In this document: positions 1-64,000 of the stretch, in pieces
How positions within the stretch are numbered: position 1 is the first letter of the stretch
How the letters are laid out: each line of letters starts with the position of its first letter
Position numbers and translations under genes: made by a program
Source: Cognatundibacterium oligocarboniphilum
GTDB taxonomy: Bacteria > Pseudomonadota > Gammaproteobacteria > Burkholderiales > Burkholderiaceae_D
DNA: 64,000 nt
NCBI RefSeq assembly: GCF_013377855.1
Contig: NZ_JABXYJ010000003.1
Span: 197,259-261,258 of the forward strand
Direction of reading: 5' to 3'
Notes under the pieces: generated by a model
Told to the model about the DNA's origin: nothing
Databases searched by the model: none
The model's input: only the letters and a program-made list of their open reading frames with translations

Positions 1-360
1 CACCAAAACGAGGTCGAACAATCGACGTTCAATTTTGAATATTCCAATACTGATTTTCTGTTTTCCCTGTTCAACAATTACGAAGCAGAGGCTAAGCGCC
101 TGCTGGAAGTGACAGAAAAATCACTCGCCCTGCCTGCTTACGAAATGATCCTGAAAGCCGCACACACCTTCAATCTGCTGGATGCGCGTGGTGCGATTTC
201 CGTCACCGAGCGCGCAGCCTACATCGGCCGCATCCGCAATCTGTCACGCGCAGTCGCAGCAGCTTACTACGCGGCACGTGAAGCACTGGGCTTCCCGATG
301 TGCGCGGCGAATGACATGCACAAGCCAGCCCCAGCGGTCAAGAACACAGACGCCGCCTGA
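1..360 (+). CDS. glyQ: Glycine--tRNA ligase alpha subunit, 3' end
   Basis: This is the last 119 codons of the glycyl-tRNA synthetase alpha chain; the 5' part lies before the window. The frame is open from base 1 and ends with TGA at 358-360. The C-terminal helices carry residues typical of GlyQ, including [15 protein letters not shown] followed by [13 protein letters not shown]. The alpha chain holds the catalytic core and works as a tetramer with the beta chain, which starts 34 bases downstream in the same transcript. The tail after GFP is short and variable, as is usual. Function follows from family resemblance and from the adjacent glyS. Confidence 0.95.
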
Positions 361-394
361 TCGGCATCCGGACAGAATGGACAGGAATTCCAAT

Positions 395-2479
395 ATGAAT
401 CAAACATTATTAGTCGAATTATTTACTGAAGAACTGCCACCGAAAGCGCTGGCCAGACTGGGCGAGGCATTTGCCGCCGGGATCGTTGCCGGACTGAAAT
501 CCCGTGATTTTTTAGAAGCAGATGCAGCCGCCACATCCTATGCTTCGCCGCGCCGGCTGGCAGTCAGCATCACTCATGTTCGCGCTACATCGCCGGACAA
601 GCAGATGCGCGAAAAAGTGCTGCCTGTTTCCGTAGCGCTGGACGCCAATGGTAATCCTGCCGCACCACTGACCAAAAAACTGGCTGCGATGGGTTTTCCC
701 GATGTGCAGATCAGTCAGCTCGAACGTGCATCCGATGGCAAGGCTGAGAGTTTTTTCTACAGTTATACCAGTGCCGGCTCTGCGCTGGCGCCCGCGCTGC
801 AGAGCGCACTGGAAGAAGCCGTCAGTAAATTACCGATTCCGAAAGTCATGAGCTATCAGCGCCCGGATGGCAATACCGTGAACTTTGTGCGTCCGGTGCA
901 CAAGCTGATCGCTTTGCATGGCAACGCCGTGATTCCGCTCAGTCTGCTCGGTCTGCAAAGCGATCGTCTGACAGGCGGCCATCGCTTCCTGTCGCAAGGT
1001 CTGGTCACTGTCGCGCATGCCGATGACTATGCAAAGACTTTACAGCTGGATGGTAAAGTCATTGCCTGCTTCAGCGAACGCAAAGAACAGATCCGTCAAA
1101 CCCTGCTGGCAAAAGCCGGTACCGATCAGGTATTGATGCCGGAAGCGCTGCTGGAGGAAGTGACTGCACTGGTCGAATGGCCGGTGGTATACGAATGCCA
1201 TTTCGAAGCAGAATTCCTCGCCGTGCCACAGGAATGCCTGATCCTGACGATGCAGACCAACCAGAAATACTTTGCCCTGACAGACAGCAACGGCAAACTG
1301 CGTTCACGTTTTCTGATCGTCTCGAATCTGGAAACGGCAACACCGGAACACATCATTCAGGGTAATGAGCGCGTAGTGCGTCCGCGTTTGTCGGATGCTA
1401 AATTTTTCTTTGAGCAAGACAAGAAAAAAACACTGGCATCCCGTCTGCCGCTGCTGGCCAACGTGGTATATCACAACAAGCTCGGGACCCAGGCAGAACG
1501 CACTCAGCGCGTCAAAACCCTGGCTGGAAAAATCGCCGCAACGCTGCACAGCGACGTTGCACTGGCTGAACGTGCAGCCTTGCTGGCGAAAACCGATTTG
1601 CTGACCGATATGGTCGGCGAATTCCCTGAACTGCAGGGCATCATGGGCACTTACTATGCCCGTCACGATGGCGAGCATGAAGAGGTGGCTGCCGCCGCAT
1701 CCGAGCACTATCAGCCGCGCTTTGCCGGAGATACCTTGCCCGCTACCGATACCGGAACTGCCGTGGCACTGGCCGACAAACTGGAAACACTGGTCGGTAT
1801 CTGGGGTATCGGTCTGCAACCGACAGGCGACCGCGATCCGTTTGCACTGCGCCGCCATGCACTTGGCATCTTGCGCATGCTGGTGGAAAAACGCCTGCCT
1901 TTATCTATCAGCACCCTGTTGAATAACGCAGTCAGTTTATTTGCGGCCAACAGTCACTTTAAAGACCCGACCGCTGACGTCCTGAATTTCCTGTCCGACC
2001 GCCTGCGTGGTCAGTTGCGTGAACGCGGATTCTCTCAAACCGAAGTGGAAGCCGTGGTAGCGCAGCAACCGGACACGCTCGATACCATCGTCGAGCGCCT
2101 GCAGGCAGTCCAGGCATTTGCTGCTTTGCCGGAATCGGTTTCGCTGGCTGCGGCCAATAAGCGGATTACGAATATTCTCAAAAAAGCAGAAGGCACTCCG
2201 GGCGAAATCAGTCCGGCGCTCTTGCAGGAACCGGCAGAGCAGGCACTGGCGCAGGCGATGGCCGATGTCCGTCCGCAAGTGGATGCAGCATTCGCCAGCG
2301 GTGATTACACGGGTGCCTTGAAAACCCTGGCAGCATTGCGTTCCGGTGTGGACAGTTTCTTCAATGACGTGATGGTGAATGCCGAAGACCCGGCATTACG
2401 CAATAACCGTCTGGCATTGCTCGTCAGCCTGCACCGCCTGCTGAATCAGGTTGCTGATATTTCCAAACTCGCAGCCTGA
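395..2479 (+). CDS. glyS: Glycine--tRNA ligase beta subunit
   Basis: GlyS pairs with GlyQ to charge tRNA-Gly in the cytoplasm. The protein is 694 residues, the usual length. It opens with [19 protein letters not shown], the conserved beta-subunit N-terminus, and ends with a helical region that fits the DALR-type anticodon-binding domain. I chose ATG 395 because AGGAA (383-387) sits seven bases before it; an ATG at 377 in the same frame would add six residues. The frame stays open as far up as 182, overlapping glyQ, but that extension does not look like GlyS. It follows glyQ by 34 bases and precedes gmhB by 34, so the three are probably one operon. Confidence 0.96.
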
Positions 2480-2513
2480 GATTGTTTATGAATTTAGCTA
2501 CAAGGACGCCGGA

Positions 2514-3077
2514 ATGAAACTCATCATTCTCGACCGCGATGGTGTCATTAATCAGGACTCGGACGCCTTCATCAAATCACCGGATGAATGGATTCCGATT
2601 CCCGGCTCGCTGCAAGCCATTGCACGACTGAACCAGGCAGGTTACCGGGTGGTGGTCGCGACCAACCAGTCCGGTATCGGTCGTAAATTATTTGATATGG
2701 CCACCCTGAATGCGATTCACCAGAAAATGCATCATATGGCGCAACAGGTCGGAGCGACGATTGATGCGATTTTCTTTTGCCCGCACATGGCGGATGATAA
2801 TTGCGATTGCCGTAAACCCAAACCCGGTATGCTGCACGAAATTGCCCGCCGCTATGACCAGCCGCTCAAAGGCGTGCATACGGTTGGCGACTCTCTGCGC
2901 GACCTGCAGGCAGGTTTTGTGATGGGCTGTATCCCGCATCTGGTCTTGACCGGAAAAGGCCAAAAGAGTTTGGAAAAAGGCGGCTTACCTCCGGGTACCG
3001 AACTTTATCTGGATCTGGCCACAATGGTTGACAAATTATTGGCATCCCCGCCTTCTGACACACAGACAGCGGCCTGA
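2514..3077 (+). CDS. gmhB: D-glycero-beta-D-manno-heptose-1,7-bisphosphate 7-phosphatase
   Basis: This cytoplasmic HAD-family phosphatase removes the C7 phosphate from heptose bisphosphate on the route to ADP-heptose for the lipopolysaccharide inner core. It has 187 residues, the normal size. The nucleophile motif is DRDG with Asp7 and Asp9, the second HAD motif is ATNQSG near residue 49, and the zinc loop characteristic of GmhB is present (Cys89, His91, Cys97, Cys99). The frame is open upstream into glyS, but MKLIILDRDG at 2514 is the natural start. It lies between glyS and plsC, an arrangement I recognise from other Burkholderiales. Confidence 0.93.
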   Translation: MKLIILDRDGVINQDSDAFIKSPDEWIPIPGSLQAIARLNQAGYRVVVATNQSGIGRKLFDMATLNAIHQKMHHMAQQVGATIDAIFFCPHMADDNCDCRKPKPGMLHEIARRYDQPLKGVHTVGDSLRDLQAGFVMGCIPHLVLTGKGQKSLEKGGLPPGTELYLDLATMVDKLLASPPSDTQTAA

Positions 3078-3097
3078 CCGCACATTCTGGAGTATTC

Positions 3098-3844
3098 ATG
3101 CTTCGTATTATTCAGTTTATCCGCTCCCTGATTTTCTTACTGATCATGATTGCCGCCACCGTGATCTGGGCGCCAATCAGTATGCTGTTTGCATTCCTGC
3201 CGTATAACCAGCGTTACTACATCACCTCGCGCTGGAATGTGTTTATCATCTGGGCCGCCAAAGTCATCTGCGGCATTCATTACCAGACCAAAGGGTTTGA
3301 GAATTTCCCGGATGCGCCGGTGATCCTGCTGGCCAAGCACCAGTCTGCCTGGGAAACCATTTTTTTACTGATGGCCACACCGCGTCCGCTGGTATTTGTG
3401 TTTAAAAAAGAAATTACGTACATCCCTTTCTTTGGCTGGGCGATTTCATTGCTGCGCATGATTCCGATCGACCGCAGCAAAGGCAAGGACGCGTTTGCGC
3501 AGGTGGTCGTACATGGCAAAAAGCGGCTGGCTGATGGTCAGTGGATCATCATGTTCCCGGAAGGCACCCGGATTGCGGTCGGCAAAAAAGGAAACTACAA
3601 AGGCGGCGGCGCACGGCTGGCGGTGGAAACCAATACGCCGGTTGTGCCGATTGCGCTGAATTCCGGCGAGTGCTGGCCCAAAAATTCCTTTATCAAAAAA
3701 CCAGGAACAGTGACCGTCTCGGTAGGAAAACCGATTTCACCTGAAGGGTACAATCCGGTCGAACTGATGCAGCAGGTAGAAAACTGGATCGAAGCGGAAA
3801 TGCGGGTGATCTCCCCGGATGTCTACCGACAAGAACATTCCTGA
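3098..3844 (+). CDS. plsC: 1-acyl-sn-glycerol-3-phosphate acyltransferase
   Basis: PlsC adds the second acyl chain to lysophosphatidic acid, giving phosphatidic acid for membrane lipids. The 248-residue protein begins with a hydrophobic membrane segment (about residues 8-36). The acyltransferase motif is HQSAWE at 81-86, where the usual final Asp of the HX4D box is Glu86, a form I associate with this betaproteobacterial group. The FPEGTR motif is at 153-158. ATG 3098 is preceded by TGGAG. It follows gmhB by 20 bases and is the last gene before a strong terminator. Some PlsC-like proteins act on other lipids, so the substrate is inferred from the family. Confidence 0.9.
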   Translation: MLRIIQFIRSLIFLLIMIAATVIWAPISMLFAFLPYNQRYYITSRWNVFIIWAAKVICGIHYQTKGFENFPDAPVILLAKHQSAWETIFLLMATPRPLVFVFKKEITYIPFFGWAISLLRMIPIDRSKGKDAFAQVVVHGKKRLADGQWIIMFPEGTRIAVGKKGNYKGGGARLAVETNTPVVPIALNSGECWPKNSFIKKPGTVTVSVGKPISPEGYNPVELMQQVENWIEAEMRVISPDVYRQEHS

Positions 3845-3856
3845 CATCTGCCATAC

Positions 3857-3889
3857 AGCCTGCATCCGCTAATGATGCAGGCTTTTTTT
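3857..3889 (+). terminator. Rho-independent terminator after plsC
   Basis: A 9-bp stem, AGCCTGCAT (3857-3865) pairing with ATGCAGGCT (3875-3883), encloses a 9-base loop and runs into seven T residues. It lies 12 bases after the plsC stop and closes the glyQ-glyS-gmhB-plsC transcript. Confidence 0.9.
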
Positions 3890-3965
3890 GACCCGAAGCC
3901 TGCACAAAATCCTGACTTGGTATACATTGACCGGCGTATTTGATTTTTTTCTCCGGCACATTGAT

Positions 3966-4868
3966 ATGGCGTCACGCATTCAGACTTTGGGCAAAGCAAT
4001 TCACTCCGCATTGCAACTGGATTTATTCAGTGACCTGCTGACTCCAGAAAAACTGCGCACCAAACTTCAACCTCCTTCCGATATCATCCCCCGCAGCAAT
4101 GCCGGACCGGAATTGACGCTCACGCCAACCACGCCACAATCTGCGCGCCAGCGTCAGATTATGCTGAAAGACATGGTTGTTGAATATGAGTTGCAACGCT
4201 CCAAACGGCGCAGTATCGGATTTCTGATCAATGATCACGGCTTACGCGTGACTGCGCCGCGCTGGGTCAGCATTGCAGATATTGAACTGGCGATCCACGA
4301 CAAGCAGACATGGATTTCACGCAAGCTGAGCGAACGGCGGCAACGGGCTGAGCGCCGCATCGAGCCCCCCATGCAATGGCGCGATGGCGCCAGACTGCCG
4401 TTTCTGGGGCAAGACATTATCCTGAAAATTGCTCCGGCATCGACAACAGGAACCCATTTCAGTCAGGCTACCGGCGAACTCATCATTAACATTCCTAACG
4501 GGGCCACGGAACAGCAATTGAAAGACCGGGTGCAGGCATGGTTGCAGCAACAGGCGCGGCATGAATTCATGCAACGGTTACCGGTGTTTGCCGAAAAACT
4601 GAATGTCCGCTATCACAGCATGGCACTGTCTGCCGCAACGACCCGCTGGGGCTCGTGCACCACGCAAGGAAAAATCCGGCTGAACTGGCGCCTGATTCAT
4701 TTTTCGCCGCTGATCATCGACTACGTGGTCGCTCATGAACTCGCACACTTGCGGGAAATGAATCACAGCCCGCGTTTCTGGGCAACGGTACAATCCGTGT
4801 TCCCCGATTTTGAGGTCGCCCGCCATCAGCTGCGTCAGCATGCAACGGCCGATCTCCCGGTCTTTTAA
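3966..4868 (+). CDS. YgjP-family zinc metalloprotein (DUF45/M48-like)
   Basis: This 300-residue protein carries the YgjP/SprT-like metal site: HELAH at 257-261 with a further His267 in the following EMNHSPRFW stretch. The segment before it, with TTRWGSCTTQGKIRLNWRL, is the conserved signature of this family. The N-terminal 80 residues are a variable extension. I chose ATG 3966 because the longer frame reaches back into the plsC terminator. The family is annotated as metal-dependent hydrolase or peptidase, and its physiological substrate is not settled in my knowledge, so I leave the symbol empty. It stands alone between the plsC terminator and gloA. Confidence 0.85.
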   Translation: MASRIQTLGKAIHSALQLDLFSDLLTPEKLRTKLQPPSDIIPRSNAGPELTLTPTTPQSARQRQIMLKDMVVEYELQRSKRRSIGFLINDHGLRVTAPRWVSIADIELAIHDKQTWISRKLSERRQRAERRIEPPMQWRDGARLPFLGQDIILKIAPASTTGTHFSQATGELIINIPNGATEQQLKDRVQAWLQQQARHEFMQRLPVFAEKLNVRYHSMALSAATTRWGSCTTQGKIRLNWRLIHFSPLIIDYVVAHELAHLREMNHSPRFWATVQSVFPDFEVARHQLRQHATADLPVF

Positions 4869-4973
4869 GTATCAGAAATATCCCCCGAAGCACATTCTGC
4901 TGCGGGACAGGTAATGCAAGCAGTTTGATCCAGTTTCATTATTCACGAATCACCCGCAACGAAAGGACATCCA

Positions 4974-5372
4974 ATGAGAATTTTACATACCATGCTGCGC
5001 GTCGGCGATCTGCAACGTTCAATCGATTTTTACACCAAGGTGTTAGGTATGCATTTACTGCGCCAGTCCGATAATCCCGAGTACCAGTACACGTTGACCT
5101 TTCTGGGTTATGGCAGTAATCCGGAACATGCCGAGCTGGAACTGACGTACAACTACGGCGTGGAAAAATACGAGCTGGGTACCGCTTACGGTCACATCGC
5201 CATTGCCGTGCCGGATGTGCATGCCGCCTGCGAAAGCGTGAAAACACGCGGTGGTCTGGTGACCCGTGAAGCAGGTCCGGTGAAGGGCGGAAAAACAATC
5301 ATCGCTTTCGTGCAGGATCCGGATGGCTATAAGATCGAACTGATCCAACGCACGTCAGAAGTCCGGCTGTAA
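4974..5372 (+). CDS. gloA: Lactoylglutathione lyase (glyoxalase I)
   Basis: GloA converts the hemithioacetal of methylglyoxal and glutathione to S-lactoylglutathione in the cytoplasm, detoxifying methylglyoxal. The 132-residue protein has the metal ligands His5, Glu56, His74 and Glu122 in exactly the spacing of the small bacterial nickel-type enzyme. AAAGGA (4961-4966) provides a ribosome-binding site before ATG 4974. It is transcribed toward a small minus-strand gene 32 bases away, so it probably ends its own transcript; an imperfect hairpin (about 5389-5425) overlaps the end of that opposing gene. Confidence 0.95.
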
Positions 5373-5404
5373 GCGGCTGGTCTCAGAGCACCGGGAAACA
5401 CAGA

Positions 5405-5557
5405 TCAGGTCTCTGTTTTCCGGTGATCACGCAGACGCACGACTTTAAGTTCTTTCCCTTCTTCTGCTTGTTTCGCCTCATGGTTCATGGCTTTCATAAC
5501 AACAATCAGACTCAGGATAAACAGCAAAGCTAACCCGGTGAAAATGCTGGCCCACAT
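5405..5557 (-). CDS. Small single-span membrane protein, 50 residues, unknown function
   Basis: A short minus-strand frame reads from ATG at 5557 to TGA at 5405. It encodes an N-terminal hydrophobic helix (about residues 3-21, rich in Leu, Ile and Val). A charged, Lys/Arg/Glu-rich tail ending DHRKTET follows. CGGAG lies eight bases before the start codon, and a good sigma70-type promoter (TTGACC and TATAAA) lies 31 bases further up. That combination makes it look like a real gene. I do not recognise the family. The topology suggests an inner-membrane anchor with a cytoplasmic tail. It lies downstream of pgi on the same strand. Confidence 0.65.
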   Translation of the reverse strand: MWASIFTGLALLFILSLIVVMKAMNHEAKQAEEGKELKVVRLRDHRKTET

Positions 5558-5587
5558 GATGCAAACTCCGGTGAGTTGAGATATCTA

Positions 5588-5617
5588 TTTATATAACCCC
5601 CGGTGTTCACCGGTCAA
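5588..5617 (-). promoter_or_regulatory. Sigma70-like promoter for the 50-residue membrane protein
   Basis: On the minus strand TTGACC (5612-5617) is followed after 18 bases by TATAAA (5588-5593); an overlapping TATATA gives a 16-base spacing. It lies between the pgi stop and the small gene, so the small gene need not rely on read-through from pgi. Confidence 0.5.
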
Positions 5618-5695
5618 TCAGACTCTCTCCTGCCAAAGCTGTTTGGCAGCCATTTTTTGCATTCTTTAACGATTCACCGGCTAATCGCCCTGTTC

Positions 5696-7342
5696 TCAGA
5701 CGTGACCATGTCTTCTGAAGTAAGAAATCAGGCCGCAGGTAGATGTATCGAGCTGCGCATCGTAAGCCTGATCGCCCATGATCGCCGGTAACAGGCGGTT
5801 TGCCAGTTGCTTACCCAGTTCCACACCCCACTGATCAAAGGAGTTGATGCTCCAGATCACCCCCTGCACAAACACTTTATGCTCGTACAACGCCAACAGC
5901 ATGCCAAGCTGAAACGGGTCAAGACTAGGCATCAGAATCGTAGTGGAAGGCTGGTTCCCGGCGAATACCTTGTGCGGCAATAAACGGGCAATCTGGGCTT
6001 CCGTCAGTCCTGCCTGCGTCAGCTCTTCACGTGCCTGCGCTTCGGTTTTGCCAAAAGCAAGCGCCGCGCTTTGCGCCAGGCAATTTGCCAGTAGAGGCGC
6101 CTGATGGCCTGGTAATGGATGATCGCTGGATGCCGCCACCACGAAGTCACAAGGAATCAGCCAGCCGCCCTGATGCAGCAGCTGAAAGAAAGCATGCTGC
6201 CCGTTGACTCCGATCTGTCCCCAGACAATCGGGTTCGCACGGCAGGTCAGCGCTTCGCCGTCGCGGCTGACTGTCTTGCCGTTCGATTCCATTTCCAGTT
6301 GCTGCAAAAATGCCGGCAAATGACGTATCGATTCATTGTATGGCAGGATGGCGCTGGTTTCCGCACCGAGAAAATTGGTATTCCAGATGGAAATCAGCGC
6401 CAGCAACACCGGCAGATTTTTCTCCAGCGGCGTTTTCCGGAAATGCAGATCCATAGTTTCTGCACCGGACAGCAAGCGCTCAAATCCATTCATCCCGATC
6501 GCCAGCGCCACAGATAAGCCGACCGCTGACCAAAGAGAATAACGCCCGCCGACCCAATCCCAGATTTGCAGGATATTGTCATCCGGAATACCGAATTCAT
6601 GCGCCTTGCCAGGACTTGAGGTGACGGCAATAAAGTGTTTGCCAATCGCCCACTCCTCCATGGCGGCCGCCATCAGCCAGGTGCGTGCAGTCTGTGCATT
6701 GATGCTGGTTTCCTGAGTGATGAATGTCTTGGATGCGACGATAAACAGTGTGGTGCGCGGATCGAGTTTTTCAAGCAGAGGGGCCAGATGTGCGCTGTCC
6801 AGATTCGAGACGTAATAAAAGTGCAGATTCGGGTGCTGATACGCTGACAGCGCGCGGGTTGCCAGTTTAGGTCCCAGATCAGAGCCGCCGATGCCGATAT
6901 TGACCACATTCTGTATCGCATCGCCTTTGAAACCTCGCCATAAGCCGCTGCGAACCCGCTCAACAATGTCCCGCATCTGTTTGCGTACCGCTCTCACTTG
7001 CGGCATCACGTCGTTTTCAGCATCAGGAAATGGCTTGAAATCGGAATAACGCAAAGCAGTATGCAATACGGCACGGTCTTCGCTGATATTGATTTTCTCG
7101 CCAGAAAACATCCGGTCACGCCAGCTTTCCACATCGGACAAACGAGCCAGCGCCAGCAGGCTTTGCAAGGCGGGCTGATCAATGCGTTGCTTGGAATAAT
7201 CCACCAGCAAACCATCAAGCTCTGCGGAAAAATGTTCGAACCGTTGCGCGTCTTCTGCAAACAAATCCCGCAAATGCTTGCGTTCAAGGCGTTTCTGATG
7301 CTGTAACAAAGATCGCCATTCAGGCGTCAGCGTAATATTCAT
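5696..7342 (-). CDS. pgi: Glucose-6-phosphate isomerase
   Basis: Pgi interconverts glucose 6-phosphate and fructose 6-phosphate in the cytoplasm. The protein is 548 residues, the standard length. Both family signatures are visible: GGRYSLWSAVGLSVAL in the middle and GVIWSINSFDQWGVELGK near the C-terminus, the latter containing the catalytic region. I chose ATG 7342 (MNITLTPEWRSL) over an upstream in-frame TTG at 7372, since the shorter form matches normal Pgi length; neither has a strong ribosome-binding site. It starts 62 bases after the rsmA stop on the same strand. Confidence 0.96.
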   Translation of the reverse strand: MNITLTPEWRSLLQHQKRLERKHLRDLFAEDAQRFEHFSAELDGLLVDYSKQRIDQPALQSLLALARLSDVESWRDRMFSGEKINISEDRAVLHTALRYSDFKPFPDAENDVMPQVRAVRKQMRDIVERVRSGLWRGFKGDAIQNVVNIGIGGSDLGPKLATRALSAYQHPNLHFYYVSNLDSAHLAPLLEKLDPRTTLFIVASKTFITQETSINAQTARTWLMAAAMEEWAIGKHFIAVTSSPGKAHEFGIPDDNILQIWDWVGGRYSLWSAVGLSVALAIGMNGFERLLSGAETMDLHFRKTPLEKNLPVLLALISIWNTNFLGAETSAILPYNESIRHLPAFLQQLEMESNGKTVSRDGEALTCRANPIVWGQIGVNGQHAFFQLLHQGGWLIPCDFVVAASSDHPLPGHQAPLLANCLAQSAALAFGKTEAQAREELTQAGLTEAQIARLLPHKVFAGNQPSTTILMPSLDPFQLGMLLALYEHKVFVQGVIWSINSFDQWGVELGKQLANRLLPAIMGDQAYDAQLDTSTCGLISYFRRHGHV

Positions 7343-7404
7343 GGGTGCAATCCGTCTCAGGTGAGCAAACAAAAATTACTGTACAACGCTTCCGGCAAAA
7401 GGGG

Positions 7405-8187
7405 TTACGACGTTGAATGCGTCAACATCCGCGCCAGATTCACATATTGTTCCAATGCAACCGTTTCCGGCCGTGACTGCGGATCAATTCCTGCCCCGGT
7501 CAGTTGCTGCTCGGTAAACATTCCGGCGACACAGTTACGGATCACCTTACGCCGCTGCGAAAAAGCTTTGGTTACGACAGCTGCCAGATCCGCCTGCGCA
7601 CAATCCAGCACTTCCGCCTTGGGGATCATACGGACAATCGCAGAATCCACTTTCGGCGGCGGATCAAATGCTTCGGGGGGAACGATAAACAGCAGCTCCA
7701 TGTGGTAACGCCATTGCAGCATCACGGACAGGCGCCCGTAAGCCTTGCTGCCCGGCTCCGCCACCATGCGCTCGACCACTTCTTTCTGCAGCATGAAATG
7801 CTGATCTTCGACGATGCCCGCGATGTCGGCCAGATGAAACAGCAAAGGACTGGAAATGTTATAGGGCAAGTTACCGACTACCCGCAATTTCCTCCCCGGT
7901 GTTAACGGTATGGAACTGAAATCAAATTTCAGCGCATCTCCTTCATGAATAATCAACTTTTCAGGAGGGAAATTTTTTTTAAGGCGGGTGACCAGATCCC
8001 GATCCAGCTCAACCACATGCATCTGTGGCAATGCGTCCAGTAACAACGTGGTCATCGCCGCCAGTCCGGGGCCGATTTCCACCATCACTTCGCCGCTTTG
8101 CGGATGGATTGCGCGGATAATCTGGCTCAATACGAGCTGATCGGTCAGGAAATTCTGCCCGAAACGTTTTCGTGGAATGTGTTTCAT
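7405..8187 (-). CDS. rsmA: 16S rRNA dimethyladenosine transferase
   Basis: RsmA (KsgA) dimethylates two adjacent adenosines near the 3' end of 16S rRNA late in small-subunit assembly. The 260-residue protein starts with [14 protein letters not shown]. It has the SAM-binding motif VEIGPG (36-41) and the catalytic NLPY motif (106-109). Its start codon overlaps the pdxA stop by four bases, so the two are translationally coupled. The order lptD-surA-pdxA-rsmA is an old proteobacterial arrangement; the apaG gene often found next is absent here. Confidence 0.96.
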
Positions 8188-9227
8188 TTTTTAATATTCG
8201 TCATTGCCATGGCAGCTGCAGTGCGCAGTGCCACCTGCATACTGCCGGTATCAGCGTGTCCGACACCTTGTGCTACCAGATCGAGCGCTGTTCCATGATC
8301 GACCGAAGTCCGGATCAAGGGTAAGCCCAGCGTGATATTGACACCCAGTCCAAAACTGGCGTGCTTGAGTACAGTCAGCCCCTGGTCGTGATACATTGCC
8401 AGCACACAATCTGCCTGCGCCAGATATTTTTGCTGAAACAGCGTATCTGCCGGATAAGGGCCGGAAACCTGCAGTCCGAGTGCCTGCGCCTGAGCGATGA
8501 CGGGGGCGATGATTTCGATTTCTTCCCGTCCCAGATAGCCATTTTCTCCGGCATGCGGATTTAATCCGGTCACCAGAATACGCGGATGCGCAATTCCCAT
8601 TTTCTGCTGCAAGTCTGCGTCAATAATTTGCATAGTACGCAGCAGCTCATCGGATCGGATCGCATCCGGCACATCTCTGAGTGGCAAATGCGTGGTTGCC
8701 AGCGCCACCCGTAACGGCTGTGAAAGTTGAGGATTGGCATCGCAGGCCAGCATCATCACCACCTGCGGTGTCTGCGTTTTTTCTGCCAAGTATTCGGTAT
8801 GACCGCTGAACCGGACTCCGGCTTCATTAATGGTACTTTTCTGCAGCGGCGCGGTCACGATGGCATCGCACCATCCCTGTTGCACGCTCTCCACCGCCAC
8901 ATCCAGCGTCTGCAGCACAGCACGGCCATTGCGCGGATCAAGCTGACCGGCAATTACATGGGCATTCAGCGGACAGTCAATCACCGTTACACGCTGCTGA
9001 TCTGTAGCGGGCAAGCCGGCGTTACGCATGGCCTGCAGGGAAATGCCCATCAACCGTATCGACGGATCAATTTCATTTGCCAGCATCGCCAGATAAGCCG
9101 CATCACCAATCAGCACCGGCCGCATTTGCTGCCGCAAAGCCCAGGCAGCACGGATAGAAATTTCAGGACCGATCCCTGCCGGTTCTCCTACTGTGACCGC
9201 GATCACCGGCATTTTGGAATCAGGCAT
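8184..9227 (-). CDS. pdxA: 4-hydroxythreonine-4-phosphate dehydrogenase
   Basis: PdxA oxidises 4-phosphohydroxy-L-threonine in the DXP-dependent branch of pyridoxal 5'-phosphate synthesis, using NAD. The 347-residue protein begins with a [13 protein letters not shown] segment typical of the family. It has the three metal-binding histidine regions [20 protein letters not shown] and [12 protein letters not shown]. It is tightly packed: its ATG shares one base with the surA TAA (9227), and its end overlaps rsmA by four bases. A PLP-homeostasis gene, yggS, lies far downstream in the window but is not linked. Confidence 0.95.
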
Positions 9228-10570
9228 TATTGATCTTCCGCACGGTATTCGACATAAGTGCGGTCACGCAACTCACGCAACCAGTCCTGTTGCGCTTCAT
9301 CTGCTTTGCGCTCGCGCAACACCTGCCGGGCAGCCATGCGCTGGCGGTCTTTCGACTGATCTTCCGTCTTGCGTTCCAGCACCTGAATCAGGTGAAAACC
9401 AAATGGTGACTGCACAGGATCACTGATTTCGTTGACTTTCAGCTTATTCATCGCCTGTTCAAATTCAGGCACCGTGTCGCCAGGATAAATCCAGCCCAGC
9501 TCACCGCCTTTAGCAGCGCTGCCATCTGCAGAAAAGGATTTCGCCATGTCTTCAAATGTTGCGGCCTTGCTTTCGATTTTCTGTTTCAGTTCGACCAGTT
9601 TCTGGCGCACTTCCGCCTCGGTCACAATCTGGTTTGCCTTGATCAGGATGTGACGTACACGGGTCTGCTGCACAGTCGCAGCGCCATTCTGGGCATCGCT
9701 GGCGGCGCGTTTGCCAGCGAGCTTCAAAATATGAAAGCCATTCGGACTGCGGATAATTTCGGAGAATTCGCCGACCTTCAGTTTATTGATGGCATCGACA
9801 AATAATTGCGGAATTCTGTCCTGTTCGCGCCAGCCGATCTCCCCACCTTTCAGCGCCTCGCCACTGTCGGAGTATGTCACTGCCAGCTTGGCGAAATCAC
9901 CGCCGGAACGCAGTTTTTGCACAACTTCTTCCGCACGGTTGCGGCGCAGGGCAATTTGTTCTGCAGTTGCATTTTCAGGAATGCGCACGAGGATATGGGA
10001 CAGGTTGACTTCCTGTTTGCCTGCTTTGGCGCTGGCTTCCGCGGCCAGATAACTATCGACTTCTGATTCGGTGATGATGATCTTGCTATCCACCTCACGA
10101 TCGCGGATACGCTGCATCATGATGTCGTCACGGATCTCTTCGCGGAAACGGGCATAGGATGTACCCTCACGTTCAATCTGATTTCTGAATTCCTGCAGGC
10201 TCATCTTGTTTTGTTCGGCCATGCGCTGCAATGTGCGATCCAGCATCACATCATCGACGCGCATGCCGTTTTCTTTCGCTAGCTGCAGCTGCGCCCGGTC
10301 AATAATCATGCGCTCCAGCAATTGCTTCTGCAGGTCGGCACGATCCGGCAACGCCGTTCCCTGCGCTTTCAGACGACGCTCGACGGAAGCCATTCGCTCG
10401 TTCAGTTCCTGCCGGGTAATGATCTCGTCATTGACAACCGCAACAATATTGTTCACCAGTTGTGCTTTGGGTGATTTCGATGGAACAACCGATTGCTGGG
10501 CAAAAACAGCCTGACTGGCCAGCAGACTTGCTGAAACAGCGATGGCGGAAAAAAGTGTGCGTTGTTTCAT
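9227..10570 (-). CDS. surA: Periplasmic chaperone and peptidyl-prolyl isomerase SurA
   Basis: SurA escorts unfolded outer-membrane proteins, including LptD, through the periplasm. The protein has a signal peptide (residues 1-24, ending in a VFA cleavage motif), an N-terminal chaperone region, and two parvulin domains with repeated GGELGW/GGEIGW and [20 protein letters not shown] signatures. I prefer ATG 10570, giving 447 residues with a compact signal peptide; an in-frame ATG at 10588 would add six residues. Neither has an obvious ribosome-binding site. It follows lptD, its main client, after a 208-base gap with a hairpin, and runs directly into pdxA. Confidence 0.95.
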
Positions 10571-10616
10571 GTGCAGTAAATGTCGCATAATGTTCTAAAA
10601 CTGGTTAAGCAATGCT

Positions 10617-10640
10617 GCCGGAACAGCGCATCCTTCCGGC
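10617..10640 (-). other. Hairpin in the lptD-surA intergenic region
   Basis: A 7-bp stem, GCCGGAA pairing with TTCCGGC around a 10-base loop, lies 46 bases before the surA start. There is no T run, so I see it as a leader or mRNA-processing hairpin and not a terminator. Function is unknown. Confidence 0.35.
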
Positions 10641-10778
10641 GCAAAAGCTGCAATATACACGTTGGTACGTATTTCACAAACAAAGTTTCCTGATATTACC
10701 AAGAGGCAATCAACGTCCCTACGGCTGTCCTGAATCTGTGTCTTCGTTCCGGCACCGTTTCGGTCACACTCGTTCAGT

Positions 10779-13040
10779 TCAGCGCTCGGAAATCGGCTGA
10801 TAACCGGAAATATTCCGCTTCAATGCTTCAATCGGGTTATTTCCGACACCCAGCCGCGCCAGTCCGTTCAGTTCCAGCTGAATCGAAAATCCGGTATTAC
10901 TGTTGATACTATCGATCGCAAACCGCTGCGCCACAAAACGCAACGACCAGCAATCTGCCTTGTATTCAAATCCAGCCAGACCATCCACAATCCGTTTATC
11001 CATCAATGAGTAGTTCGTCCGACCAACTGCATACCAACGATTGGCTAGCGGCCATTGCCCGGAAAAGTCAACCTGCTCCAGTGTATCGCGCTGAAAACGG
11101 TACGCCAGATTCAGCACTTTTTTAGGTTCCGGATGCCAGCTGACGCCATAGGTTGCACGAACCGATTGATGCGTACTCTGACTGATCTGCAAGGCGGTTT
11201 CAGCGCTCAGCGTATCAAAAATTCTGCCATCTGCAGTCAGAAGCAAATCTGAGCGGCCAGGATTTTTTACGCCATCCAAGGTCACTCTCTGCTTACTGAA
11301 ATTGAATCTCTGCCCAATCGCCAGTTTTAACCGTTCTGCCCCATCTTCTTCGAGAAAACGGGAAATCAAAGCTAAGGTTACCTGATTAGCATCACCAATC
11401 CGGTCTTGTCCTGTAAATCGGTTCGCGCTAAAAATCTGCGTAAAATTAAAATCCGCAATGGCGCTGTCAAAATTCGGCAATCTACCCTGACGATGATACG
11501 GGGTATTTACATAAAATATTCTTGGCTCCAAAGTTTGCGTCGCCGTTTTCTCGAACAACTGACTGGGGCGTTCAAAAATCAAACCACTGTCAAGGGAGAA
11601 AGTTGGGATTTCCAGCTGGTAAGAGGGATTCTGCTTTTTCCTCGGATTGACCAGTTCATATTTGCTTGCATGCAGGGAAATTTTGGGAATCACAAAATAC
11701 CCCGGCCGAATCAGCGGCAAAGAAAGCTGAGGAGTCACGACCAGGCGATCCCCCTGAACCAGCGTCGGATGCTGAAAACGTGTCCATGTACTGTCAAGCG
11801 TCCAGTCAAACCCCATTAAGTCATATTTTTCAGCATGAAACTGCAATTCAGGGGAACGGCTATACGGGAGAGCAATCGGCGTTGTCGCCGTCACATCCTG
11901 CAAAACCTGATAGCCGGTTGTACGCAAAGACGTATTCCAGAATGCGCCATAATAAGTCAGGCTGATATCACGCAGCAGCAGACGTTGCGCGGTTTTGGTG
12001 ATCGAGTTCGAAAAATCGGATGGGTAATTATCATCCGATGCAGAATTCAGATTCCATTCGAGCCGCAACTGCGGCGTCAGCTGCTGCTGATGGACGGAAG
12101 TCAGCGCGTAGCGATTGGAATTGGTCAGACGATCGTTGGCCATCCCTTCAATACTCGTTTCACCCCGATATGTTTCACCGAGATAACGCCCCTCAGCCCC
12201 CAACTGCAGGCCACGACGGGAAATCAGCTTTGGATATAAAGTCAGGTCGCGGTTTGGCGCAATATTGAAATAATACGGCAATGCGAATTCAACGCCGCCT
12301 TTCGACGAGGCACCGACCACGGGCGGCAAAAACCCGGAGTGACGCGCACCGGACAACGGGAAAGTCAGCGATGGCGTCGCCAGGATTGGCGTTCCCATAA
12401 AATACAGCACCGACTTCCCGGCAATGCCAGTATCAAGCCCGGTATCGAGATTCAGTGTATCCGAACGCAGGTACCAGTCAGGATTCAACCCTTCGCAGGT
12501 ACTGTAAGTACCATTGTTGACGATAGAACGTTCTTCATCGAGAAAATCAATACGCTCTGCGTTACCCTGCGCATTGTTACGCAATAATTTATAGACGGGA
12601 TTAACGACATTACCGGCACCTGAATCGAGCTGCATACGGACACTGTCACCTTTATAGCAATCTCCATTACGCAGCATACGGACGCGGCCTTCCGCTGTCA
12701 CTTCGTCTTCCAGAAAGCTGTAGCTGGCCCGGTCAGCATTGACCTGCGTACCACCTTTGAGAATTTCAACTTCATGTTCGAAATGGATGAAACGCTCCGG
12801 TCTGCCCCAGAATTTCCCGGATTCAATCAGAGTCGGCGCATTTTTATCGTCGGGTTGTTTTTCCTGCTGCAGCATCTTGTAACTTTGCTGACGCAGCAGC
12901 CTGTCCTCTTCAAAACTCTGAGGGGTAACGCTCTGCGCCTGGGCCTGGGCAAAAAAAGCGGGCACAAGTACCGATGCAACAATCGCCGGGATAGTAGGAA
13001 ACAATAGCGGTGAGTGAGATAATACGGGTTTCCTGCGCAT
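10779..13040 (-). CDS. lptD: LPS-assembly outer-membrane protein LptD
   Basis: LptD is the outer-membrane barrel that, with LptE, inserts lipopolysaccharide into the outer leaflet. The 753-residue protein has a signal peptide ending near AQAQA. An OstA-like beta-jellyroll follows (with VNADRASYSFLEDEV), then a long barrel of alternating strands. The barrel contains the family segment GTPILATPSLTFPLSG and a late Cys in YKADCWSLRF. I start at ATG 13040; the frame extends to a TTG at 13070, which would put extra charged residues before the signal peptide. It is the first gene of lptD-surA-pdxA-rsmA and is divergent from amgK. Confidence 0.94.
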   Translation of the reverse strand: MRRKPVLSHSPLLFPTIPAIVASVLVPAFFAQAQAQSVTPQSFEEDRLLRQQSYKMLQQEKQPDDKNAPTLIESGKFWGRPERFIHFEHEVEILKGGTQVNADRASYSFLEDEVTAEGRVRMLRNGDCYKGDSVRMQLDSGAGNVVNPVYKLLRNNAQGNAERIDFLDEERSIVNNGTYSTCEGLNPDWYLRSDTLNLDTGLDTGIAGKSVLYFMGTPILATPSLTFPLSGARHSGFLPPVVGASSKGGVEFALPYYFNIAPNRDLTLYPKLISRRGLQLGAEGRYLGETYRGETSIEGMANDRLTNSNRYALTSVHQQQLTPQLRLEWNLNSASDDNYPSDFSNSITKTAQRLLLRDISLTYYGAFWNTSLRTTGYQVLQDVTATTPIALPYSRSPELQFHAEKYDLMGFDWTLDSTWTRFQHPTLVQGDRLVVTPQLSLPLIRPGYFVIPKISLHASKYELVNPRKKQNPSYQLEIPTFSLDSGLIFERPSQLFEKTATQTLEPRIFYVNTPYHRQGRLPNFDSAIADFNFTQIFSANRFTGQDRIGDANQVTLALISRFLEEDGAERLKLAIGQRFNFSKQRVTLDGVKNPGRSDLLLTADGRIFDTLSAETALQISQSTHQSVRATYGVSWHPEPKKVLNLAYRFQRDTLEQVDFSGQWPLANRWYAVGRTNYSLMDKRIVDGLAGFEYKADCWSLRFVAQRFAIDSINSNTGFSIQLELNGLARLGVGNNPIEALKRNISGYQPISER

Positions 13041-13183
13041 GAATTCAGAAGTCAGTAAGCGTTTTGGCAAGCATTCCGGACAGTGTCATCAGATCATCCG
13101 CCAGAAATCAATCGTCTATTATAGGTGAAATGCTGTTAAAACCGCCTGAACATTACGCACAAACAAACTCGCTCATTTTTCTC

Positions 13184-14236
13184 ATGTCACTCAACACGTC
13201 CTCAATTATGCAACCGGCTTCGGAACAAAAAGAACAGCGCCGCCTGGCTTTAAGTATCTGGCTGGCGCAGAAAAGCGCACAGAATTTACAGCTGACCAGT
13301 ATGCGGCCAGCATCGGCAGATGCCAGCTTCCGTCAGTTTTACCGGATAGATACGAGCTCCGGGGAAAGCGTGATTGCTGTGGACGCACCACCAGCAACAG
13401 AAAATTCCACCGCTTATCTCAACATGGCAAAACTTCTGAAAGCGGCACATTTATCCGTGCCGGAGGTGCTGGAATACGACCTGGAGCAGGGTTTTCTGCT
13501 GGTGACCGATCTGGGAGCCCACACCTATGCCCACGTTCTCAATCACGATACGGCACATCAGTTGTATATGGATGCGATTGAGGCGCTGATTCTGCTGCAG
13601 ACACAGAGCCAGCCTGATGTGCTGCCTGAATATGACCGCGCATTTTTACAGCGCGAGCTGCATATTTTTACTGAATGGTATATCGGCAAACACCTCGGAG
13701 TGACGCTCACTGACGCACAGAATAAAACTTTAAATACCGTATTCGACCATCTGCTGGCGAGCGCGCTGGCGCAACCCCAGGTATATGTGCACCGTGACTT
13801 CCACTCCCGCAATCTGATCTGGATGGCAAAGGGTAATCCCGGTATCGTTGACTTTCAGGATGCGGTCTATGGTCCGCTTACCTATGATCTGGTGTCGCTG
13901 TTGCGTGATGCGTATGTGCAGTGGGATGAGGAAATGGTGCTCGACTGGGCGATCCGCTATTGGGAAAAGGCGCGTCGTGCCGGGTTACCTGTGCCACAGG
14001 ATATCGACCATTTTTACCGTGATTTCGAATGGATGGGCTTGCAGCGTCATCTCAAGATTCTGGGCATTTTCGCCCGCTTGTCCCATCGTGACGGCAAGGA
14101 TACTTATCTGAATGATATCCCGACCGTGATGGACTATGTTCGCAAGACTGCCCATCGTTACAAAGAGCTGGTGCCATTGCTCCGCTTGCTCGATGAGCTG
14201 GAAAATACTGCGCCACAAGTCGGCTACACGTTCTGA
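13184..14236 (+). CDS. amgK: N-acetylmuramate/N-acetylglucosamine kinase (AmgK-type phosphotransferase)
   Basis: This aminoglycoside-phosphotransferase-fold kinase matches AmgK, which phosphorylates MurNAc at the anomeric position so that MurU can make UDP-MurNAc. About 350 residues. The catalytic loop HRDFHSRN starts at His203, and the metal-binding IVDFQDAVYGP follows. The start is uncertain: ATGs at 13130, 13184 and 13208 are all in frame and none has a well-placed ribosome-binding site (an AGGTGA at 13123 is too close to 13130). It lies 10 bases before murU and is divergent from lptD, the same arrangement as in pseudomonads where the pathway was described. Confidence 0.85.
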   Translation: MSLNTSSIMQPASEQKEQRRLALSIWLAQKSAQNLQLTSMRPASADASFRQFYRIDTSSGESVIAVDAPPATENSTAYLNMAKLLKAAHLSVPEVLEYDLEQGFLLVTDLGAHTYAHVLNHDTAHQLYMDAIEALILLQTQSQPDVLPEYDRAFLQRELHIFTEWYIGKHLGVTLTDAQNKTLNTVFDHLLASALAQPQVYVHRDFHSRNLIWMAKGNPGIVDFQDAVYGPLTYDLVSLLRDAYVQWDEEMVLDWAIRYWEKARRAGLPVPQDIDHFYRDFEWMGLQRHLKILGIFARLSHRDGKDTYLNDIPTVMDYVRKTAHRYKELVPLLRLLDELENTAPQVGYTF

Positions 14237-14246
14237 GGTGGAAACC

Positions 14247-14966
14247 ATGAAAGCCATGTTACTTGCCGCGGGACGCGGTGAACGGATGCGCCCCCTGACC
14301 GATACCTGCCCGAAACCGCTGCTCAAGGTGCGCGGACGGCCGCTGATTGTCTGGCACATTCTGAATCTGGTCAAAGCAGGTATTACTGACATCGTCATCA
14401 ACCATGCCCATCTGGGCCACATGCTTGAGGATGCGCTGGGTGATGGTTCGCAGTACGGTGCGCGACTGCTTTACTCTGCAGAGCAACAGGCGCTGGAGAC
14501 GGCAGGCGGCATCGCCCAGGCATTACCGCTGCTGGGTGATGCACCATTTGTCGCCGTATCCGCAGATATCTACATTCCCCATTTCGATTTCAAAGAGTGC
14601 CTGAATACGCTGGAAGATAACGATCCCTGGGGCAACCCGCATGCTCCGGATCAGCGCGACATCGCCTGGCTGTATATGGTCAAAAATCCGTCCTTCCACC
14701 CGACCGGGGACTTTGCCATGACGCTCATGGGTTTATCCAATGAAGGGACGCCGCGTCATACGTTTGCCAATATCGGCGTCTACCGGCCTGAGATGTTTGC
14801 CAGTATCCGCCCGGGCGATCATGCAAAACTGGGGCCCCTGCTGCGTGAATTCATTGATGCCGGACGGGTCGGTGGCGAATTGTACCGCGGCGAGTGGCAT
14901 AATCTGGGCACTCCGGAACAACTGAGCGCACTCAATGCACCGCTATTCCCGCATCAGCAGTCATGA
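14247..14966 (+). CDS. murU: N-acetylmuramate alpha-1-phosphate uridylyltransferase
   Basis: MurU converts MurNAc 1-phosphate and UTP to UDP-MurNAc, feeding recycled sugar back into peptidoglycan synthesis without the GlmU-MurA-MurB route. The 239-residue protein has the nucleotidyltransferase signature LAAGRGERMRPLTDTCPKPL at its N-terminus and a compact single domain. GAGGTGGA directly precedes ATG 14247. It follows amgK by 10 bases and overlaps pepP by four (ATGA). The family also includes sugar nucleotidyltransferases of other specificity, but the amgK neighbour makes MurU the likely role. Confidence 0.88.
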   Translation: MKAMLLAAGRGERMRPLTDTCPKPLLKVRGRPLIVWHILNLVKAGITDIVINHAHLGHMLEDALGDGSQYGARLLYSAEQQALETAGGIAQALPLLGDAPFVAVSADIYIPHFDFKECLNTLEDNDPWGNPHAPDQRDIAWLYMVKNPSFHPTGDFAMTLMGLSNEGTPRHTFANIGVYRPEMFASIRPGDHAKLGPLLREFIDAGRVGGELYRGEWHNLGTPEQLSALNAPLFPHQQS

Positions 14967-16333
14967 GCACGGTACCGGCAAATCTGCATGGCTACCAGCA
15001 GCGCCGCCAAGCGTTGATGACGCAAATGGAACAACGGGGCGGCGGCGTTGCGATTATCCCGACGGCACGTGAGTGGATACGGAACAACGACAATCATTTC
15101 CCGTTCCGGCATGACAGCTACTTTTATTACCTGTCCGGCTTTTGTGAACCGGAAGCAGTCATCGTGCTGACAGTCCGTCATGGCCGGCAGCAATCCCTGT
15201 TATTCTGTCGCGAAAAAAATCCTGACCATGAAATCTGGGATGGCTACCGCTATGGCCCGCACGCCGCACAAGAGCTGTTCGGCTTCGACCATGCATACCC
15301 CATTGCCGATCTCGATGCCTGTATGCCGGATATTCTGTCGGACACACCGTATTTGTTTTACAGCTCGGGCAATACGCCGCATCTTGATCCGTCTTTACAG
15401 CAATGGCTGCAAGCCGTGCGCGAACGCAGCCGTTCCGGTGTTCTGGCGCCGCACACGGTGATCGATATCCGTCCGCTACTCAATGAAATGCGCTTATTCA
15501 AAGACACGCATGAAGTTGCGCTGATGCAGCGCGCAGCAACGATTTCTGGCCAGGCGCATCTGCGTGCGATGCAGCATGCGCGCCCCGGACAATTTGAATA
15601 CGAACTTGAGGCAGAGTTATTGCATACCTTTCGCCGTCATGGTGCACAATCGCCAGCCTATGGCGCCATTGTGGCCAGCGGCGCCAATGCCTGCGTACTC
15701 CATTACCAGAACAATCAGTCTCAGATCCGTGACGGCGAACTACTCCTGATTGATGCAGGTTGCGAATTCGACAGTTATGCTGCCGATATCACCCGGACCT
15801 TTCCCGCCAATGGCCGCTTCAGCAAAGCGCAACAAACCCTGTATGAACTGGTGCTCGCAGCACAACAGGCAGCACTCGACTGCGTCCGCCCCGGTGTCCG
15901 CTACATGGATGGTCATCATGCCGCCGTGCGCGTGCTGACGCAGGGCATGCTCGATACCGGATTGTTAAACAAAAATCAGGTCGGTGACGTCGATGACGCC
16001 ATTGCCAGTCAGGCTTACCGCCAGTTTTATATGCATGGCACCGGGCACTGGCTAGGACTGGACGTGCACGATGTCGGCCAGTACCGCGAGCCGGATCAGC
16101 AGGGTGACGAGCGTCCTTACCGTCACCTGGAACCCGGCATGGTTATGACGATTGAGCCCGGACTTTACGTCCGTCCGGCAGAGGGTGTTCCCGAAATTTA
16201 CTGGAATACCGGTATCCGTATTGAAGACGATATTCTGATCACGCCGGAAGGGTATCTGAACCTGACCCGGGATACGCCAAAAACAGTGGCCGAGATTGAG
16301 TCGGAAATGCGTCAGCACACCATGTGTTCATGA
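14963..16333 (+). CDS. pepP: Xaa-Pro aminopeptidase P
   Basis: PepP removes an N-terminal residue preceding proline. The 456-residue protein has an N-terminal creatinase-like domain and a C-terminal pita-bread domain. The dimetal ligands are visible: Asp in LLIDAGCEFDSYAADITR (two), His in HGTGHWLGLDVHD, and Glu in MTIEPGLYV and GIRIEDDI. The start overlaps the murU stop by four bases. It is followed by the ubiH-type gene eight bases later. pepP next to ubiH is a widely conserved pair in proteobacteria. Confidence 0.94.
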   Translation: MSTVPANLHGYQQRRQALMTQMEQRGGGVAIIPTAREWIRNNDNHFPFRHDSYFYYLSGFCEPEAVIVLTVRHGRQQSLLFCREKNPDHEIWDGYRYGPHAAQELFGFDHAYPIADLDACMPDILSDTPYLFYSSGNTPHLDPSLQQWLQAVRERSRSGVLAPHTVIDIRPLLNEMRLFKDTHEVALMQRAATISGQAHLRAMQHARPGQFEYELEAELLHTFRRHGAQSPAYGAIVASGANACVLHYQNNQSQIRDGELLLIDAGCEFDSYAADITRTFPANGRFSKAQQTLYELVLAAQQAALDCVRPGVRYMDGHHAAVRVLTQGMLDTGLLNKNQVGDVDDAIASQAYRQFYMHGTGHWLGLDVHDVGQYREPDQQGDERPYRHLEPGMVMTIEPGLYVRPAEGVPEIYWNTGIRIEDDILITPEGYLNLTRDTPKTVAEIESEMRQHTMCS

Positions 16334-16340
16334 GGAAATC

Positions 16341-17507
16341 ATGCCAGCAACGATGAATGATTTTGATATAGCCATCTGCGGCGCAGGTCCGGTCGGACAA
16401 GTGCTCGCCTTGTTATTGCAGAAACATGGCATTGCAGCACAACGCATCGCCTTATTCGATGCCAAAACCAGTGCCCAGGTGGAACAGGATGCGCGCACGA
16501 TTGCGCTGTCCTACGGCAGTCAGCAAATCCTGCAGATGGCGGAATGCTGGCCGGTACGGGCAACTGCTATCCGTGAAATCCATGTCTCCCGCCGCGGCTA
16601 TTTTGGCCGCACGCTGATCCGGGCTGAAGAACACCAGGTACCGGCACTCGGTCAGGTTGCCTGTTACGGCGACATCATCCGCCCGATGCAGGCTGCACTG
16701 GTTGCCACCGAGGTGCAGCAATTCCGGCCATGTCTGGTGGAAAACCTGGAGGAAGCTGACGATCACGTGCGACTCAATCTGTATCAGCCCGCAACGAACA
16801 CCCGTTTCTGCAAAAGCGCCAATATTGTAGTGCAAGCGGAAGGTGGCACATTTTCAGACCAGTCGCAGCGATTGCAACGGCACGATTACCGGCAAACCGC
16901 CCTCATCGCCCATGTAGAATTTGAGCAACCCCGTCCTGGTCGCGCATTCGAGCGTTTCACAGAACAAGGTCCGCTGGCGCTGCTTCCTCAGGATCAGGGC
17001 TATGCGCTGGTCTGGTGTGTCCGCCCGGCACGGGCGGAGCAGCTGATGAGTCTCAGCGATACGAATTTCATCCAGGCGTTGCAGCAGGAATTCGGCCAAC
17101 GTATGGGTAACCTGGGCAAGATATCCGCCCGCTCGGCTTATCCTCTGGGCCTGAATGCGCAAGCCCAGGCAACGGCACGCACGGTCTGTATCGGCAACGC
17201 CGCCCAGACCCTGCATCCGGTTGCCGGACAAGGGCTGAATCTGGGGCTGCGCGACGCTTATACGCTGGCGCAATGTCTGAGCAGGCAAGGCAATAATGCT
17301 CAGAACGTGTTGCAGCAATTCCTGCAGCAAAGACGCACTGATCGCCAGCTCACCATTCGGCTGACCGACACGCTAGCACGCATTTTTGCACAGGATGAGT
17401 ACGCGTCGCTGACGCAGTCAATGCTCGGTCTCGGGCTCGGTATGCTGGACATGGTTCCTCCGCTTAAAAAAGTTCTTGCCGGACACATGATGTATGGCTG
17501 GCGCTAA
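16341..17507 (+). CDS. ubiH: FAD-dependent ubiquinone-biosynthesis hydroxylase (UbiH/UbiF/VisC family)
   Basis: This flavin monooxygenase of 388 residues probably hydroxylates the ubiquinone ring precursor at the inner membrane. It has the N-terminal dinucleotide motif GAGPVGQVLALLLQ and the later FAD motif GNAAQTLHPVAGQGLNLGLRD, which is diagnostic for the UbiH group. I chose ATG 16341, with GAGGA at 16332-16336; an upstream in-frame start overlaps pepP. UbiH, UbiF and UbiI paralogues are hard to separate by eye, so the symbol rests mainly on the pepP neighbour. Confidence 0.82.
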   Translation: MPATMNDFDIAICGAGPVGQVLALLLQKHGIAAQRIALFDAKTSAQVEQDARTIALSYGSQQILQMAECWPVRATAIREIHVSRRGYFGRTLIRAEEHQVPALGQVACYGDIIRPMQAALVATEVQQFRPCLVENLEEADDHVRLNLYQPATNTRFCKSANIVVQAEGGTFSDQSQRLQRHDYRQTALIAHVEFEQPRPGRAFERFTEQGPLALLPQDQGYALVWCVRPARAEQLMSLSDTNFIQALQQEFGQRMGNLGKISARSAYPLGLNAQAQATARTVCIGNAAQTLHPVAGQGLNLGLRDAYTLAQCLSRQGNNAQNVLQQFLQQRRTDRQLTIRLTDTLARIFAQDEYASLTQSMLGLGLGMLDMVPPLKKVLAGHMMYGWR

Positions 17508-17511
17508 ACTG

Positions 17512-17538
17512 ATCCCCTTAATCCCCTTGATCCCCTTT
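17512..17538 (+). repeat. Three tandem 9-bp repeats, ATCCCCTTN
   Basis: Right after the ubiH stop the sequence reads ATCCCCTTA, ATCCCCTTG, ATCCCCTTT without interruption. It lies in the short leader of the following 70-residue gene, 24 bases before its start codon. Such a pyrimidine-rich tandem array could vary in copy number. Confidence 0.8.
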
Positions 17539-17562
17539 AACCTCTGACAAACAGGAAAATCA

Positions 17563-17775
17563 ATGAAATTACGTACCAAACGACGTTTGCTGAATTATGG
17601 CCGGCTATATAACTACCAACTGGCCACCGTACTGAATGCCGCTTTTGAGGAATTCAAAGCCGATTTCATTCAGGAAGGGGAATCCGTCTCTGACTCACAG
17701 GAAGCCTTAAAAAAACTGGGCAACAGCTATCGTTACTTTAAAAAATTCAGCCTGCGTTTTGTCATTACACGCTGA
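17563..17775 (+). CDS. Small basic protein of unknown function, 70 residues
   Basis: This short gene begins at ATG 17563 with AGGAAAA (17552-17558) at good spacing. The protein is Lys/Arg-rich at both ends and Tyr-rich, with a central acidic stretch (EEFKADFIQEGESVSDSQEA). No signal peptide or membrane segment is visible. I do not recognise a family. The ribosome-binding site, normal codon use and position in a clean gap argue that it is expressed. It follows ubiH by 55 bases and may be on its transcript. Confidence 0.6.
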   Translation: MKLRTKRRLLNYGRLYNYQLATVLNAAFEEFKADFIQEGESVSDSQEALKKLGNSYRYFKKFSLRFVITR

Positions 17776-17791
17776 AATAGCATGATAGCAA

Positions 17792-17813
17792 GGCGGCGCA
17801 GCACATCGCCGCC
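17792..17813. terminator. GC-rich hairpin after the 70-residue gene
   Basis: GGCGGCG (17792-17798) pairs with CGCCGCC (17807-17813) around an 8-base loop, 16 bases after the stop codon. There is no T run, so intrinsic termination is only a possibility. Confidence 0.4.
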
Positions 17814-17898
17814 CTGCTGTCTCTACACTGCACCGGATCTGCCGGTCGCCGATCAGGGTGCATGCCGAGCATCCCGCGACGGCATATCAGACAAGCAA

Positions 17899-18354
17899 TC
17901 AGCCGATCGGCAAACCACTGACCGGCTTGATTTCCTCCATACAAATCATCGACCGCAGCGATGCCACTCCCGGCACCTGCATCAGAGTATCCGTCAGAAA
18001 CAAAGACAAACTCTTCAGATCAGCCGCCACCACTTTCAGGATGTAATCAAAATCTCCGGAAATCGTGTGGCATTCAATAATGTTGGGGAACGCCATCAGT
18101 TGCCGTTCAACTTCCCTGACGTTGCGGAATTGTTCACGGTCCAGTGAAAGATTGACGAAAGCCATCACTCCCAGCCCTACAGCCTGAGGTGCCACCTGCG
18201 CCACATAACCGCGTATCACCTTTTTTTCTTCCAGCGTCCTGACCCTGCGCAGGGTTTGCGGTGCAGACAAATGTATTTTTTCAGCCAGATGCAGATTGCT
18301 GATACGACCATCATCCTGCAAGTGCCGCAAAATACTTAAATCATAATTATCCAA
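17899..18354 (-). CDS. Lrp/AsnC-family transcriptional regulator
   Basis: This 151-residue protein has an N-terminal winged helix-turn-helix (DLSILRHLQDDGRISNLHLAEKIHLSAPQTLRRVRTLEE) and a C-terminal RAM ligand-binding domain with HTISGDFDYILKV. It starts at TTG 18354, supported by AGAGG five bases before it and no other early start. It faces away from ornithine cyclodeaminase across a 333-base AT-rich region. That layout is classic for an Lrp-type activator of an amino-acid catabolic gene, so arginine or ornithine is the likely effector; that is inference. Confidence 0.85.
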   Translation of the reverse strand: MDNYDLSILRHLQDDGRISNLHLAEKIHLSAPQTLRRVRTLEEKKVIRGYVAQVAPQAVGLGVMAFVNLSLDREQFRNVREVERQLMAFPNIIECHTISGDFDYILKVVAADLKSLSLFLTDTLMQVPGVASLRSMICMEEIKPVSGLPIG

Positions 18355-18687
18355 CTTGACCTCTTTTCGCAGACATTTTTTCAGTTATTTTCTCATTTAT
18401 TTTATATAAAACTTTATTTTTGAAATAAAAATACTTTTTTTAAATCAAAAGAGAAATTTTATTTCCAATTAAATCGAATCAACAACACATTTAGCAATCT
18501 TATTATCACCGGGTCTGGCTACAATGAATATCAGGACTCGTTGTTTTGGAAAGCAGGTTTTGCTTGAGGCTTTTGCGAAATGTGGAAAAATTTCGCAACA
18601 GCTTCCGGACATGCCTCAGATGCTTTATCTCTGGCTAAGTTCAATGACGATGTTCCAGACAGATCAATCAACATCACGGAGAACATC
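18355..18687. promoter_or_regulatory. AT-rich divergent control region between the Lrp-type gene and ocd
   Basis: About 330 bases without a gene. It is strongly AT-rich from 18375 to 18500. It contains a perfect dyad TTTATTT-TTG-AAATAAA (18413-18429), which could be an Lrp-type site. Nearer ocd is a 9-bp inverted repeat, TTGCGAAAT (18573-18581) with ATTTCGCAA (18590-18598). The in-frame extension of ocd back to 18580 has no ribosome-binding site and is treated as leader. Confidence 0.5.
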
Positions 18688-19773
18688 ATGGTGACCTTCA
18701 TCGGCACAAAGGAAATGCAAACCCATTTACGCCAGGTACGGCTTGAAACCGCGATTACGCGAATGGCGGAAATGATCAGGGAAGACTATCTGCGCTGGAG
18801 CAGCTTTGATAAATCAGCCCGTGTTGCCAATCATTCCGAGATTGGCGTGATTGAATTGATGCCAATTTCGGATGGAAAAAATTATTCATTCAAGTATGTG
18901 AATGGCCACCCGAAAAATACTCAGGCCGGTTTGCTGACGGTAACCGCTTTCGGTGTACTGGCGGATGTCGCCACCGGCTATCCCCGCTTGCTGTCAGAAC
19001 TCACGCTCACGACCGCCATCCGTACGGCAGCGACGTCTGCCCTTGCCGCACGCTACATGGCACGACCAGACAGCCGCAGCATGGCACTGATCGGCAACGG
19101 TGCGCAAAGCGAATTTCAGGCTATCGCTTTTCATACCATGCTGGGGATTCAGGAATTGCGCGTCTTTGACGTTGATCCGGCAGCGATGGATAAACTGGTA
19201 CGAAACCTAAGCGCCTATCCAGCACTGCGCGTAATTCGTGCCCGCTCGGTGGCAGAAGCCGTTAAAGGCGCGGATATTGTCACGACTGTGACGGCAGATA
19301 AAACCAATGCCGTCATCCTGACCGCAGAAATGATTGAATCGGGCATGCATATCAATGGCGTTGGTGGCGATTGCCCGGGAAAAACCGAGCTGGATGCCGG
19401 GATTTTGCAAAACGCACGGGTTGTGGTTGAATACGAACCGCAATCCAGAATAGAAGGTGAATTACAGCAGATGCCGGCTGATTTTCAGGTCACTGAGTTA
19501 TGGCAAGTGCTCAACGGCGATGCAATGGGACGCGAGAATGCACATCAAGTCACGGTATTCGATTCAGTCGGCTTTGCACTGGAAGATTTTTCTGCCATGC
19601 GTTATCTGGAAAAATACGTTGTGCAGAAAAATTCCCCGGTACTTGATCTGATTCCGGAAATGCTGAATCCCAAAGATCTGTTTGGCATGGGAATGAACGG
19701 CACGATTGCCTCTACACAGTCACCGGTCAGTTTCGCAGCCCCTGCAGTACCGATACACGCAGTACACGCTTAA
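18688..19773 (+). CDS. Ornithine cyclodeaminase
   Basis: The 361-residue protein belongs to the ornithine cyclodeaminase/mu-crystallin family, which converts ornithine to proline and ammonia with bound NAD. The substrate-binding FKYVNGHPKNTQAGLLTV segment and the Rossmann ALIGNGAQSEFQA motif are clear, and length matches true OCD. The later GVGGDCPGKTELD is also conserved. ATG 18688 has CGGAG seven bases upstream. Arginase follows 30 bases downstream, so the pair would take arginine to proline. A related lysine or alanine activity is possible but the arginase neighbour favours ornithine. Confidence 0.9.
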   Translation: MVTFIGTKEMQTHLRQVRLETAITRMAEMIREDYLRWSSFDKSARVANHSEIGVIELMPISDGKNYSFKYVNGHPKNTQAGLLTVTAFGVLADVATGYPRLLSELTLTTAIRTAATSALAARYMARPDSRSMALIGNGAQSEFQAIAFHTMLGIQELRVFDVDPAAMDKLVRNLSAYPALRVIRARSVAEAVKGADIVTTVTADKTNAVILTAEMIESGMHINGVGGDCPGKTELDAGILQNARVVVEYEPQSRIEGELQQMPADFQVTELWQVLNGDAMGRENAHQVTVFDSVGFALEDFSAMRYLEKYVVQKNSPVLDLIPEMLNPKDLFGMGMNGTIASTQSPVSFAAPAVPIHAVHA

Positions 19774-19803
19774 TTTTTACTATCACGATCCATCATCATA
19801 AGA

Positions 19804-20715
19804 ATGAAAACTATTTCCATCATCGGGGCGCCAACAGATGTCGGCGCCAGCGTCAGGGGTGCAGGCATGGGGCCTGATGCTCTGCGGGTAGCAGGACTGA
19901 ATGAAGCGCTGGAAGCGCGCCAGCTCAGCGTCATTGACCACGGCAACCTGCATGGCCCCGCCAATCCCTGGGAACAGCCGGTGAATGGTTTGCGCCACCT
20001 GACACAGGCCATCGACTGGAATCAGGCAGTTTATGATGCTGTCAATGAAGCTTTGCTGAATGGGCATTTGCCGATGATGCTGGGCGGTGATCATTGCCTG
20101 GCTATCGGTTCAATCAGCGCAGTAGCGGCCCACTGTCGGCGGGTCGGGAAAAAATTACGCGTTTTATGGTTTGACGCGCATGCCGACAGCAATCTGTCTA
20201 CCATCAGCCCGACCGGTAACATTCACGGTATGCCAGTCGCTTGCCTGATGGGGCACGGCCCCAAAGAACTGATCGCTTATTCGGGTGTCACCCCCGCTAT
20301 TCAGCCCGCAGACATACGGCTGATCGGTATCCGCAGTGTGGATGCCGGAGAGAAAAAATTCATCCATGATATGGGCATGCAGGTTTTCGACATGCGCTAC
20401 ATCGACGAATACGGCATGCGCAATGTCATGAGTTCGGTGCTCGCAGGGTTAGACTCTGACACCCACCTCCATGTCAGTTTCGATATGGATTGCCTGGACC
20501 CCGGAATTGCTCCGGGTGTCGGTACGGCAGTGTTAGGCGGCCCAACCTACCGCGAAGCACAGCTCTGCATGGAAATGATCGCCGATACCGGATTGCTGGC
20601 GTCGCTCGATGTGGTGGAACTGAATCCAGCGCTGGATGTCCGTAATCAGACTGCTATTCTGGCAGTCGACCTGATTGAAAGCCTGTTTGGGAAATCCACA
20701 CTGGTCAGAATGTGA
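19804..20715 (+). CDS. rocF: Arginase
   Basis: Arginase hydrolyses arginine to ornithine and urea using a dimanganese centre. The 303-residue protein has the three ureohydrolase motifs: GGDHCLAIG (94-102), WFDAHAD (122-128) and SFDMDCLDP (225-233), plus the NIHGMP substrate loop (139-144) typical of arginase and not of agmatinase. It lies 30 bases after ornithine cyclodeaminase and ends at a strong terminator, so the two form a compact arginine-degradation operon under the divergent Lrp-type regulator. No urease or transporter gene is adjacent. Confidence 0.92.
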   Translation: MKTISIIGAPTDVGASVRGAGMGPDALRVAGLNEALEARQLSVIDHGNLHGPANPWEQPVNGLRHLTQAIDWNQAVYDAVNEALLNGHLPMMLGGDHCLAIGSISAVAAHCRRVGKKLRVLWFDAHADSNLSTISPTGNIHGMPVACLMGHGPKELIAYSGVTPAIQPADIRLIGIRSVDAGEKKFIHDMGMQVFDMRYIDEYGMRNVMSSVLAGLDSDTHLHVSFDMDCLDPGIAPGVGTAVLGGPTYREAQLCMEMIADTGLLASLDVVELNPALDVRNQTAILAVDLIESLFGKSTLVRM

Positions 20716-20721
20716 GTTGTA

Positions 20722-20752
20722 CAAAAAAGCCGCTGATACAGCGGCTTTTTTG
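20722..20752. terminator. Bidirectional terminator between arginase and the Sel1-like gene
   Basis: GCCGCTG (20729-20735) pairs with CAGCGGC (20739-20745) around a 3-base loop, flanked by A6 on the left and T6 on the right. It serves both converging genes. Confidence 0.9.
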
Positions 20753-20763
20753 TAGCATTTTGC

Positions 20764-21588
20764 TTATTTCTTCCCTCCGGATGGCGTACCATTGGTCTGC
20801 CCCCCCATATTCGGAGGGCCCATGCCGGTTGTTTTAGCACTCATCAGATTTTGCTGGTTTTGCTTGTCCTGCTCCTGTTGAAAAGCAATCTGTTTCTCTA
20901 CTGCCTTATTGTTTGCAACGATAAAATCTTCAGTGGCCTTTTTCCATTGCTCCTGACGCTGCATCAATTCATTCAGTGTTTTCTTTGCATCACTTGCAGC
21001 AACTGCATATACTTTATCCATGCGCTGTGTTGCCGCATCCATTTCATCCTCATTCATAAGACGTTCAATATCTTTAGGAATAATTTTTCCAGCCGGCAAA
21101 GAATTCGTCAGATTTTCAGCGAACCGGTTATAACAATTTGTCCAGGCTGAAAATTCATTTTGTACTTTTTTAATTTCCTCATTGGTTTTAGACACTTCAG
21201 GAATAACTGGTGTACCACACTGAAATGCACTCAATTGCACCTCTTTGCCATCAAACTGACTGGTGTAGTACAAAATTTTCTCCCGGTTGGCGGTACGGTC
21301 AGCGATTAACTTCAGAAATTCTTTACCTTTGACATTTCCTCCCATGGCAGACTGCCGGAAATACTTTTCTGCAATCTGTTCATCTCTTTTCACACCATCG
21401 CCATACCAGTAAAGCTCTCCCAGCGCTTCCTGAGCGTCCGCATTCCCATTCTGTGCCAGCTTGTTGTAAATCGGAATCGCATGTCCAAAATCCTTTTTCT
21501 CCGCCAGTCTGGCGGCTTCTGTCAAATCATTCGCAAAAGCCAAGCCTGCAATACTCGATAAGAAGGTAATACTGATCCATCGTTTCAT
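20764..21588 (-). CDS. Exported Sel1-repeat-like protein of unknown function
   Basis: The 274-residue protein starts with a signal peptide (about residues 1-19, ending GLAFA). A Sel1/TPR-like helical repeat region follows, in which AQEALGELYWYGDGVKRDEQIAEKY is the clearest unit. The middle has three Cys residues and the QEQWKKATEDFIVANN stretch looks coiled-coil-like. The tail is low-complexity, rich in Gly, Asn, Pro and Lys. Sel1 repeats usually mediate protein contacts; the partner is unknown. The ribosome-binding site is GGGGAAG. It sits alone between two terminators, so it is its own unit. Confidence 0.75.
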   Translation of the reverse strand: MKRWISITFLSSIAGLAFANDLTEAARLAEKKDFGHAIPIYNKLAQNGNADAQEALGELYWYGDGVKRDEQIAEKYFRQSAMGGNVKGKEFLKLIADRTANREKILYYTSQFDGKEVQLSAFQCGTPVIPEVSKTNEEIKKVQNEFSAWTNCYNRFAENLTNSLPAGKIIPKDIERLMNEDEMDAATQRMDKVYAVAASDAKKTLNELMQRQEQWKKATEDFIVANNKAVEKQIAFQQEQDKQNQQNLMSAKTTGMGPPNMGGQTNGTPSGGKK

Positions 21589-21940
21589 ACAACTTCCCCC
21601 GATTGAAATGAAGTACTGTGATTTTTATAATCCACGAATTCAAACAGCGTCATAAATGAGATTCAAGAAAATTTTTCAGAATACCCGGATAACTATGCTG
21701 TCAACTGACAATGAGTTTTCTGCATTTCTCAGTTACGTTGAATCAACATGGATGTATTAATATATTAGTACAATATTCCATTGATTGGAAAAATTGAATG
21801 CCTTTAATGCACTAAAAATTGGCAACTGACTTCCGTTAAGACGTACTGCCAGTCCATTGATTGCATACAAATTTTCATTCATAAAAAAAACCTCCTGCGA
21901 ATACAGGAGGTTTCTGAAGGAAAAAGAGCGGATACGCAGA
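21589..21940. other. AT-rich intergenic region before the Sel1-like gene
   Basis: No gene is visible over about 350 bases. Two short motifs each occur twice in alternating order: CAACTGAC at 21702 and 21823, and CCATTGATTG at 21778 and 21854. This hints at an old partial duplication. The left end should hold the promoter of the Sel1-like gene and the right end holds the pntB terminator. Confidence 0.5.
21883..21913 (-). terminator. Terminator after pntB
   Basis: Reading the minus strand, AAACCTCCTG (21904-21913 on the plus strand complement) pairs with CAGGAGGTTT (21888-21897) around a 6-base loop and runs into a T8 tract. It lies 28 bases after the pntB stop. Confidence 0.85.
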
Positions 21941-23386
21941 TTACTCGACCGCTTTCACCATATCCTCAATGACTTTTTTGGCATCGCCAAAGACCATCAT
22001 GGTTTTGTCCATGTAAAAGAGTTCATTGTCCAGACCGGCATAGCCGGAAGCCATGGAGCGTTTGTTCACGATCACCGTTTTTGCCTTATAAGCTTCCAGA
22101 ATCGGCATACCCGCAATCGGTGATTTCGGATCTTTGGCAGCAGGATTGACCACATCATTCGCCCCCAATACCAGCACCACGTCAGCCTGTCCGAATTCAC
22201 TGTTGATGTCTTCCATCTCGAACACCTGGTCGTACGGAACTTCAGCTTCGGCCAGCAACACATTCATGTGCCCCGGCATACGACCGGCAACCGGATGAAT
22301 CGCATATTTGACGGTAATACCTTTGTGCGTCAGCTTTTCAGTCAGTTCTTTCAGCGCATGCTGGGCACGAGCGACCGCCAGTCCATAGCCCGGGACGATA
22401 ATCACGGTTTCAGCATTGCCAAGTAAAAAGGCCACATCGTCCGGAGAACCGGATTTCACGTTCCGCTGTACCTGCGTGCCAGCAGATGCTGCCGCTGCCT
22501 CGCCACCGAAACCGCCGAGAATGACGTTAAAGAAGGAGCGATTCATTGCCTTACACATGATGTAGGACAGGATGGCGCCGGAAGACCCTACCAGTGAGCC
22601 AGCAATAATCAGCATCGAATTATTGAGCGAAAAGCCAATCCCGGCAGCAGCCCAGCCAGAATAGCTGTTCAGCATCGAAACCACGACCGGCATATCAGCA
22701 CCGCCGATAGGAATGATGATCAGCACACCCAATACAAAAGCGATGGCCGTCATCAGCAAGTAAGGTATCCATGCTGGCTGAGCGCTGGGTGCAAAGCAGA
22801 AGATCAGGCCGAAACCGATCATCGCCACTGCCAGCAACAGGTTCAGCATATGCTGACCGGCAAAGCTGACCGGCGCGCCCTGAAATAAACGGAATTTATA
22901 TTTGCCGGACAACTTACCGAAGGCGATCACGGAACCGGAAAAAGTAATCGCACCGACAAATGTACCGATAAATAATTCCAGCCGATTGCCGAACGGAATA
23001 GCAGCATCACGTGCAGTGATATTAAAAATCCACGGCTCAGCCACAACCGAAACGGCAATACAGACGGCAGCCAGACCGATCAATGAGTGCATCGCAGCAA
23101 CCAGTTCAGGCATTTTGGTCATTTCGACCCGTTTCGCCAGCGTTGCACCAATACCGCCGCCAACAATCACTCCCAGCGCCAGCAAACCGTAACCCAGACC
23201 GCTGCCCGCCGCTTCGTTTTTAAGTTTGACGATCAGTGCCACTGTGGTGAATACTGCCACCGCCATACCGGCCATGCCAAATGCATTGCCGCGACGCGCA
23301 GTCGAGGGATGAGACAGACCTTTTAATGCCTGAATAAAGCAGACGGATGCAATCAGATACAGCATCGTAACGAGATTCATGCTCAT
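21941..23386 (-). CDS. pntB: NAD(P) transhydrogenase subunit beta
   Basis: PntB is the membrane and NADP-binding subunit of proton-translocating transhydrogenase, which uses the proton gradient to reduce NADP with NADH. The 481-residue protein has about nine hydrophobic helices followed by the soluble NADP domain with VIIVPGYGLAVARAQH and a late VLVLGANDVVNPAA. Its ATG shares one base with the pntA2 stop (23386), so they are coupled. It is the last gene of a minus-strand operon that also contains panD. Confidence 0.95.
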   Translation of the reverse strand: MSMNLVTMLYLIASVCFIQALKGLSHPSTARRGNAFGMAGMAVAVFTTVALIVKLKNEAAGSGLGYGLLALGVIVGGGIGATLAKRVEMTKMPELVAAMHSLIGLAAVCIAVSVVAEPWIFNITARDAAIPFGNRLELFIGTFVGAITFSGSVIAFGKLSGKYKFRLFQGAPVSFAGQHMLNLLLAVAMIGFGLIFCFAPSAQPAWIPYLLMTAIAFVLGVLIIIPIGGADMPVVVSMLNSYSGWAAAGIGFSLNNSMLIIAGSLVGSSGAILSYIMCKAMNRSFFNVILGGFGGEAAAASAGTQVQRNVKSGSPDDVAFLLGNAETVIIVPGYGLAVARAQHALKELTEKLTHKGITVKYAIHPVAGRMPGHMNVLLAEAEVPYDQVFEMEDINSEFGQADVVLVLGANDVVNPAAKDPKSPIAGMPILEAYKAKTVIVNKRSMASGYAGLDNELFYMDKTMMVFGDAKKVIEDMVKAVE

Positions 23387-23700
23387 TATTTGCTCTCCCT
23401 CGCGTTTGTTTTGCTCTCTTTTTTCTTGAACATTTCCAGCATCCTCTGAGTTACCAGAAATCCGCCGAAAACGTTAACTGCGGCCAATGCCACGGCAACG
23501 GTTCCCATGATCTGCGCCAGCAAACCTTCCGTTAAGCCGGCAGCCAGCATGGCACCGACAATGATGATGGCGGAAATGGCGTTGGTGACAGCCATTAAAG
23601 GCGTATGCAACGCCGGAGTGACCGTCCACACCACGTGATAGCCGACATAAATGGCCAGCACAAAGATGATGAGATTGGTAAGGGTATGACTAACTTCCAT
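23386..23700 (-). CDS. pntA2: NAD(P) transhydrogenase subunit alpha, membrane part
   Basis: A 104-residue protein with three hydrophobic helices corresponding to the C-terminal membrane segment of the alpha subunit; in enterobacteria it is fused to the NAD-binding part, here it is separate. The conserved HTPLMAVTNAISAI stretch is present. It ends with a charged Lys/Arg tail. The gene is separated from panD by 141 bases and overlaps pntB by one. Split alpha subunits are common outside enterobacteria. Confidence 0.92.
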   Translation of the reverse strand: MEVSHTLTNLIIFVLAIYVGYHVVWTVTPALHTPLMAVTNAISAIIIVGAMLAAGLTEGLLAQIMGTVAVALAAVNVFGGFLVTQRMLEMFKKKESKTNARESK

Positions 23701-23841
23701 GGTGTCCTCTCTGTTTTTTGGATTAAGACATACAAATCAGTTCAGATGCAGCGCGCCCGGCATGATGAATCACTCCCATCGCAGTTTTGGATCAGATGAC
23801 GGAATGATATTCAGCGGAAAGCGGCTGCATATGCGCTTCAA

Positions 23842-24201
23842 TTACTCCTTCAGACCAGTGATCTGGTTTTTTGCGTTAACAAAAACCACTTTCGGCTTGT
23901 ACCCGCTGGTTTCCTGTTCCGTCATCGGGGCGTAGGTACAAATGATCATCAGGTCGCCCAGCTGTACACGGCGGGCTGCGGCGCCATTTAATGAAATTTC
24001 ACCGCTGCCACGTTTGCCTTTAATGGCATAGGTGGAAAAACGCTCGCCGTTGTTGACGTTGTACAGCTCGATCTGTTCGTTCTCGATGATATTCGCAGCG
24101 TCGAGCAGATCTTCATCGATACCACAGGAACCTTCATAGTGGAGATCGCACTGGGTCACAGTGGCGCGATGAATTTTGGCGCGGAGCATATTTCTTTGCA
24201 T
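23842..24201 (-). CDS. panD: Aspartate 1-decarboxylase
   Basis: PanD makes beta-alanine for pantothenate and coenzyme A. The 119-residue proenzyme cleaves itself between Gly24 and Ser25 (in HYEGSCGID), producing the pyruvoyl group; both residues sit at the canonical positions when ATG 24201 is used. The [20 protein letters not shown] segment is also conserved. It lies 51 bases after pntA1 and 141 before pntA2 on the same strand, so it interrupts the transhydrogenase genes. No other pantothenate gene is nearby. Confidence 0.94.
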
Positions 24202-24252
24202 GATGTTTCTGCTTTCTGATACCTTTTACTCAAATACAGTTTATTTCTGAAG

Positions 24253-25368
24253 TTATTTTTTCAACACTTCGCCACCGGCGCACAGCAAAGTGGCGGCGAC
24301 AATCTCATCCTCGCGGTTGATCGCAAGCTGCGCATCCTTGTCGATAATCAGCTTCAGAAAATCCAGCACGTTGCGGGCGTACAGTGCAGAAGCATCTGCC
24401 GCCACCAGTGTCGCCAGGTTCGGCTCGCCGATGATATGCACACCATGTTTCGTGACTGTCTTTCCGAGTTCGGATAAAGGACAGTTACCGCCCTGCTCTA
24501 CCGCCATATCGACAATCACAGAGCCCGGTTTCATTGCCTTGACAGTTTCTTCCGAGATCAGCACCGGTGCTTGACGACCTGGAATCAGCGCTGTGGTGAT
24601 GATGATGTCGGCCTGTTTCGCACGCTCATGCACCAGCGCAGCCTGACGCTGCATCCATGCTGCAGGCATAGGACGCGCATAACCGCCGGTTCCTTGCGCA
24701 ATCTCACGCTCCTCATCGGTTTCATAAGGAACGTCAATGAACTTTGCACCCAGAGATTCCACCTGTTCTTTGACAGGTGGACGGACATCGGAAGCCTCAA
24801 TCACGGCACCGAGACGCTTTGCCGTCGCGATCGCCTGCAAGCCTGCAACCCCGACGCCCATAATCAATACCCGGGCCGCCTTCACGGTTCCGGCGGCGGT
24901 CATCAACATAGGCATGAAACGCTGATAGGTATTCGCGGCCAGCATCACCGCTTTATATCCGGCGATATTTGCCTGAGAAGACAAGACATCCATAGACTGC
25001 GCACGGGTGATCCGCGGTGCAGCTTCCAGTGCAAAGGCGCTCAGACCATGTGCCGCCATGGTGGCAATATTTTCTGCATCAAAGGGATTCAACATACCGA
25101 TCAGAACGGTGCCAGACTTGATCAAAGCCCGCTCGCCTGCATCAGGAGCCCGCACCTTCAGCACCAGTTCGGCACCGAATGCGTCGGCAGCCGAACCCAG
25201 CTGTGCGCCGGCTGCCAGATAAGCTTCATCCGTGATACTCGAGGCCACACCAGCACCAGACTGCACAATCACCTGATGTTTTGCAGCAACGTACTTCTTG
25301 ATGGTTTCCGGAGTTGCCGCAACGCGCGTCTCTCCGGGCCGAGTCTCGGCGGGAATGCCGATTTTCAT
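24253..25368 (-). CDS. pntA1: NAD(P) transhydrogenase subunit alpha, NAD-binding part
   Basis: This 371-residue soluble subunit binds NADH. It starts with MKIGIPAETRPGETRVA, the alanine-dehydrogenase/PntA N-terminal signature, and has the Rossmann motif MGVGVAGLQAIATAKRLGA and the mobile-loop region around GYARPMPAAWMQRQ. The end, without membrane helices, confirms a split alpha chain. It is the first gene of pntA1-panD-pntA2-pntB and is divergent from the Nudix gene across 514 bases. Confidence 0.94.
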   Translation of the reverse strand: MKIGIPAETRPGETRVAATPETIKKYVAAKHQVIVQSGAGVASSITDEAYLAAGAQLGSAADAFGAELVLKVRAPDAGERALIKSGTVLIGMLNPFDAENIATMAAHGLSAFALEAAPRITRAQSMDVLSSQANIAGYKAVMLAANTYQRFMPMLMTAAGTVKAARVLIMGVGVAGLQAIATAKRLGAVIEASDVRPPVKEQVESLGAKFIDVPYETDEEREIAQGTGGYARPMPAAWMQRQAALVHERAKQADIIITTALIPGRQAPVLISEETVKAMKPGSVIVDMAVEQGGNCPLSELGKTVTKHGVHIIGEPNLATLVAADASALYARNVLDFLKLIIDKDAQLAINREDEIVAATLLCAGGEVLKK

Positions 25369-25882
25369 AGATTTGCTCCCTGATTAAGTGAATAAAATCG
25401 TTCATCACACGCACCCGGTTTCACAGCGCATGCAGTACGGCTGCACAGGATGTTTATGTCGAATGACGTGCTTATCTGCTACCTGCCTGTCCTGCCTCAC
25501 AGAGCTTTATGCTCACAAATTTCAGTCACAGAGGCGAAATGCTTACCTGAAGCTTACATTTAATATTCGACAACGATATTACACGGAAAATGTTTTTTAG
25601 CACAACCGTTCGTTTTTTATTATTTTCTGTATTATTTTGATAAAAATATAGAATTGCCAATTACCGGATATTTCCATAAATATTTATTTTTATATTTAAA
25701 AACAATTACTTAAAAATTCTTATTATCGATTTGAATCGGGAATTTGAAAATTCCGACCAAAAATTCGGGTGGCGAAGCCGCCATTAGATCAATTCTGCAT
25801 TAGCTAATTCGCTTTCAGATTTGCTGGATTGCCACATAAATTCTGACGGCAAAGTAAAATGTCACCCTCATTGAGAAAAGTT
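25369..25882. promoter_or_regulatory. Long AT-rich divergent region between pntA1 and the Nudix gene
   Basis: About 510 bases without a supported gene. The part from 25600 to 25740 is extremely AT-rich. It is followed by a perfect stem, GGAATTT (25739-25745) with AAATTCC (25748-25754), and soon after by a GC-rich GGTGGCGAAGCCGCC hairpin. These could mark promoters, an upstream element or a small RNA. A 70-codon frame at 25388-25600 exists but lacks good support. Confidence 0.4.
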
Positions 25883-26350
25883 ATGTCTGCTATCTGGAAA
25901 CCATCTGTCACTGTCGCCGCTATCATTGAATCCAATAAACGTTTTCTGATGGTGGAAGAAGAAACGCCGGAAGGCATCCGCATCAACCAGCCGGCCGGTC
26001 ATCTGGACCCGGGCGAGTCACTGGAACAGGCGGTTATCCGGGAAACGCTGGAAGAAACCGCGCACGATTTCACGCCCACCGCGCTGATCGGGACGTATCT
26101 GTCACGCTATGTATCCCCCACCGGTGAACAGGTAACTTATCTGCGCTTTGCCTTTACCGGTGAACTGGGTCAGGAATATAACCGCCCACTCGATACCGGC
26201 ATACTGGGCACAATCTGGATGAGCTATAACGATATTCTGCACAGCGAGCACCTCCATCGCAGCCCGCTGGTGCTGCAATGTATTGACGATTATCTGCGCG
26301 GCAAGCGTGCACCGCTTTCCCTGTTGTTTACCCATCCGAGCGCCTTATGA
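25883..26350 (+). CDS. nudJ: Nudix hydrolase, NudJ-like
   Basis: A 155-residue pyrophosphatase with a complete Nudix box, [20 protein letters not shown], binding the catalytic magnesium. I chose ATG 25883 ([14 protein letters not shown]), preceded by GAGAAAAG; the open frame runs 24 bases further up. Its stop overlaps the mnmA start by four bases. The same nudJ-mnmA pair occurs in Escherichia coli, where NudJ acts on thiamine pyrophosphate and nucleotide substrates; I infer the same here from context and length. Confidence 0.85.
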
Positions 26351-27444
26351 GCAAGAAAAAAGTTGTTATTGGTATGTCTGGCGGCGTGGACTCCTCTGTC
26401 TCTGCCTGGCTACTCAAAGAACAGGGCTACGAAGTCATTGGTCTTTTCATGAAAAACTGGGAGGACGACGACAATTCCGAATATTGCTCGACCCGCGAAG
26501 ACTGGATTGACGCGGTCAGCGTCGCAGATGTGGTCGGCGTGGATATTGAAGCCGTCAATTTCGCCAGCGAATACAAAGACCGCGTATTCGCTGAGTTTTT
26601 GCGTGAATATCAGGCCGGACGCACACCGAATCCGGATGTCCTGTGCAATGCTGAAATCAAATTCAAAGCATTTTTGGATCATGCGATGAAACTGGGAGCG
26701 GACTATATCGCGACCGGCCACTATGCACGTGTACGTGAAATGCATGGTGAATTTCAATTATTGAAAGCGCTGGACGCGAGCAAGGATCAGAGTTATTTCC
26801 TGCACCGGCTGAATCAGAAACAACTGGCGAATACCTTGTTCCCACTCGGTGAAATTCATAAGACCGAAGTCCGGAAAATTGCTGAACAACTGCAATTACC
26901 GAATGCCAAGAAAAAAGATTCGACCGGTATCTGTTTTATTGGTGAGCGTCCGTTCCGGGAATTTTTAAATCGCTACCTGTCCTACCAACCTGGCGACATT
27001 AAAACTGCAGAAGGTGAAATCATCGGTCAGCACGTCGGTCTGAGTTTTTATACGCTGGGGCAGCGCAAGGGCATCGGTATCGGCGGGATCAAATCCCACC
27101 AGAATCAGGATGGCAGCAGCGATGCCTGGTATGTGGCGCGCAAAGATGTGGTCAATAACACTTTGTATGTAGTGCAGGGCCATGACCACCCTTGGTTGCT
27201 GTCGGCGGCACTGGACGCCACGCAAGTCAGCTGGATCGCCGGACACGCTCCGGAGCAAGCGGTATTATCTGCCAAGACACGTTATCGTCAGCCTGATGTC
27301 GCCTGCAACTTCGTTGGCAACAACGAGCATTTCTCACTGCAATTCCCAGACCCGCAATGGGCAGTCACACCCGGACAATCCGCTGTTTTATATGATGGCG
27401 ATATCTGCCTTGGTGGCGGCATCATCCATTCCGCACATCCATAA
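26347..27444 (+). CDS. mnmA: tRNA-specific 2-thiouridylase
   Basis: MnmA puts sulfur on C2 of the wobble uridine in tRNAs for Lys, Glu and Gln. The 365-residue protein has the N-terminal PP-loop [15 protein letters not shown]. Its two catalytic cysteines lie in [12 protein letters not shown] and [12 protein letters not shown], and the C-terminal barrel domain is also present. It overlaps the Nudix gene by four bases (ATGA). The hflD and purB genes that follow in enterobacteria are absent; purB is about 8 kb away in this window. Confidence 0.96.
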
Positions 27445-27655
27445 GCCCGTCTGCTCCGCTCCATTCATGCGCGGGGCAGAATTCTCCTTCACGGCAGTCA
27501 TCCAACGCATCTGCCGGCACAAACCGCACCGGAAAATGTGATTGCCGAATATTATTTATCTATTTTCAAACATTCAAAGCAATCTTCAGCTTTCTTGGTG
27601 TAACCATACATTGCGAAAATCCTTTCCTCTGCTGCTATTTGATACGTTTTATTGC

Positions 27656-27684
27656 TTTACATTTGAAATTTATGAAATTATATT
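27656..27684 (+). promoter_or_regulatory. Sigma70-like promoter for the RpiR-family gene
   Basis: TTTACA (27656-27661) and TATATT (27679-27684) are separated by 17 bases and lie 35 bases before the chosen start codon, in an AT-rich stretch. Confidence 0.5.
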
Positions 27685-27718
27685 TACATTCCCATTTCAC
27701 CGGAATTGCCAGTCCATC

Positions 27719-28663
27719 ATGAATCATCCTGATATGCAAGCCCTCGGCGGCACAGTCAATGCACGTATTGGCAAGGTATATATGAGTCTGTCCAAAGCCC
27801 ACAAAAAAGCGGCTGACTATGTGCTCTCCAATGTATTCCGATCGGCTACGATGTCTATTGATGAATTAGCCAATGCGGTCGGCATTTCTGTCGCCACCGC
27901 CAACCGGTTCGCGCGGGCGCTGGGATTTGAAGGTTATCCGCAATTCCGCGCTGAACTGGTTTGCGGATTCGAGGCAATGCTGGCGCCGATTGATAATTTA
28001 CGCAGTGAGGTGCAGCGTCCCGCCACCAGCACGGAAATCATTGCCGGTTCCCTGAACGAAGACCTCGCCAATCTGGAAGCTACGCGCCGCGGACTCGATC
28101 CGGAATTGTGCAATCAGGCAGTCAAAATGATTCTGAATGCAGAACGGATCTACATCGTCGGATACGGTGCAAGCGCTTATCTGGGCGGTTTAATGGCGCA
28201 CAGCCTCGATCCGTTTTGTAATACGGTGCAATCCACCATCGGCACCGGCGGCCCTTCTGCCGTCGCCCGCCAGTTGTTCAAATATACCGAACGTGATCTG
28301 GTGATCGGCATTTCCTTTCCCCGCTATGCGGAAGATGTAGTGACGATCCTGCGCCAGGTTAGAGAGAAAAATGTTCAGATACTGGCACTGACGGATGCTC
28401 CCAGTTCGCCACTGGCGGCGCTGGCAGACATTACGCTGTACGCGCAGACCCGCCGCCATTTTTCACCGAATTCAGAAGGTGCGGCACTGTGTCTGATCGA
28501 AGCGATCTGCAGCGCAGTCGCGCATCAGGCAAAGGCGCCGGTTCATGCAGCATCGGAAATGACCAAGTTTGTTCTGCCGTGGCTTTATCAGGAACCGAAT
28601 GCCACCACGCGGAAGAGTCTGGCATCGGAAATCAAATCCATCGACGATAACCGACCAGCCTGA
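27719..28663 (+). CDS. RpiR-family transcriptional regulator (helix-turn-helix plus SIS domain)
   Basis: The 314-residue protein has an N-terminal helix-turn-helix (MSIDELANAVGISVATANRFARALGFEGYPQFR) and a C-terminal SIS domain (IYIVGYGASAYLGGLMAH) that in this family binds phosphosugars. I chose ATG 27719; a longer frame to 27542 runs through the predicted promoter. The usual target genes (zwf, edd or an amino-sugar operon) are not adjacent, so the regulated pathway cannot be named. It ends before a strong hairpin shared with ahpF. Confidence 0.85.
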   Translation: MNHPDMQALGGTVNARIGKVYMSLSKAHKKAADYVLSNVFRSATMSIDELANAVGISVATANRFARALGFEGYPQFRAELVCGFEAMLAPIDNLRSEVQRPATSTEIIAGSLNEDLANLEATRRGLDPELCNQAVKMILNAERIYIVGYGASAYLGGLMAHSLDPFCNTVQSTIGTGGPSAVARQLFKYTERDLVIGISFPRYAEDVVTILRQVREKNVQILALTDAPSSPLAALADITLYAQTRRHFSPNSEGAALCLIEAICSAVAHQAKAPVHAASEMTKFVLPWLYQEPNATTRKSLASEIKSIDDNRPA

Positions 28664-28702
28664 TGCGATTTCTGTGGCATCACCGTGGCCAGACATTTGT
28701 AT

Positions 28703-28744
28703 GAAGAAAGCCTTCAGAAAAGTAATTTCCTGAAGGCTTTCTTC
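28703..28744. terminator. Strong bidirectional terminator between the rpiR-type gene and ahpF
   Basis: A perfect 15-bp stem, GAAGAAAGCCTTCAG (28703-28717) and CTGAAGGCTTTCTTC (28730-28744), with a 12-base loop, lies between converging genes. Confidence 0.8.
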
Positions 28745-28822
28745 ATCTCTCTTTCGCATAGACGGATCAGGCCGCTCTGCCAGCCCACGATTACCAGGCC
28801 ATGCATTCCATTAAATAGATAA

Positions 28823-30370
28823 TTACGATCTGATCAGGTAATCAAATGCACTCAGCGCTGCTTTTGCCCCTTCACCAACAGCAATCACGATCTGCTTATA
28901 CGGCACGGTCGTAACGTCACCGGCAGCAAACACGCCCGGCAGAGAAGTTTGCCCACGCGCATTGACTTCGATTTCACCATGACGTGACAGGTTCAGCGTA
29001 TCTTTCAGCCATTCTGTATTCGGCACCAGACCAATCTGCACAAACACACCTTCGAGTTCAACACGGTGCACACTGTTATTGCTGCGATCCTGATAACTGA
29101 TGCCATTCACTTTCTGGCCGTCACCATGAATTTCTGTCGTCTGCGCCTGCGTGATGACGGTCACATTCGGCAGACTATGCAATTTGCGCTGCAATACCGC
29201 ATCGGCACGCAATTCCGCAGCAAATTCCAGCAAGGTGACATGGTTGACGATACCAGCCAGATCAATCGCTGCTTCCACGCCGGAATTACCGCCGCCAATG
29301 ACGGCAACCCGTTTGCCTTTGAACAAGGGACCATCGCAGTGCGGACAGTAAGCCACGCCGTGGTTACGGTATTCTTTTTCACCCGGCACATTCACTTCAC
29401 GCCAGCGGGCGCCTGTTGCCAGAATCACGGTTTTCGCTCTGAGCGTTGCACCGCTGGCTAACTGTACTTCGGTCAATCCGTCTTTTTGCAGCAGCTTTTC
29501 TGCGCGTTGCAGATTATTGATATCGACATCATAGGTTTTGACATGCTGCTCAAGTGCCGCAGCGAATTTCGGTCCTTCGGTCTCCGTCACGGATACAAAA
29601 TTTTCAATCGACATCGTGTCAAGTACCTGCCCGCCAAAGCGCTCTGCGACGACGCCTGTGCGTATTCCTTTGCGGGCAGCATAAATCGCTGCGGCTGCAC
29701 CGGCAGGGCCACCGCCGACGATCAACATATCGTAAGTTTCTTTGGCATTCAGTTTTTCTGCAGCACGTTCAGTTACGCTGTTATCGAGTTTCGCCAGAAT
29801 TTCCTCTACCGACATACGTCCCTGACCGAACACCTGACCATTCAGATACACCGTCGGCACTGCCATGATCTGACGCTGCTCTACTTCACTCTGAAACAGT
29901 GCACCGTCTATGGTCACGGATTTGATGCGCGGATTAAGCACCGCCATCAGATTGAGCGACTGAACCACTTCCGGGCAGTTCTGACAGCTCAGGGAAATAT
30001 AAGTCTCAAAATGAAAATTACCGTCGAGTTGCTGTATCTGCTGAATCACCTCCGCATCAACCTTTGGCGGATGACCGCCGGTCTGCAGCAAAGCCAGTAC
30101 CAGCGAAGTGAATTCATGTCCCATGGGGATGCCTGCAAAGCGCAGGGAAATAACCTGTCCCGGAGATGTGATCGCAAATGAAGGTTTGCGTTCTGCATCA
30201 TCATATTGTTCGACCACGGAAATTTTGTCAGACAACTCAGCAATCTCACGCAGCAATTCCTGCATTTCCCTGGACTTATCACTGTCATCCAGCGATGCCA
30301 CTAATTGCAGCGGGCGGGTCAGGCGTTCCAGGTAAGCTTTTAATTGCGTTTTGAGTGTGCTGTCTAACAT
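28823..30370 (-). CDS. ahpF: Alkyl hydroperoxide reductase subunit F
   Basis: AhpF is the NADH-dependent flavoprotein that re-reduces AhpC. The 515-residue protein has an N-terminal double-thioredoxin-fold domain with the CQNC redox pair, then a thioredoxin-reductase-like module. The module carries an FAD motif ([14 protein letters not shown]), the CPHC redox pair and an NAD motif ([15 protein letters not shown]). It ends with the expected [17 protein letters not shown] motif. It lies 121 bases after ahpC and is probably co-transcribed. Confidence 0.95.
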
Positions 30371-30491
30371 GATGCGTCTTTCTGATTCGTGATGAAAAGC
30401 TCCTCAGAACCGCTGCTGCCGACAAACAGCTTTCTTATCAGGCTGTCTGCCGGGAATATGGCGGCACTGAGGAACGGTAGCGCGGCAGGAC

Positions 30492-31055
30492 TCAGATCTT
30501 GCCGACCAGATCCAGAGATGGTGTCAGTGTTTCTGCACCTGGTGTCCATTTTGCCGGGCATACTTCACCTGGGTGGCTGGCTACGTATTGTGCTGCCTGT
30601 ACTTTACGCAACAATTCTTTGGCGTCACGGCCGATACCGTTGTCGTGCACTTCCATGACTTTGATTTCACCGGCCGGATTGACGACGAAAGTACCACGCA
30701 ATGCCAGACCTTCTTCTTCGATCAGTACTTCGAAGTTACGGGAAATTTGCAATGTCGGATCTGCCAGCATCGGATACTGGATTTTAGCGATGGTGTCAGA
30801 CGTGTCGTGCCATGCTTTGTGTGTGAAATGGGTATCGGTAGAAACAGAGTAAATTTCTACGCCCATTTTTTTGAATTCTTCGTAGTGATCAGCCAGGTCG
30901 CCCAGTTCTGTCGGGCAGACGAATGTGAAGTCAGCCGGGTAGAACACGAATACCGACCATTTGCCAGCCAGATCTTCATTCGTAACCGGAACGAATTTGC
31001 CGTTGTGGTAAGCAGTGGATTTGAATGGTTTGATAGTTGTATTGATCAGTGACAT
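30492..31055 (-). CDS. ahpC: Peroxiredoxin AhpC
   Basis: AhpC reduces hydrogen peroxide and organic hydroperoxides. The 187-residue 2-Cys peroxiredoxin has the peroxidatic Cys47 in [11 protein letters not shown] and the resolving Cys166 in [10 protein letters not shown], exactly as in the enterobacterial enzyme. AAGGAAA precedes ATG 31055. An AT-rich leader with a long dyad lies upstream and is a plausible OxyR site; oxyR is encoded at 54110. Confidence 0.96.
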
Positions 31056-31126
31056 GGTGATTTCCTTTGTGGTTAAAACACGTTCGAAGTAACGGGTTCA
31101 AATAATAAAGCGTTTTAATACATTTA

Positions 31127-31168
31127 AATAGTAAATTAATTTTATAAAAACAATTAATTTTAACTATT
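31127..31168 (-). promoter_or_regulatory. Candidate OxyR-binding dyad upstream of ahpC
   Basis: AATAGT at 31127-31132 mirrors ACTATT at 31163-31168, with further imperfect symmetry in between (AATTAAT repeats). The ATAG/CTAT ends recall OxyR half-sites, but the spacing is 40 bases and not the 37 of the classical motif, so this is tentative. Confidence 0.35.
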
Positions 31169-31363
31169 AATCCTAGTATACCGTATTCTGATGAAACTGA
31201 GATGTCATCCCATTAATACGCCCGATGCGCACGTCTTTCAGGCTGACTGGGACAACATAGTTCATATTCCGGTTTTTAGCTGAACAACATCTGTCTTTGA
31301 TGGCAAGGATAAATCCCTGCGTCGCAGGGAGGACAAAATACCCGCTTTCATTCGCGTCAACGT

Positions 31364-31369
31364 TATAAT
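31364..31369 (+). promoter_or_regulatory. TATAAT -10 box before psd
   Basis: A perfect TATAAT would place transcription start about 25 bases before the GTG start of psd. I see no good -35 box at the right spacing. Confidence 0.4.
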
Positions 31370-31400
31370 TCCCGACCACTTGATCTTCAGGAAATCTATC

Positions 31401-32252
31401 GTGTCTGACCGACTTGCCGTAATTCCTCAATACCTGCTCCCCAAAAAAGCATTGACCATGCTGGCCGGGAAGCTGGCGCATGCCAGAGCAGGTCAGCTGA
31501 CGACTAGCCTGATCCGCTGGTTCGTGCAACGCTATCAGGTGAATATGAATGAAGCTGCCAATCCTGATCCCGGCAGTTACCGGAGTTTCAACGAATTTTT
31601 TACTCGCCCGCTGCGCACAGGCATCCGTCCGCTGGCGGATGCCGATCTGGTGTGCCCTGTGGATGGCGCTATCAGTCAGTTCGGGCCGATTGCCAAAGGC
31701 CAGATTTTCCAGGCGAAAGGACATGACTATTCAGCCACAGCGCTGCTGGGCGGTAATCAACAACTGGCATCGCCCTTTCAGAACGGCTGCTTTGCCACGA
31801 TTTATCTGAGCCCGCGGGATTATCATCGGATTCATATGCCTTGTGACGGAATGCTCACGCGCATGGTGTATGTGCCGGGTGACTTATTTTCTGTCAACCC
31901 GACGACAGCACGCGGTGTGCCCGGTCTGTTCGCCCGCAATGAGAGGGTGATTTGTTTCTTCGATTCAGCCCGCGGTCCGTTTGTGATGGTGCTGGTCGGA
32001 GCCACGATTGTCGGCAGCATGGCGACGGTATGGCATGGTACCGTCAACCCGCCACGTGACGGTGATATCCGCGAATGGAATTACACCGGACAAAATATCA
32101 GGCTGGAAAAAGGCGATGAAATGGGACGCTTCATGCTCGGCTCCACCGTCGTGCTTCTGTTTCCCGAGAATACGATGCAATTTAACCCGGTATGGCAAGC
32201 AACAAAGCCGGTTCGTCTGGGGGAATGCATGGCAGATTACGCCGTGCCCTGA
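31401..32252 (+). CDS. psd: Phosphatidylserine decarboxylase proenzyme
   Basis: Psd makes phosphatidylethanolamine from phosphatidylserine at the inner membrane. The 283-residue proenzyme has the conserved [22 protein letters not shown] and the LGST motif where self-cleavage at Ser makes the pyruvoyl group. I chose GTG 31401 because AGGAA lies seven bases upstream; an in-frame TTG at 31380 would precede the ribosome-binding site. It is followed by its own terminator. Confidence 0.94.
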
Positions 32253-32272
32253 CCTGCCTTACCGAAGTCGCC

Positions 32273-32304
32273 AAAAAGCCCATGTCATACATGGGCTTTT
32301 TTTT
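32273..32304 (+). terminator. Terminator after psd
   Basis: AAGCCCATG and CATGGGCTT pair around a 5-base loop and run into T8, 20 bases after the psd stop. Confidence 0.92.
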
Positions 32305-32451
32305 ATTTCTGCCAATGAGGCCAGTCCTGCTGCTGATTTCTGCTGTAATCAAGAATAAGACTCAAACCGCATGGCTTTAGCTTCATTTTTGCTTTCGATC
32401 ACATCAGCGATAAAAAGAACTTGCAATACATCTCAAATTAAACAATAATTT

Positions 32452-32472
32452 AAATAAGAATTATTCTCGTTT
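32452..32472 (+). promoter_or_regulatory. Fur box upstream of hemP
   Basis: The sequence AATAAGAATTATTCTCGTT (within 32452-32472) is a near-palindrome matching the classical iron-repressor site built around GAATTATTCTC. It lies 14 bases before the hemP start, where Fur bound to ferrous iron would block transcription. Confidence 0.75.
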
Positions 32473-32485
32473 AGATTTGAAAATT

Positions 32486-32689
32486 ATGGCAACCATTTTC
32501 CCTGCAATTCAAACACACCCTGCCGATGCCTTCGCTGACCGGATGCAGGGCAATTGCCAACCAACCACTATTCCCCGTATCAAAAGCAGCGATCTGATGC
32601 CGCACCACAGGGAGCTGGAAATCGATCATGGTGGACGTATTTATCGTTTACGGATCACGCAGCTCAATAAGCTGATTCTGACCGCATGA
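32486..32689 (+). CDS. hemP: Hemin uptake protein HemP
   Basis: HemP is a small protein that starts many iron- or haem-uptake operons and in some betaproteobacteria is reported to act as an activator of haem-receptor genes. The 67-residue sequence has the diagnostic C-terminus ELEIDHGGRIYRLRITQ followed by NKLILTA. I chose ATG 32486; a TTG at 32477 is in frame upstream. The Fur box directly before it indicates iron repression. The next gene starts 62 bases downstream. Confidence 0.85.
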   Translation: MATIFPAIQTHPADAFADRMQGNCQPTTIPRIKSSDLMPHHRELEIDHGGRIYRLRITQLNKLILTA

Positions 32690-32751
32690 AATGAATGCAA
32701 TTTCATCCGGCATTCTGGATTAACGCCCACCTTTCTCACTTTTGGACACAT

Positions 32752-33081
32752 ATGATGCGCACTGACCAATCACTGGATTCAAATACTGCTACCGCGACAG
32801 TAACTTCTTCCCAGCCGGAATTACTGGTCTCCGCCGTATTGCATCTGATGTCGCATTACACCGTGCAATCCGGCCTGGCTAATGAAGAAGGCGCCTGCAT
32901 CAAACTGGCCTCCGTGATTGAAAGGCACCTGAAAGTGCTGTCGGATCTGCCGGAGCTGGCGCCTGTTCTGCGTGCAACCTGCCAGCAGCTCTCCGAGCAG
33001 TGGGAAATCCTGATTCACCATAATTTGTCGCGCCAGACGCCTGCTAAACGCTTTGGCTGGCTACATCCCAAAAACGCTTAA
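32752..33081 (+). CDS. Conserved-looking small helical protein in the hemP-bfd-tonB group, unknown function
   Basis: About 109 residues from ATG 32752 (an ATG at 32695 would add 19). The protein is mostly helical. The core reads LLVSAVLHLMSHYTV, then ASVIERHLKVLSDLPELAPVLRATCQQLSEQWEIL, and no signal peptide or membrane span is visible. I have a recollection of similar proteins of this type beside bfd in Burkholderiales, but I know no function. Position under the Fur box and before bfd suggests an iron-related role. Confidence 0.7.
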   Translation: MMRTDQSLDSNTATATVTSSQPELLVSAVLHLMSHYTVQSGLANEEGACIKLASVIERHLKVLSDLPELAPVLRATCQQLSEQWEILIHHNLSRQTPAKRFGWLHPKNA

Positions 33082-33097
33082 ACTCAGAGGTATTTTC

Positions 33098-33337
33098 ATG
33101 ATTGTCTGCGTCTGCAATAACGTCTCCGATAAAAAAATCCAGCGCGCTGTTGAACAGGGCATGAGTACGATGTCGGAACTACGCATGCATCTGCAGGTTG
33201 CGACCTGCTGCGGCAAATGTGCCGGCTGTGCCCGGGAAGTGCTGCAGGAATGTCTGCAGACCACCTCCCGCGAGTCCAGTGGCATGCGCGGTCTGCTCCA
33301 AAAAATTCACTTTCAGCCTGATCCTGTCGTCATATGA
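33098..33337 (+). CDS. bfd: Bacterioferritin-associated ferredoxin
   Basis: Bfd carries a [2Fe-2S] cluster and passes electrons to bacterioferritin to release stored iron. The 79-residue protein has the four cluster cysteines at Cys4, Cys6, Cys38 and Cys41, plus Cys37 and Cys44 nearby. I chose ATG 33098 because AGAGG lies seven bases before it. It overlaps tonB by four bases, and bfr follows tonB. Low-iron expression of Bfd fits the upstream Fur box. Confidence 0.92.
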   Translation: MIVCVCNNVSDKKIQRAVEQGMSTMSELRMHLQVATCCGKCAGCAREVLQECLQTTSRESSGMRGLLQKIHFQPDPVVI

Positions 33338-34017
33338 ATCGGTTTGCCATGCCCTTTGCATTTGGTTCACTGCCGGTTCTAAGGACATCACGCCTATTGC
33401 CTTTGAGCATCATTATCATGGGACACCTGATGTTGATTATCGCCTTGCAAAACATCCTGTTACCGGCCACGGCACCTGCAGCGCCAAAAGAAATCGTCAT
33501 GGCGGTGCTGACACCGCCACCGCCTCCGGCGGCGACTGTTGCCACGCAACGCGCCAGCCAACCGCTTACTCCAGCGGTTCCGGATACAGTCCTCGCAGAG
33601 TCTTCTCCAGTCAACATCACGCCTGCGCCTGAAACCGCGTTCGTGCCACCTGCGATTACCGTGATTGCACCAGCGACAGCGCCCGCCATAACAGAAACAA
33701 CACATGGCATTGCCGCCCATCCGGCTCCTCCTGCGATCAGGCAAATCAGCGAAGTGCAGTACATCCGCGCACCGCAGGCCGAATACCCGCCGATGGCAAA
33801 GCGCATGGGTGAACAGGGAAAAGTCACGCTGACTGTTCTGGTCAATGAAAAAGGCTATGCGGAACGTGTCGATATCCAAAAAACATCCGGCTCGCAGCGG
33901 CTGGATGAAGCAGCCCGGCAAGCATTGATGCGGGCGGTATTCAAGCCTTACGTCGAAGATGGCAAACCATTGCCGGTGATGGCTTCTGCCACAATCAGCT
34001 TTTCACTCGATACCTGA
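33334..34017 (+). CDS. tonB: Energy transducer TonB
   Basis: TonB couples the inner-membrane proton gradient to outer-membrane receptors for siderophores and haem. The 227-residue protein has an N-terminal hydrophobic anchor (about residues 22-45) and a Pro/Ala-rich linker including PPPPPAATVA. A C-terminal TonB domain follows with YPPMAKRMGEQGKVTLTVLV and the later FKPYVEDGKPLPV. It overlaps bfd by four bases. exbB and exbD are not in the window, so they must be elsewhere or the protein uses a general ExbBD pair. Confidence 0.9.
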   Translation: MNRFAMPFAFGSLPVLRTSRLLPLSIIIMGHLMLIIALQNILLPATAPAAPKEIVMAVLTPPPPPAATVATQRASQPLTPAVPDTVLAESSPVNITPAPETAFVPPAITVIAPATAPAITETTHGIAAHPAPPAIRQISEVQYIRAPQAEYPPMAKRMGEQGKVTLTVLVNEKGYAERVDIQKTSGSQRLDEAARQALMRAVFKPYVEDGKPLPVMASATISFSLDT

Positions 34018-34105
34018 CACATATCGACCGTCAGGATTTTTATACCTTTTATCGGCCTAACTTGCTATGATGAATGCATCCATATCATTCATGAAAGGAT
34101 GCCAA

Positions 34106-34582
34106 ATGAAAGGCGATGCGACAGTCATCAAATTACTCAATGCGCAACTGACGAATGAACTCAGTGCGATCAACCAGTATTTTCTGCATGCCCGGATGTA
34201 TAAACACTGGGGACTCGACAAGATTGCAAAAAAGGAATACGAAGAATCCATCGGTGAAATGAAGCACGCCGATAAACTGATTGACCGCATTCTGATGCTG
34301 GACGGACTACCCAATCTTCAGGCTCTGCATAAGCTCATGATCGGCGAGGATACGCTGGAAATGCTGGAGTGCGACCTCAGACTCGAAACCGCAGCACAAC
34401 AAACCGTCAAAGAAGGGATCGCGACTGCGGAAGCCTGCGCAGACTATGTATCACGCGACCTGTTTCAATTGATTCTGGAAGATACCGAAGAGCATATCGA
34501 CTGGCTGGAAACCCAAATTGAACTGATAGAAAAAGTCGGCATCCAGAATTATCTGCAGTCCCAGATGTCCTCCAGCGAGTAG
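34106..34582 (+). CDS. bfr: Bacterioferritin
   Basis: A 158-residue haem-binding ferritin that stores iron. The haem ligand Met52 and ferroxidase residues Glu18, Glu51, His54, Glu94 and His130 all sit at canonical positions. Position 127, normally Glu, is Thr here (DTEEH in place of the DEEGH of E. coli), so one iron ligand appears changed. I chose ATG 34106, preceded by AAAGGA; upstream in-frame ATGs lack one. It lies 88 bases after tonB with a TATGAT box between, so it may have its own promoter. Confidence 0.93.
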
Positions 34583-34624
34583 GTCTCCGGAAAACGGGAA
34601 CCGTCATACCTGATGCTCAACGAT

Positions 34625-34656
34625 AAAAAAGGATGGCGCATTGCCATCCTTTTTTA
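34625..34656. terminator. Bidirectional terminator between bfr and the GST gene
   Basis: GGATGGC (34631-34637) pairs with GCCATCC (34643-34649) around a 5-base loop, flanked by A6 and T6. Confidence 0.9.
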
Positions 34657-34687
34657 TTGAACACGTTTGCCATCAGCGAAAATAGGC

Positions 34688-35296
34688 TTATTGCGGAATC
34701 GTTTCCTTGAACGAAGGACGCTCCGATAATTTATCAAACAGTTTCACCAGATTCGGGTAATCATCCCGCCAGGCAATGTCGGGAAAACGGAAACTCAGCC
34801 AGCCCAGGGCACAGCCGACACTGATATCCGCCAGCGTCAGGTGATTACCGCAGCAGACGGCCGACTCCCCCAACCCTTCCGACATGGCTTTCAGACTGGC
34901 GCTAACCTTGCCCATCTGGCGTGTAATCCATTCTTCGCTTTGCTGTTGCTCAGGTCGTAAGGTCTTTTCAAGACGCACCAGAATGGCCGCGTCGAGTAAG
35001 CCATCGGCCAGCGCTTCCCAGCATTTCACTTCAGCACGTTCGCGCCCCAGACCAGGAATCAGCTTGCCAACCGGAGTCAGCGTGTCGAGGTATTCAACGA
35101 TGACGCGGGAATCGAACATCGCGCCACCATCTTCCATTAACAGACATGGTACTTTACCCAGAGGATTGGAATGCTGAATCGTCGTGTCAGCCGCCCACAC
35201 ATTTTCCTGCAGAAATGCATAGTCGAGCTTTTTTTCCGCCATGACGACGCGGACTTTTCTTACGTAAGGACTGGTGGTAGAGCCAATGAGTTTCAT
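34688..35296 (-). CDS. Glutathione S-transferase family protein
   Basis: A 202-residue protein with an N-terminal thioredoxin-like glutathione domain (MKLIGSTTSPYVRKVRVVM, then NPLGKVPCLLMEDG with the cis-Pro) and an all-helical C-terminal domain. ATG 35296 is the natural start; the frame extends to 35371 without support. The substrate is unknown. It is divergent from purB. Confidence 0.88.
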   Translation of the reverse strand: MKLIGSTTSPYVRKVRVVMAEKKLDYAFLQENVWAADTTIQHSNPLGKVPCLLMEDGGAMFDSRVIVEYLDTLTPVGKLIPGLGRERAEVKCWEALADGLLDAAILVRLEKTLRPEQQQSEEWITRQMGKVSASLKAMSEGLGESAVCCGNHLTLADISVGCALGWLSFRFPDIAWRDDYPNLVKLFDKLSERPSFKETIPQ

Positions 35297-35494
35297 AAAT
35301 TTTAATAAAATAATTTGCTGCGAATTATAACATCGGGTCATGAACAGACGAGACTGGTCAGATGTGAACAAGCTTTACACACGTAGCCAGAAACACGATT
35401 CTGAGTTCGTTCAAATGGTAAAATCACGCATCCCGCGCAAAACAAGTCTGCTCAACAATGTATAACAGCTTCCGAAGGCTGAGCACAGATTTGA

Positions 35495-36928
<1,434 letters not shown>

Positions 36929-37006
36929 GCGCTACCCTGATCGCTGTACACATAGGCGGTCTGCCACAATATCCATGATGCCTTGACACTGGCATCTGAA
37001 CTTCTG

Positions 37007-37040
37007 AAAGAGCATCCGGTCTGATGGACGGATGCTCTTT
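37007..37040 (+). terminator. Hairpin after purB
   Basis: AAAGAGCATCCG (37007-37018) pairs perfectly with CGGATGCTCTTT (37029-37040) around a 10-base loop. Only three T follow, so termination strength is uncertain. A smaller hairpin, ATGCC/GGCAT, lies just upstream (36978-36995). Confidence 0.6.
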
Positions 37041-37143
37041 GCATTTGGTCGGCAAAGCATTCCCGAAAAACGGTTCTGCTGAACAGAAAGACAAGATTGT
37101 CAATTTCTGAAAACTTTCTGCAGACTTTCATTTTTTTTGTTAT

Positions 37144-37165
37144 ATTAGTTCGCATTAGAACTAAT
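37144..37165 (+). promoter_or_regulatory. Perfect palindromic operator before cytochrome b561
   Basis: ATTAGTTC (37144-37151) and GAACTAAT (37158-37165) form an 8-bp inverted repeat with a 6-base spacer, 23 bases before the b561 start codon. Size and symmetry suit a dimeric winged-helix repressor; a MarR-family gene lies at the end of the same gene group. Confidence 0.65.
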
Positions 37166-37188
37166 TTCCAATTTAAACAGGATTGAGC

Positions 37189-37731
37189 ATGCGCACCCAA
37201 CAACGTTTTCCGGGATCGATGATTTTGTTGCACTGGCTGATTGCCGGCCTGATTATCGCCGCCTTCGTTCTCGGCACGGTGATGACGGACATGAAAATCA
37301 GTCCAACGAAATTGCAATATTATGCATACCATAAATGGATAGGCATTACCGTGCTGGGACTGGTTGCTGTGCGTCTTATCAATCGCCTGCTGAGTACAAC
37401 GCCAGCCTATCCTGCACACATGAGTTCGTGGCAGGTCATCACTGCGAATGGCACGCATGGCATGCTCTATGTGCTCATGTTTGCCGTGCCTTTGTCAGGG
37501 TATTTTTATACTTACGCTGCTGGCTATCCGGTGGTGTATCTGGGTCTGTTTGAATTACCGGGCCCGATAGCCCCTGACCCTGAACTCAAATCCCAGCTGA
37601 AAGAGCTGCATGAAATCCTGACCTATACCATGCTGGCGCTGGTCTCACTGCATATTCTTGCTGCGCTAAAACATCAGATCATTGATAAAGACGGCTTGCT
37701 GCAACGCATGCTGCCAGGTAAGACAACTTAA
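37189..37731 (+). CDS. Cytochrome b561
   Basis: A 180-residue inner-membrane dihaem cytochrome with four hydrophobic helices and the expected His residues in ILLHWLIAGL, YHKWIGITVL, THGMLYVLMF and LHILAALKH. It moves electrons between ubiquinol and a partner, in some homologues superoxide. I chose ATG 37189 with CAGGA six bases before. Two YceI genes follow closely; b561 and YceI are often linked or fused, pointing to a shared quinone-related role. Confidence 0.88.
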   Translation: MRTQQRFPGSMILLHWLIAGLIIAAFVLGTVMTDMKISPTKLQYYAYHKWIGITVLGLVAVRLINRLLSTTPAYPAHMSSWQVITANGTHGMLYVLMFAVPLSGYFYTYAAGYPVVYLGLFELPGPIAPDPELKSQLKELHEILTYTMLALVSLHILAALKHQIIDKDGLLQRMLPGKTT

Positions 37732-37743
37732 CAAGGACACTGA

Positions 37744-38310
37744 ATGATGAAATTCCCTACTGTCTCCAAATCATTAGCTACAGCACTGCTGGCAGCCGTT
37801 ATTGCCGTGCCTGCGCTGGCTGCCATGACGAAGCTCGATAACGCCAAGAGCACAATTGTAATCGTATTCAAGCAAATGAATGTTCCGGTCGATGCGAAAT
37901 TCAAGAAATTCACCGCCGCGATCGATTACGATGCAGCCAAACCGGAAACCTCGAAAGCCAGTGTCGAGATTGAACTCGCCAGTTTTGATCTGGGCGATCC
38001 GGAGTACAACAAGGAAGTGTTGAAAAAAGAATGGTTTAACACTGCACAATTTCCCAAAGCCAGCTTTGTTTCCAGCAGCATGAAACAAGGCGCGGCAGGA
38101 AAACTGGACGTCCACGGCAAACTCACCATCAAAGGCAAAACTACTGATGTGAGCTTTCCGATGACGGTCAAAAAGGAAGGGAATAGCCAGATTTTTGACG
38201 GCAACCTTCCGATTAAACGCCTGACTTTCAACATTGGCGAAGGCGAATGGAAAGATACGGGCATGGTTGCCGATGAAGTCACCATCAAATTTCACGTAGT
38301 CACGCAATAA
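37744..38310 (+). CDS. YceI-family periplasmic protein (first copy)
   Basis: A 188-residue exported lipocalin-like protein; the family binds long isoprenoid molecules such as ubiquinone. Signal peptide about residues 1-26 ending in ALA. The barrel contains [13 protein letters not shown] and [13 protein letters not shown], typical YceI strands. It lies 12 bases after b561, so one transcript. It is clearly different in sequence from the second copy, so the duplication is not recent. Confidence 0.88.
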
Positions 38311-38341
38311 ATCACTTACTCTATTTGAAAAGGAATATCCC

Positions 38342-38914
38342 ATGAAATTGCATCCAATGATCATCGCCGCTTTGTTCGCCAGCGCAGCACCGGCATTTGC
38401 AGACACTTACAATGTCGATCCTAGCCATACCTATCCAAGCTTTGAGGCAGACCACTTTGGCGGCCTGTCCGTATGGCGCGGCAAATTCACCAAGAACAGC
38501 GGCAAGATCACACTGGACCGCGCAGCAAAAACCGGTACCGTCGATATCACGATTGATGCCAACTCCATCGATTTCGGTCACGAAAAACTGAACGAACATG
38601 CACGCTCCAAAGAAATGTTCAATGTCGCGCAATTCCCGACCGCCACTTACAAAGGCACATCGATCAAATTCAATGGCGATACACCGGTGGCTGTTCAGGG
38701 TGAATTCACATTGCTGGGCGTGACACGTCCATTGACACTGACCATCAACAAGTTCAAGTGCATCCAGCATCCGATGCTGAAAAAAGAAGTCTGCGGTGCA
38801 GACGCTTCAGCTGAATTCAAGCGTACCGATTTCGGCCTGAACTATGGCATCGCTTACGGCTTCGCACCGGAAGTCAAACTGGCGATTGAAGTAGAAGCGA
38901 TCAAGGCTGACTGA
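38342..38914 (+). CDS. YceI-family periplasmic protein (second copy)
   Basis: A 190-residue exported YceI protein with a signal peptide (about 1-20, ending AFA) directly followed by the classical [20 protein letters not shown] start. [20 protein letters not shown] and [13 protein letters not shown] are also conserved. Two Cys (in [16 protein letters not shown]) may form a disulfide. It follows the first copy by 31 bases. Role, by family, is binding or carrying an isoprenoid quinone in the periplasm. Confidence 0.9.
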
Positions 38915-39032
38915 GAAACTTCAGGTCAATGATTTGCCGCAGCGATGCTTGATGGCAGCGCATTGCGACAGATCACTGCCTTGCCTGGCCGGTGCAGCCG
39001 TCATGGTTTAGCACCGGCTTTTTCATGGACGT

Positions 39033-39470
39033 ATGATGGATAAACGTTATTTACGCAGCATCCGCCTGCTGTCGGAATGCATGCAATTATTCGAACAGGC
39101 ATCGGCACGCAAAGTTCGCCAGTTTGGCCTGACCCATTCCCAATTCGATATTATCGCCACACTCGGCAACACGTCCGGCATGACCTGCAAAAAACTGGGC
39201 GAAAGAACTCTGATGACCAAAGGCACGCTGACAGGCGTACTGGACCGGCTGGAAGAAAAGGGGCTGATACAACGCGAGCGCGGTGCCGATGACCGGCGCC
39301 AGCTGTTTGTGCGCCTCAGCAACAGCGGCGAGCAGACTTTTGCCGAAGTTTTCCCACAAGTGGTGGAAAACGGAAAACAGCGCTTCACCAGCTATACTGC
39401 GGATGACTATCAGACGCTGGAGGACGCGCTGCTCAAGCTGAAGCAACATCTGGAGCAGGATCAGCGCTGA
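39033..39470 (+). CDS. MarR-family transcriptional regulator
   Basis: A 145-residue winged-helix regulator. The recognition region is KKLGERTLMTKGTLTGVLDRLEEKGLIQRERGADDRRQLFVRLS, with the conserved DxR wing. It lies 118 bases after the second yceI gene and convergent with the RND efflux genes. Either could be its target; the perfect palindrome before b561 makes that group the more likely one. Ligand unknown. Confidence 0.88.
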   Translation: MMDKRYLRSIRLLSECMQLFEQASARKVRQFGLTHSQFDIIATLGNTSGMTCKKLGERTLMTKGTLTGVLDRLEEKGLIQRERGADDRRQLFVRLSNSGEQTFAEVFPQVVENGKQRFTSYTADDYQTLEDALLKLKQHLEQDQR

Positions 39471-39516
39471 CAGGGGATCATCGGTCGACTGCCAATAACC
39501 AGCTGAATGACTACAA

Positions 39517-39596
39517 TATACTCCCCTTCAGTATATAAAAATGCCCTGATTTTTTCTTAATTTCAGGGCATTTTGATTAAAAACGCAGGGGAGTAT
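39517..39596. repeat. Compound palindromic intergenic element, copy A
   Basis: It starts with a perfect 19-bp dyad, TATACT-CCCCTTC-AGTATA (39517-39535). Next is a 12-bp stem, AAAATGCCCTGA with TCAGGGCATTTT, which should terminate both converging genes. ATACTCCCCT at the left (39518-39527) is mirrored by AGGGGAGTAT at the right (39587-39596). The first 45 bases closely resemble copy B at 53962. Confidence 0.7.
39537..39574. terminator. Bidirectional terminator between marR and the RND operon
   Basis: AAAATGCCCTGA and TCAGGGCATTTT form a long stem with a T-rich loop of about 13 bases, between converging genes and inside the compound repeat. Confidence 0.75.
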
Positions 39597-39600
39597 CTGT

Positions 39601-42600
39601 TTACAACGCATCTCCGACTATCGGACCGCTGCCGCTGAAACGATCCAGCGCCAGGTAAATCACCGGTGTAATGAACAGCGTGATCGCCTGCGAGAAAATC
39701 AGCCCGCCCACCACCGCCAGACCCAGCGGCTGACGCAATTCAGCACCGGCACCCAGTCCCAGTGCAATCGGCAAAGCACCGACCAGCGCTGCCAGCGTAG
39801 TCATCATAATCGGCCGGAAGCGCTGAATACATGCTTCCCGGATCGCCTCTGCCGGTGTCATGTTGTGATGGCGCTGCGCGTCCAGCGCGAAGTCAATCAT
39901 CATGATCGCGTTCTTTTTCACGATACCGATCAGCAGCAAAATACCAATGGTGGCAATCAGGGTCAGGTCTTCGCCAAACCACTTCAGCGTCAGCAACGCA
40001 CCCACTGCCGCCGACGGCAAGCCTGCCAGAATGGTAATCGGATGAATATAACTTTCATACAAAACACCCAGCAGCACATAGATCACCAGTAATGCGGCCA
40101 CAATCAGTACCACCTGTCCGGACTGGGTGTCCTTGAACACCGCAGCATCGCCGCCGTAAGAGGTGATAATCGATGCCGGCATTTTCAATTCGTCGCGATA
40201 CTGTTCAATGCGTCTGGTCGCGTCGCCCAACGCCGTGCCTTGCGACAGATTGAATGACACTGTTACTGCCTGCAACTGGCCAACATGATTAATCGACGTC
40301 GGGCCGACGGTGCGCCTGACCGTGGCAACACTCGACAACGGCACCAGGGTGCCGGTATTACTACGCAGGTAAATACCGTTAATCGCACTTTCGTCTGCTT
40401 TTGCCTCGGGACCGACTTCCATGATGACCTGATAGCTGTCGACATTGGTGTACATGGTCGATATCTGACGCTCGCCGAACGCGCTGTACAAAGCCGAACG
40501 GATGGCGTCCATGCCGACACCGAGCGTATTGGCGCGATCACGGTCAATCTCTACCGAAGCCTGCAAGCCTTTGAGCTGAGAATCTGTGGTCACGTCTTTA
40601 AAGCCATTGTCATTGCGCAGCTTTTCCTGCAATTTGCCGGCCCAGTCACTCAGTTCACTGGCTTCGACACTCTGCAAAATATACTGATACTGGCTTTTGC
40701 TCTGACGACCACCCAGCTGCAGGTTCTGCGTCGGACGCAGGAACACATTGATGCCGGGAATCTGCGCCAGTTTCTTGCGCAAGCCATCCACGACATCCTT
40801 CATCGGTTTGCGTTCATTACGCGGCTTCAGATTCACAAACATCCGGCCCGTATTCTGCGAACCGCTGCCGCCATTGAAAGAAGCAACGGTCAGCACGTTA
40901 GGGTCGTCACGGATAATTTTGGCCGCTTTGTCCTGCAATATCAGCATGGCGGGGAAAGACACATCTTCCGCCGCTTCCGTCGTGACGTTGATCTGTCCGA
41001 TATCTTCTTGCGGGAAAAATCCTTTAGGAATCGTTCTGAACAGATAGGCCGTTGCGATAAAAGTCAGTAAAGCAATCAGCAGCACCATCCGGCGATGGCG
41101 CAGCGCCAGATCCAGGCTGCGGGTATAAGCGCGCAACGAAGCAGTAAAGGCGTTTTCAAAACCATGCAATATCCATGCGGCCCATTTGGGCGGCTCGGAA
41201 AGCTCATGCTCGCTTTTCAGAAAGCGGCTCGCCAGCATCGGGACCAGCGTCAGCGACACGAATGCCGACGCCAGAATTGCCAGGCTGACGATCACCGCAA
41301 ATTCATGGAACAGCTGGCCAATCACCCCCGGCATGAAAAAAATCGGAATAAAGACCGCCACCAGCGAAGTGGAAATCGAGATGATGGTAAAACCCACCTC
41401 GCGCGACCCCTGCAGCGCCGCTTTAAACGGCGGCTCGCCGTTTTCAACGTGCCGCATGATATTTTCCAGCATCACGATCGCATCATCCACCACCAGCCCC
41501 ACCGCCAGCGTCAGTCCGAGCAGGGAAATATTGTCCAGCGTATAGCCGAAGCCCCACAGGAGACTGATTGCACCGACCAGCGAAACCGGCAAGGACAAGG
41601 TCGGGATCACCGTCGCAGTCACGCGCCGCAGGAACAGGAAAATCACTACCACCACCAAAAATATCGTCAGCAACAGGGTCAGGTTCACGTCATGCAAAGC
41701 ATCACGCACCGACACAGAACGGTCATTTACCAGCCCGATTTTGACCGAAGCGGGCAATTGCGCCTGAAAGCCCGGCAAGGCTGCTTTGATCGAGTCCACT
41801 ACCTTCACGGTATTGGCATCCGTCTGACGCTGGATACCTAAGGTGATTGAGCTTTCGCCGTTGTAATTCGAGGCTGACTTGACCTGTTCATAACTGTCTT
41901 CCACGACCGCCACATCGCGTAACCGGACCACCAGTCCACCTTTATTCCCAACCACCAGATCGGCAAACTGGCTGGCATTGAGCAACTGCCGGTTCGCCAG
42001 AATCGTCAGAGTCTGCTTGTCGCCATCGAGCGTGCCGACCGGGGTATTGGCATTGGCATTGCGGATGCTGGCAGCCAGCTCATCGAGCGTCATATTACGC
42101 AGCGCCAGCTCCTGCGGCTTGACCCGGATGCGGACAGCATAACGCTTGATACCGTAAATATTGACCTGCGCCACACCATCAAGAGTGGATAAACTGGGAG
42201 AAATCAGATGTTCCGCATAGCTGGTCAGTTCAGACAGGGTCATCGACGGCGACCTCAGCGACAGCACCAGCACCGGCGCATCAGCCGGATTCACTTTCCG
42301 GTACGACGGCGGCGAAGTCATATCCACCGGCAAGGAACGCTGCGCACGCAGCAAAGCCGCCTGCACATCCACTGCAGCAACGTCAATATTCCGGTTCTGG
42401 TCAAATTCCAGCGTCAGCGAGGTATTGCCTATCGTATTGCTGGAACTGATGACCGACAGACCGGGAATGGTGGCGAACTGCTTTTCCAGCGGCAGCGCCA
42501 CCGATGTTGCCATTGTTTCGGGACTCGCACCTGGCAGATTGGCATTCACACTGATGACGGGCGTGTTGTAGCTCGGCAAAGCGGCGACCGGAATAAAGCG

Positions 42601-42687
42601 GTAAGCCAGTACGCCGGCCAGCACCACCGACAGATTCAGCAATACCGTCATCACCGGACGGCGGATAAACAGCTCGGATAAATTCAT
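39601..42687 (-). CDS. RND efflux pump inner-membrane transporter (HAE1/MdtC-like)
   Basis: A 1028-residue transporter that expels hydrophobic compounds with the proton gradient. It has the twelve-helix RND layout with two large periplasmic loops, the proton-relay acidic pair in GLVVDDAIVMLENIMRH, and the C-terminal LIGIVKKNAIMMIDFAL motif. The N-terminus MNLSELFIRRPVMTVLL is typical of the MdtB/MdtC/MuxBC group. Its start overlaps the adaptor gene by four bases. No outer-membrane channel gene is adjacent. Confidence 0.92.
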   Translation of the reverse strand: MNLSELFIRRPVMTVLLNLSVVLAGVLAYRFIPVAALPSYNTPVISVNANLPGASPETMATSVALPLEKQFATIPGLSVISSSNTIGNTSLTLEFDQNRNIDVAAVDVQAALLRAQRSLPVDMTSPPSYRKVNPADAPVLVLSLRSPSMTLSELTSYAEHLISPSLSTLDGVAQVNIYGIKRYAVRIRVKPQELALRNMTLDELAASIRNANANTPVGTLDGDKQTLTILANRQLLNASQFADLVVGNKGGLVVRLRDVAVVEDSYEQVKSASNYNGESSITLGIQRQTDANTVKVVDSIKAALPGFQAQLPASVKIGLVNDRSVSVRDALHDVNLTLLLTIFLVVVVIFLFLRRVTATVIPTLSLPVSLVGAISLLWGFGYTLDNISLLGLTLAVGLVVDDAIVMLENIMRHVENGEPPFKAALQGSREVGFTIISISTSLVAVFIPIFFMPGVIGQLFHEFAVIVSLAILASAFVSLTLVPMLASRFLKSEHELSEPPKWAAWILHGFENAFTASLRAYTRSLDLALRHRRMVLLIALLTFIATAYLFRTIPKGFFPQEDIGQINVTTEAAEDVSFPAMLILQDKAAKIIRDDPNVLTVASFNGGSGSQNTGRMFVNLKPRNERKPMKDVVDGLRKKLAQIPGINVFLRPTQNLQLGGRQSKSQYQYILQSVEASELSDWAGKLQEKLRNDNGFKDVTTDSQLKGLQASVEIDRDRANTLGVGMDAIRSALYSAFGERQISTMYTNVDSYQVIMEVGPEAKADESAINGIYLRSNTGTLVPLSSVATVRRTVGPTSINHVGQLQAVTVSFNLSQGTALGDATRRIEQYRDELKMPASIITSYGGDAAVFKDTQSGQVVLIVAALLVIYVLLGVLYESYIHPITILAGLPSAAVGALLTLKWFGEDLTLIATIGILLLIGIVKKNAIMMIDFALDAQRHHNMTPAEAIREACIQRFRPIMMTTLAALVGALPIALGLGAGAELRQPLGLAVVGGLIFSQAITLFITPVIYLALDRFSGSGPIVGDAL

Positions 42688-43940
42688 GATGCACTCGCTG
42701 CCGAAGCGGATTTTTCTGCCGGTTTTTCCTGACTGCCCGCACCATCCTGGCGATTTGCAGCGGCTTTTGCGCTGCTGTCCTTCGCCTCATTGTCGCGCTG
42801 TTTCACCACGGCGCCCGGACGCAGATTCTGTTTACCATCAAGGACAATTCTGGTACCTGCCGCGATACCTGTCACCACGGCATCCGTTCCAAAACTCTGG
42901 GTCACCACAACCGGTCTGAGTTCGGCCTTTCCTTCTGCAGTGACGGCATAGACCGATTTACCACGTGCGCCGACAATGATCGCATCCTGCGGTACCACCA
43001 CGGCATCCTTGAGTGTCTGCACACTGAGTTCGACAGTGACATAAGCCCCCGGCCATAATTTCATTTCCTTATTATCGAAAATCGCTTTGACCTTGACCGT
43101 TCCGGAAGCGGCATCCACCGCATTATCGACAAACTGCAATTTCCCTTTGAACTGCGTGACGCCATCCGGCAATCTGGCCGTGACGTAGCTGTCCGTGCGA
43201 CGCATACTTTCCAGCGCATCCGGCAAATTCCGCTGCGGCAAGGGGAACATGATCGCAATCGGATCAATCTGAGTGATCGTCACCAGTGCCGGCGTAGTGG
43301 CGCTTGGCTGCACCAGCGAACCCGGATAAACACTGATGATGCCGGTACGGCCGGCAGACGGCGCTACAATCCGGTCATAACTCAGTGCAACTTTGGCGGC
43401 GACCACCGCTGCCCTATCCGAAGCCACCACTGCCGCCTGGGCATCCACCGCCGCCTGGCTGGTGTCGAGCGCACTCTGCGCCACGAATTTTTTAGCCACC
43501 AGTTCTTTGCTACGCACCAACTGGCGCTGGTAATCAGCCAATGTGGCGAGGTCCTTATCCAATTGAGCCTGAGCTTTTGCCAGATTCACCTCGTCAGCGC
43601 GACTATCCAGCGTGAACAATAATTCACCGGCCTTCACAAACTGACCCTCACGGATATGCACTTTGCTGACAGTGCTGGTCACCTGCGGCCGGATATCCAC
43701 GGTATTCAAAGCCGACACCGTACCATTGGCAGAAATTCTGACCGGATAATCGCGCTGTTGCGCCAATACCGTTGACACGCTGACGGGATGCGCCGAAGGA
43801 TCCCCGTTTTTTCCGGCAGCAGCACTGGCAGATGCGCCAGCGTCAGCCTTGTTCTGAGTTGAAGAGGCGGCAAAATACCAGGCGCCGCCGGCAAGCGCGG
43901 CAATCACGGCGACGATAGTCAGTGTTTTGAATTGGCTCAT
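42684..43940 (-). CDS. RND periplasmic adaptor protein (MdtA-like membrane-fusion protein)
   Basis: The 418-residue adaptor links the RND pump to an outer-membrane channel. It has an N-terminal membrane anchor or signal (about residues 8-26), a lipoyl domain (ISANGTVSALNTVDIRPQV), a coiled-coil hairpin, and the beta-barrel region (RTGIISVYPGSLVQP). The tail after residue 380 is charged and low-complexity (Lys/Ala/Ser). AAGGA lies about ten bases before ATG 43940. It is first in the two-gene operon. Confidence 0.9.
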   Translation of the reverse strand: MSQFKTLTIVAVIAALAGGAWYFAASSTQNKADAGASASAAAGKNGDPSAHPVSVSTVLAQQRDYPVRISANGTVSALNTVDIRPQVTSTVSKVHIREGQFVKAGELLFTLDSRADEVNLAKAQAQLDKDLATLADYQRQLVRSKELVAKKFVAQSALDTSQAAVDAQAAVVASDRAAVVAAKVALSYDRIVAPSAGRTGIISVYPGSLVQPSATTPALVTITQIDPIAIMFPLPQRNLPDALESMRRTDSYVTARLPDGVTQFKGKLQFVDNAVDAASGTVKVKAIFDNKEMKLWPGAYVTVELSVQTLKDAVVVPQDAIIVGARGKSVYAVTAEGKAELRPVVVTQSFGTDAVVTGIAAGTRIVLDGKQNLRPGAVVKQRDNEAKDSSAKAAANRQDGAGSQEKPAEKSASAASAS

Positions 43941-44261
43941 GTTGTTTTTATCCTTTGCAGATGCTTTCAGACTGGCGCAGGACGAGAAAGTTCGGAGGAA
44001 TTTGTTGATAAATGCGGAGAAAACGTATCAAATCAATGCATAAAGTACGAAATTGAAACAGCCTGCTGCTCAGGCCGGACAGGCTTTATCTGCTGTCATA
44101 TAGTAAAACAAGGTAGCAACACCAAAGATGAAAATTTTACCCGGTCAGCGGCAAGCGCCTATGCTACCAAAGAGAAAGCCAGCATTCATGCTGGCTTTCT
44201 CTGCCGATACCTTACGTTACACCAAAGTCAGGTAGCGGAATGTCTGATGCTGGTGCCAGGT
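43941..44261. other. Region between the RND adaptor gene and secF
   Basis: About 320 bases with no supported gene. Positions 43941-44170 should contain the promoter of the RND operon on the minus strand, though no box stands out. The secF terminator fills 44171-44202. A long plus-strand frame that starts here reads through secF on the opposite strand and is not credible. Confidence 0.5.
44171..44202. terminator. Terminator after secF
   Basis: A perfect 15-bp inverted repeat, AGAGAAAGCCAGCAT with ATGCTGGCTTTCTCT, separated by two bases. It lies 59 bases after the secF stop on the minus strand. Confidence 0.75.
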
Positions 44262-45200
44262 TCAGACGACGGCACCATCGGTATCGTCCTTTTCCTTGAC
44301 CGGTTTGATCAGGTCTTCGCGCGTCACACCGAGCCACATCGCAATCGCGGCAGCCACGAATACCGACGAGTAAATACCGAAACAGATACCAATCGTCAGC
44401 GCTACTGCAAAATAGTGCAATGTCGGCCCACCGATCAGCAACATCGACAGCACCATCATCTGGGTGCAACCGTGGGTAATGATCGTGCGGGAAATCGTGC
44501 TGGTAATCGCGTTATCAATTACTTCTTTCACGCTCATCTTGCGCTGCTTACGGAAGTTTTCACGGATACGGTCAAAAATAACCACCGACTCATTCACCGA
44601 ATACCCCAGTACAGCCAGCACCGCCGCCAGTACCGAGAGATTGAATTCCCATTGAAAGAAAGCGAAGAAACCGAGAATAATCACCACGTCATGCAAGTTC
44701 GCGACAATCGCTGCAATTGCAAACTTCCATTCAAACCGGATCGCCAGATAAATCACTACGCCTAATACCACAAACAGCAAAGCCATCAGGCCGTCATGCG
44801 CCAGTTCGTCACCCACCTGGGCGCCAACCTGCTCAACACGCTGCTGACGGACTTCCGGGTCTTTGGCCTGCAACGCCTGCATCACCTGGGTTGCCTGATC
44901 TGCTGCGGTCATGGTCTTTGACAGCGGCAAGCGGATCACCACATCCTGCGCCTTACCAAAAGTCTGCACCGGTGCATCGGTGTACCCCAGTCCTTCCACG
45001 GTGCGGCGGATTGCATCTACGTCGGCAGCTTTCGGATAGGTGACTTCCATCACGGTACCACCGGTAAACTCAACTGAAAAATGCAGCCCCTTGTGCAGCA
45101 GGAAAAACACTGCCGCCACAAAAGTCAGCGCCGAAATGACATTGAAAATCAGCGCATGGCGCATGAAAGGAATGTCTTTTTTAATGCGGAATAATTCCAT
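44262..45200 (-). CDS. secF: Protein translocase subunit SecF
   Basis: SecF works with SecD to drive protein export across the inner membrane using the proton gradient. The 312-residue protein has six membrane helices and the SecD/SecF signatures FSVEFTGGTVMEV and YSVNESVVIFDRIRENFRK. It follows secD by 34 bases and closes the queA-tgt-yajC-secD-secF block. Confidence 0.96.
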   Translation of the reverse strand: MELFRIKKDIPFMRHALIFNVISALTFVAAVFFLLHKGLHFSVEFTGGTVMEVTYPKAADVDAIRRTVEGLGYTDAPVQTFGKAQDVVIRLPLSKTMTAADQATQVMQALQAKDPEVRQQRVEQVGAQVGDELAHDGLMALLFVVLGVVIYLAIRFEWKFAIAAIVANLHDVVIILGFFAFFQWEFNLSVLAAVLAVLGYSVNESVVIFDRIRENFRKQRKMSVKEVIDNAITSTISRTIITHGCTQMMVLSMLLIGGPTLHYFAVALTIGICFGIYSSVFVAAAIAMWLGVTREDLIKPVKEKDDTDGAVV

Positions 45201-45234
45201 AATAGATTCCTGAATCCTTATCTTGACAACGCGG

Positions 45235-47124
45235 TCACTGCTTTACATCAGTCTGTGCATCTGCTGCAGGCTTCCAGATCTGTCCGATGGAAATCGAGGC
45301 CAGCTTTTTCTGACGGCCGTACCAGAAATTCACCACACCGCGCGAAACAAACACCGATGAAAAAATCGAAGTCAGAATCCCGAGGCAATGCACCACCGCG
45401 AAACCGCGGATCGCACCGGAGCCGAAAATCAGCAACGCCAGGCCGACAATCAGCGTGGTCACGTTGGAATCGAGAATCGTTGCCCAGGCATGGGTAAAGC
45501 CTTCTTCAATCGCTTTTTGCGGAGACTTCCCGCTGCGCAGTTCTTCACGGATACGCTCGTTAATGAGTACGTTGGCATCAATCGCCATGCCGAGTGCCAG
45601 CGCAATCGCGGCAATTCCCGGCAAAGTCAGCGTCGCCTGCAACAGCGACAGGATCGCCACCAACAGCAACAGATTCACAGACAAAGCCAGCACACTGAAG
45701 AAACCGAACATCAGGTAATAAATCACCATGAAAATCGAAATCGCGGCAAAACCGTATAGTGTGGAATTACGTCCCTGCTTGATGTTTTCAACCCCCAGCT
45801 GCGGACCAATGGTGCGCTCTTCAATGATTTCCATTGGTGCGGCCAGCGAGCCGGCACGCAGCAGCAAGGCCAGATCGGAGGCAGCCGTCGTGGACCCCAT
45901 GCCGGTAATGCGGAAGCGGGAGCCTAACTCATCCTGAATGGTTGCCACGGTCAAAACTTCGCCCTTGCCTTTTTCAAACAAGACAATCGCCATCTTCTTA
46001 CCGATCTTATTACGGGTCGCCTCACGCATCTTGCGTCCACCATCGCCGTTCAGATCAATACTGACCGCAGGTTGCTGATGCTCATCAAAACTGGCCGATG
46101 CGCCGGCAATATAATCGCCGGTAATCACAGGCTCTTTATACAAAATCGCAGGAGCGCCACGACCGACCTTGAACAGTTCGGAACCAAAAGGAACCGGAGT
46201 GCTTTCATCCACCTGGCCGATCACAGACTCGTCCGACAGGCGCACTTCCAGTGTCGCGGTGCGACCAATGATTTCCTTGGCGCGCGCCACATCCTGCACA
46301 CCCGGCAGCTGCACCACGATACGATCAGGCCCCTGTTGCTGGATGATCGGTTCAGCCACACCCAGCTCGTTGACACGCTTCGACAGCGCGGTAATATTCT
46401 GCTTCACGCCTTCGGTAATAACCGCTTTCAGCGATTCCGGTTTCAGGCTGACCTGCAGGTTGAATTCAGTGTTATCCGTGCTTGCCACATCCGTCAGGTT
46501 GACATCACTCATTTGTGACGACAGCACGTTTCTTGCGACATTGCGTGTTTCCGCTTCACGGAAACGGACGGTGATCGCGTCACCATCGCGGCTGATGCCG
46601 GCATGACGCACATCTTTTTCGCGCAAAGCAGAACGAATCGAAGATTGTAATCCCTGCACCCGCTTTTGCATCACTGCCTTGGTATCCACCTGCATCAGAA
46701 AATGCACGCCGCCGCGCAGATCCAGCCCCAGATACATCGGCAGCGCATTCATGCTCTGCAGCCACTTCGGTGTATTCGACAACAGATTAAAAGCGACGGT
46801 GTAGGTTGGATCAGCAGGGTCGGTATTCAGTGCTTTTTCCAGCACATCTTTCGCCTTGAACTGGGTATCCGTATCCACGAAACGTGCCCGCACGGAACCT
46901 TGCATCCCATTGAAATCATAAAAAATACCGCTGTCTTTCAAACCTGCCTGCTGCAAGGTCTGTTCGACGCGGGTTTTCATGCTTTCATCAATTTTGACTG
47001 TCGATTTGGCGCTGCTGATCTGCACTGCCGGCGACTCGCCGAAGAAATTCGGCGCGGTGTAGAGTCCGCCGAATATCAGTGCAATCAAAATCAGCAAATA
47101 CTTCCAGAGTGGATAGCGATTCAT
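45235..47124 (-). CDS. secD: Protein translocase subunit SecD
   Basis: SecD has a large periplasmic domain and six membrane helices and aids late steps of secretion. The 629-residue protein has the LGLDLRGGVHFLMQVD signature after the first helix, and GIAAIALALGMAIDANVLINERIREE in the membrane domain. Length is standard. It lies 78 bases after yajC, separated by an 11-bp hairpin that may tune expression. Confidence 0.96.
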   Translation of the reverse strand: MNRYPLWKYLLILIALIFGGLYTAPNFFGESPAVQISSAKSTVKIDESMKTRVEQTLQQAGLKDSGIFYDFNGMQGSVRARFVDTDTQFKAKDVLEKALNTDPADPTYTVAFNLLSNTPKWLQSMNALPMYLGLDLRGGVHFLMQVDTKAVMQKRVQGLQSSIRSALREKDVRHAGISRDGDAITVRFREAETRNVARNVLSSQMSDVNLTDVASTDNTEFNLQVSLKPESLKAVITEGVKQNITALSKRVNELGVAEPIIQQQGPDRIVVQLPGVQDVARAKEIIGRTATLEVRLSDESVIGQVDESTPVPFGSELFKVGRGAPAILYKEPVITGDYIAGASASFDEHQQPAVSIDLNGDGGRKMREATRNKIGKKMAIVLFEKGKGEVLTVATIQDELGSRFRITGMGSTTAASDLALLLRAGSLAAPMEIIEERTIGPQLGVENIKQGRNSTLYGFAAISIFMVIYYLMFGFFSVLALSVNLLLLVAILSLLQATLTLPGIAAIALALGMAIDANVLINERIREELRSGKSPQKAIEEGFTHAWATILDSNVTTLIVGLALLIFGSGAIRGFAVVHCLGILTSIFSSVFVSRGVVNFWYGRQKKLASISIGQIWKPAADAQTDVKQ

Positions 47125-47156
47125 AATAAAAAAAGAAATTGGAAGCTCAAAAGAAC

Positions 47157-47187
47157 AACGCAGTCCAGTTCATCTGTGGACTGCGTT
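47157..47187 (-). promoter_or_regulatory. Hairpin between yajC and secD
   Basis: AACGCAGTCCA (47157-47167) pairs with TGGACTGCGTT (47177-47187) around a 9-base loop. On the minus strand it is followed by a loosely T-rich stretch, so it may act as a partial terminator or mRNA-stability element between the two genes. Confidence 0.5.
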
Positions 47188-47202
47188 GCCGGTATATGCC
47201 GA

Positions 47203-47526
47203 TTAAATCGCTTTAATGGTGCCTTTCGGCAGCAGTGCGGTAATGGCCACTTTCTGCACCACGAGTTCGGTGCCCTCAGCCACTTCCAGCGTCACGTAGC
47301 TTTCGCTGACTTTCGTGACCTTACCCAGCACACCACCGGCAGTCACGACTTCATCGTTTTTCGCCAGCGCATCCATCATGGATTTCTGTTCTTTCTGACG
47401 CTTCATCTGAGGACGGATCATCAGGAAGTACAACACCACAAACATCAGTACCAATGGCAGAAAGCTCATCAGACCACCGTCAGCGCCGATTCCGGCCGAT
47501 TGCGCATAAGCGTTGGAAATAAACAC
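47203..47526 (-). CDS. yajC: Sec translocon accessory protein YajC
   Basis: YajC is a small inner-membrane protein that associates with SecDF. The 107-residue protein has one hydrophobic helix (about residues 18-37, SFLPLVLMFVVLYFLMIRPQ) followed by the conserved KRQKEQKSMMDALAKNDEVVTAGG. It starts at GTG 47526, with CGGAG well placed upstream. It sits between tgt and secD as in most proteobacteria. Confidence 0.93.
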   Translation of the reverse strand: MFISNAYAQSAGIGADGGLMSFLPLVLMFVVLYFLMIRPQMKRQKEQKSMMDALAKNDEVVTAGGVLGKVTKVSESYVTLEVAEGTELVVQKVAITALLPKGTIKAI

Positions 47527-47693
47527 GTTACAGACTCCGTTGTAATATTAATTTGACCAGTGCGCAGATTGGCATCAGGTAGAACTGTCAAACCTGCAAC
47601 ACTGACTTCAGCAAATGGTGATTCAAAATCACATTTCAACTGGCAAAGCGTCACATTCTAGCATTGACGCCAGGGCAATTGGCGATTCTGCGT

Positions 47694-48836
<1,143 letters not shown>

Positions 48837-49027
48837 TCATGCATCTCATGGATGCACATTCATCTTCAGGGCTGACGCGAAATTGTCCTGACCGGTGAAG
48901 CGCCGCCAACCGCACCTCATTACCGTGAAGCGGGGCAACCATGCCAGGGGGATGTTGCATCAGTCCTTAACGTATTAATTTTCTGACTGTAACAGCATCC
49001 GGTTCACGCCGGATAGCGGATATCGCC

Positions 49028-50071
49028 TTATTTTTTTCCTGACTGATTTGTCAGCAGCATGGCGTCACCGTAACTAAAGAAACGGTAACGTTGTGCAACG
49101 GCATGCGCATAAGCGAGGCGGATCGGCGCATAGCCGGCAAATGCCGACACCAGCATCATCAGCGTGGATTTCGGCAGGTGGAAATTGGTAATGAGCCGGT
49201 CCACGGTTTTAAATACATAACCCGGAGTGATGAATAATCGGGTATCTGCACTGCCAGCTTCCAGCTGTCCGCTCTGCGATGCCGATTCCAGCGCGCGCAT
49301 ACTGGTGGTGCCGACCGCAATCACGCTACCGCCGCTGACCTTGACCTGCCGGATCAGCGCCACGGTCTCTTCCGGCACGGTATACCATTCGCTGTGCATT
49401 ACATGCTCGCTCAGGTTTTCCACCCGCACCGGCTGGAAAGTACCGGCACCGACATGCAACGTCACATAAGCCAGTTGAATTCCTTTATCACGACAACGCT
49501 GTAACAGCGCCTCATCAAAATGCAACCCCGCAGTCGGCGCCGCCACTGCGCCCGGCACCCGGCTGTAAACCGTCTGATAACGCTGTTCATCAAAATCATC
49601 GGCATCATGTTCGATGTAAGGCGGCAACGGCAGGCGGCCATAACGTTCCAGCAGAGAAAATACATCCTCCGGAAAAAACAGCGTAAAAAACTCGCCCTCG
49701 CGCTCCCCGACAATCACATCAAATGCGTCAGCCAACCGGATCCGGCTGCCGGGCAAAGGCGATTTGGAAGCACGCATCTGCACCAGCACGCGACGGTCCT
49801 GTTCCGTATTCGAGACAATCCGCTCCACCAGCATCTGCACTTTGCCGCCGGTTTCCTTCACCCCGTGAAAACGTGCTTTCAAAACCCGCGTATCATTAAA
49901 AACCAGCACATCCCCCGCCGACAACTGATCCAGCACATCGGTAAAATGCCGGTCAATCAGCTGGTCGCCATCCACATGCAACAGGCGCGACGCAGTGCGG
50001 TCAGGCAAAGGCGTCTGAGCAATCAGCGCATCAGGCAATTCAAAATCAAAGTCACTCAGAGAATAATTCAT
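49028..50071 (-). CDS. queA: tRNA preQ1(34) S-adenosylmethionine ribosyltransferase-isomerase
   Basis: QueA transfers the ribosyl group of SAM to preQ1 in tRNA, giving epoxyqueuosine, the step after Tgt. The 347-residue protein has the N-terminal [19 protein letters not shown]-like start and the conserved [24 protein letters not shown] and [12 protein letters not shown] segments. It is divergent from recG and precedes tgt on the same strand. Confidence 0.95.
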
Positions 50072-50193
50072 ACACGGAAAGTGGGGAAAAACAGAACAAA
50101 ATGCTGCGCACTGTATAAAAAATCAGTAAAATACATCTCAACCCAGTGTTACCTGACGGCCAGACTAACAGCAAAACCCACCATTTTACACTC

Positions 50194-52347
50194 ATGGCAG
50201 CTGAAGACCCAAGCGTGCATTCCGCCACTCCTCCCGCTCAGGCAAACGCGGCTGGTCAACGCCAGCGTAAAAAACCGCAGACACCGTCCGCCAGAAAGAC
50301 TTCCACCGCATCAAGCGCGAGCCAGACCAGCAAAATCAGCGACAAGCTGGCACGGCTCGGATTGCGTACGGATATGGATTTTTTGTTGCATCTGCCGATG
50401 CGTTATGAAGATGAAACCCAGGTGCTTGGTATCCGCGAAGCAGCGTTGCGCGGCGGCAGCCAGGTACAGATCGAAGGCAAAGTGCTCAGCGCGGATGTGC
50501 AATACAGGCCGCGCCGCCAGTTGATCGTCACCATCGCCGATGACAGCGGCCAGGCGACACTGCGGTTCCTGAATTTTTACGGCAGCCAGCTCAAACAATT
50601 CTCTGCCGGTGCGAGGGTCCGTGCCCGTGGCGAGCTGCGGCATGGTTTTGCCGGACCGGAAATCGTTCATCCGTCTTATAAAATGGTGACCCAGGGCGCT
50701 CCCCTGCCAACCGCACTGACACCGGTCTACCACACCGCTGAAGGTATTTCGCAACCCTTGCTGCGCAAAGCGATTGCCAGCGCAATAATGCGCAGCGAAT
50801 GGCGCGATACGCTATCTCCTGCGCGCCTCGCAGCACTCGGACTGCAGGGCTTTGAAGCCAGCGTCCGGCTGTTGCACAATCCACCGCCGGAAGCCGACCA
50901 GTACAGTTTATTGGAAAGACATCATCCCGCCTGGCAAAGGATGAAATTCGATGAACTGCTGGCACAGCAGCTGTCACTGAAACGGGCCCAGCAAACACGC
51001 CGTCGTCAGGGCGCCAGCGCATTGCCGCTGGTGGGTGAACTCAGCAATGCTTTTTTGCTGACATTGCCATTCTCACTCACCAGAGCACAGGAAAAAGTAT
51101 TGGCCGAGATTCGTCACGACCTGCGACAGACCTTTCCTATGCAAAGATTGTTGCAGGGTGACGTCGGCAGCGGAAAAACCATCGTGGCGGCATTGGCGGC
51201 GGCGCAGGCAATCGATAATGGCTTTCAGGCGGCACTGATGGCACCGACCGAAATTCTGGCGGAACAGCATTTCCGGAAAATTGCCGCCTGGCTCGAACCA
51301 CTGGGCATACGCACCGTCTGGCTCACCGGCAGCCTGAAGAAAAAAGACAAAGAGCAGGCCAGCGCCCAGATTGCCAACGGCGAAGCGCAGCTGATCATCG
51401 GCACCCACGCATTGATTCAGGACAGCGTTCAGTTTAAAAAACTAGGCTTGGTGATTGTCGACGAGCAGCATCGCTTCGGCGTTGGTCAGCGTCTGAATCT
51501 GGCCAACAAGGCCGAAGCGGGAAAAATACCGCATCAGCTGATGATGTCCGCCACACCGATACCCCGCACGCTGGCGATGACTTATTTTGCCGATCTGGAA
51601 GTATCAGTGATTGACGAGCTGCCACCGGGACGCACACCAGTGCTGACCAGGGTGATTGACCAGCAGCGGCGCGATGAAGTCATCGTCCGGGTACACGCGG
51701 CAGCACTGGAGGGACGGCAGGTTTACTGGGTCTGCCCGCTGATTGAGGAATCCGAAGCTCTGCAATTACAAACCGCCACCGATACCCACGCGATGTTATC
51801 TGCAGCCCTGCCCGACGTCCGGATAGCACTGGTGCACGGTCGTCTGAAACCCGCCCAGAAGCAGGCTGTGATGGAAGATTTCAGCAGGCAACAGACTCAG
51901 GTGCTGGTCGCCACCACGGTCATCGAAGTCGGGGTGGACGTTCCAAACGCCAGCCTGATGGTGATTGAACATGCGGAACGTTTCGGCCTGTCGCAGCTGC
52001 ACCAGTTGCGCGGCCGGGTCGGCCGTGGCGCCGCGGCCAGCATCTGCCTGCTGCTGTACCAGAGCCCCTTGGGTGGTACTGCCAGACAACGACTGGCAAT
52101 CATGCGCGAGAGTAACGATGGTTTTGACATCGCCCGCAAAGACCTGGAGCTGCGCGGCCCCGGCGAATTTCTGGGGGCGCGCCAGTCCGGTGAGGCGCTG
52201 CTCCGCTTTGCCGATCTGGAAACCGACCAGCCGCTGGTGGAAAAAGCCCGCAATCTGGCGGAAGAACTGTTGCGGGATGATCCTGTCACTGTTGCCGCCC
52301 ATCTGCATCGCTGGATGGGGAACAAAGAAGAATTTCTCCGGGTCTGA
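50194..52347 (+). CDS. recG: ATP-dependent DNA helicase RecG
   Basis: RecG remodels stalled replication forks and Holliday junctions. The 717-residue protein has a low-complexity Ser/Thr/Pro-rich N-terminal tail (about 50 residues) and a wedge/OB domain. The helicase core follows, with Walker A GDVGSGKTIVAAL, the DEQHRFGVGQR box and late GRVGRGAAASICLLL. I chose ATG 50194; the frame runs back to 50146. It is divergent from queA. Confidence 0.95.
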   Translation: MAAEDPSVHSATPPAQANAAGQRQRKKPQTPSARKTSTASSASQTSKISDKLARLGLRTDMDFLLHLPMRYEDETQVLGIREAALRGGSQVQIEGKVLSADVQYRPRRQLIVTIADDSGQATLRFLNFYGSQLKQFSAGARVRARGELRHGFAGPEIVHPSYKMVTQGAPLPTALTPVYHTAEGISQPLLRKAIASAIMRSEWRDTLSPARLAALGLQGFEASVRLLHNPPPEADQYSLLERHHPAWQRMKFDELLAQQLSLKRAQQTRRRQGASALPLVGELSNAFLLTLPFSLTRAQEKVLAEIRHDLRQTFPMQRLLQGDVGSGKTIVAALAAAQAIDNGFQAALMAPTEILAEQHFRKIAAWLEPLGIRTVWLTGSLKKKDKEQASAQIANGEAQLIIGTHALIQDSVQFKKLGLVIVDEQHRFGVGQRLNLANKAEAGKIPHQLMMSATPIPRTLAMTYFADLEVSVIDELPPGRTPVLTRVIDQQRRDEVIVRVHAAALEGRQVYWVCPLIEESEALQLQTATDTHAMLSAALPDVRIALVHGRLKPAQKQAVMEDFSRQQTQVLVATTVIEVGVDVPNASLMVIEHAERFGLSQLHQLRGRVGRGAAASICLLLYQSPLGGTARQRLAIMRESNDGFDIARKDLELRGPGEFLGARQSGEALLRFADLETDQPLVEKARNLAEELLRDDPVTVAAHLHRWMGNKEEFLRV

Positions 52348-52419
52348 GCATATTATCCCGCTCGTACCCCGCATCCGCCCTGCGGTGCCAGTCATCTCAT
52401 TTTTTAACAGGATTTTTCG

Positions 52420-52902
52420 ATGCTGACCTTTCTCAAAGCCGACCTCCACAATGACCGGCATGCCAGTGACCTGCTGAATCAGCTTAACAGCTATGCGCTC
52501 GACCCGATGGGTGGCGGCGAGACGCTCTCACCTTATTGCCGCCAGCATCTGATTTCCGAATTACAGCAGCGGGAACACACCGTGCACGCTTTCCTGCTGT
52601 ATCAGGATCAGGTAGCGGCGGCATTCTCAATCTGCATCGAAGGTTTTTCCACCTTTGCCTGCAAACCACTGCTGAATATTCATGATTTTGCAGTCCATCC
52701 TGATTTCCGAGGACAGCAGCTCGGCAAACATCTGATGAGCCAGATCAGCCAATACGCAGAACAGCATGGCTTCTGCAAACTGACGCTGGAAGTGTTGGAG
52801 GGCAATCATCCGGCACAGGCACTGTACCGTTCTCAGGGCTTTGCCGGCTACGAACTGAATCCGGCAATGGGGGGCGCCATCGTGATGCAGAAAAAATTCT
52901 GA
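52420..52902 (+). CDS. GNAT-family N-acetyltransferase
   Basis: A 160-residue acetyltransferase with the acetyl-CoA loop VHPDFRGQQLGKHLM and a C-terminal LEVLEGNHPAQALYRSQGFAGYEL. The substrate cannot be told from sequence. It lies 72 bases after recG and may be read from its transcript. Confidence 0.85.
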   Translation: MLTFLKADLHNDRHASDLLNQLNSYALDPMGGGETLSPYCRQHLISELQQREHTVHAFLLYQDQVAAAFSICIEGFSTFACKPLLNIHDFAVHPDFRGQQLGKHLMSQISQYAEQHGFCKLTLEVLEGNHPAQALYRSQGFAGYELNPAMGGAIVMQKKF

Positions 52903-52997
52903 ACCAGATCGCCCGAATCTGAATACACCCTCCAGTCATCACAGGTTAGAATCAGCAGCACTTTACCTGCTGCATTAACTTCGATAAGGATGACAAC

Positions 52998-53912
52998 ATG
53001 AGCTTAGATTTCAAAGGCCGCGTAGCGATTGTAACTGGCGCCGGTGGCGGTCTGGGGCGCGAACACGCACTGGCGCTGGCTGCGCGCGGCGCCAGAGTAG
53101 TGGTGAATGATCTCGGCAGCGCGACCGATGGCTCTGGCGGCTCCTCCGCCGCCGCATTGGCTGTGGTCGAGGAAATCCGGGCAGCCGGTGGCGAAGCGAT
53201 CGCCAATGGTGCTTCCGTGACAGATTTTGCAGCCGTGCAGACAATGGTGACAGATGCCATGGCAACCTGGGGCAGAGTCGATATCCTGGTCAACAATGCC
53301 GGCATTCTGCGCGACAAGAGTTTCGCCAAAATGGAAATCGATGATTTCCGCCTCGTGATTGATGTGCATCTGATGGGCGCGGTGCATTGCTGCAAAGCGG
53401 TCTGGCCGGTGATGATGGAACAAAAATACGGTCGTATCGTGATGACGACCTCCTCCTCTGGGCTATACGGTAACTTCGGTCAGTCGAATTACGGCGCTGC
53501 CAAACTGGCGCTGGTCGGCCTGATGCAAACGCTGGCGCTGGAAGGCGCAAAATACGACATCCGCGTCAACAGCCTGGCACCAACCGCAGCCACCCGCATG
53601 ACTGAAAGCCTGTTCCCGGCAGAATTCCTGCAGGCACTGAAACCGGCAGACGTCGTGCCTGCCATGCTGGTCCTGGCAGCAGAAAATGCGCCAAGCCGCG
53701 CTATCCTGTGTGCCGGCGCAGGCAGCTTTGAGGCCGCCCATATCACCCTGACGCAAGGCATCTGGGTCGGACGCGGCAACGATACCCCGGAACAGCTGGC
53801 GGCACGGCTGGCTGAAGTCAGACAGCGCGATGGCGAAAACGTGCCGGATAGCGGCGCAGCACAGGGACATCTGGAACTGACAAAAGCGATGTCCCAGCTA
53901 CAGAAAAACTGA
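52998..53912 (+). CDS. Short-chain dehydrogenase, 3-hydroxyacyl-CoA dehydrogenase-like
   Basis: A 304-residue SDR with the NAD-binding TGAGGGLG (13-20), the NNAG motif (99-102) and the catalytic Ser152, Tyr165 and Lys169. It resembles the dehydrogenase part of the eukaryotic peroxisomal multifunctional enzyme 2, including the VVVNDLGSATDGSGGSS insert after the first strand. A C-terminal extension of about 60 residues follows the core. This suggests a role on 3-hydroxyacyl-CoA. No other beta-oxidation gene is adjacent. It ends at a terminator. Confidence 0.82.
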   Translation: MSLDFKGRVAIVTGAGGGLGREHALALAARGARVVVNDLGSATDGSGGSSAAALAVVEEIRAAGGEAIANGASVTDFAAVQTMVTDAMATWGRVDILVNNAGILRDKSFAKMEIDDFRLVIDVHLMGAVHCCKAVWPVMMEQKYGRIVMTTSSSGLYGNFGQSNYGAAKLALVGLMQTLALEGAKYDIRVNSLAPTAATRMTESLFPAEFLQALKPADVVPAMLVLAAENAPSRAILCAGAGSFEAAHITLTQGIWVGRGNDTPEQLAARLAEVRQRDGENVPDSGAAQGHLELTKAMSQLQKN

Positions 53913-53927
53913 GTTTGACCCGATACT

Positions 53928-53956
53928 CTCCAGCTTGCCAAAAAGACAAGCTGGAG
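53928..53956 (+). terminator. Terminator after the short-chain dehydrogenase gene
   Basis: CTCCAGCTTG pairs with CAAGCTGGAG around a 9-base loop, followed by AATTTTAT. It lies 15 bases after the stop codon. Confidence 0.75.
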
Positions 53957-53961
53957 AATTT

Positions 53962-54038
53962 TATACTCCCTCTCAGTATGTGCAAAAATCAGCCTGATAT
54001 TATTGAAAATCAAGGTCAAGAAAATATACTCCCCTCTT
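53962..54038. repeat. Palindromic intergenic element, copy B, in front of oxyR
   Basis: It starts with the dyad ATACT-CCCTCTC-AGTAT (53963-53979), then AAAAAT and CCTGAT blocks aligned with copy A at 39517. A second TATACTCCCCT occurs at 54025-54035 in the same orientation. It lies within the 150 bases before the oxyR start, so it could also act as an operator. Confidence 0.65.
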
Positions 54039-54109
54039 TTCCTGCATCCTGACAGGATGTTTTAAAACAGACTGCTGACGTCAGCGCCAGTCTGTGCCAC
54101 ACTAAGCGC

Positions 54110-55054
54110 ATGACCCTCACCGAATTAAAATATATCGTCGCCGTCGCGCGCGAAAAGCACTTCGGCCATGCCGCAGAGGCCTGTTTTGTCGCGCAGCCGA
54201 CGCTGTCGGTTGCCATTAAAAAACTCGAAGATGAGTTAGGCGTCACCATTTTTGAACGGGGCGGCAGTGAAGTATCCACCACCCCGCTGGGTGCGCAGAT
54301 TGTCGCTCAGGCTGAACGTGTGCTGGAACAGACCGCTGCCATCAAGGAAATTGCCAAGCAGAATAAAGATCCGCTGGCCGGCTCTTTCCGCCTCGGTGTG
54401 ATCTATACGATCGGCCCTTATCTGCTGCCGGTACTGGTCAAGACCATGATTCAGCAGGTGCCGCAAATGCCATTGGTGTTGCAGGAAAATTTCACGGTCA
54501 AGCTGATTGAGCTGTTGCGCCAGGGTGAATTGGATGCTGCAATCATGGCGCTGCCCCTGCCTGATCAGGGGATGATGGTGCAACCGCTTTATGACGAACC
54601 CTTTGTCGTCGCCATGCCGCGGCAACATCCGTGGGCTGATCGTGACAGCATCCCCGCCGCTGAGTTGAAATCGGAAACCATGCTCTTACTTGGTAACGGA
54701 CACTGCTTCCGCGATCAGGTGCTGGAAGTCTGTCCGGAAATGGCACGCTTTTCAACATCCGGCGATGGCATTGCCCGTACATTTGAAGGATCTTCACTGG
54801 AAACCATACGTCATATGGTCGCCTCCGGTATTGGTCTGACTGTGCTGCCGGTCGCCTCCATACCGGATATGCATGCGCAGGATGGCATGCTGCGTTACGT
54901 GCCGTTTGAATCGCCGGCACCGGAACGGCGCGTCGTCATTGCATGGCGCAAGAGCTTCACCCGCCAGGCGGCGATTGAAGCGATCCGGAAAGCGGTGCTG
55001 GCCTGCCACCTGCCGGGAGTCACCATGCTGGACGAAGCGCCTGGCGCACAATAA
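54110..55054 (+). CDS. oxyR: Hydrogen peroxide-inducible regulator OxyR
   Basis: OxyR is a LysR-type regulator switched on by a disulfide. The 314-residue protein has the N-terminal winged helix (MTLTELKYIVAVAREKHFG). The two redox cysteines sit at exactly 199 and 208, in GHCFRDQVLEVC. Targets elsewhere in the window are probably ahpC-ahpF and perhaps bfr. recG upstream and ubiA downstream are the usual neighbours; here extra genes sit in between. Confidence 0.95.
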   Translation: MTLTELKYIVAVAREKHFGHAAEACFVAQPTLSVAIKKLEDELGVTIFERGGSEVSTTPLGAQIVAQAERVLEQTAAIKEIAKQNKDPLAGSFRLGVIYTIGPYLLPVLVKTMIQQVPQMPLVLQENFTVKLIELLRQGELDAAIMALPLPDQGMMVQPLYDEPFVVAMPRQHPWADRDSIPAAELKSETMLLLGNGHCFRDQVLEVCPEMARFSTSGDGIARTFEGSSLETIRHMVASGIGLTVLPVASIPDMHAQDGMLRYVPFESPAPERRVVIAWRKSFTRQAAIEAIRKAVLACHLPGVTMLDEAPGAQ

Positions 55055-55099
55055 ATCCCGACCTGCAAAACAACTCGCATGCAGGGAGCTGCATTCCAG

Positions 55100-55888
55100 T
55101 TAGCGCTTTTTCGTGCTTATCTGATGCGTCAACACAGGTAATTCCGGTTTCGCTTCCGGCCTGCGCAATGCGGTAAATGTGGAAAACTCCCAGGAACGGA
55201 ACCCGACCAGCAGAGTGAAACCGTCACGATCTTCCGGTTGTAATTTGCGATCGTCCTGATGCAGGCGCGCCAGCTCGGCAACCAGCTGCTGGATTTTCTG
55301 CACGACCTCCTGCGCGCTGTGGATGGAAACGCGCGCAGGCACGCACAGCAAGGTTTCTCCAACCTGATCAAAACGGCCATTGAAATAATCGCTGACCACG
55401 TGCTCGCGGAAATATTGCTGAACCGGGCCATCCGGCCGCCAGTGAAACGCCGCCGATACATTCAGGCGGTAACGGTTATTCGGACGTAATTCAATCAGCT
55501 CCAGCTTATCGAGTGCAATCAGATGCAAGATGCATTCTGCCTGGCTCAGCGAATAGGTTTCCACGATCTGCTCCAGCGTCCAGTGTCCCAGACAGCAAAT
55601 TGCCACCAGCAGTAATTTCGGCTCAGCCATCAGGGATTTTTCCTGCGCCAGCGTCAGCGTATCCGAATGCGGCGTCACATCGGCAGCCTGTCGTAGCACG
55701 TCTTCCATCGCCACGCCGGATGCTTTACAGATCTGCGCCAGCCGGGACAGGCTCATATCTTTCTGGCCAAACATGCGTTTGACGCTGGATTCACTCATGC
55801 CTATCTGTTCCGCCAGCATTTTGTAGGTCACACCGGCGGCGCGTAATTCGCTGCGCAGCACACTGATCAGTAATTCGGGAGAACTCAT
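55100..55888 (-). CDS. XRE-type helix-turn-helix regulator with an uncharacterised C-terminal domain
   Basis: A 262-residue protein. Residues about 5-60 form an XRE helix-turn-helix (VTYKMLAEQIGMSESSVKRMFG). The rest contains a second winged-helix-like stretch (about 90-145, with LGHWTLEQIVETYSLSQAEC) and a C-terminal helical part. I chose ATG 55888 because AGGAA lies six bases upstream. It converges with oxyR and faces away from a small exported peptide. The ligand and targets are unknown. Confidence 0.8.
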   Translation of the reverse strand: MSSPELLISVLRSELRAAGVTYKMLAEQIGMSESSVKRMFGQKDMSLSRLAQICKASGVAMEDVLRQAADVTPHSDTLTLAQEKSLMAEPKLLLVAICCLGHWTLEQIVETYSLSQAECILHLIALDKLELIELRPNNRYRLNVSAAFHWRPDGPVQQYFREHVVSDYFNGRFDQVGETLLCVPARVSIHSAQEVVQKIQQLVAELARLHQDDRKLQPEDRDGFTLLVGFRSWEFSTFTALRRPEAKPELPVLTHQISTKKR

Positions 55889-56113
55889 TTTGACTTCCTG
55901 ACTCAATATTAAAATAGCAAATAGTCGTAAATTTCAATACCAATAATTCTGAAATATGACACTTTGAACATTTTTATAGTACCAAGTTCCCGATCAGATG
56001 AAACTTATCCCGATGACTGATGCGCAAGTCATCTGTGTTGTGTGCGATGCGGGCCGTCATGCCTCCTCCATGCCGGTCCGCATTATCTGATCAACCATCA
56101 TAGGAAATCCGCG

Positions 56114-56326
56114 ATGAAATCCCTGTTCCGCTACAGCCTGTGCCTGGGCGTCACTGCAGCCGTATTCCTGTCCGGCTATCTGGCCGGACAATCAGCCACT
56201 GTCACGACATCCGCCTGTCAACCACCGGCTGCCGGCAGCTTTGCCAACGACACGACAGACAGTCCCGCCAACGCAGATACCAGCTTTGTTCCGGAGAACC
56301 ACCCGCATTCACCCCTGCTGCTGTAA
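56114..56326 (+). CDS. Small exported or membrane-anchored protein, 70 residues, unknown function
   Basis: ATG 56114 is preceded by TAGGAAA. The first 26 residues form a positively charged start and hydrophobic helix (LGVTAAVFLSGYLAG) that is a signal peptide or anchor. The remainder is Ser/Thr/Ala/Pro-rich and probably disordered, with one Cys. I recognise no family. It lies 72 bases before ubiA and may share its transcript. Confidence 0.55.
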   Translation: MKSLFRYSLCLGVTAAVFLSGYLAGQSATVTTSACQPPAAGSFANDTTDSPANADTSFVPENHPHSPLLL

Positions 56327-56398
56327 GACTGGTGCCGGCGTCCGTGACCGGGAGATTCGCCTTTATAATGCGGATCATCACGACTTTTTCACGCACTC

Positions 56399-57265
56399 AT
56401 GAACGCCATCCTGACCCGCCTGCACTGGTATCTGAAACTGGTCCGACTGGATAAACCCATCGGTATCGTCTTGCTGTTGTGGCCGACCTTATCGGCACTA
56501 TGGATTGCCAGCCATGGCGTTCCCGACTGGAAACTGGGAGTGATTTTTTGCCTCGGCACCACGTTGATGCGTTCTGCCGGTTGTGCCGTGAATGATTATG
56601 CCGACCGGGAATTTGACCGTCATGTGAAACGCACGGCAGAACGTCCGCTGACCAGCGGCAAAATTTCCGGCAAAGAAGCGCTGCTGATTGCATTGCTGCT
56701 GTCGGCGATTTCTTTCCTGTTGATCTGGCCGCTGAATACCCTGACTAAACAACTATCGGTGCTGGCCGTCATGATCGCTGCCAGTTATCCGTATTTCAAA
56801 CGCTTCTTCCCCATTCCGCAGGCTTATCTCGGAATCGCCTATGGCTTCGGCATCCCGATGGCTTTTGCCGCCGTACAAAACCATGTGCCGCTGATTGCAT
56901 GGGGTCTGCTGCTGGCCAACATCTTCTGGACGGTCGCTTACGATACCGAATATGCGATGGTTGACCGCGACGATGACCTGAAAATCGGCATCAAGACGTC
57001 TGCCATTACTTTTGGCCGCTTTGACGTTGCCGCCATCATGATCTGTTATGCCACCAGCTTTGCGCTGATCACGCTGATCGGCTGGCAACAAGGATTGCGC
57101 TTCTGGTTCCTCGCTGGCATGGGCGTTGCCGTACTTTGCGCGCTGTATCACTATCGCCTGATCCGGGAGCGGGACCGCATGCGCTGTTTTGCTGCCTTCC
57201 GTCACAATAACTGGCTGGGAGCCGCAATCTTTGCTGGCGTTGCACTGGACTATGTATTACATTGA
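56399..57265 (+). CDS. ubiA: 4-hydroxybenzoate polyprenyltransferase
   Basis: UbiA attaches the isoprenoid tail to 4-hydroxybenzoate at the inner membrane, an early step of ubiquinone synthesis. The 288-residue protein has about eight membrane helices and both Asp-rich motifs, NDYADREFD and [13 protein letters not shown]. Length is standard. It lies near oxyR and recG as in related genomes. Confidence 0.95.
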
Positions 57266-57378
57266 TTCATACAACAATATCAACACTGCATTTATTTGAT
57301 CTGCAACAAGAGGCCTGGTTTTGGCTTACCTAGACTACAGATAAGAATTCTCCAATTACTTTTCATAAAGGATCTGCC

Positions 57379-57690
57379 ATGAGCTCCGTAGAACAGCATA
57401 AAGATCAGTTGATGCACGATTTGAATCAGGTTATCCGTGATGCCGAAGAGTTGCTTAAAAACACTGAGCAGCAGTCGGGCGAAGGCTTCAAATCCGCCAA
57501 GGCACGCTTTGAGCACACATTGAAAAATGCCAAAGCAGAAGTAGAACGCATCGAAGACGTGGTTGTGACCAGAACCAAGGAAGCTGCCAAAGCGACGGAT
57601 GTCTATGTCAAAGAAAACCCTTGGCAATCCGCCGGTATCGCTGCCGGTGTTGGTCTGCTGCTCGGTTTGTTGATCGGCCGCAGCAAATAA
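57379..57690 (+). CDS. DUF883/ElaB-YqjD-family protein
   Basis: A 103-residue protein with a long amphipathic helical region rich in Glu and Lys and a C-terminal hydrophobic anchor (about 82-99, AGIAAGVGLLLGLLIG). The ENPWQSAGIAAGVGLLLG motif is diagnostic for the YqjD group, which in E. coli is an inner-membrane, ribosome-associating family induced in stationary phase. AAAGGA (57367-57372) precedes it. It is the first of three tightly packed genes. Confidence 0.88.
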   Translation: MSSVEQHKDQLMHDLNQVIRDAEELLKNTEQQSGEGFKSAKARFEHTLKNAKAEVERIEDVVVTRTKEAAKATDVYVKENPWQSAGIAAGVGLLLGLLIGRSK

Positions 57691-57693
57691 TTC

Positions 57694-58104
57694 ATGGCCA
57701 TACTGGACTCAATCAGGCATCTCAGTGCGACAGTTGCGGGTATTGTGCATACCCGTCTGGAGCTGGCTGCGGTTGAAATTGAGGAAGAATTGCACCGTTT
57801 TTCCTCATTATTGCTCTGGTCGTTGACCGCACTGTTTTGCGCCTGCTGCGCCGTTGTGTTGCTGGTGGTGTTCCTGATCGCAGTCTTCTGGGACAGCTAT
57901 CGTTTAACGCTGATCTCGGTTCTGATCGCTTTGTTTGGCATCTTCGCTGCCAGCATCGCCTGGTGGGTGCGCAAACAGTTCAGCCAAAAACCCGGTTTGC
58001 TGTCACACAGCCTGCAGGAACTCGAAAAAGACAGCCTGGCGCTGCGCAGGCATGACAGCGCAGCCGTAGCTTCCGGCGCACCGGAAACATCGTCAGCACA
58101 ATGA
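57694..58104 (+). CDS. YqjE-like inner-membrane protein (phage-holin-like family)
   Basis: A 136-residue protein with a short N-terminal helix (LELAAVEIEEELHR) and two hydrophobic segments (about 32-55 and 62-86). The tail is polar. In E. coli the matching genes are yqjD-yqjE-yqjK, in the same order as here. It starts three bases after the DUF883 stop and overlaps the next gene by four. Function is unknown. Confidence 0.82.
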   Translation: MAILDSIRHLSATVAGIVHTRLELAAVEIEEELHRFSSLLLWSLTALFCACCAVVLLVVFLIAVFWDSYRLTLISVLIALFGIFAASIAWWVRKQFSQKPGLLSHSLQELEKDSLALRRHDSAAVASGAPETSSAQ

Positions 58105-58424
58105 ATATGGCTTCTGATTACGCAAACCGGCTGGCCTTGCGCCGCAAAACCCTGTTACTGAAAATTCAGGCACAACGCCAGTTGCTGTCTCTGCAGACTC
58201 AACATGTCGGGGAACAGATTGCATTTGCCGAATGGAGTTTCCAGGCCGGACAGCAATTAATCCGGCTGGTAAGACACAAACCGCTTGCCGGTATTGCAGT
58301 CGCAGCCGGCGTCGTAGCCGTTAAGCCGGCACGCTTGCTGAACTGGTTCGGCACATCTTTCCGGCTTTGGAAAATCTGGCGGCAGATGGCGCCTTTGCTG
58401 AAGCAGGATCAGTCGCAGTCCTGA
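58101..58424 (+). CDS. YqjK-like protein
   Basis: A 107-residue, very basic protein, mostly helical, with a hydrophobic stretch around 58-72 (KPLAGIAVAAGVVAVKPA). The start overlaps the yqjE-like gene (ATGA). Position and composition match YqjK, which follows YqjE in enterobacteria. The role of the trio is unknown; membrane-associated stress function is an inference. Confidence 0.72.
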   Translation: MNMASDYANRLALRRKTLLLKIQAQRQLLSLQTQHVGEQIAFAEWSFQAGQQLIRLVRHKPLAGIAVAAGVVAVKPARLLNWFGTSFRLWKIWRQMAPLLKQDQSQS

Positions 58425-58479
58425 AATTACACAAGGACGACGGCGCATTACTAGACAATCAACAGATCATTAACAGTAG

Positions 58480-60288
58480 TTAACGCATGTGCCGAGGCTG
58501 TTGCCCCAAAGCCAGTTGCCCACCCGTTTTTTTGGCGGCAAACAGCCATAAACGCTCACGCTGATCTCCCGGACGCGCACCTTCCCAGACCAGATGCCAC
58601 TGATGACTGTTCAGATGTTCCGGCAAATGATTTTGAAAGCCATTCACCAGCAACAGATCGCATTGCATATCTGGCTGCTTCTCCTGACGATAGGTAGTGA
58701 TGCCGGCAAAATAGCGCAACATGGCACGTTCTGATTCGCCCAGATCTTTACTCGCCATGCAGTCAAAATGATGCGGCAACGCTGTTTCCATCGAATAAAA
58801 AACGCTGCGGTAGCTTTTTGCATAATCCACCCATGGCAACAACAGGCTGCTCATCAGCATCCAGCTCAGGCTGACGCCCGACACCCAGCTGATCAGACCA
58901 CGGCCACGCACGTCCTTAAGCCTGCCGATATACATCATCGCGACGACAGTGATTCCGGAAGCAAACATCACCTCCACCCACCTGAAATCCGGTGTGAATG
59001 TATCCGGCAAGTATTTGAGGATAAACATCCAGCGTGGCGGCCCTCCTTCCCAGATCATGGCTGCCCAGAGCGTCCAGATGAACAGAGCTGTCGTACCAAA
59101 AATCAGACGGGAAGTCCAGTCGAAAAAGCGATCCACCCTGAACGATAAATGACGAGCCGCAGGCGCAGCCAGAATGGCCAGCGGCAATAACAGCGGCAAT
59201 GCGTAATTGTCTCTTGCGGAAGCGGCACGCCATAACACCAGCAACATAATCGAAAATACCAGCACACAGACCTGCAACACAGCAGAACTCCGCCACGTGG
59301 CACGCTCTCGCCAGAGCGTCAACGCCGCCAGCGGCAAGGCCGGGAAAGTAAACCAGGGCAAAGTGGTAATCCAGAATCCATCTGTATGTGGCGCACCCAG
59401 CTGCGCCACAGAAAAACCAAAAAATCTGCCAATGTTATTCAGCCAGAACCAGTCCATGAACAAAGCCGGGGAGCGTCCCAGCAAAGCCAGCGGCCAGATC
59501 AGCAGCCACGGCAAAGAAAAGCACAGGGCAAGCAGTAAGACATGCAGATACGTTTTCTTACGCCACGATTGAAACAGCAACGGCAACAAAGCAGCCGTCA
59601 GACCAAACACACCCAGCGCCAGTATTCCCTTTGCCATAAACCCGATGCCGACACCTGTACCTAGCAATATTCCCGATCTCAGCGGATTATTTTTGACCTC
59701 TGCAAACCCGGCGGTAGCAACCGCAAAACCGGTCAGCAAAGGGACATCGGTCAACATCATATGAGAATGTAAAAGCAGTCCCAGGCAGGCCAGCAGAGAC
59801 ATAATCGCAAAACGTCCATAACCCTTCCCCCACCAAGTGCGGGCAGCCCAACCGGTAGCGATACAGGTAATGATCATAAAAACGCCGGTTGCCAGCCGCG
59901 CACCGTCATGCAACGCCAACCAGGGAGAAAGCGTATTTGCAAGAACTGTAGCCAGCCAGTAATACAAAGGCGGTTTTTCCATAAATGGCTCACCAGCCAT
60001 CATTGGCACAATCCAGTCACCACTTTCCAGCATGTGATGGATAATACCGAAGATATAGGTTTCATCCTGCTTCCAGGGATCATGTCCGATCAGACCAGGA
60101 AGCAGGTAAATGGAAATCAAGATCAGCAATGCAAACAATGCCGCATTCAGGCGTTGTGATACCCATTCAATAAGGCAGGAAACAACAGACTCATTACCTG
60201 CTTCACACAAGGTAACAGAGGTCGTTCCATCACCGATGAGGCGAAGACGAACAGAAAAGAAGGTACGAAACCAGTCAAGGAAAATCAT
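58480..60288 (-). CDS. ArnT-like membrane glycosyltransferase
   Basis: A 602-residue integral membrane protein with about twelve hydrophobic helices. After the first helix is HDPWKQDETYIF with the catalytic Asp/Glu (70-76), then MEKPPLYYWLATVLANTLSP, typical of polyprenyl-phosphate sugar transferases of the ArnT/PMT superfamily. The C-terminal 180 residues are periplasmic. The N-terminal 50 residues before the first helix are unusually long. Genes for Ara4N synthesis are not adjacent, so the sugar and acceptor are unknown. Confidence 0.8.
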   Translation of the reverse strand: MIFLDWFRTFFSVRLRLIGDGTTSVTLCEAGNESVVSCLIEWVSQRLNAALFALLILISIYLLPGLIGHDPWKQDETYIFGIIHHMLESGDWIVPMMAGEPFMEKPPLYYWLATVLANTLSPWLALHDGARLATGVFMIITCIATGWAARTWWGKGYGRFAIMSLLACLGLLLHSHMMLTDVPLLTGFAVATAGFAEVKNNPLRSGILLGTGVGIGFMAKGILALGVFGLTAALLPLLFQSWRKKTYLHVLLLALCFSLPWLLIWPLALLGRSPALFMDWFWLNNIGRFFGFSVAQLGAPHTDGFWITTLPWFTFPALPLAALTLWRERATWRSSAVLQVCVLVFSIMLLVLWRAASARDNYALPLLLPLAILAAPAARHLSFRVDRFFDWTSRLIFGTTALFIWTLWAAMIWEGGPPRWMFILKYLPDTFTPDFRWVEVMFASGITVVAMMYIGRLKDVRGRGLISWVSGVSLSWMLMSSLLLPWVDYAKSYRSVFYSMETALPHHFDCMASKDLGESERAMLRYFAGITTYRQEKQPDMQCDLLLVNGFQNHLPEHLNSHQWHLVWEGARPGDQRERLWLFAAKKTGGQLALGQQPRHMR

Positions 60289-60350
60289 GTAAGCACATCA
60301 AGGGAAATACATTAAAGAGATGTGCAATGATTCATCGAACTATCAGGAGA

Positions 60351-60366
60351 CGCGAAAATTTTCGCG
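60351..60366. promoter_or_regulatory. Perfect palindrome CGCGAAAATTTTCGCG
   Basis: A 16-bp self-complementary sequence in the probable promoter region of the ArnT-like gene. It looks like an operator for a dimeric repressor; none is encoded next to it. Confidence 0.4.
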
Positions 60367-60582
60367 ATAAACGATACAAAGCACATAAATCCGGACTGCT
60401 GAAGTTAGCAGAAAAACAAAAAAAACTAACACCGGAAGGTAACATATTGTATCTCAAGTACGAGTTTTTTTTGTAAAATTTCTATTCGAAAAGCTATATG
60501 ACACGCAATTTTGCATTTGCGAAAAAACATTTTCAGAATAAATCATCATAAAAATGCACAACATTCTGATTTTTCATCTTCT

Positions 60583-60602
60583 AAATTGCAATTGAGCAAT
60601 TT
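60583..60602 (-). terminator. Possible terminator after proC
   Basis: A 7-bp stem of AAATTGC and GCAATTT with a 6-base loop lies 27 bases after the proC stop. The T run on the minus strand is short, so it is weak. Confidence 0.35.
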
Positions 60603-60628
60603 TTAGTCAATGTCATACACTTTTATGA

Positions 60629-61456
60629 CTATGCTTGCTGACCAAACTCATCACCCAGTTCTGCTGCTCTTGCAGCAGCAACCTTGACGGCCGTCACGAT
60701 GGACTGTCCGACCCCGGCAGCCTCCATGCTGGACAAGGCAGCATATGTGGTTCCGCCTTTTGAGGTCACCCGCTCACGCAGAATGCTGACTGACTCACTG
60801 GAGTGCATCGCCAGCTGAGCAGCCCCCTCAAAGGTGGCGATAGCAAACTGATTGCCTTGTTCAGCACTCAATCCCAGCTGCTGCGCTGCCTGTTGCAGAG
60901 CTTCGATAAAATAAAATACATAGGCGGGACCGCTGCCGGAAATAGCGGTAACGGCATCGATCTGCTGTTCCCGTTCCATCCAGGATGTCAGCCCGACTGA
61001 ACGCAGGATATCGTCAGCAATCTGCTGTTCGTGTACGCTGACGCCAGGTAAGGCAAACATCCCGGTGATGCCTTTACCAACCAGGGCAGGTGTATTCGGC
61101 ATCGCCCGCACAATCTTGCCGTAAGCATTCAGCCAGCGGGAAATATCGCTGGCACGAATACCTGCAGCAATCGTTATCAACAGCTGTTGCCGCACATACG
61201 GCGCCAGTTCCCCGACCACATCTCTTAACTGCTGCGGCTTGACGGCAAGAATAATCACATCGGCATCCTGCAGGCGCGCATCAATCGCCAAAGCCGTGGT
61301 CACGCCAAATTCTGTTTCCAGGCGATTCAAGGAGGTCTGATTAACATCCACGACATGAATGCAGCCAGGCAGTGTGAAATCGGGCAATAAACCGCCAATC
61401 AATGCACCAGCCATATTGCCGCCGCCAACAAAGGCAATTTTTAATTTATTTTGCAT
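60629..61456 (-). CDS. proC: Pyrroline-5-carboxylate reductase
   Basis: ProC makes proline from pyrroline-5-carboxylate with NADPH. The 275-residue protein has the Rossmann start IAFVGGGNMAGALIGG and the C-terminal RVTSKGGTTYAALSSMEAAG signature. I chose ATG 61456, preceded by GGAG; a longer frame reaches 61531 inside yggS. It overlaps yggS by 11 bases, the usual pair. Here the ornithine cyclodeaminase at 18688 would be a second proline source. Confidence 0.95.
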   Translation of the reverse strand: MQNKLKIAFVGGGNMAGALIGGLLPDFTLPGCIHVVDVNQTSLNRLETEFGVTTALAIDARLQDADVIILAVKPQQLRDVVGELAPYVRQQLLITIAAGIRASDISRWLNAYGKIVRAMPNTPALVGKGITGMFALPGVSVHEQQIADDILRSVGLTSWMEREQQIDAVTAISGSGPAYVFYFIEALQQAAQQLGLSAEQGNQFAIATFEGAAQLAMHSSESVSILRERVTSKGGTTYAALSSMEAAGVGQSIVTAVKVAAARAAELGDEFGQQA

Positions 61457-62150
61457 AATTCCTGCTCCCAAAAATTCCTGTTCCGATTCTGACCATCGTA
61501 CTGCCTTCCGCGATTGCGGCATGTATGTCACTGCTCATCCCCATCGACAATGTATCAAGAGAAATACCTCGCGCAATCAACTGATTCTGCAAGGCATGCA
61601 GCCGCTGAAAGGCCTCACGTTGCGCCACAAAATCCGTTACTGGCGCAGGCACGGCCATCAGGCCACGCAACCGGATTTTCGGTAATCCGCTGATCCGTTC
61701 TGCCAATACCAGTACATCATCAGGCGAGACGCCGCTTTTGCTGTCTTCGCCGCTGATATTCACCTGCAGACAGATATTCAGATCCGGATAATCCGGGGGA
61801 CGCTGCTCAGACAAGCGATGCGCAATCTTCTCCCGGTCGACGGAATGCACCCAGTCAAAATGCTCCGCAATCGGTTTCGTTTTGTTACTTTGTATCGGTC
61901 CGATGAAATGCCATTCCAGTGTAAATTCAGGCACACTTTGTTTCAGGAATGCAATCTTGTCGAGCGCCTCCTGCAGATAATTTTCGCCAAATGCACGCTG
62001 CCCACAGCGCGCCGCCTCGATAATGGCATCGGTTCCGAAAGTCTTGGAAACCGCCAGCAAACGGACACTGGAAGCAGGTCGCCCATATTGCAACTCGGTG
62101 CGCCTGATATCAGACAATACGGCTTGCAAGTTGTCAGAAATTAAGGACAT
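61446..62150 (-). CDS. yggS: PLP homeostasis protein YggS/PROSC
   Basis: YggS binds pyridoxal 5'-phosphate and helps control free PLP; it has no known catalysis. The 234-residue barrel has the PLP Lys36 in LAVSKT, the FGENYLQEALDKI segment and the late GMSSDIHAAIAEGSTMVRIG motif. It starts before proC and is divergent from pilT, as commonly seen in proteobacteria. Confidence 0.94.
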   Translation of the reverse strand: MSLISDNLQAVLSDIRRTELQYGRPASSVRLLAVSKTFGTDAIIEAARCGQRAFGENYLQEALDKIAFLKQSVPEFTLEWHFIGPIQSNKTKPIAEHFDWVHSVDREKIAHRLSEQRPPDYPDLNICLQVNISGEDSKSGVSPDDVLVLAERISGLPKIRLRGLMAVPAPVTDFVAQREAFQRLHALQNQLIARGISLDTLSMGMSSDIHAAIAEGSTMVRIGTGIFGSRNYAK

Positions 62151-62258
62151 AATCGAACAATTTTTTATGAAACTTCACTCAATCCGGGCTGTACCAATCC
62201 GCAGCCCCCTGTGTCATGCCTGCCATCCAAGGATGGCGCAATAATAGTGGAATTATAA

Positions 62259-63302
62259 ATGGACATCTCTGAGCTGCTTGCGTTCTCGGTCAAGAATAAC
62301 GCTTCCGACTTACATCTTTCTTCCGGCCTGCCGCCCATGATACGTGTACATGGCGATGTACGGCGCATCAATCTGCCGCCGCTGGAACACAAAGACGTGC
62401 ATGAACTGATTTACGACATCATGAACGATTCCCAGCGCAAGATTTACGAAGAAACGCTGGAGTGTGATTTTTCCTTTTCGATTCCCGGCCTGGCGCGTTT
62501 CCGTGTCAACGCTTTCAACCAGGAACGGGGACCAGCGGCAGTCATGCGTACCATTCCCTCTAAAATCCTGACGCTGGAACAGCTAAACGCACCGCGGATT
62601 TTTGCCGATCTCGCGTTAAAGCCGCGCGGTCTGGTACTGGTAACGGGCCCGACAGGCTCCGGTAAATCCACCACCCTGGCGGGAATGGTGAATCATCTCA
62701 ATGAAAACGAATACGGCCACATCCTGACCGTTGAGGACCCGATTGAATTCGTGCATGAATCCAAAAAATGTCTGATCAATCAGCGTGAAGTCGGACCGCA
62801 TACCATGTCCTTCAACAATGCGCTGCGCTCTGCGCTACGTGAAGATCCGGATGCGATTCTGGTCGGTGAATTACGCGATCTGGAAACCATCCGTCTGGCG
62901 CTGACTGCTGCAGAAACCGGCCATCTGGTGTTCGGCACCCTGCATACCTCGTCAGCCGCAAAAACTATTGACCGTATCGTCGACGTATTTCCGGCGGAAG
63001 AAAAGGAAATGGTGCGCTCCATGCTGTCGGAATCCTTACAGGCGGTGATTTCACAAACCCTGCTGAAAACCAAGGACGGCTCCGGACGAGTTGCAGCACA
63101 TGAAATCATGATTGGCTCGCCCGCGATCAGAAACCTGATTCGTGAAGCCAAAGTCGCCCAGATGTACTCAGCCATCCAGACCGGCAACAATCTCGGCATG
63201 CAAACACTGGATCAGAATCTGACCGATCTGGTCAGGCGCAATGTCATTTCGGTGGGAACAGCACGGGCTGCCGCCAAAATCCCTGAAAACTTCCCAGGCT
63301 AA
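62259..63302 (+). CDS. pilT: Type IV pilus retraction ATPase PilT
   Basis: PilT depolymerises type IV pili, giving twitching motility and DNA uptake. The 347-residue hexameric ATPase has Walker A GPTGSGKST starting at residue 130, the ASP box around TVEDPIEFVH, the VGELRDLETIRLAL Walker B region and the His box. The C-terminal AIRNLIREAKVAQMYSAIQTG is the PilT-specific retraction motif. pilU follows 25 bases later. Confidence 0.97.
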   Translation: MDISELLAFSVKNNASDLHLSSGLPPMIRVHGDVRRINLPPLEHKDVHELIYDIMNDSQRKIYEETLECDFSFSIPGLARFRVNAFNQERGPAAVMRTIPSKILTLEQLNAPRIFADLALKPRGLVLVTGPTGSGKSTTLAGMVNHLNENEYGHILTVEDPIEFVHESKKCLINQREVGPHTMSFNNALRSALREDPDAILVGELRDLETIRLALTAAETGHLVFGTLHTSSAAKTIDRIVDVFPAEEKEMVRSMLSESLQAVISQTLLKTKDGSGRVAAHEIMIGSPAIRNLIREAKVAQMYSAIQTGNNLGMQTLDQNLTDLVRRNVISVGTARAAAKIPENFPG

Positions 63303-63327
63303 TCTGAAACGATAGGAGCATCCCGAC

Positions 63328-64000
63328 ATGGAACGCGATCAGGCCACGAAATTCATGCATGACCTGCTGAGGTTAATGCTCAGCAAAAATGGATCCGATT
63401 TATTCATTACCGCAGACTTTCCTCCTGCGTTCAAAATTGACGGCAGGGTAACTCCGGTTTCCAACCAGCCGCTGACGCCGGCGCATACTGTCGACCTTGC
63501 GCGCGCTATCATGAACGATAAGCAGGCCGCCGAATTTGAATCATCCAAAGAATGTAATTTCGCGATCAATCCGGCAGGCATGGGGCGTTTCCGTGTTTCC
63601 GCGTTTATGCAGCAGGGCCGGGTCGGGATGGTGCTGCGGACGATCACGACCGCTATTCCCAAATTTGATGAGCTTGGCCTTCCGGAAAATCTGAAAGAAA
63701 TTGCCATGACCAAACGGGGGTTGGTCATCATGGTGGGTGCAACCGGTTCCGGTAAGTCCACCACGCTTGCGGCAATGGTCGGATACCGCAACCAGCACAG
63801 TTACGGTCACATCATCACCATTGAAGATCCGATCGAATACGTACATCCTCACGCAAACTGCATCGTCACTCAACGTGAGGTGGGCATTGACACAGAAGAC
63901 TGGGGGGCCGCACTGAAAAACTCTTTACGGCAAGCGCCGGACGTCATCCAGATCGGCGAAATCCGGGACAGGGAAACGATGGATTTTGCAGTTGCGTTTG
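63328..64000 (+). CDS. pilU: Type IV pilus ATPase PilU, 5' part
   Basis: PilU is a PilT paralogue that assists retraction. The window holds the first 224 codons; the frame is open to the edge. ATG 63328 has AGGAG at good spacing. The protein begins MERDQATKFMHDLLRLML, has Walker A GATGSGKST (137-145) and the IITIEDPIEYVHPH ASP box, and reaches QIGEIRDRETMDFAVAF. It is clearly distinct from PilT and lies in the usual place. Confidence 0.94.
   Translation, partial: MERDQATKFMHDLLRLMLSKNGSDLFITADFPPAFKIDGRVTPVSNQPLTPAHTVDLARAIMNDKQAAEFESSKECNFAINPAGMGRFRVSAFMQQGRVGMVLRTITTAIPKFDELGLPENLKEIAMTKRGLVIMVGATGSGKSTTLAAMVGYRNQHSYGHIITIEDPIEYVHPHANCIVTQREVGIDTEDWGAALKNSLRQAPDVIQIGEIRDRETMDFAVAF

Follow-up and report, generated by a model that had tools for sequence, protein, structure and literature searches.

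Proteins of the CsoR/RcnR family are known as repressors that act locally, on a single operon or a few. The RcnR operator is described as TACT-G6-N-AGTA, and type 1 operators as having a spacing of 6-9 (PMC7055735, PMC3902906). Tens of short palindromic sites spread chromosome-wide, as in the elements analysed here, are described for Noc and SlmA (about 70 and 24-52 per chromosome, respectively; PMC4726725) and for MatP/matS (PMC3330122), each read by one dedicated protein. REP/BIME and RAYT-linked repeats (PMC3733652, PMC3116915) likewise resemble these elements in being short, dispersed, extragenic and palindromic.

The window, a stretch of 64,000 nucleotides from Cognatundibacterium oligocarboniphilum, holds two copies of the element, both read on the forward strand. 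Site 1 of copy A is a full palindrome, ATACT-CCCCTTC-AGTAT (ATACTCCCCTTCAGTAT, 39518-39534), followed by 45 bp of AT-rich DNA (39535-39579), within the family register of 44-48, and by site 2, a 17-bp register (39580-39596) of which the right half alone is kept (GGGGAGTAT at 39588-39596). Copy B consists of the full palindrome ATACT-CCCTCTC-AGTAT (ATACTCCCTCTCAGTAT, 53963-53979), an inter-site stretch of 46 bp (53980-54025) and a second 17-bp register (54026-54042) with the left half alone kept (ATACTCCCC at 54026-54034). These are exactly the two matches of the window to ATACT-N6/7-AGTAT, as compared to a mean of 0.05 in 100 shuffles, none of which reached two, confirming the palindrome that the preliminary description had seen in both copies; a looser 15-mer test with three mismatches allowed gives weaker support, as two matches were attained in 9 of 100 shuffles. 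The spans aligned in that description do reach the second site about 46 bp on, but its half-palindromic nature had gone undescribed and the register of copy B ends at 54042. Likewise, the N7 spacer holds for both window copies, while that of the family is 6 or 7 bp. The AAAAAT and CCTGAT blocks, proposed as a further shared feature, lie at distances from the palindrome that differ between the two copies, and in a freely drifting stretch; they are thus weak evidence.

Copy A is located between the ends of two genes. The terminator reported there corresponds to a terminator-like stem, GCCCTGA/TCAGGGC (39543-39569), with a T-run extending to 39574, as read from the sequence; by eye, most other tails of the same genome have none alike, and the stem is therefore not a family feature. 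Copy B precedes a LysR-type gene at 54110, named oxyR in the preliminary description, and a hairpin, T-run included, lies ahead of the copy at 53928-53962. The window annotation places MarR, RND transporter, SDR and LysR genes around the two copies, and no CsoR-family gene is among their annotated neighbours.

A search of the genome that contains the window (G000) with ATACTCCY-N4-AGTAT gave 48 matches and the reversed pattern none; the exact palindrome occupies 46 distinct places, which bears out the dispersed family proposed earlier. The layout, a full palindrome, ∼46 bp of AT-rich DNA and a half-site that keeps to the same 17-bp register, is found at 40 of the 46 loci, and when half-motifs were sought on both sides of each site, ∼150 bp either way, 40/40 lay in register 44-48. 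The same half-site register recurs in U. griseum, U. aquatile and G014, where it was sought within 43-48 only. Elements of the GGGAGTAT class have ends that form inverted repeats; class 2 has its second motif in direct, not inverted, orientation. A weak consensus that is specific to each lineage runs through the tails (41-62% identity vs 27-29% when shuffled); it points towards copying of whole elements, and two protein sites alone do not account for it. The CCC side of the spacer is independent of tail orientation. As this side may face either way relative to the tail, site-specific recombination with an invertible 7-bp overlap was considered, but found no support: the orthologous pairs read show base drift and, by eye, no clear inversion, and CCC or GGG may stand on either or both arms. 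Of the 36 Undibacterium genomes searched, 14 carry scattered matches, from about ten to more than 100 each; outside the genus, single matches were seen in 14 of 297 genomes from the order.

Comparison with U. griseum was possible for 43 of the 46 exact sites, the other three being unresolved. The palindrome is intact at 42 of the 43 (38 exact, four exact with a 6-bp spacer, one changed) as compared to 7-22% expected without constraint, with the proviso that the U. griseum loci were picked mostly by exact match and the retention of site 1 depends on the three unresolved sites being few. A first count of arm substitutions, 1/380, was biased by the same exact-match fetching and is superseded by the 43-site comparison. 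Half-sites are intact in 37/38 cases (18-36% expected without constraint). The DNA between the sites carries substitutions at 340/1745 positions (19.5%), with 1026/7600 in the flanks; between the sites, indels are rarer than over flanks of equal length (7/1897 vs 42/3794, P = 0.0035). Within the spacer, CCC is mostly kept and the remaining four bases differ at 49/152 positions; the palindrome of copy B shows one substitution, in the right arm. As palindromes and half-sites stay intact while the DNA between them diverges, selection keeps two putative protein sites at near-fixed spacing. The preliminary description had taken the position of copy A between converging genes as an argument for a repeat; this argument is not supported, the sites being under strong purifying selection.

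All 104 sites classed, from two genomes that have most of them in common, are intergenic. With one gene finder used for sites and background alike, convergent gaps are enriched (27/104 vs 15/139, P = 0.003) and divergent gaps depleted (11/104 vs 36/139, P = 0.003); for G000 on its own the two biases give P = 0.08 and 0.07, respectively. Of the 31 G000 copies in codirectional gaps, 22 lie closer to the 3' end of the preceding gene than to the next start. The terminus quarter of G014, with origin and terminus positioned from GC skew in 20 samples, contains 9 of 51 sites (P = 0.26) and the origin quarter 15 of 51 (P = 0.52). Spacing was not significantly regular in G014 (gap variation 0.82 vs 0.97 random, P = 0.09) or on two U. 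aquatile contigs (P = 0.06 and 0.32). The elements differ from the Noc, SlmA and MatP sites in their two-site build and in the protein family concerned; sites of the Noc/SlmA type would be expected to be scarce near the terminus, and in G014 a deficit there is not significant.

The resemblance to RcnR-class sites noted previously stands, as the arms match TACT-N7-AGTA. The elements share with type 1 operators the TACT/AGTA inverted repeat, at a spacing of 6-7 within the 6-9 bp of that type, the G/C bases by an arm and the tandem arrangement of two sites. They differ in occurring in tens of copies, in the distance of A and B from any CsoR-family gene and in the second site being a half-site. 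The unbroken G/C spacer tract required of a type 1 operator is absent: the tract is partial, CCC followed by four free bases, and in G014 CCY followed often by AT-rich bases, many spacers there being AT-rich. For this reason the element is said to work like a type 1 operator, not to be a canonical one. The same palindrome, over 23 bp, adjoins a CsoR/RcnR-family open reading frame in 3/3 outside loci with frames listed (Acinetobacter, Pandoraea and Herbaspirillum); the Acinetobacter protein, the one of the three run against Pfam, scored 86.7 bits. The earlier suggestion of operators of a shared regulator gains from these loci. The earlier interpretation is therefore partly supported, its repeat-family and operator halves both finding support.

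The candidate binder is a divergent CsoR/RcnR-family protein of 104 residues, here labelled type II, encoded outside the window at 59306-59617 of contig C29 of G000. It matches PF02583 with 62.4 bits (cut-off 22.8), and its profile is matched by solved chains of CsoR, InrS and, weakly, FrmR. Among the metal-site residues Cys35, His60 and His64 (XYZ), whose roles are described in PMC5016687, the counterparts of the first and third, Cys50 and His79, are invariant in 11/11 rows and the His60 position is replaced; a distant relative in G003 is without the Cys as well. By these matches type II is assigned to the CsoR/RcnR fold family, and it lacks the full XYZ set of a metal sensor. Its own promoter carries ATACT-N6/7-AGTAT: both arms are exact at 21 of the 25 Undibacterium loci (23 with one change allowed), and the dyad is located, as in type 1 operators, beside a CsoR-family gene. 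The spacer there is mostly CAGTAG-like and has no CCC such as the dispersed sites carry.

Of the 21 Undibacterium genomes that encode type II, 18 have one dispersed match or more, 14 of them at least nine; none of the 15 genomes lacking the protein has any (Fisher P = 2.9e-7), but four of these 15 are only 65-73% complete. Shared descent confounds this association: a RecG tree offers only three well-supported independent pairs, on average 1.8 concordant, 0 discordant and 1.2 without difference, which is not significant. Type II is also insufficient for the presence of sites. G004, G019 and G021 have the protein and no 7-bp match (three in G004 once 6-bp spacers are allowed), and G018, G026, G031 and G034 have only one to three, the single match of G031 being equal in number to its control. 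Among 35 genomes of other genera that have a type II hit above 100 bits, two carry matches (28 in G441, two in G399). G441, of a second genus, is the only one of seven type II-bearing relatives with matches, one of them just upstream of the type II start; since its matches lie mostly inside long GC-rich open frames and have no tail, it was used for the type II promoter only. A canonical (type I) FrmR/RcnR-like protein is present in G000 and was set aside as the main candidate binder, as its promoter bears a different motif; it is further disfavoured by G006, G013, G015 and G020, which all carry sites with type II as the sole PF02583 match. A third kind of PF02583 protein was seen in G017 and G021. 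Type II is the most likely binder of the elements, as judged from these sequence comparisons.

We consider it somewhat probable that a complete copy is a protein-binding element, a predicted CsoR/RcnR-family operator with a half-operator, bound by type II and architectural in role. Each complete copy would offer one full type-1-like operator (ATACT-N6/7-AGTAT, in which the search pattern itself requires CCC or CCT next to an arm) and, ∼63 bp or six helical turns away on the same DNA face, a half-operator. A type II tetramer would sit on the full site, the half-site would take a second tetramer or provide a second contact, and the intervening AT-rich 46 bp may be wrapped or bent. E. coli RcnR is said to wrap DNA, to go by the title of Iwig and Chivers 2009. 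Since copies are scarce in divergent gaps and tend to lie in convergent ones and near 3' ends, we infer that their main role would be chromosome-wide, in DNA architecture or in keeping transcription units apart as a barrier, rather than in switching some 50 promoters. A bolder version can be put forward only tentatively, namely that a CsoR-family protein with a partly lost metal site became a chromosome organiser, which would bind about ten to more than 100 paired sites in a genome, most of them at gene ends, with ∼80 bp wrapped at each, and would thereby mark boundaries. The titles and abstract openings covered by a literature search mention no such boundary-marking sites for the CsoR/RcnR family.

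A classical regulon, with the genes next to the elements, such as the LysR-type gene behind copy B, under the control of type II or of another regulator, would explain the strong conservation and the same palindrome beside CsoR-family genes in the three outside loci; it is unlikely, as the gap biases, the 3'-end preference in codirectional gaps and copy A, set between two gene ends, run against it. It is likewise unlikely that the same two-site element has another reader, for example a recombinase or a factor of the nucleoid-occlusion type, and that type II is correlated by descent only. The clade-structured presence of type II and the differing spacer of its promoter would suit such a reader, but the element arms are identical to the type II promoter dyad, and the match upstream of type II in G441, alone among its relatives, also points to type II.

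That the elements are selfish or domesticated mobile repeats, MITE or REP-like, with the palindrome at their ends by chance, is improbable: the ends are kept at orthologous places while the inside drifts, the opposite of the decay of dead insertions, and the direct second motif of class 2 does not fit inverted-repeat ends, although the GGGAGTAT class, the lineage-specific tail consensus and the dispersed, intergenic copies would agree with it. The constraint on protein-site arms around a drifting interior also sets them apart from REP/BIME, and no GTAG/CGTC tag of REPs was seen by eye at palindrome ends in the consensus and the listed copies. In 16 comparisons for 80-bp empty sites, none was clean; 13 aligned straight through, mostly with the spacer one base shorter, three differed by larger indels, and 10 of 26 queries had no counterpart. 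One presence/absence difference of ∼340 bp shares nine bases at its borders. That the elements serve at gene ends as RNA hairpins or as terminators for both directions is very improbable, even with sites near 3' ends, the stem inside copy A and a best tail-helix covariation of z 5.3 in G014; the best z in G000, G029 and G033, with many helices tried, is 2.8, 3.3 and 2.9, the window has no Rfam match at gathering scores, spacer bases drift and the CCC side is not tied to the tail. The conserved RNA folding raised in the preliminary description thus amounts to weak signals, G014 excepted.

If the reading as paired type II sites is true, a CsoR/RcnR member with dozens of selected sites, mainly off divergent promoters, would represent a small sensor turned genome-wide DNA-binding protein. 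It would also provide a simple natural system, consisting of one 104-residue protein, one 80-bp element and related species with and without them, which would allow asking what scattered intergenic palindromic elements do.

Both palindromes claimed in the preliminary description are present in the window: copy A occupies 39518-39534 (ATACTCCCCTTCAGTAT) and copy B 53963-53979 (ATACTCCCTCTCAGTAT). They are its only two matches to ATACT-N6/7-AGTAT; shuffled windows gave a mean of 0.05 matches, and none of 100 shuffles reached two. A terminator-like hairpin (53928-53962) separates the SDR gene (52998-53912) from copy B; its arms, CTCCAGCTTG and CAAGCTGGAG, form a perfect 10-bp inverted repeat, and TTTT comes directly after. 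The whole-genome search proposed in the preliminary description placed copies at 46 distinct positions of the window's own genome (G000; 3.67 Mb, 34 contigs), where ATACTCCYNNNNAGTAT gave 23 forward and 25 reverse matches and the reversed control none. With 6- or 7-bp spacers allowed, 75 matches were recorded as compared to one in the control; the pattern requires CCC or CCT next to an arm, so copies without either go uncounted. A longer palindrome recurs in Undibacterium species, among the matches listed in a scan of named genomes; outside the genus, one or two pattern matches each were seen in 14 of 297 genomes belonging to the order.

The elements fall into two orientation classes, copies A and B one into each. 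A second motif, GGGAGTAT or ATACTCCC, sought over ~150 bp on each side, lies on one side in 40 of the 46 loci, and all 40 occurrences keep a single 17-bp register, 44-48 bp past the first palindrome (45 or 46 bp in 34). When sought within 43-48 bp only, the same register was displayed by 56/57 fetched loci of U. griseum, 19/20 of U. aquatile and 29/30 of another Undibacterium genome, G014. The centre-to-centre distance of the two sites is ~63 bp, or six DNA turns.

Flanks allowed 43 of the 46 exact sites (all but three) to be compared with U. griseum. The first site is exact in 38, has one spacer base fewer in four and a changed arm in one, which is copy B; the dyad is thus kept in 42 of 43 sites, whereas only 7-22% would be expected intact from the flank divergence (12-15%) or tail divergence (19.5%). 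The second site, not used in picking the loci, is intact in 37 of 38 counterparts. Substitutions between the sites number 340/1745 against 1026/7600 in the flanks, which are partly coding, while indel events between the sites are rarer than in equal flank lengths (7/1897 vs 42/3794, P = 0.0035). Two apparently sequence-specific sites at a near-fixed distance, with free DNA between them, are what a protein complex would demand. One ~340-bp stretch that includes an element occurs in U. griseum (L063, G029:C10:222771 region) but not in the window's genome (L261), with nine shared bases at its borders.

All 104 sites classed with a simple codon-usage gene finder made for this analysis (47 in the window's genome, 57 in U. 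griseum) are intergenic. Compared with 139 site-free intergenic gaps, the sites are enriched in convergent gaps (27/104 vs 15/139, P = 0.003) and depleted in divergent ones (11/104 vs 36/139, P = 0.003) in counts that pool two genomes sharing most sites; the window's genome by itself gives P = 0.08 and 0.07, respectively. In its codirectional gaps, 22 of 31 sites are closer to the end of the upstream gene. The 51 sites of G014 display no significant bias towards origin or terminus.

The arms are identical to the TACT/AGTA repeat described for the RcnR operator (PMC7055735, PMC3902906), in line with the RcnR-class likeness named in the preliminary description. Scanning for the 23-bp palindrome gave at least 110 stretches; among 38 loci viewed, it lies ~20-50 bp upstream of a CsoR-family ORF in all three with ORFs listed (Acinetobacter nosocomialis, Herbaspirillum robiniae and Pandoraea anapnoica), and some matches (Blautia, Chloroflexi) may be due to chance. 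PF02583 proteins of at least three kinds occur in Undibacterium. Type I is FrmR/RcnR-like, with a differing promoter motif; type II, encoded outside the window, is a divergent protein of 104 aa (62.4 bits to PF02583) with Cys50 and His79 invariant in 11/11 rows and the His60 position replaced. Its promoter carries ATACT-N6/7-AGTAT, mostly near -66; both arms are exact in 21 of the 25 Undibacterium loci compared, and two more show one change. Downstream of this dyad, the beginning of the type II coding sequence (codons for DTPP; GATACTCCCCCA in the window's genome, L291, G000:C29:59306-59617) holds a ATACTCCC half-site in many species; the arrangement recalls the dispersed two-site element, but with a longer gap.

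Type II (hit >170 bits) occurs in 21 of 36 Undibacterium genomes, 18 of which have at least one site match and 14 nine or more; none of the 15 counted as without it has any, G003 with a distant relative at 91 bits being so counted and four of the 15 being only 65-73% complete. The association gives Fisher P = 2.9e-7 in a test ignoring descent. On a quick RecG tree (41/43 genomes) type II changes at least five times, but only three well-supported independent pairs, none discordant, are available; the sign test gives no significance. In G013, the recG homologue (L439, G013:C1:3528292-3530353) matches as two adjacent pieces in separate open frames, possibly through a frameshift or sequencing error. 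Type II is not sufficient, as G004, G019 and G021 possess it with no match at the 7-bp spacer; G018, G026, G031 and G034 have 1-3 matches each despite it. In other genera of the family, 36 genomes have a type II hit >100 bits, and two of the 35 also pattern-searched gave matches, G399 (2) and G441 (28). Those of G441 lie mostly inside coding sequence (long open frames) and lack tails; one is directly upstream of its type II gene. Among the G441 loci (L310-L329) the 17-bp palindrome recurs, as ATACTCCTGGGGAGTAT several times.

Within each lineage the tails share a weak consensus. Inside the tails of G014 (L350-L379) lies an inverted repeat, TTGTCCA..TGGACAA; it gives a covariation signal of z about 5 and was not seen as such in the tails of the window's genome. 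The lineage consensus and this repeat hint at a past copying of entire elements. We conclude that the elements are putative CsoR-type operators, arranged in pairs and scattered along the chromosome, with type II as their most likely binder, and that they probably serve DNA architecture or mark transcription-unit boundaries.
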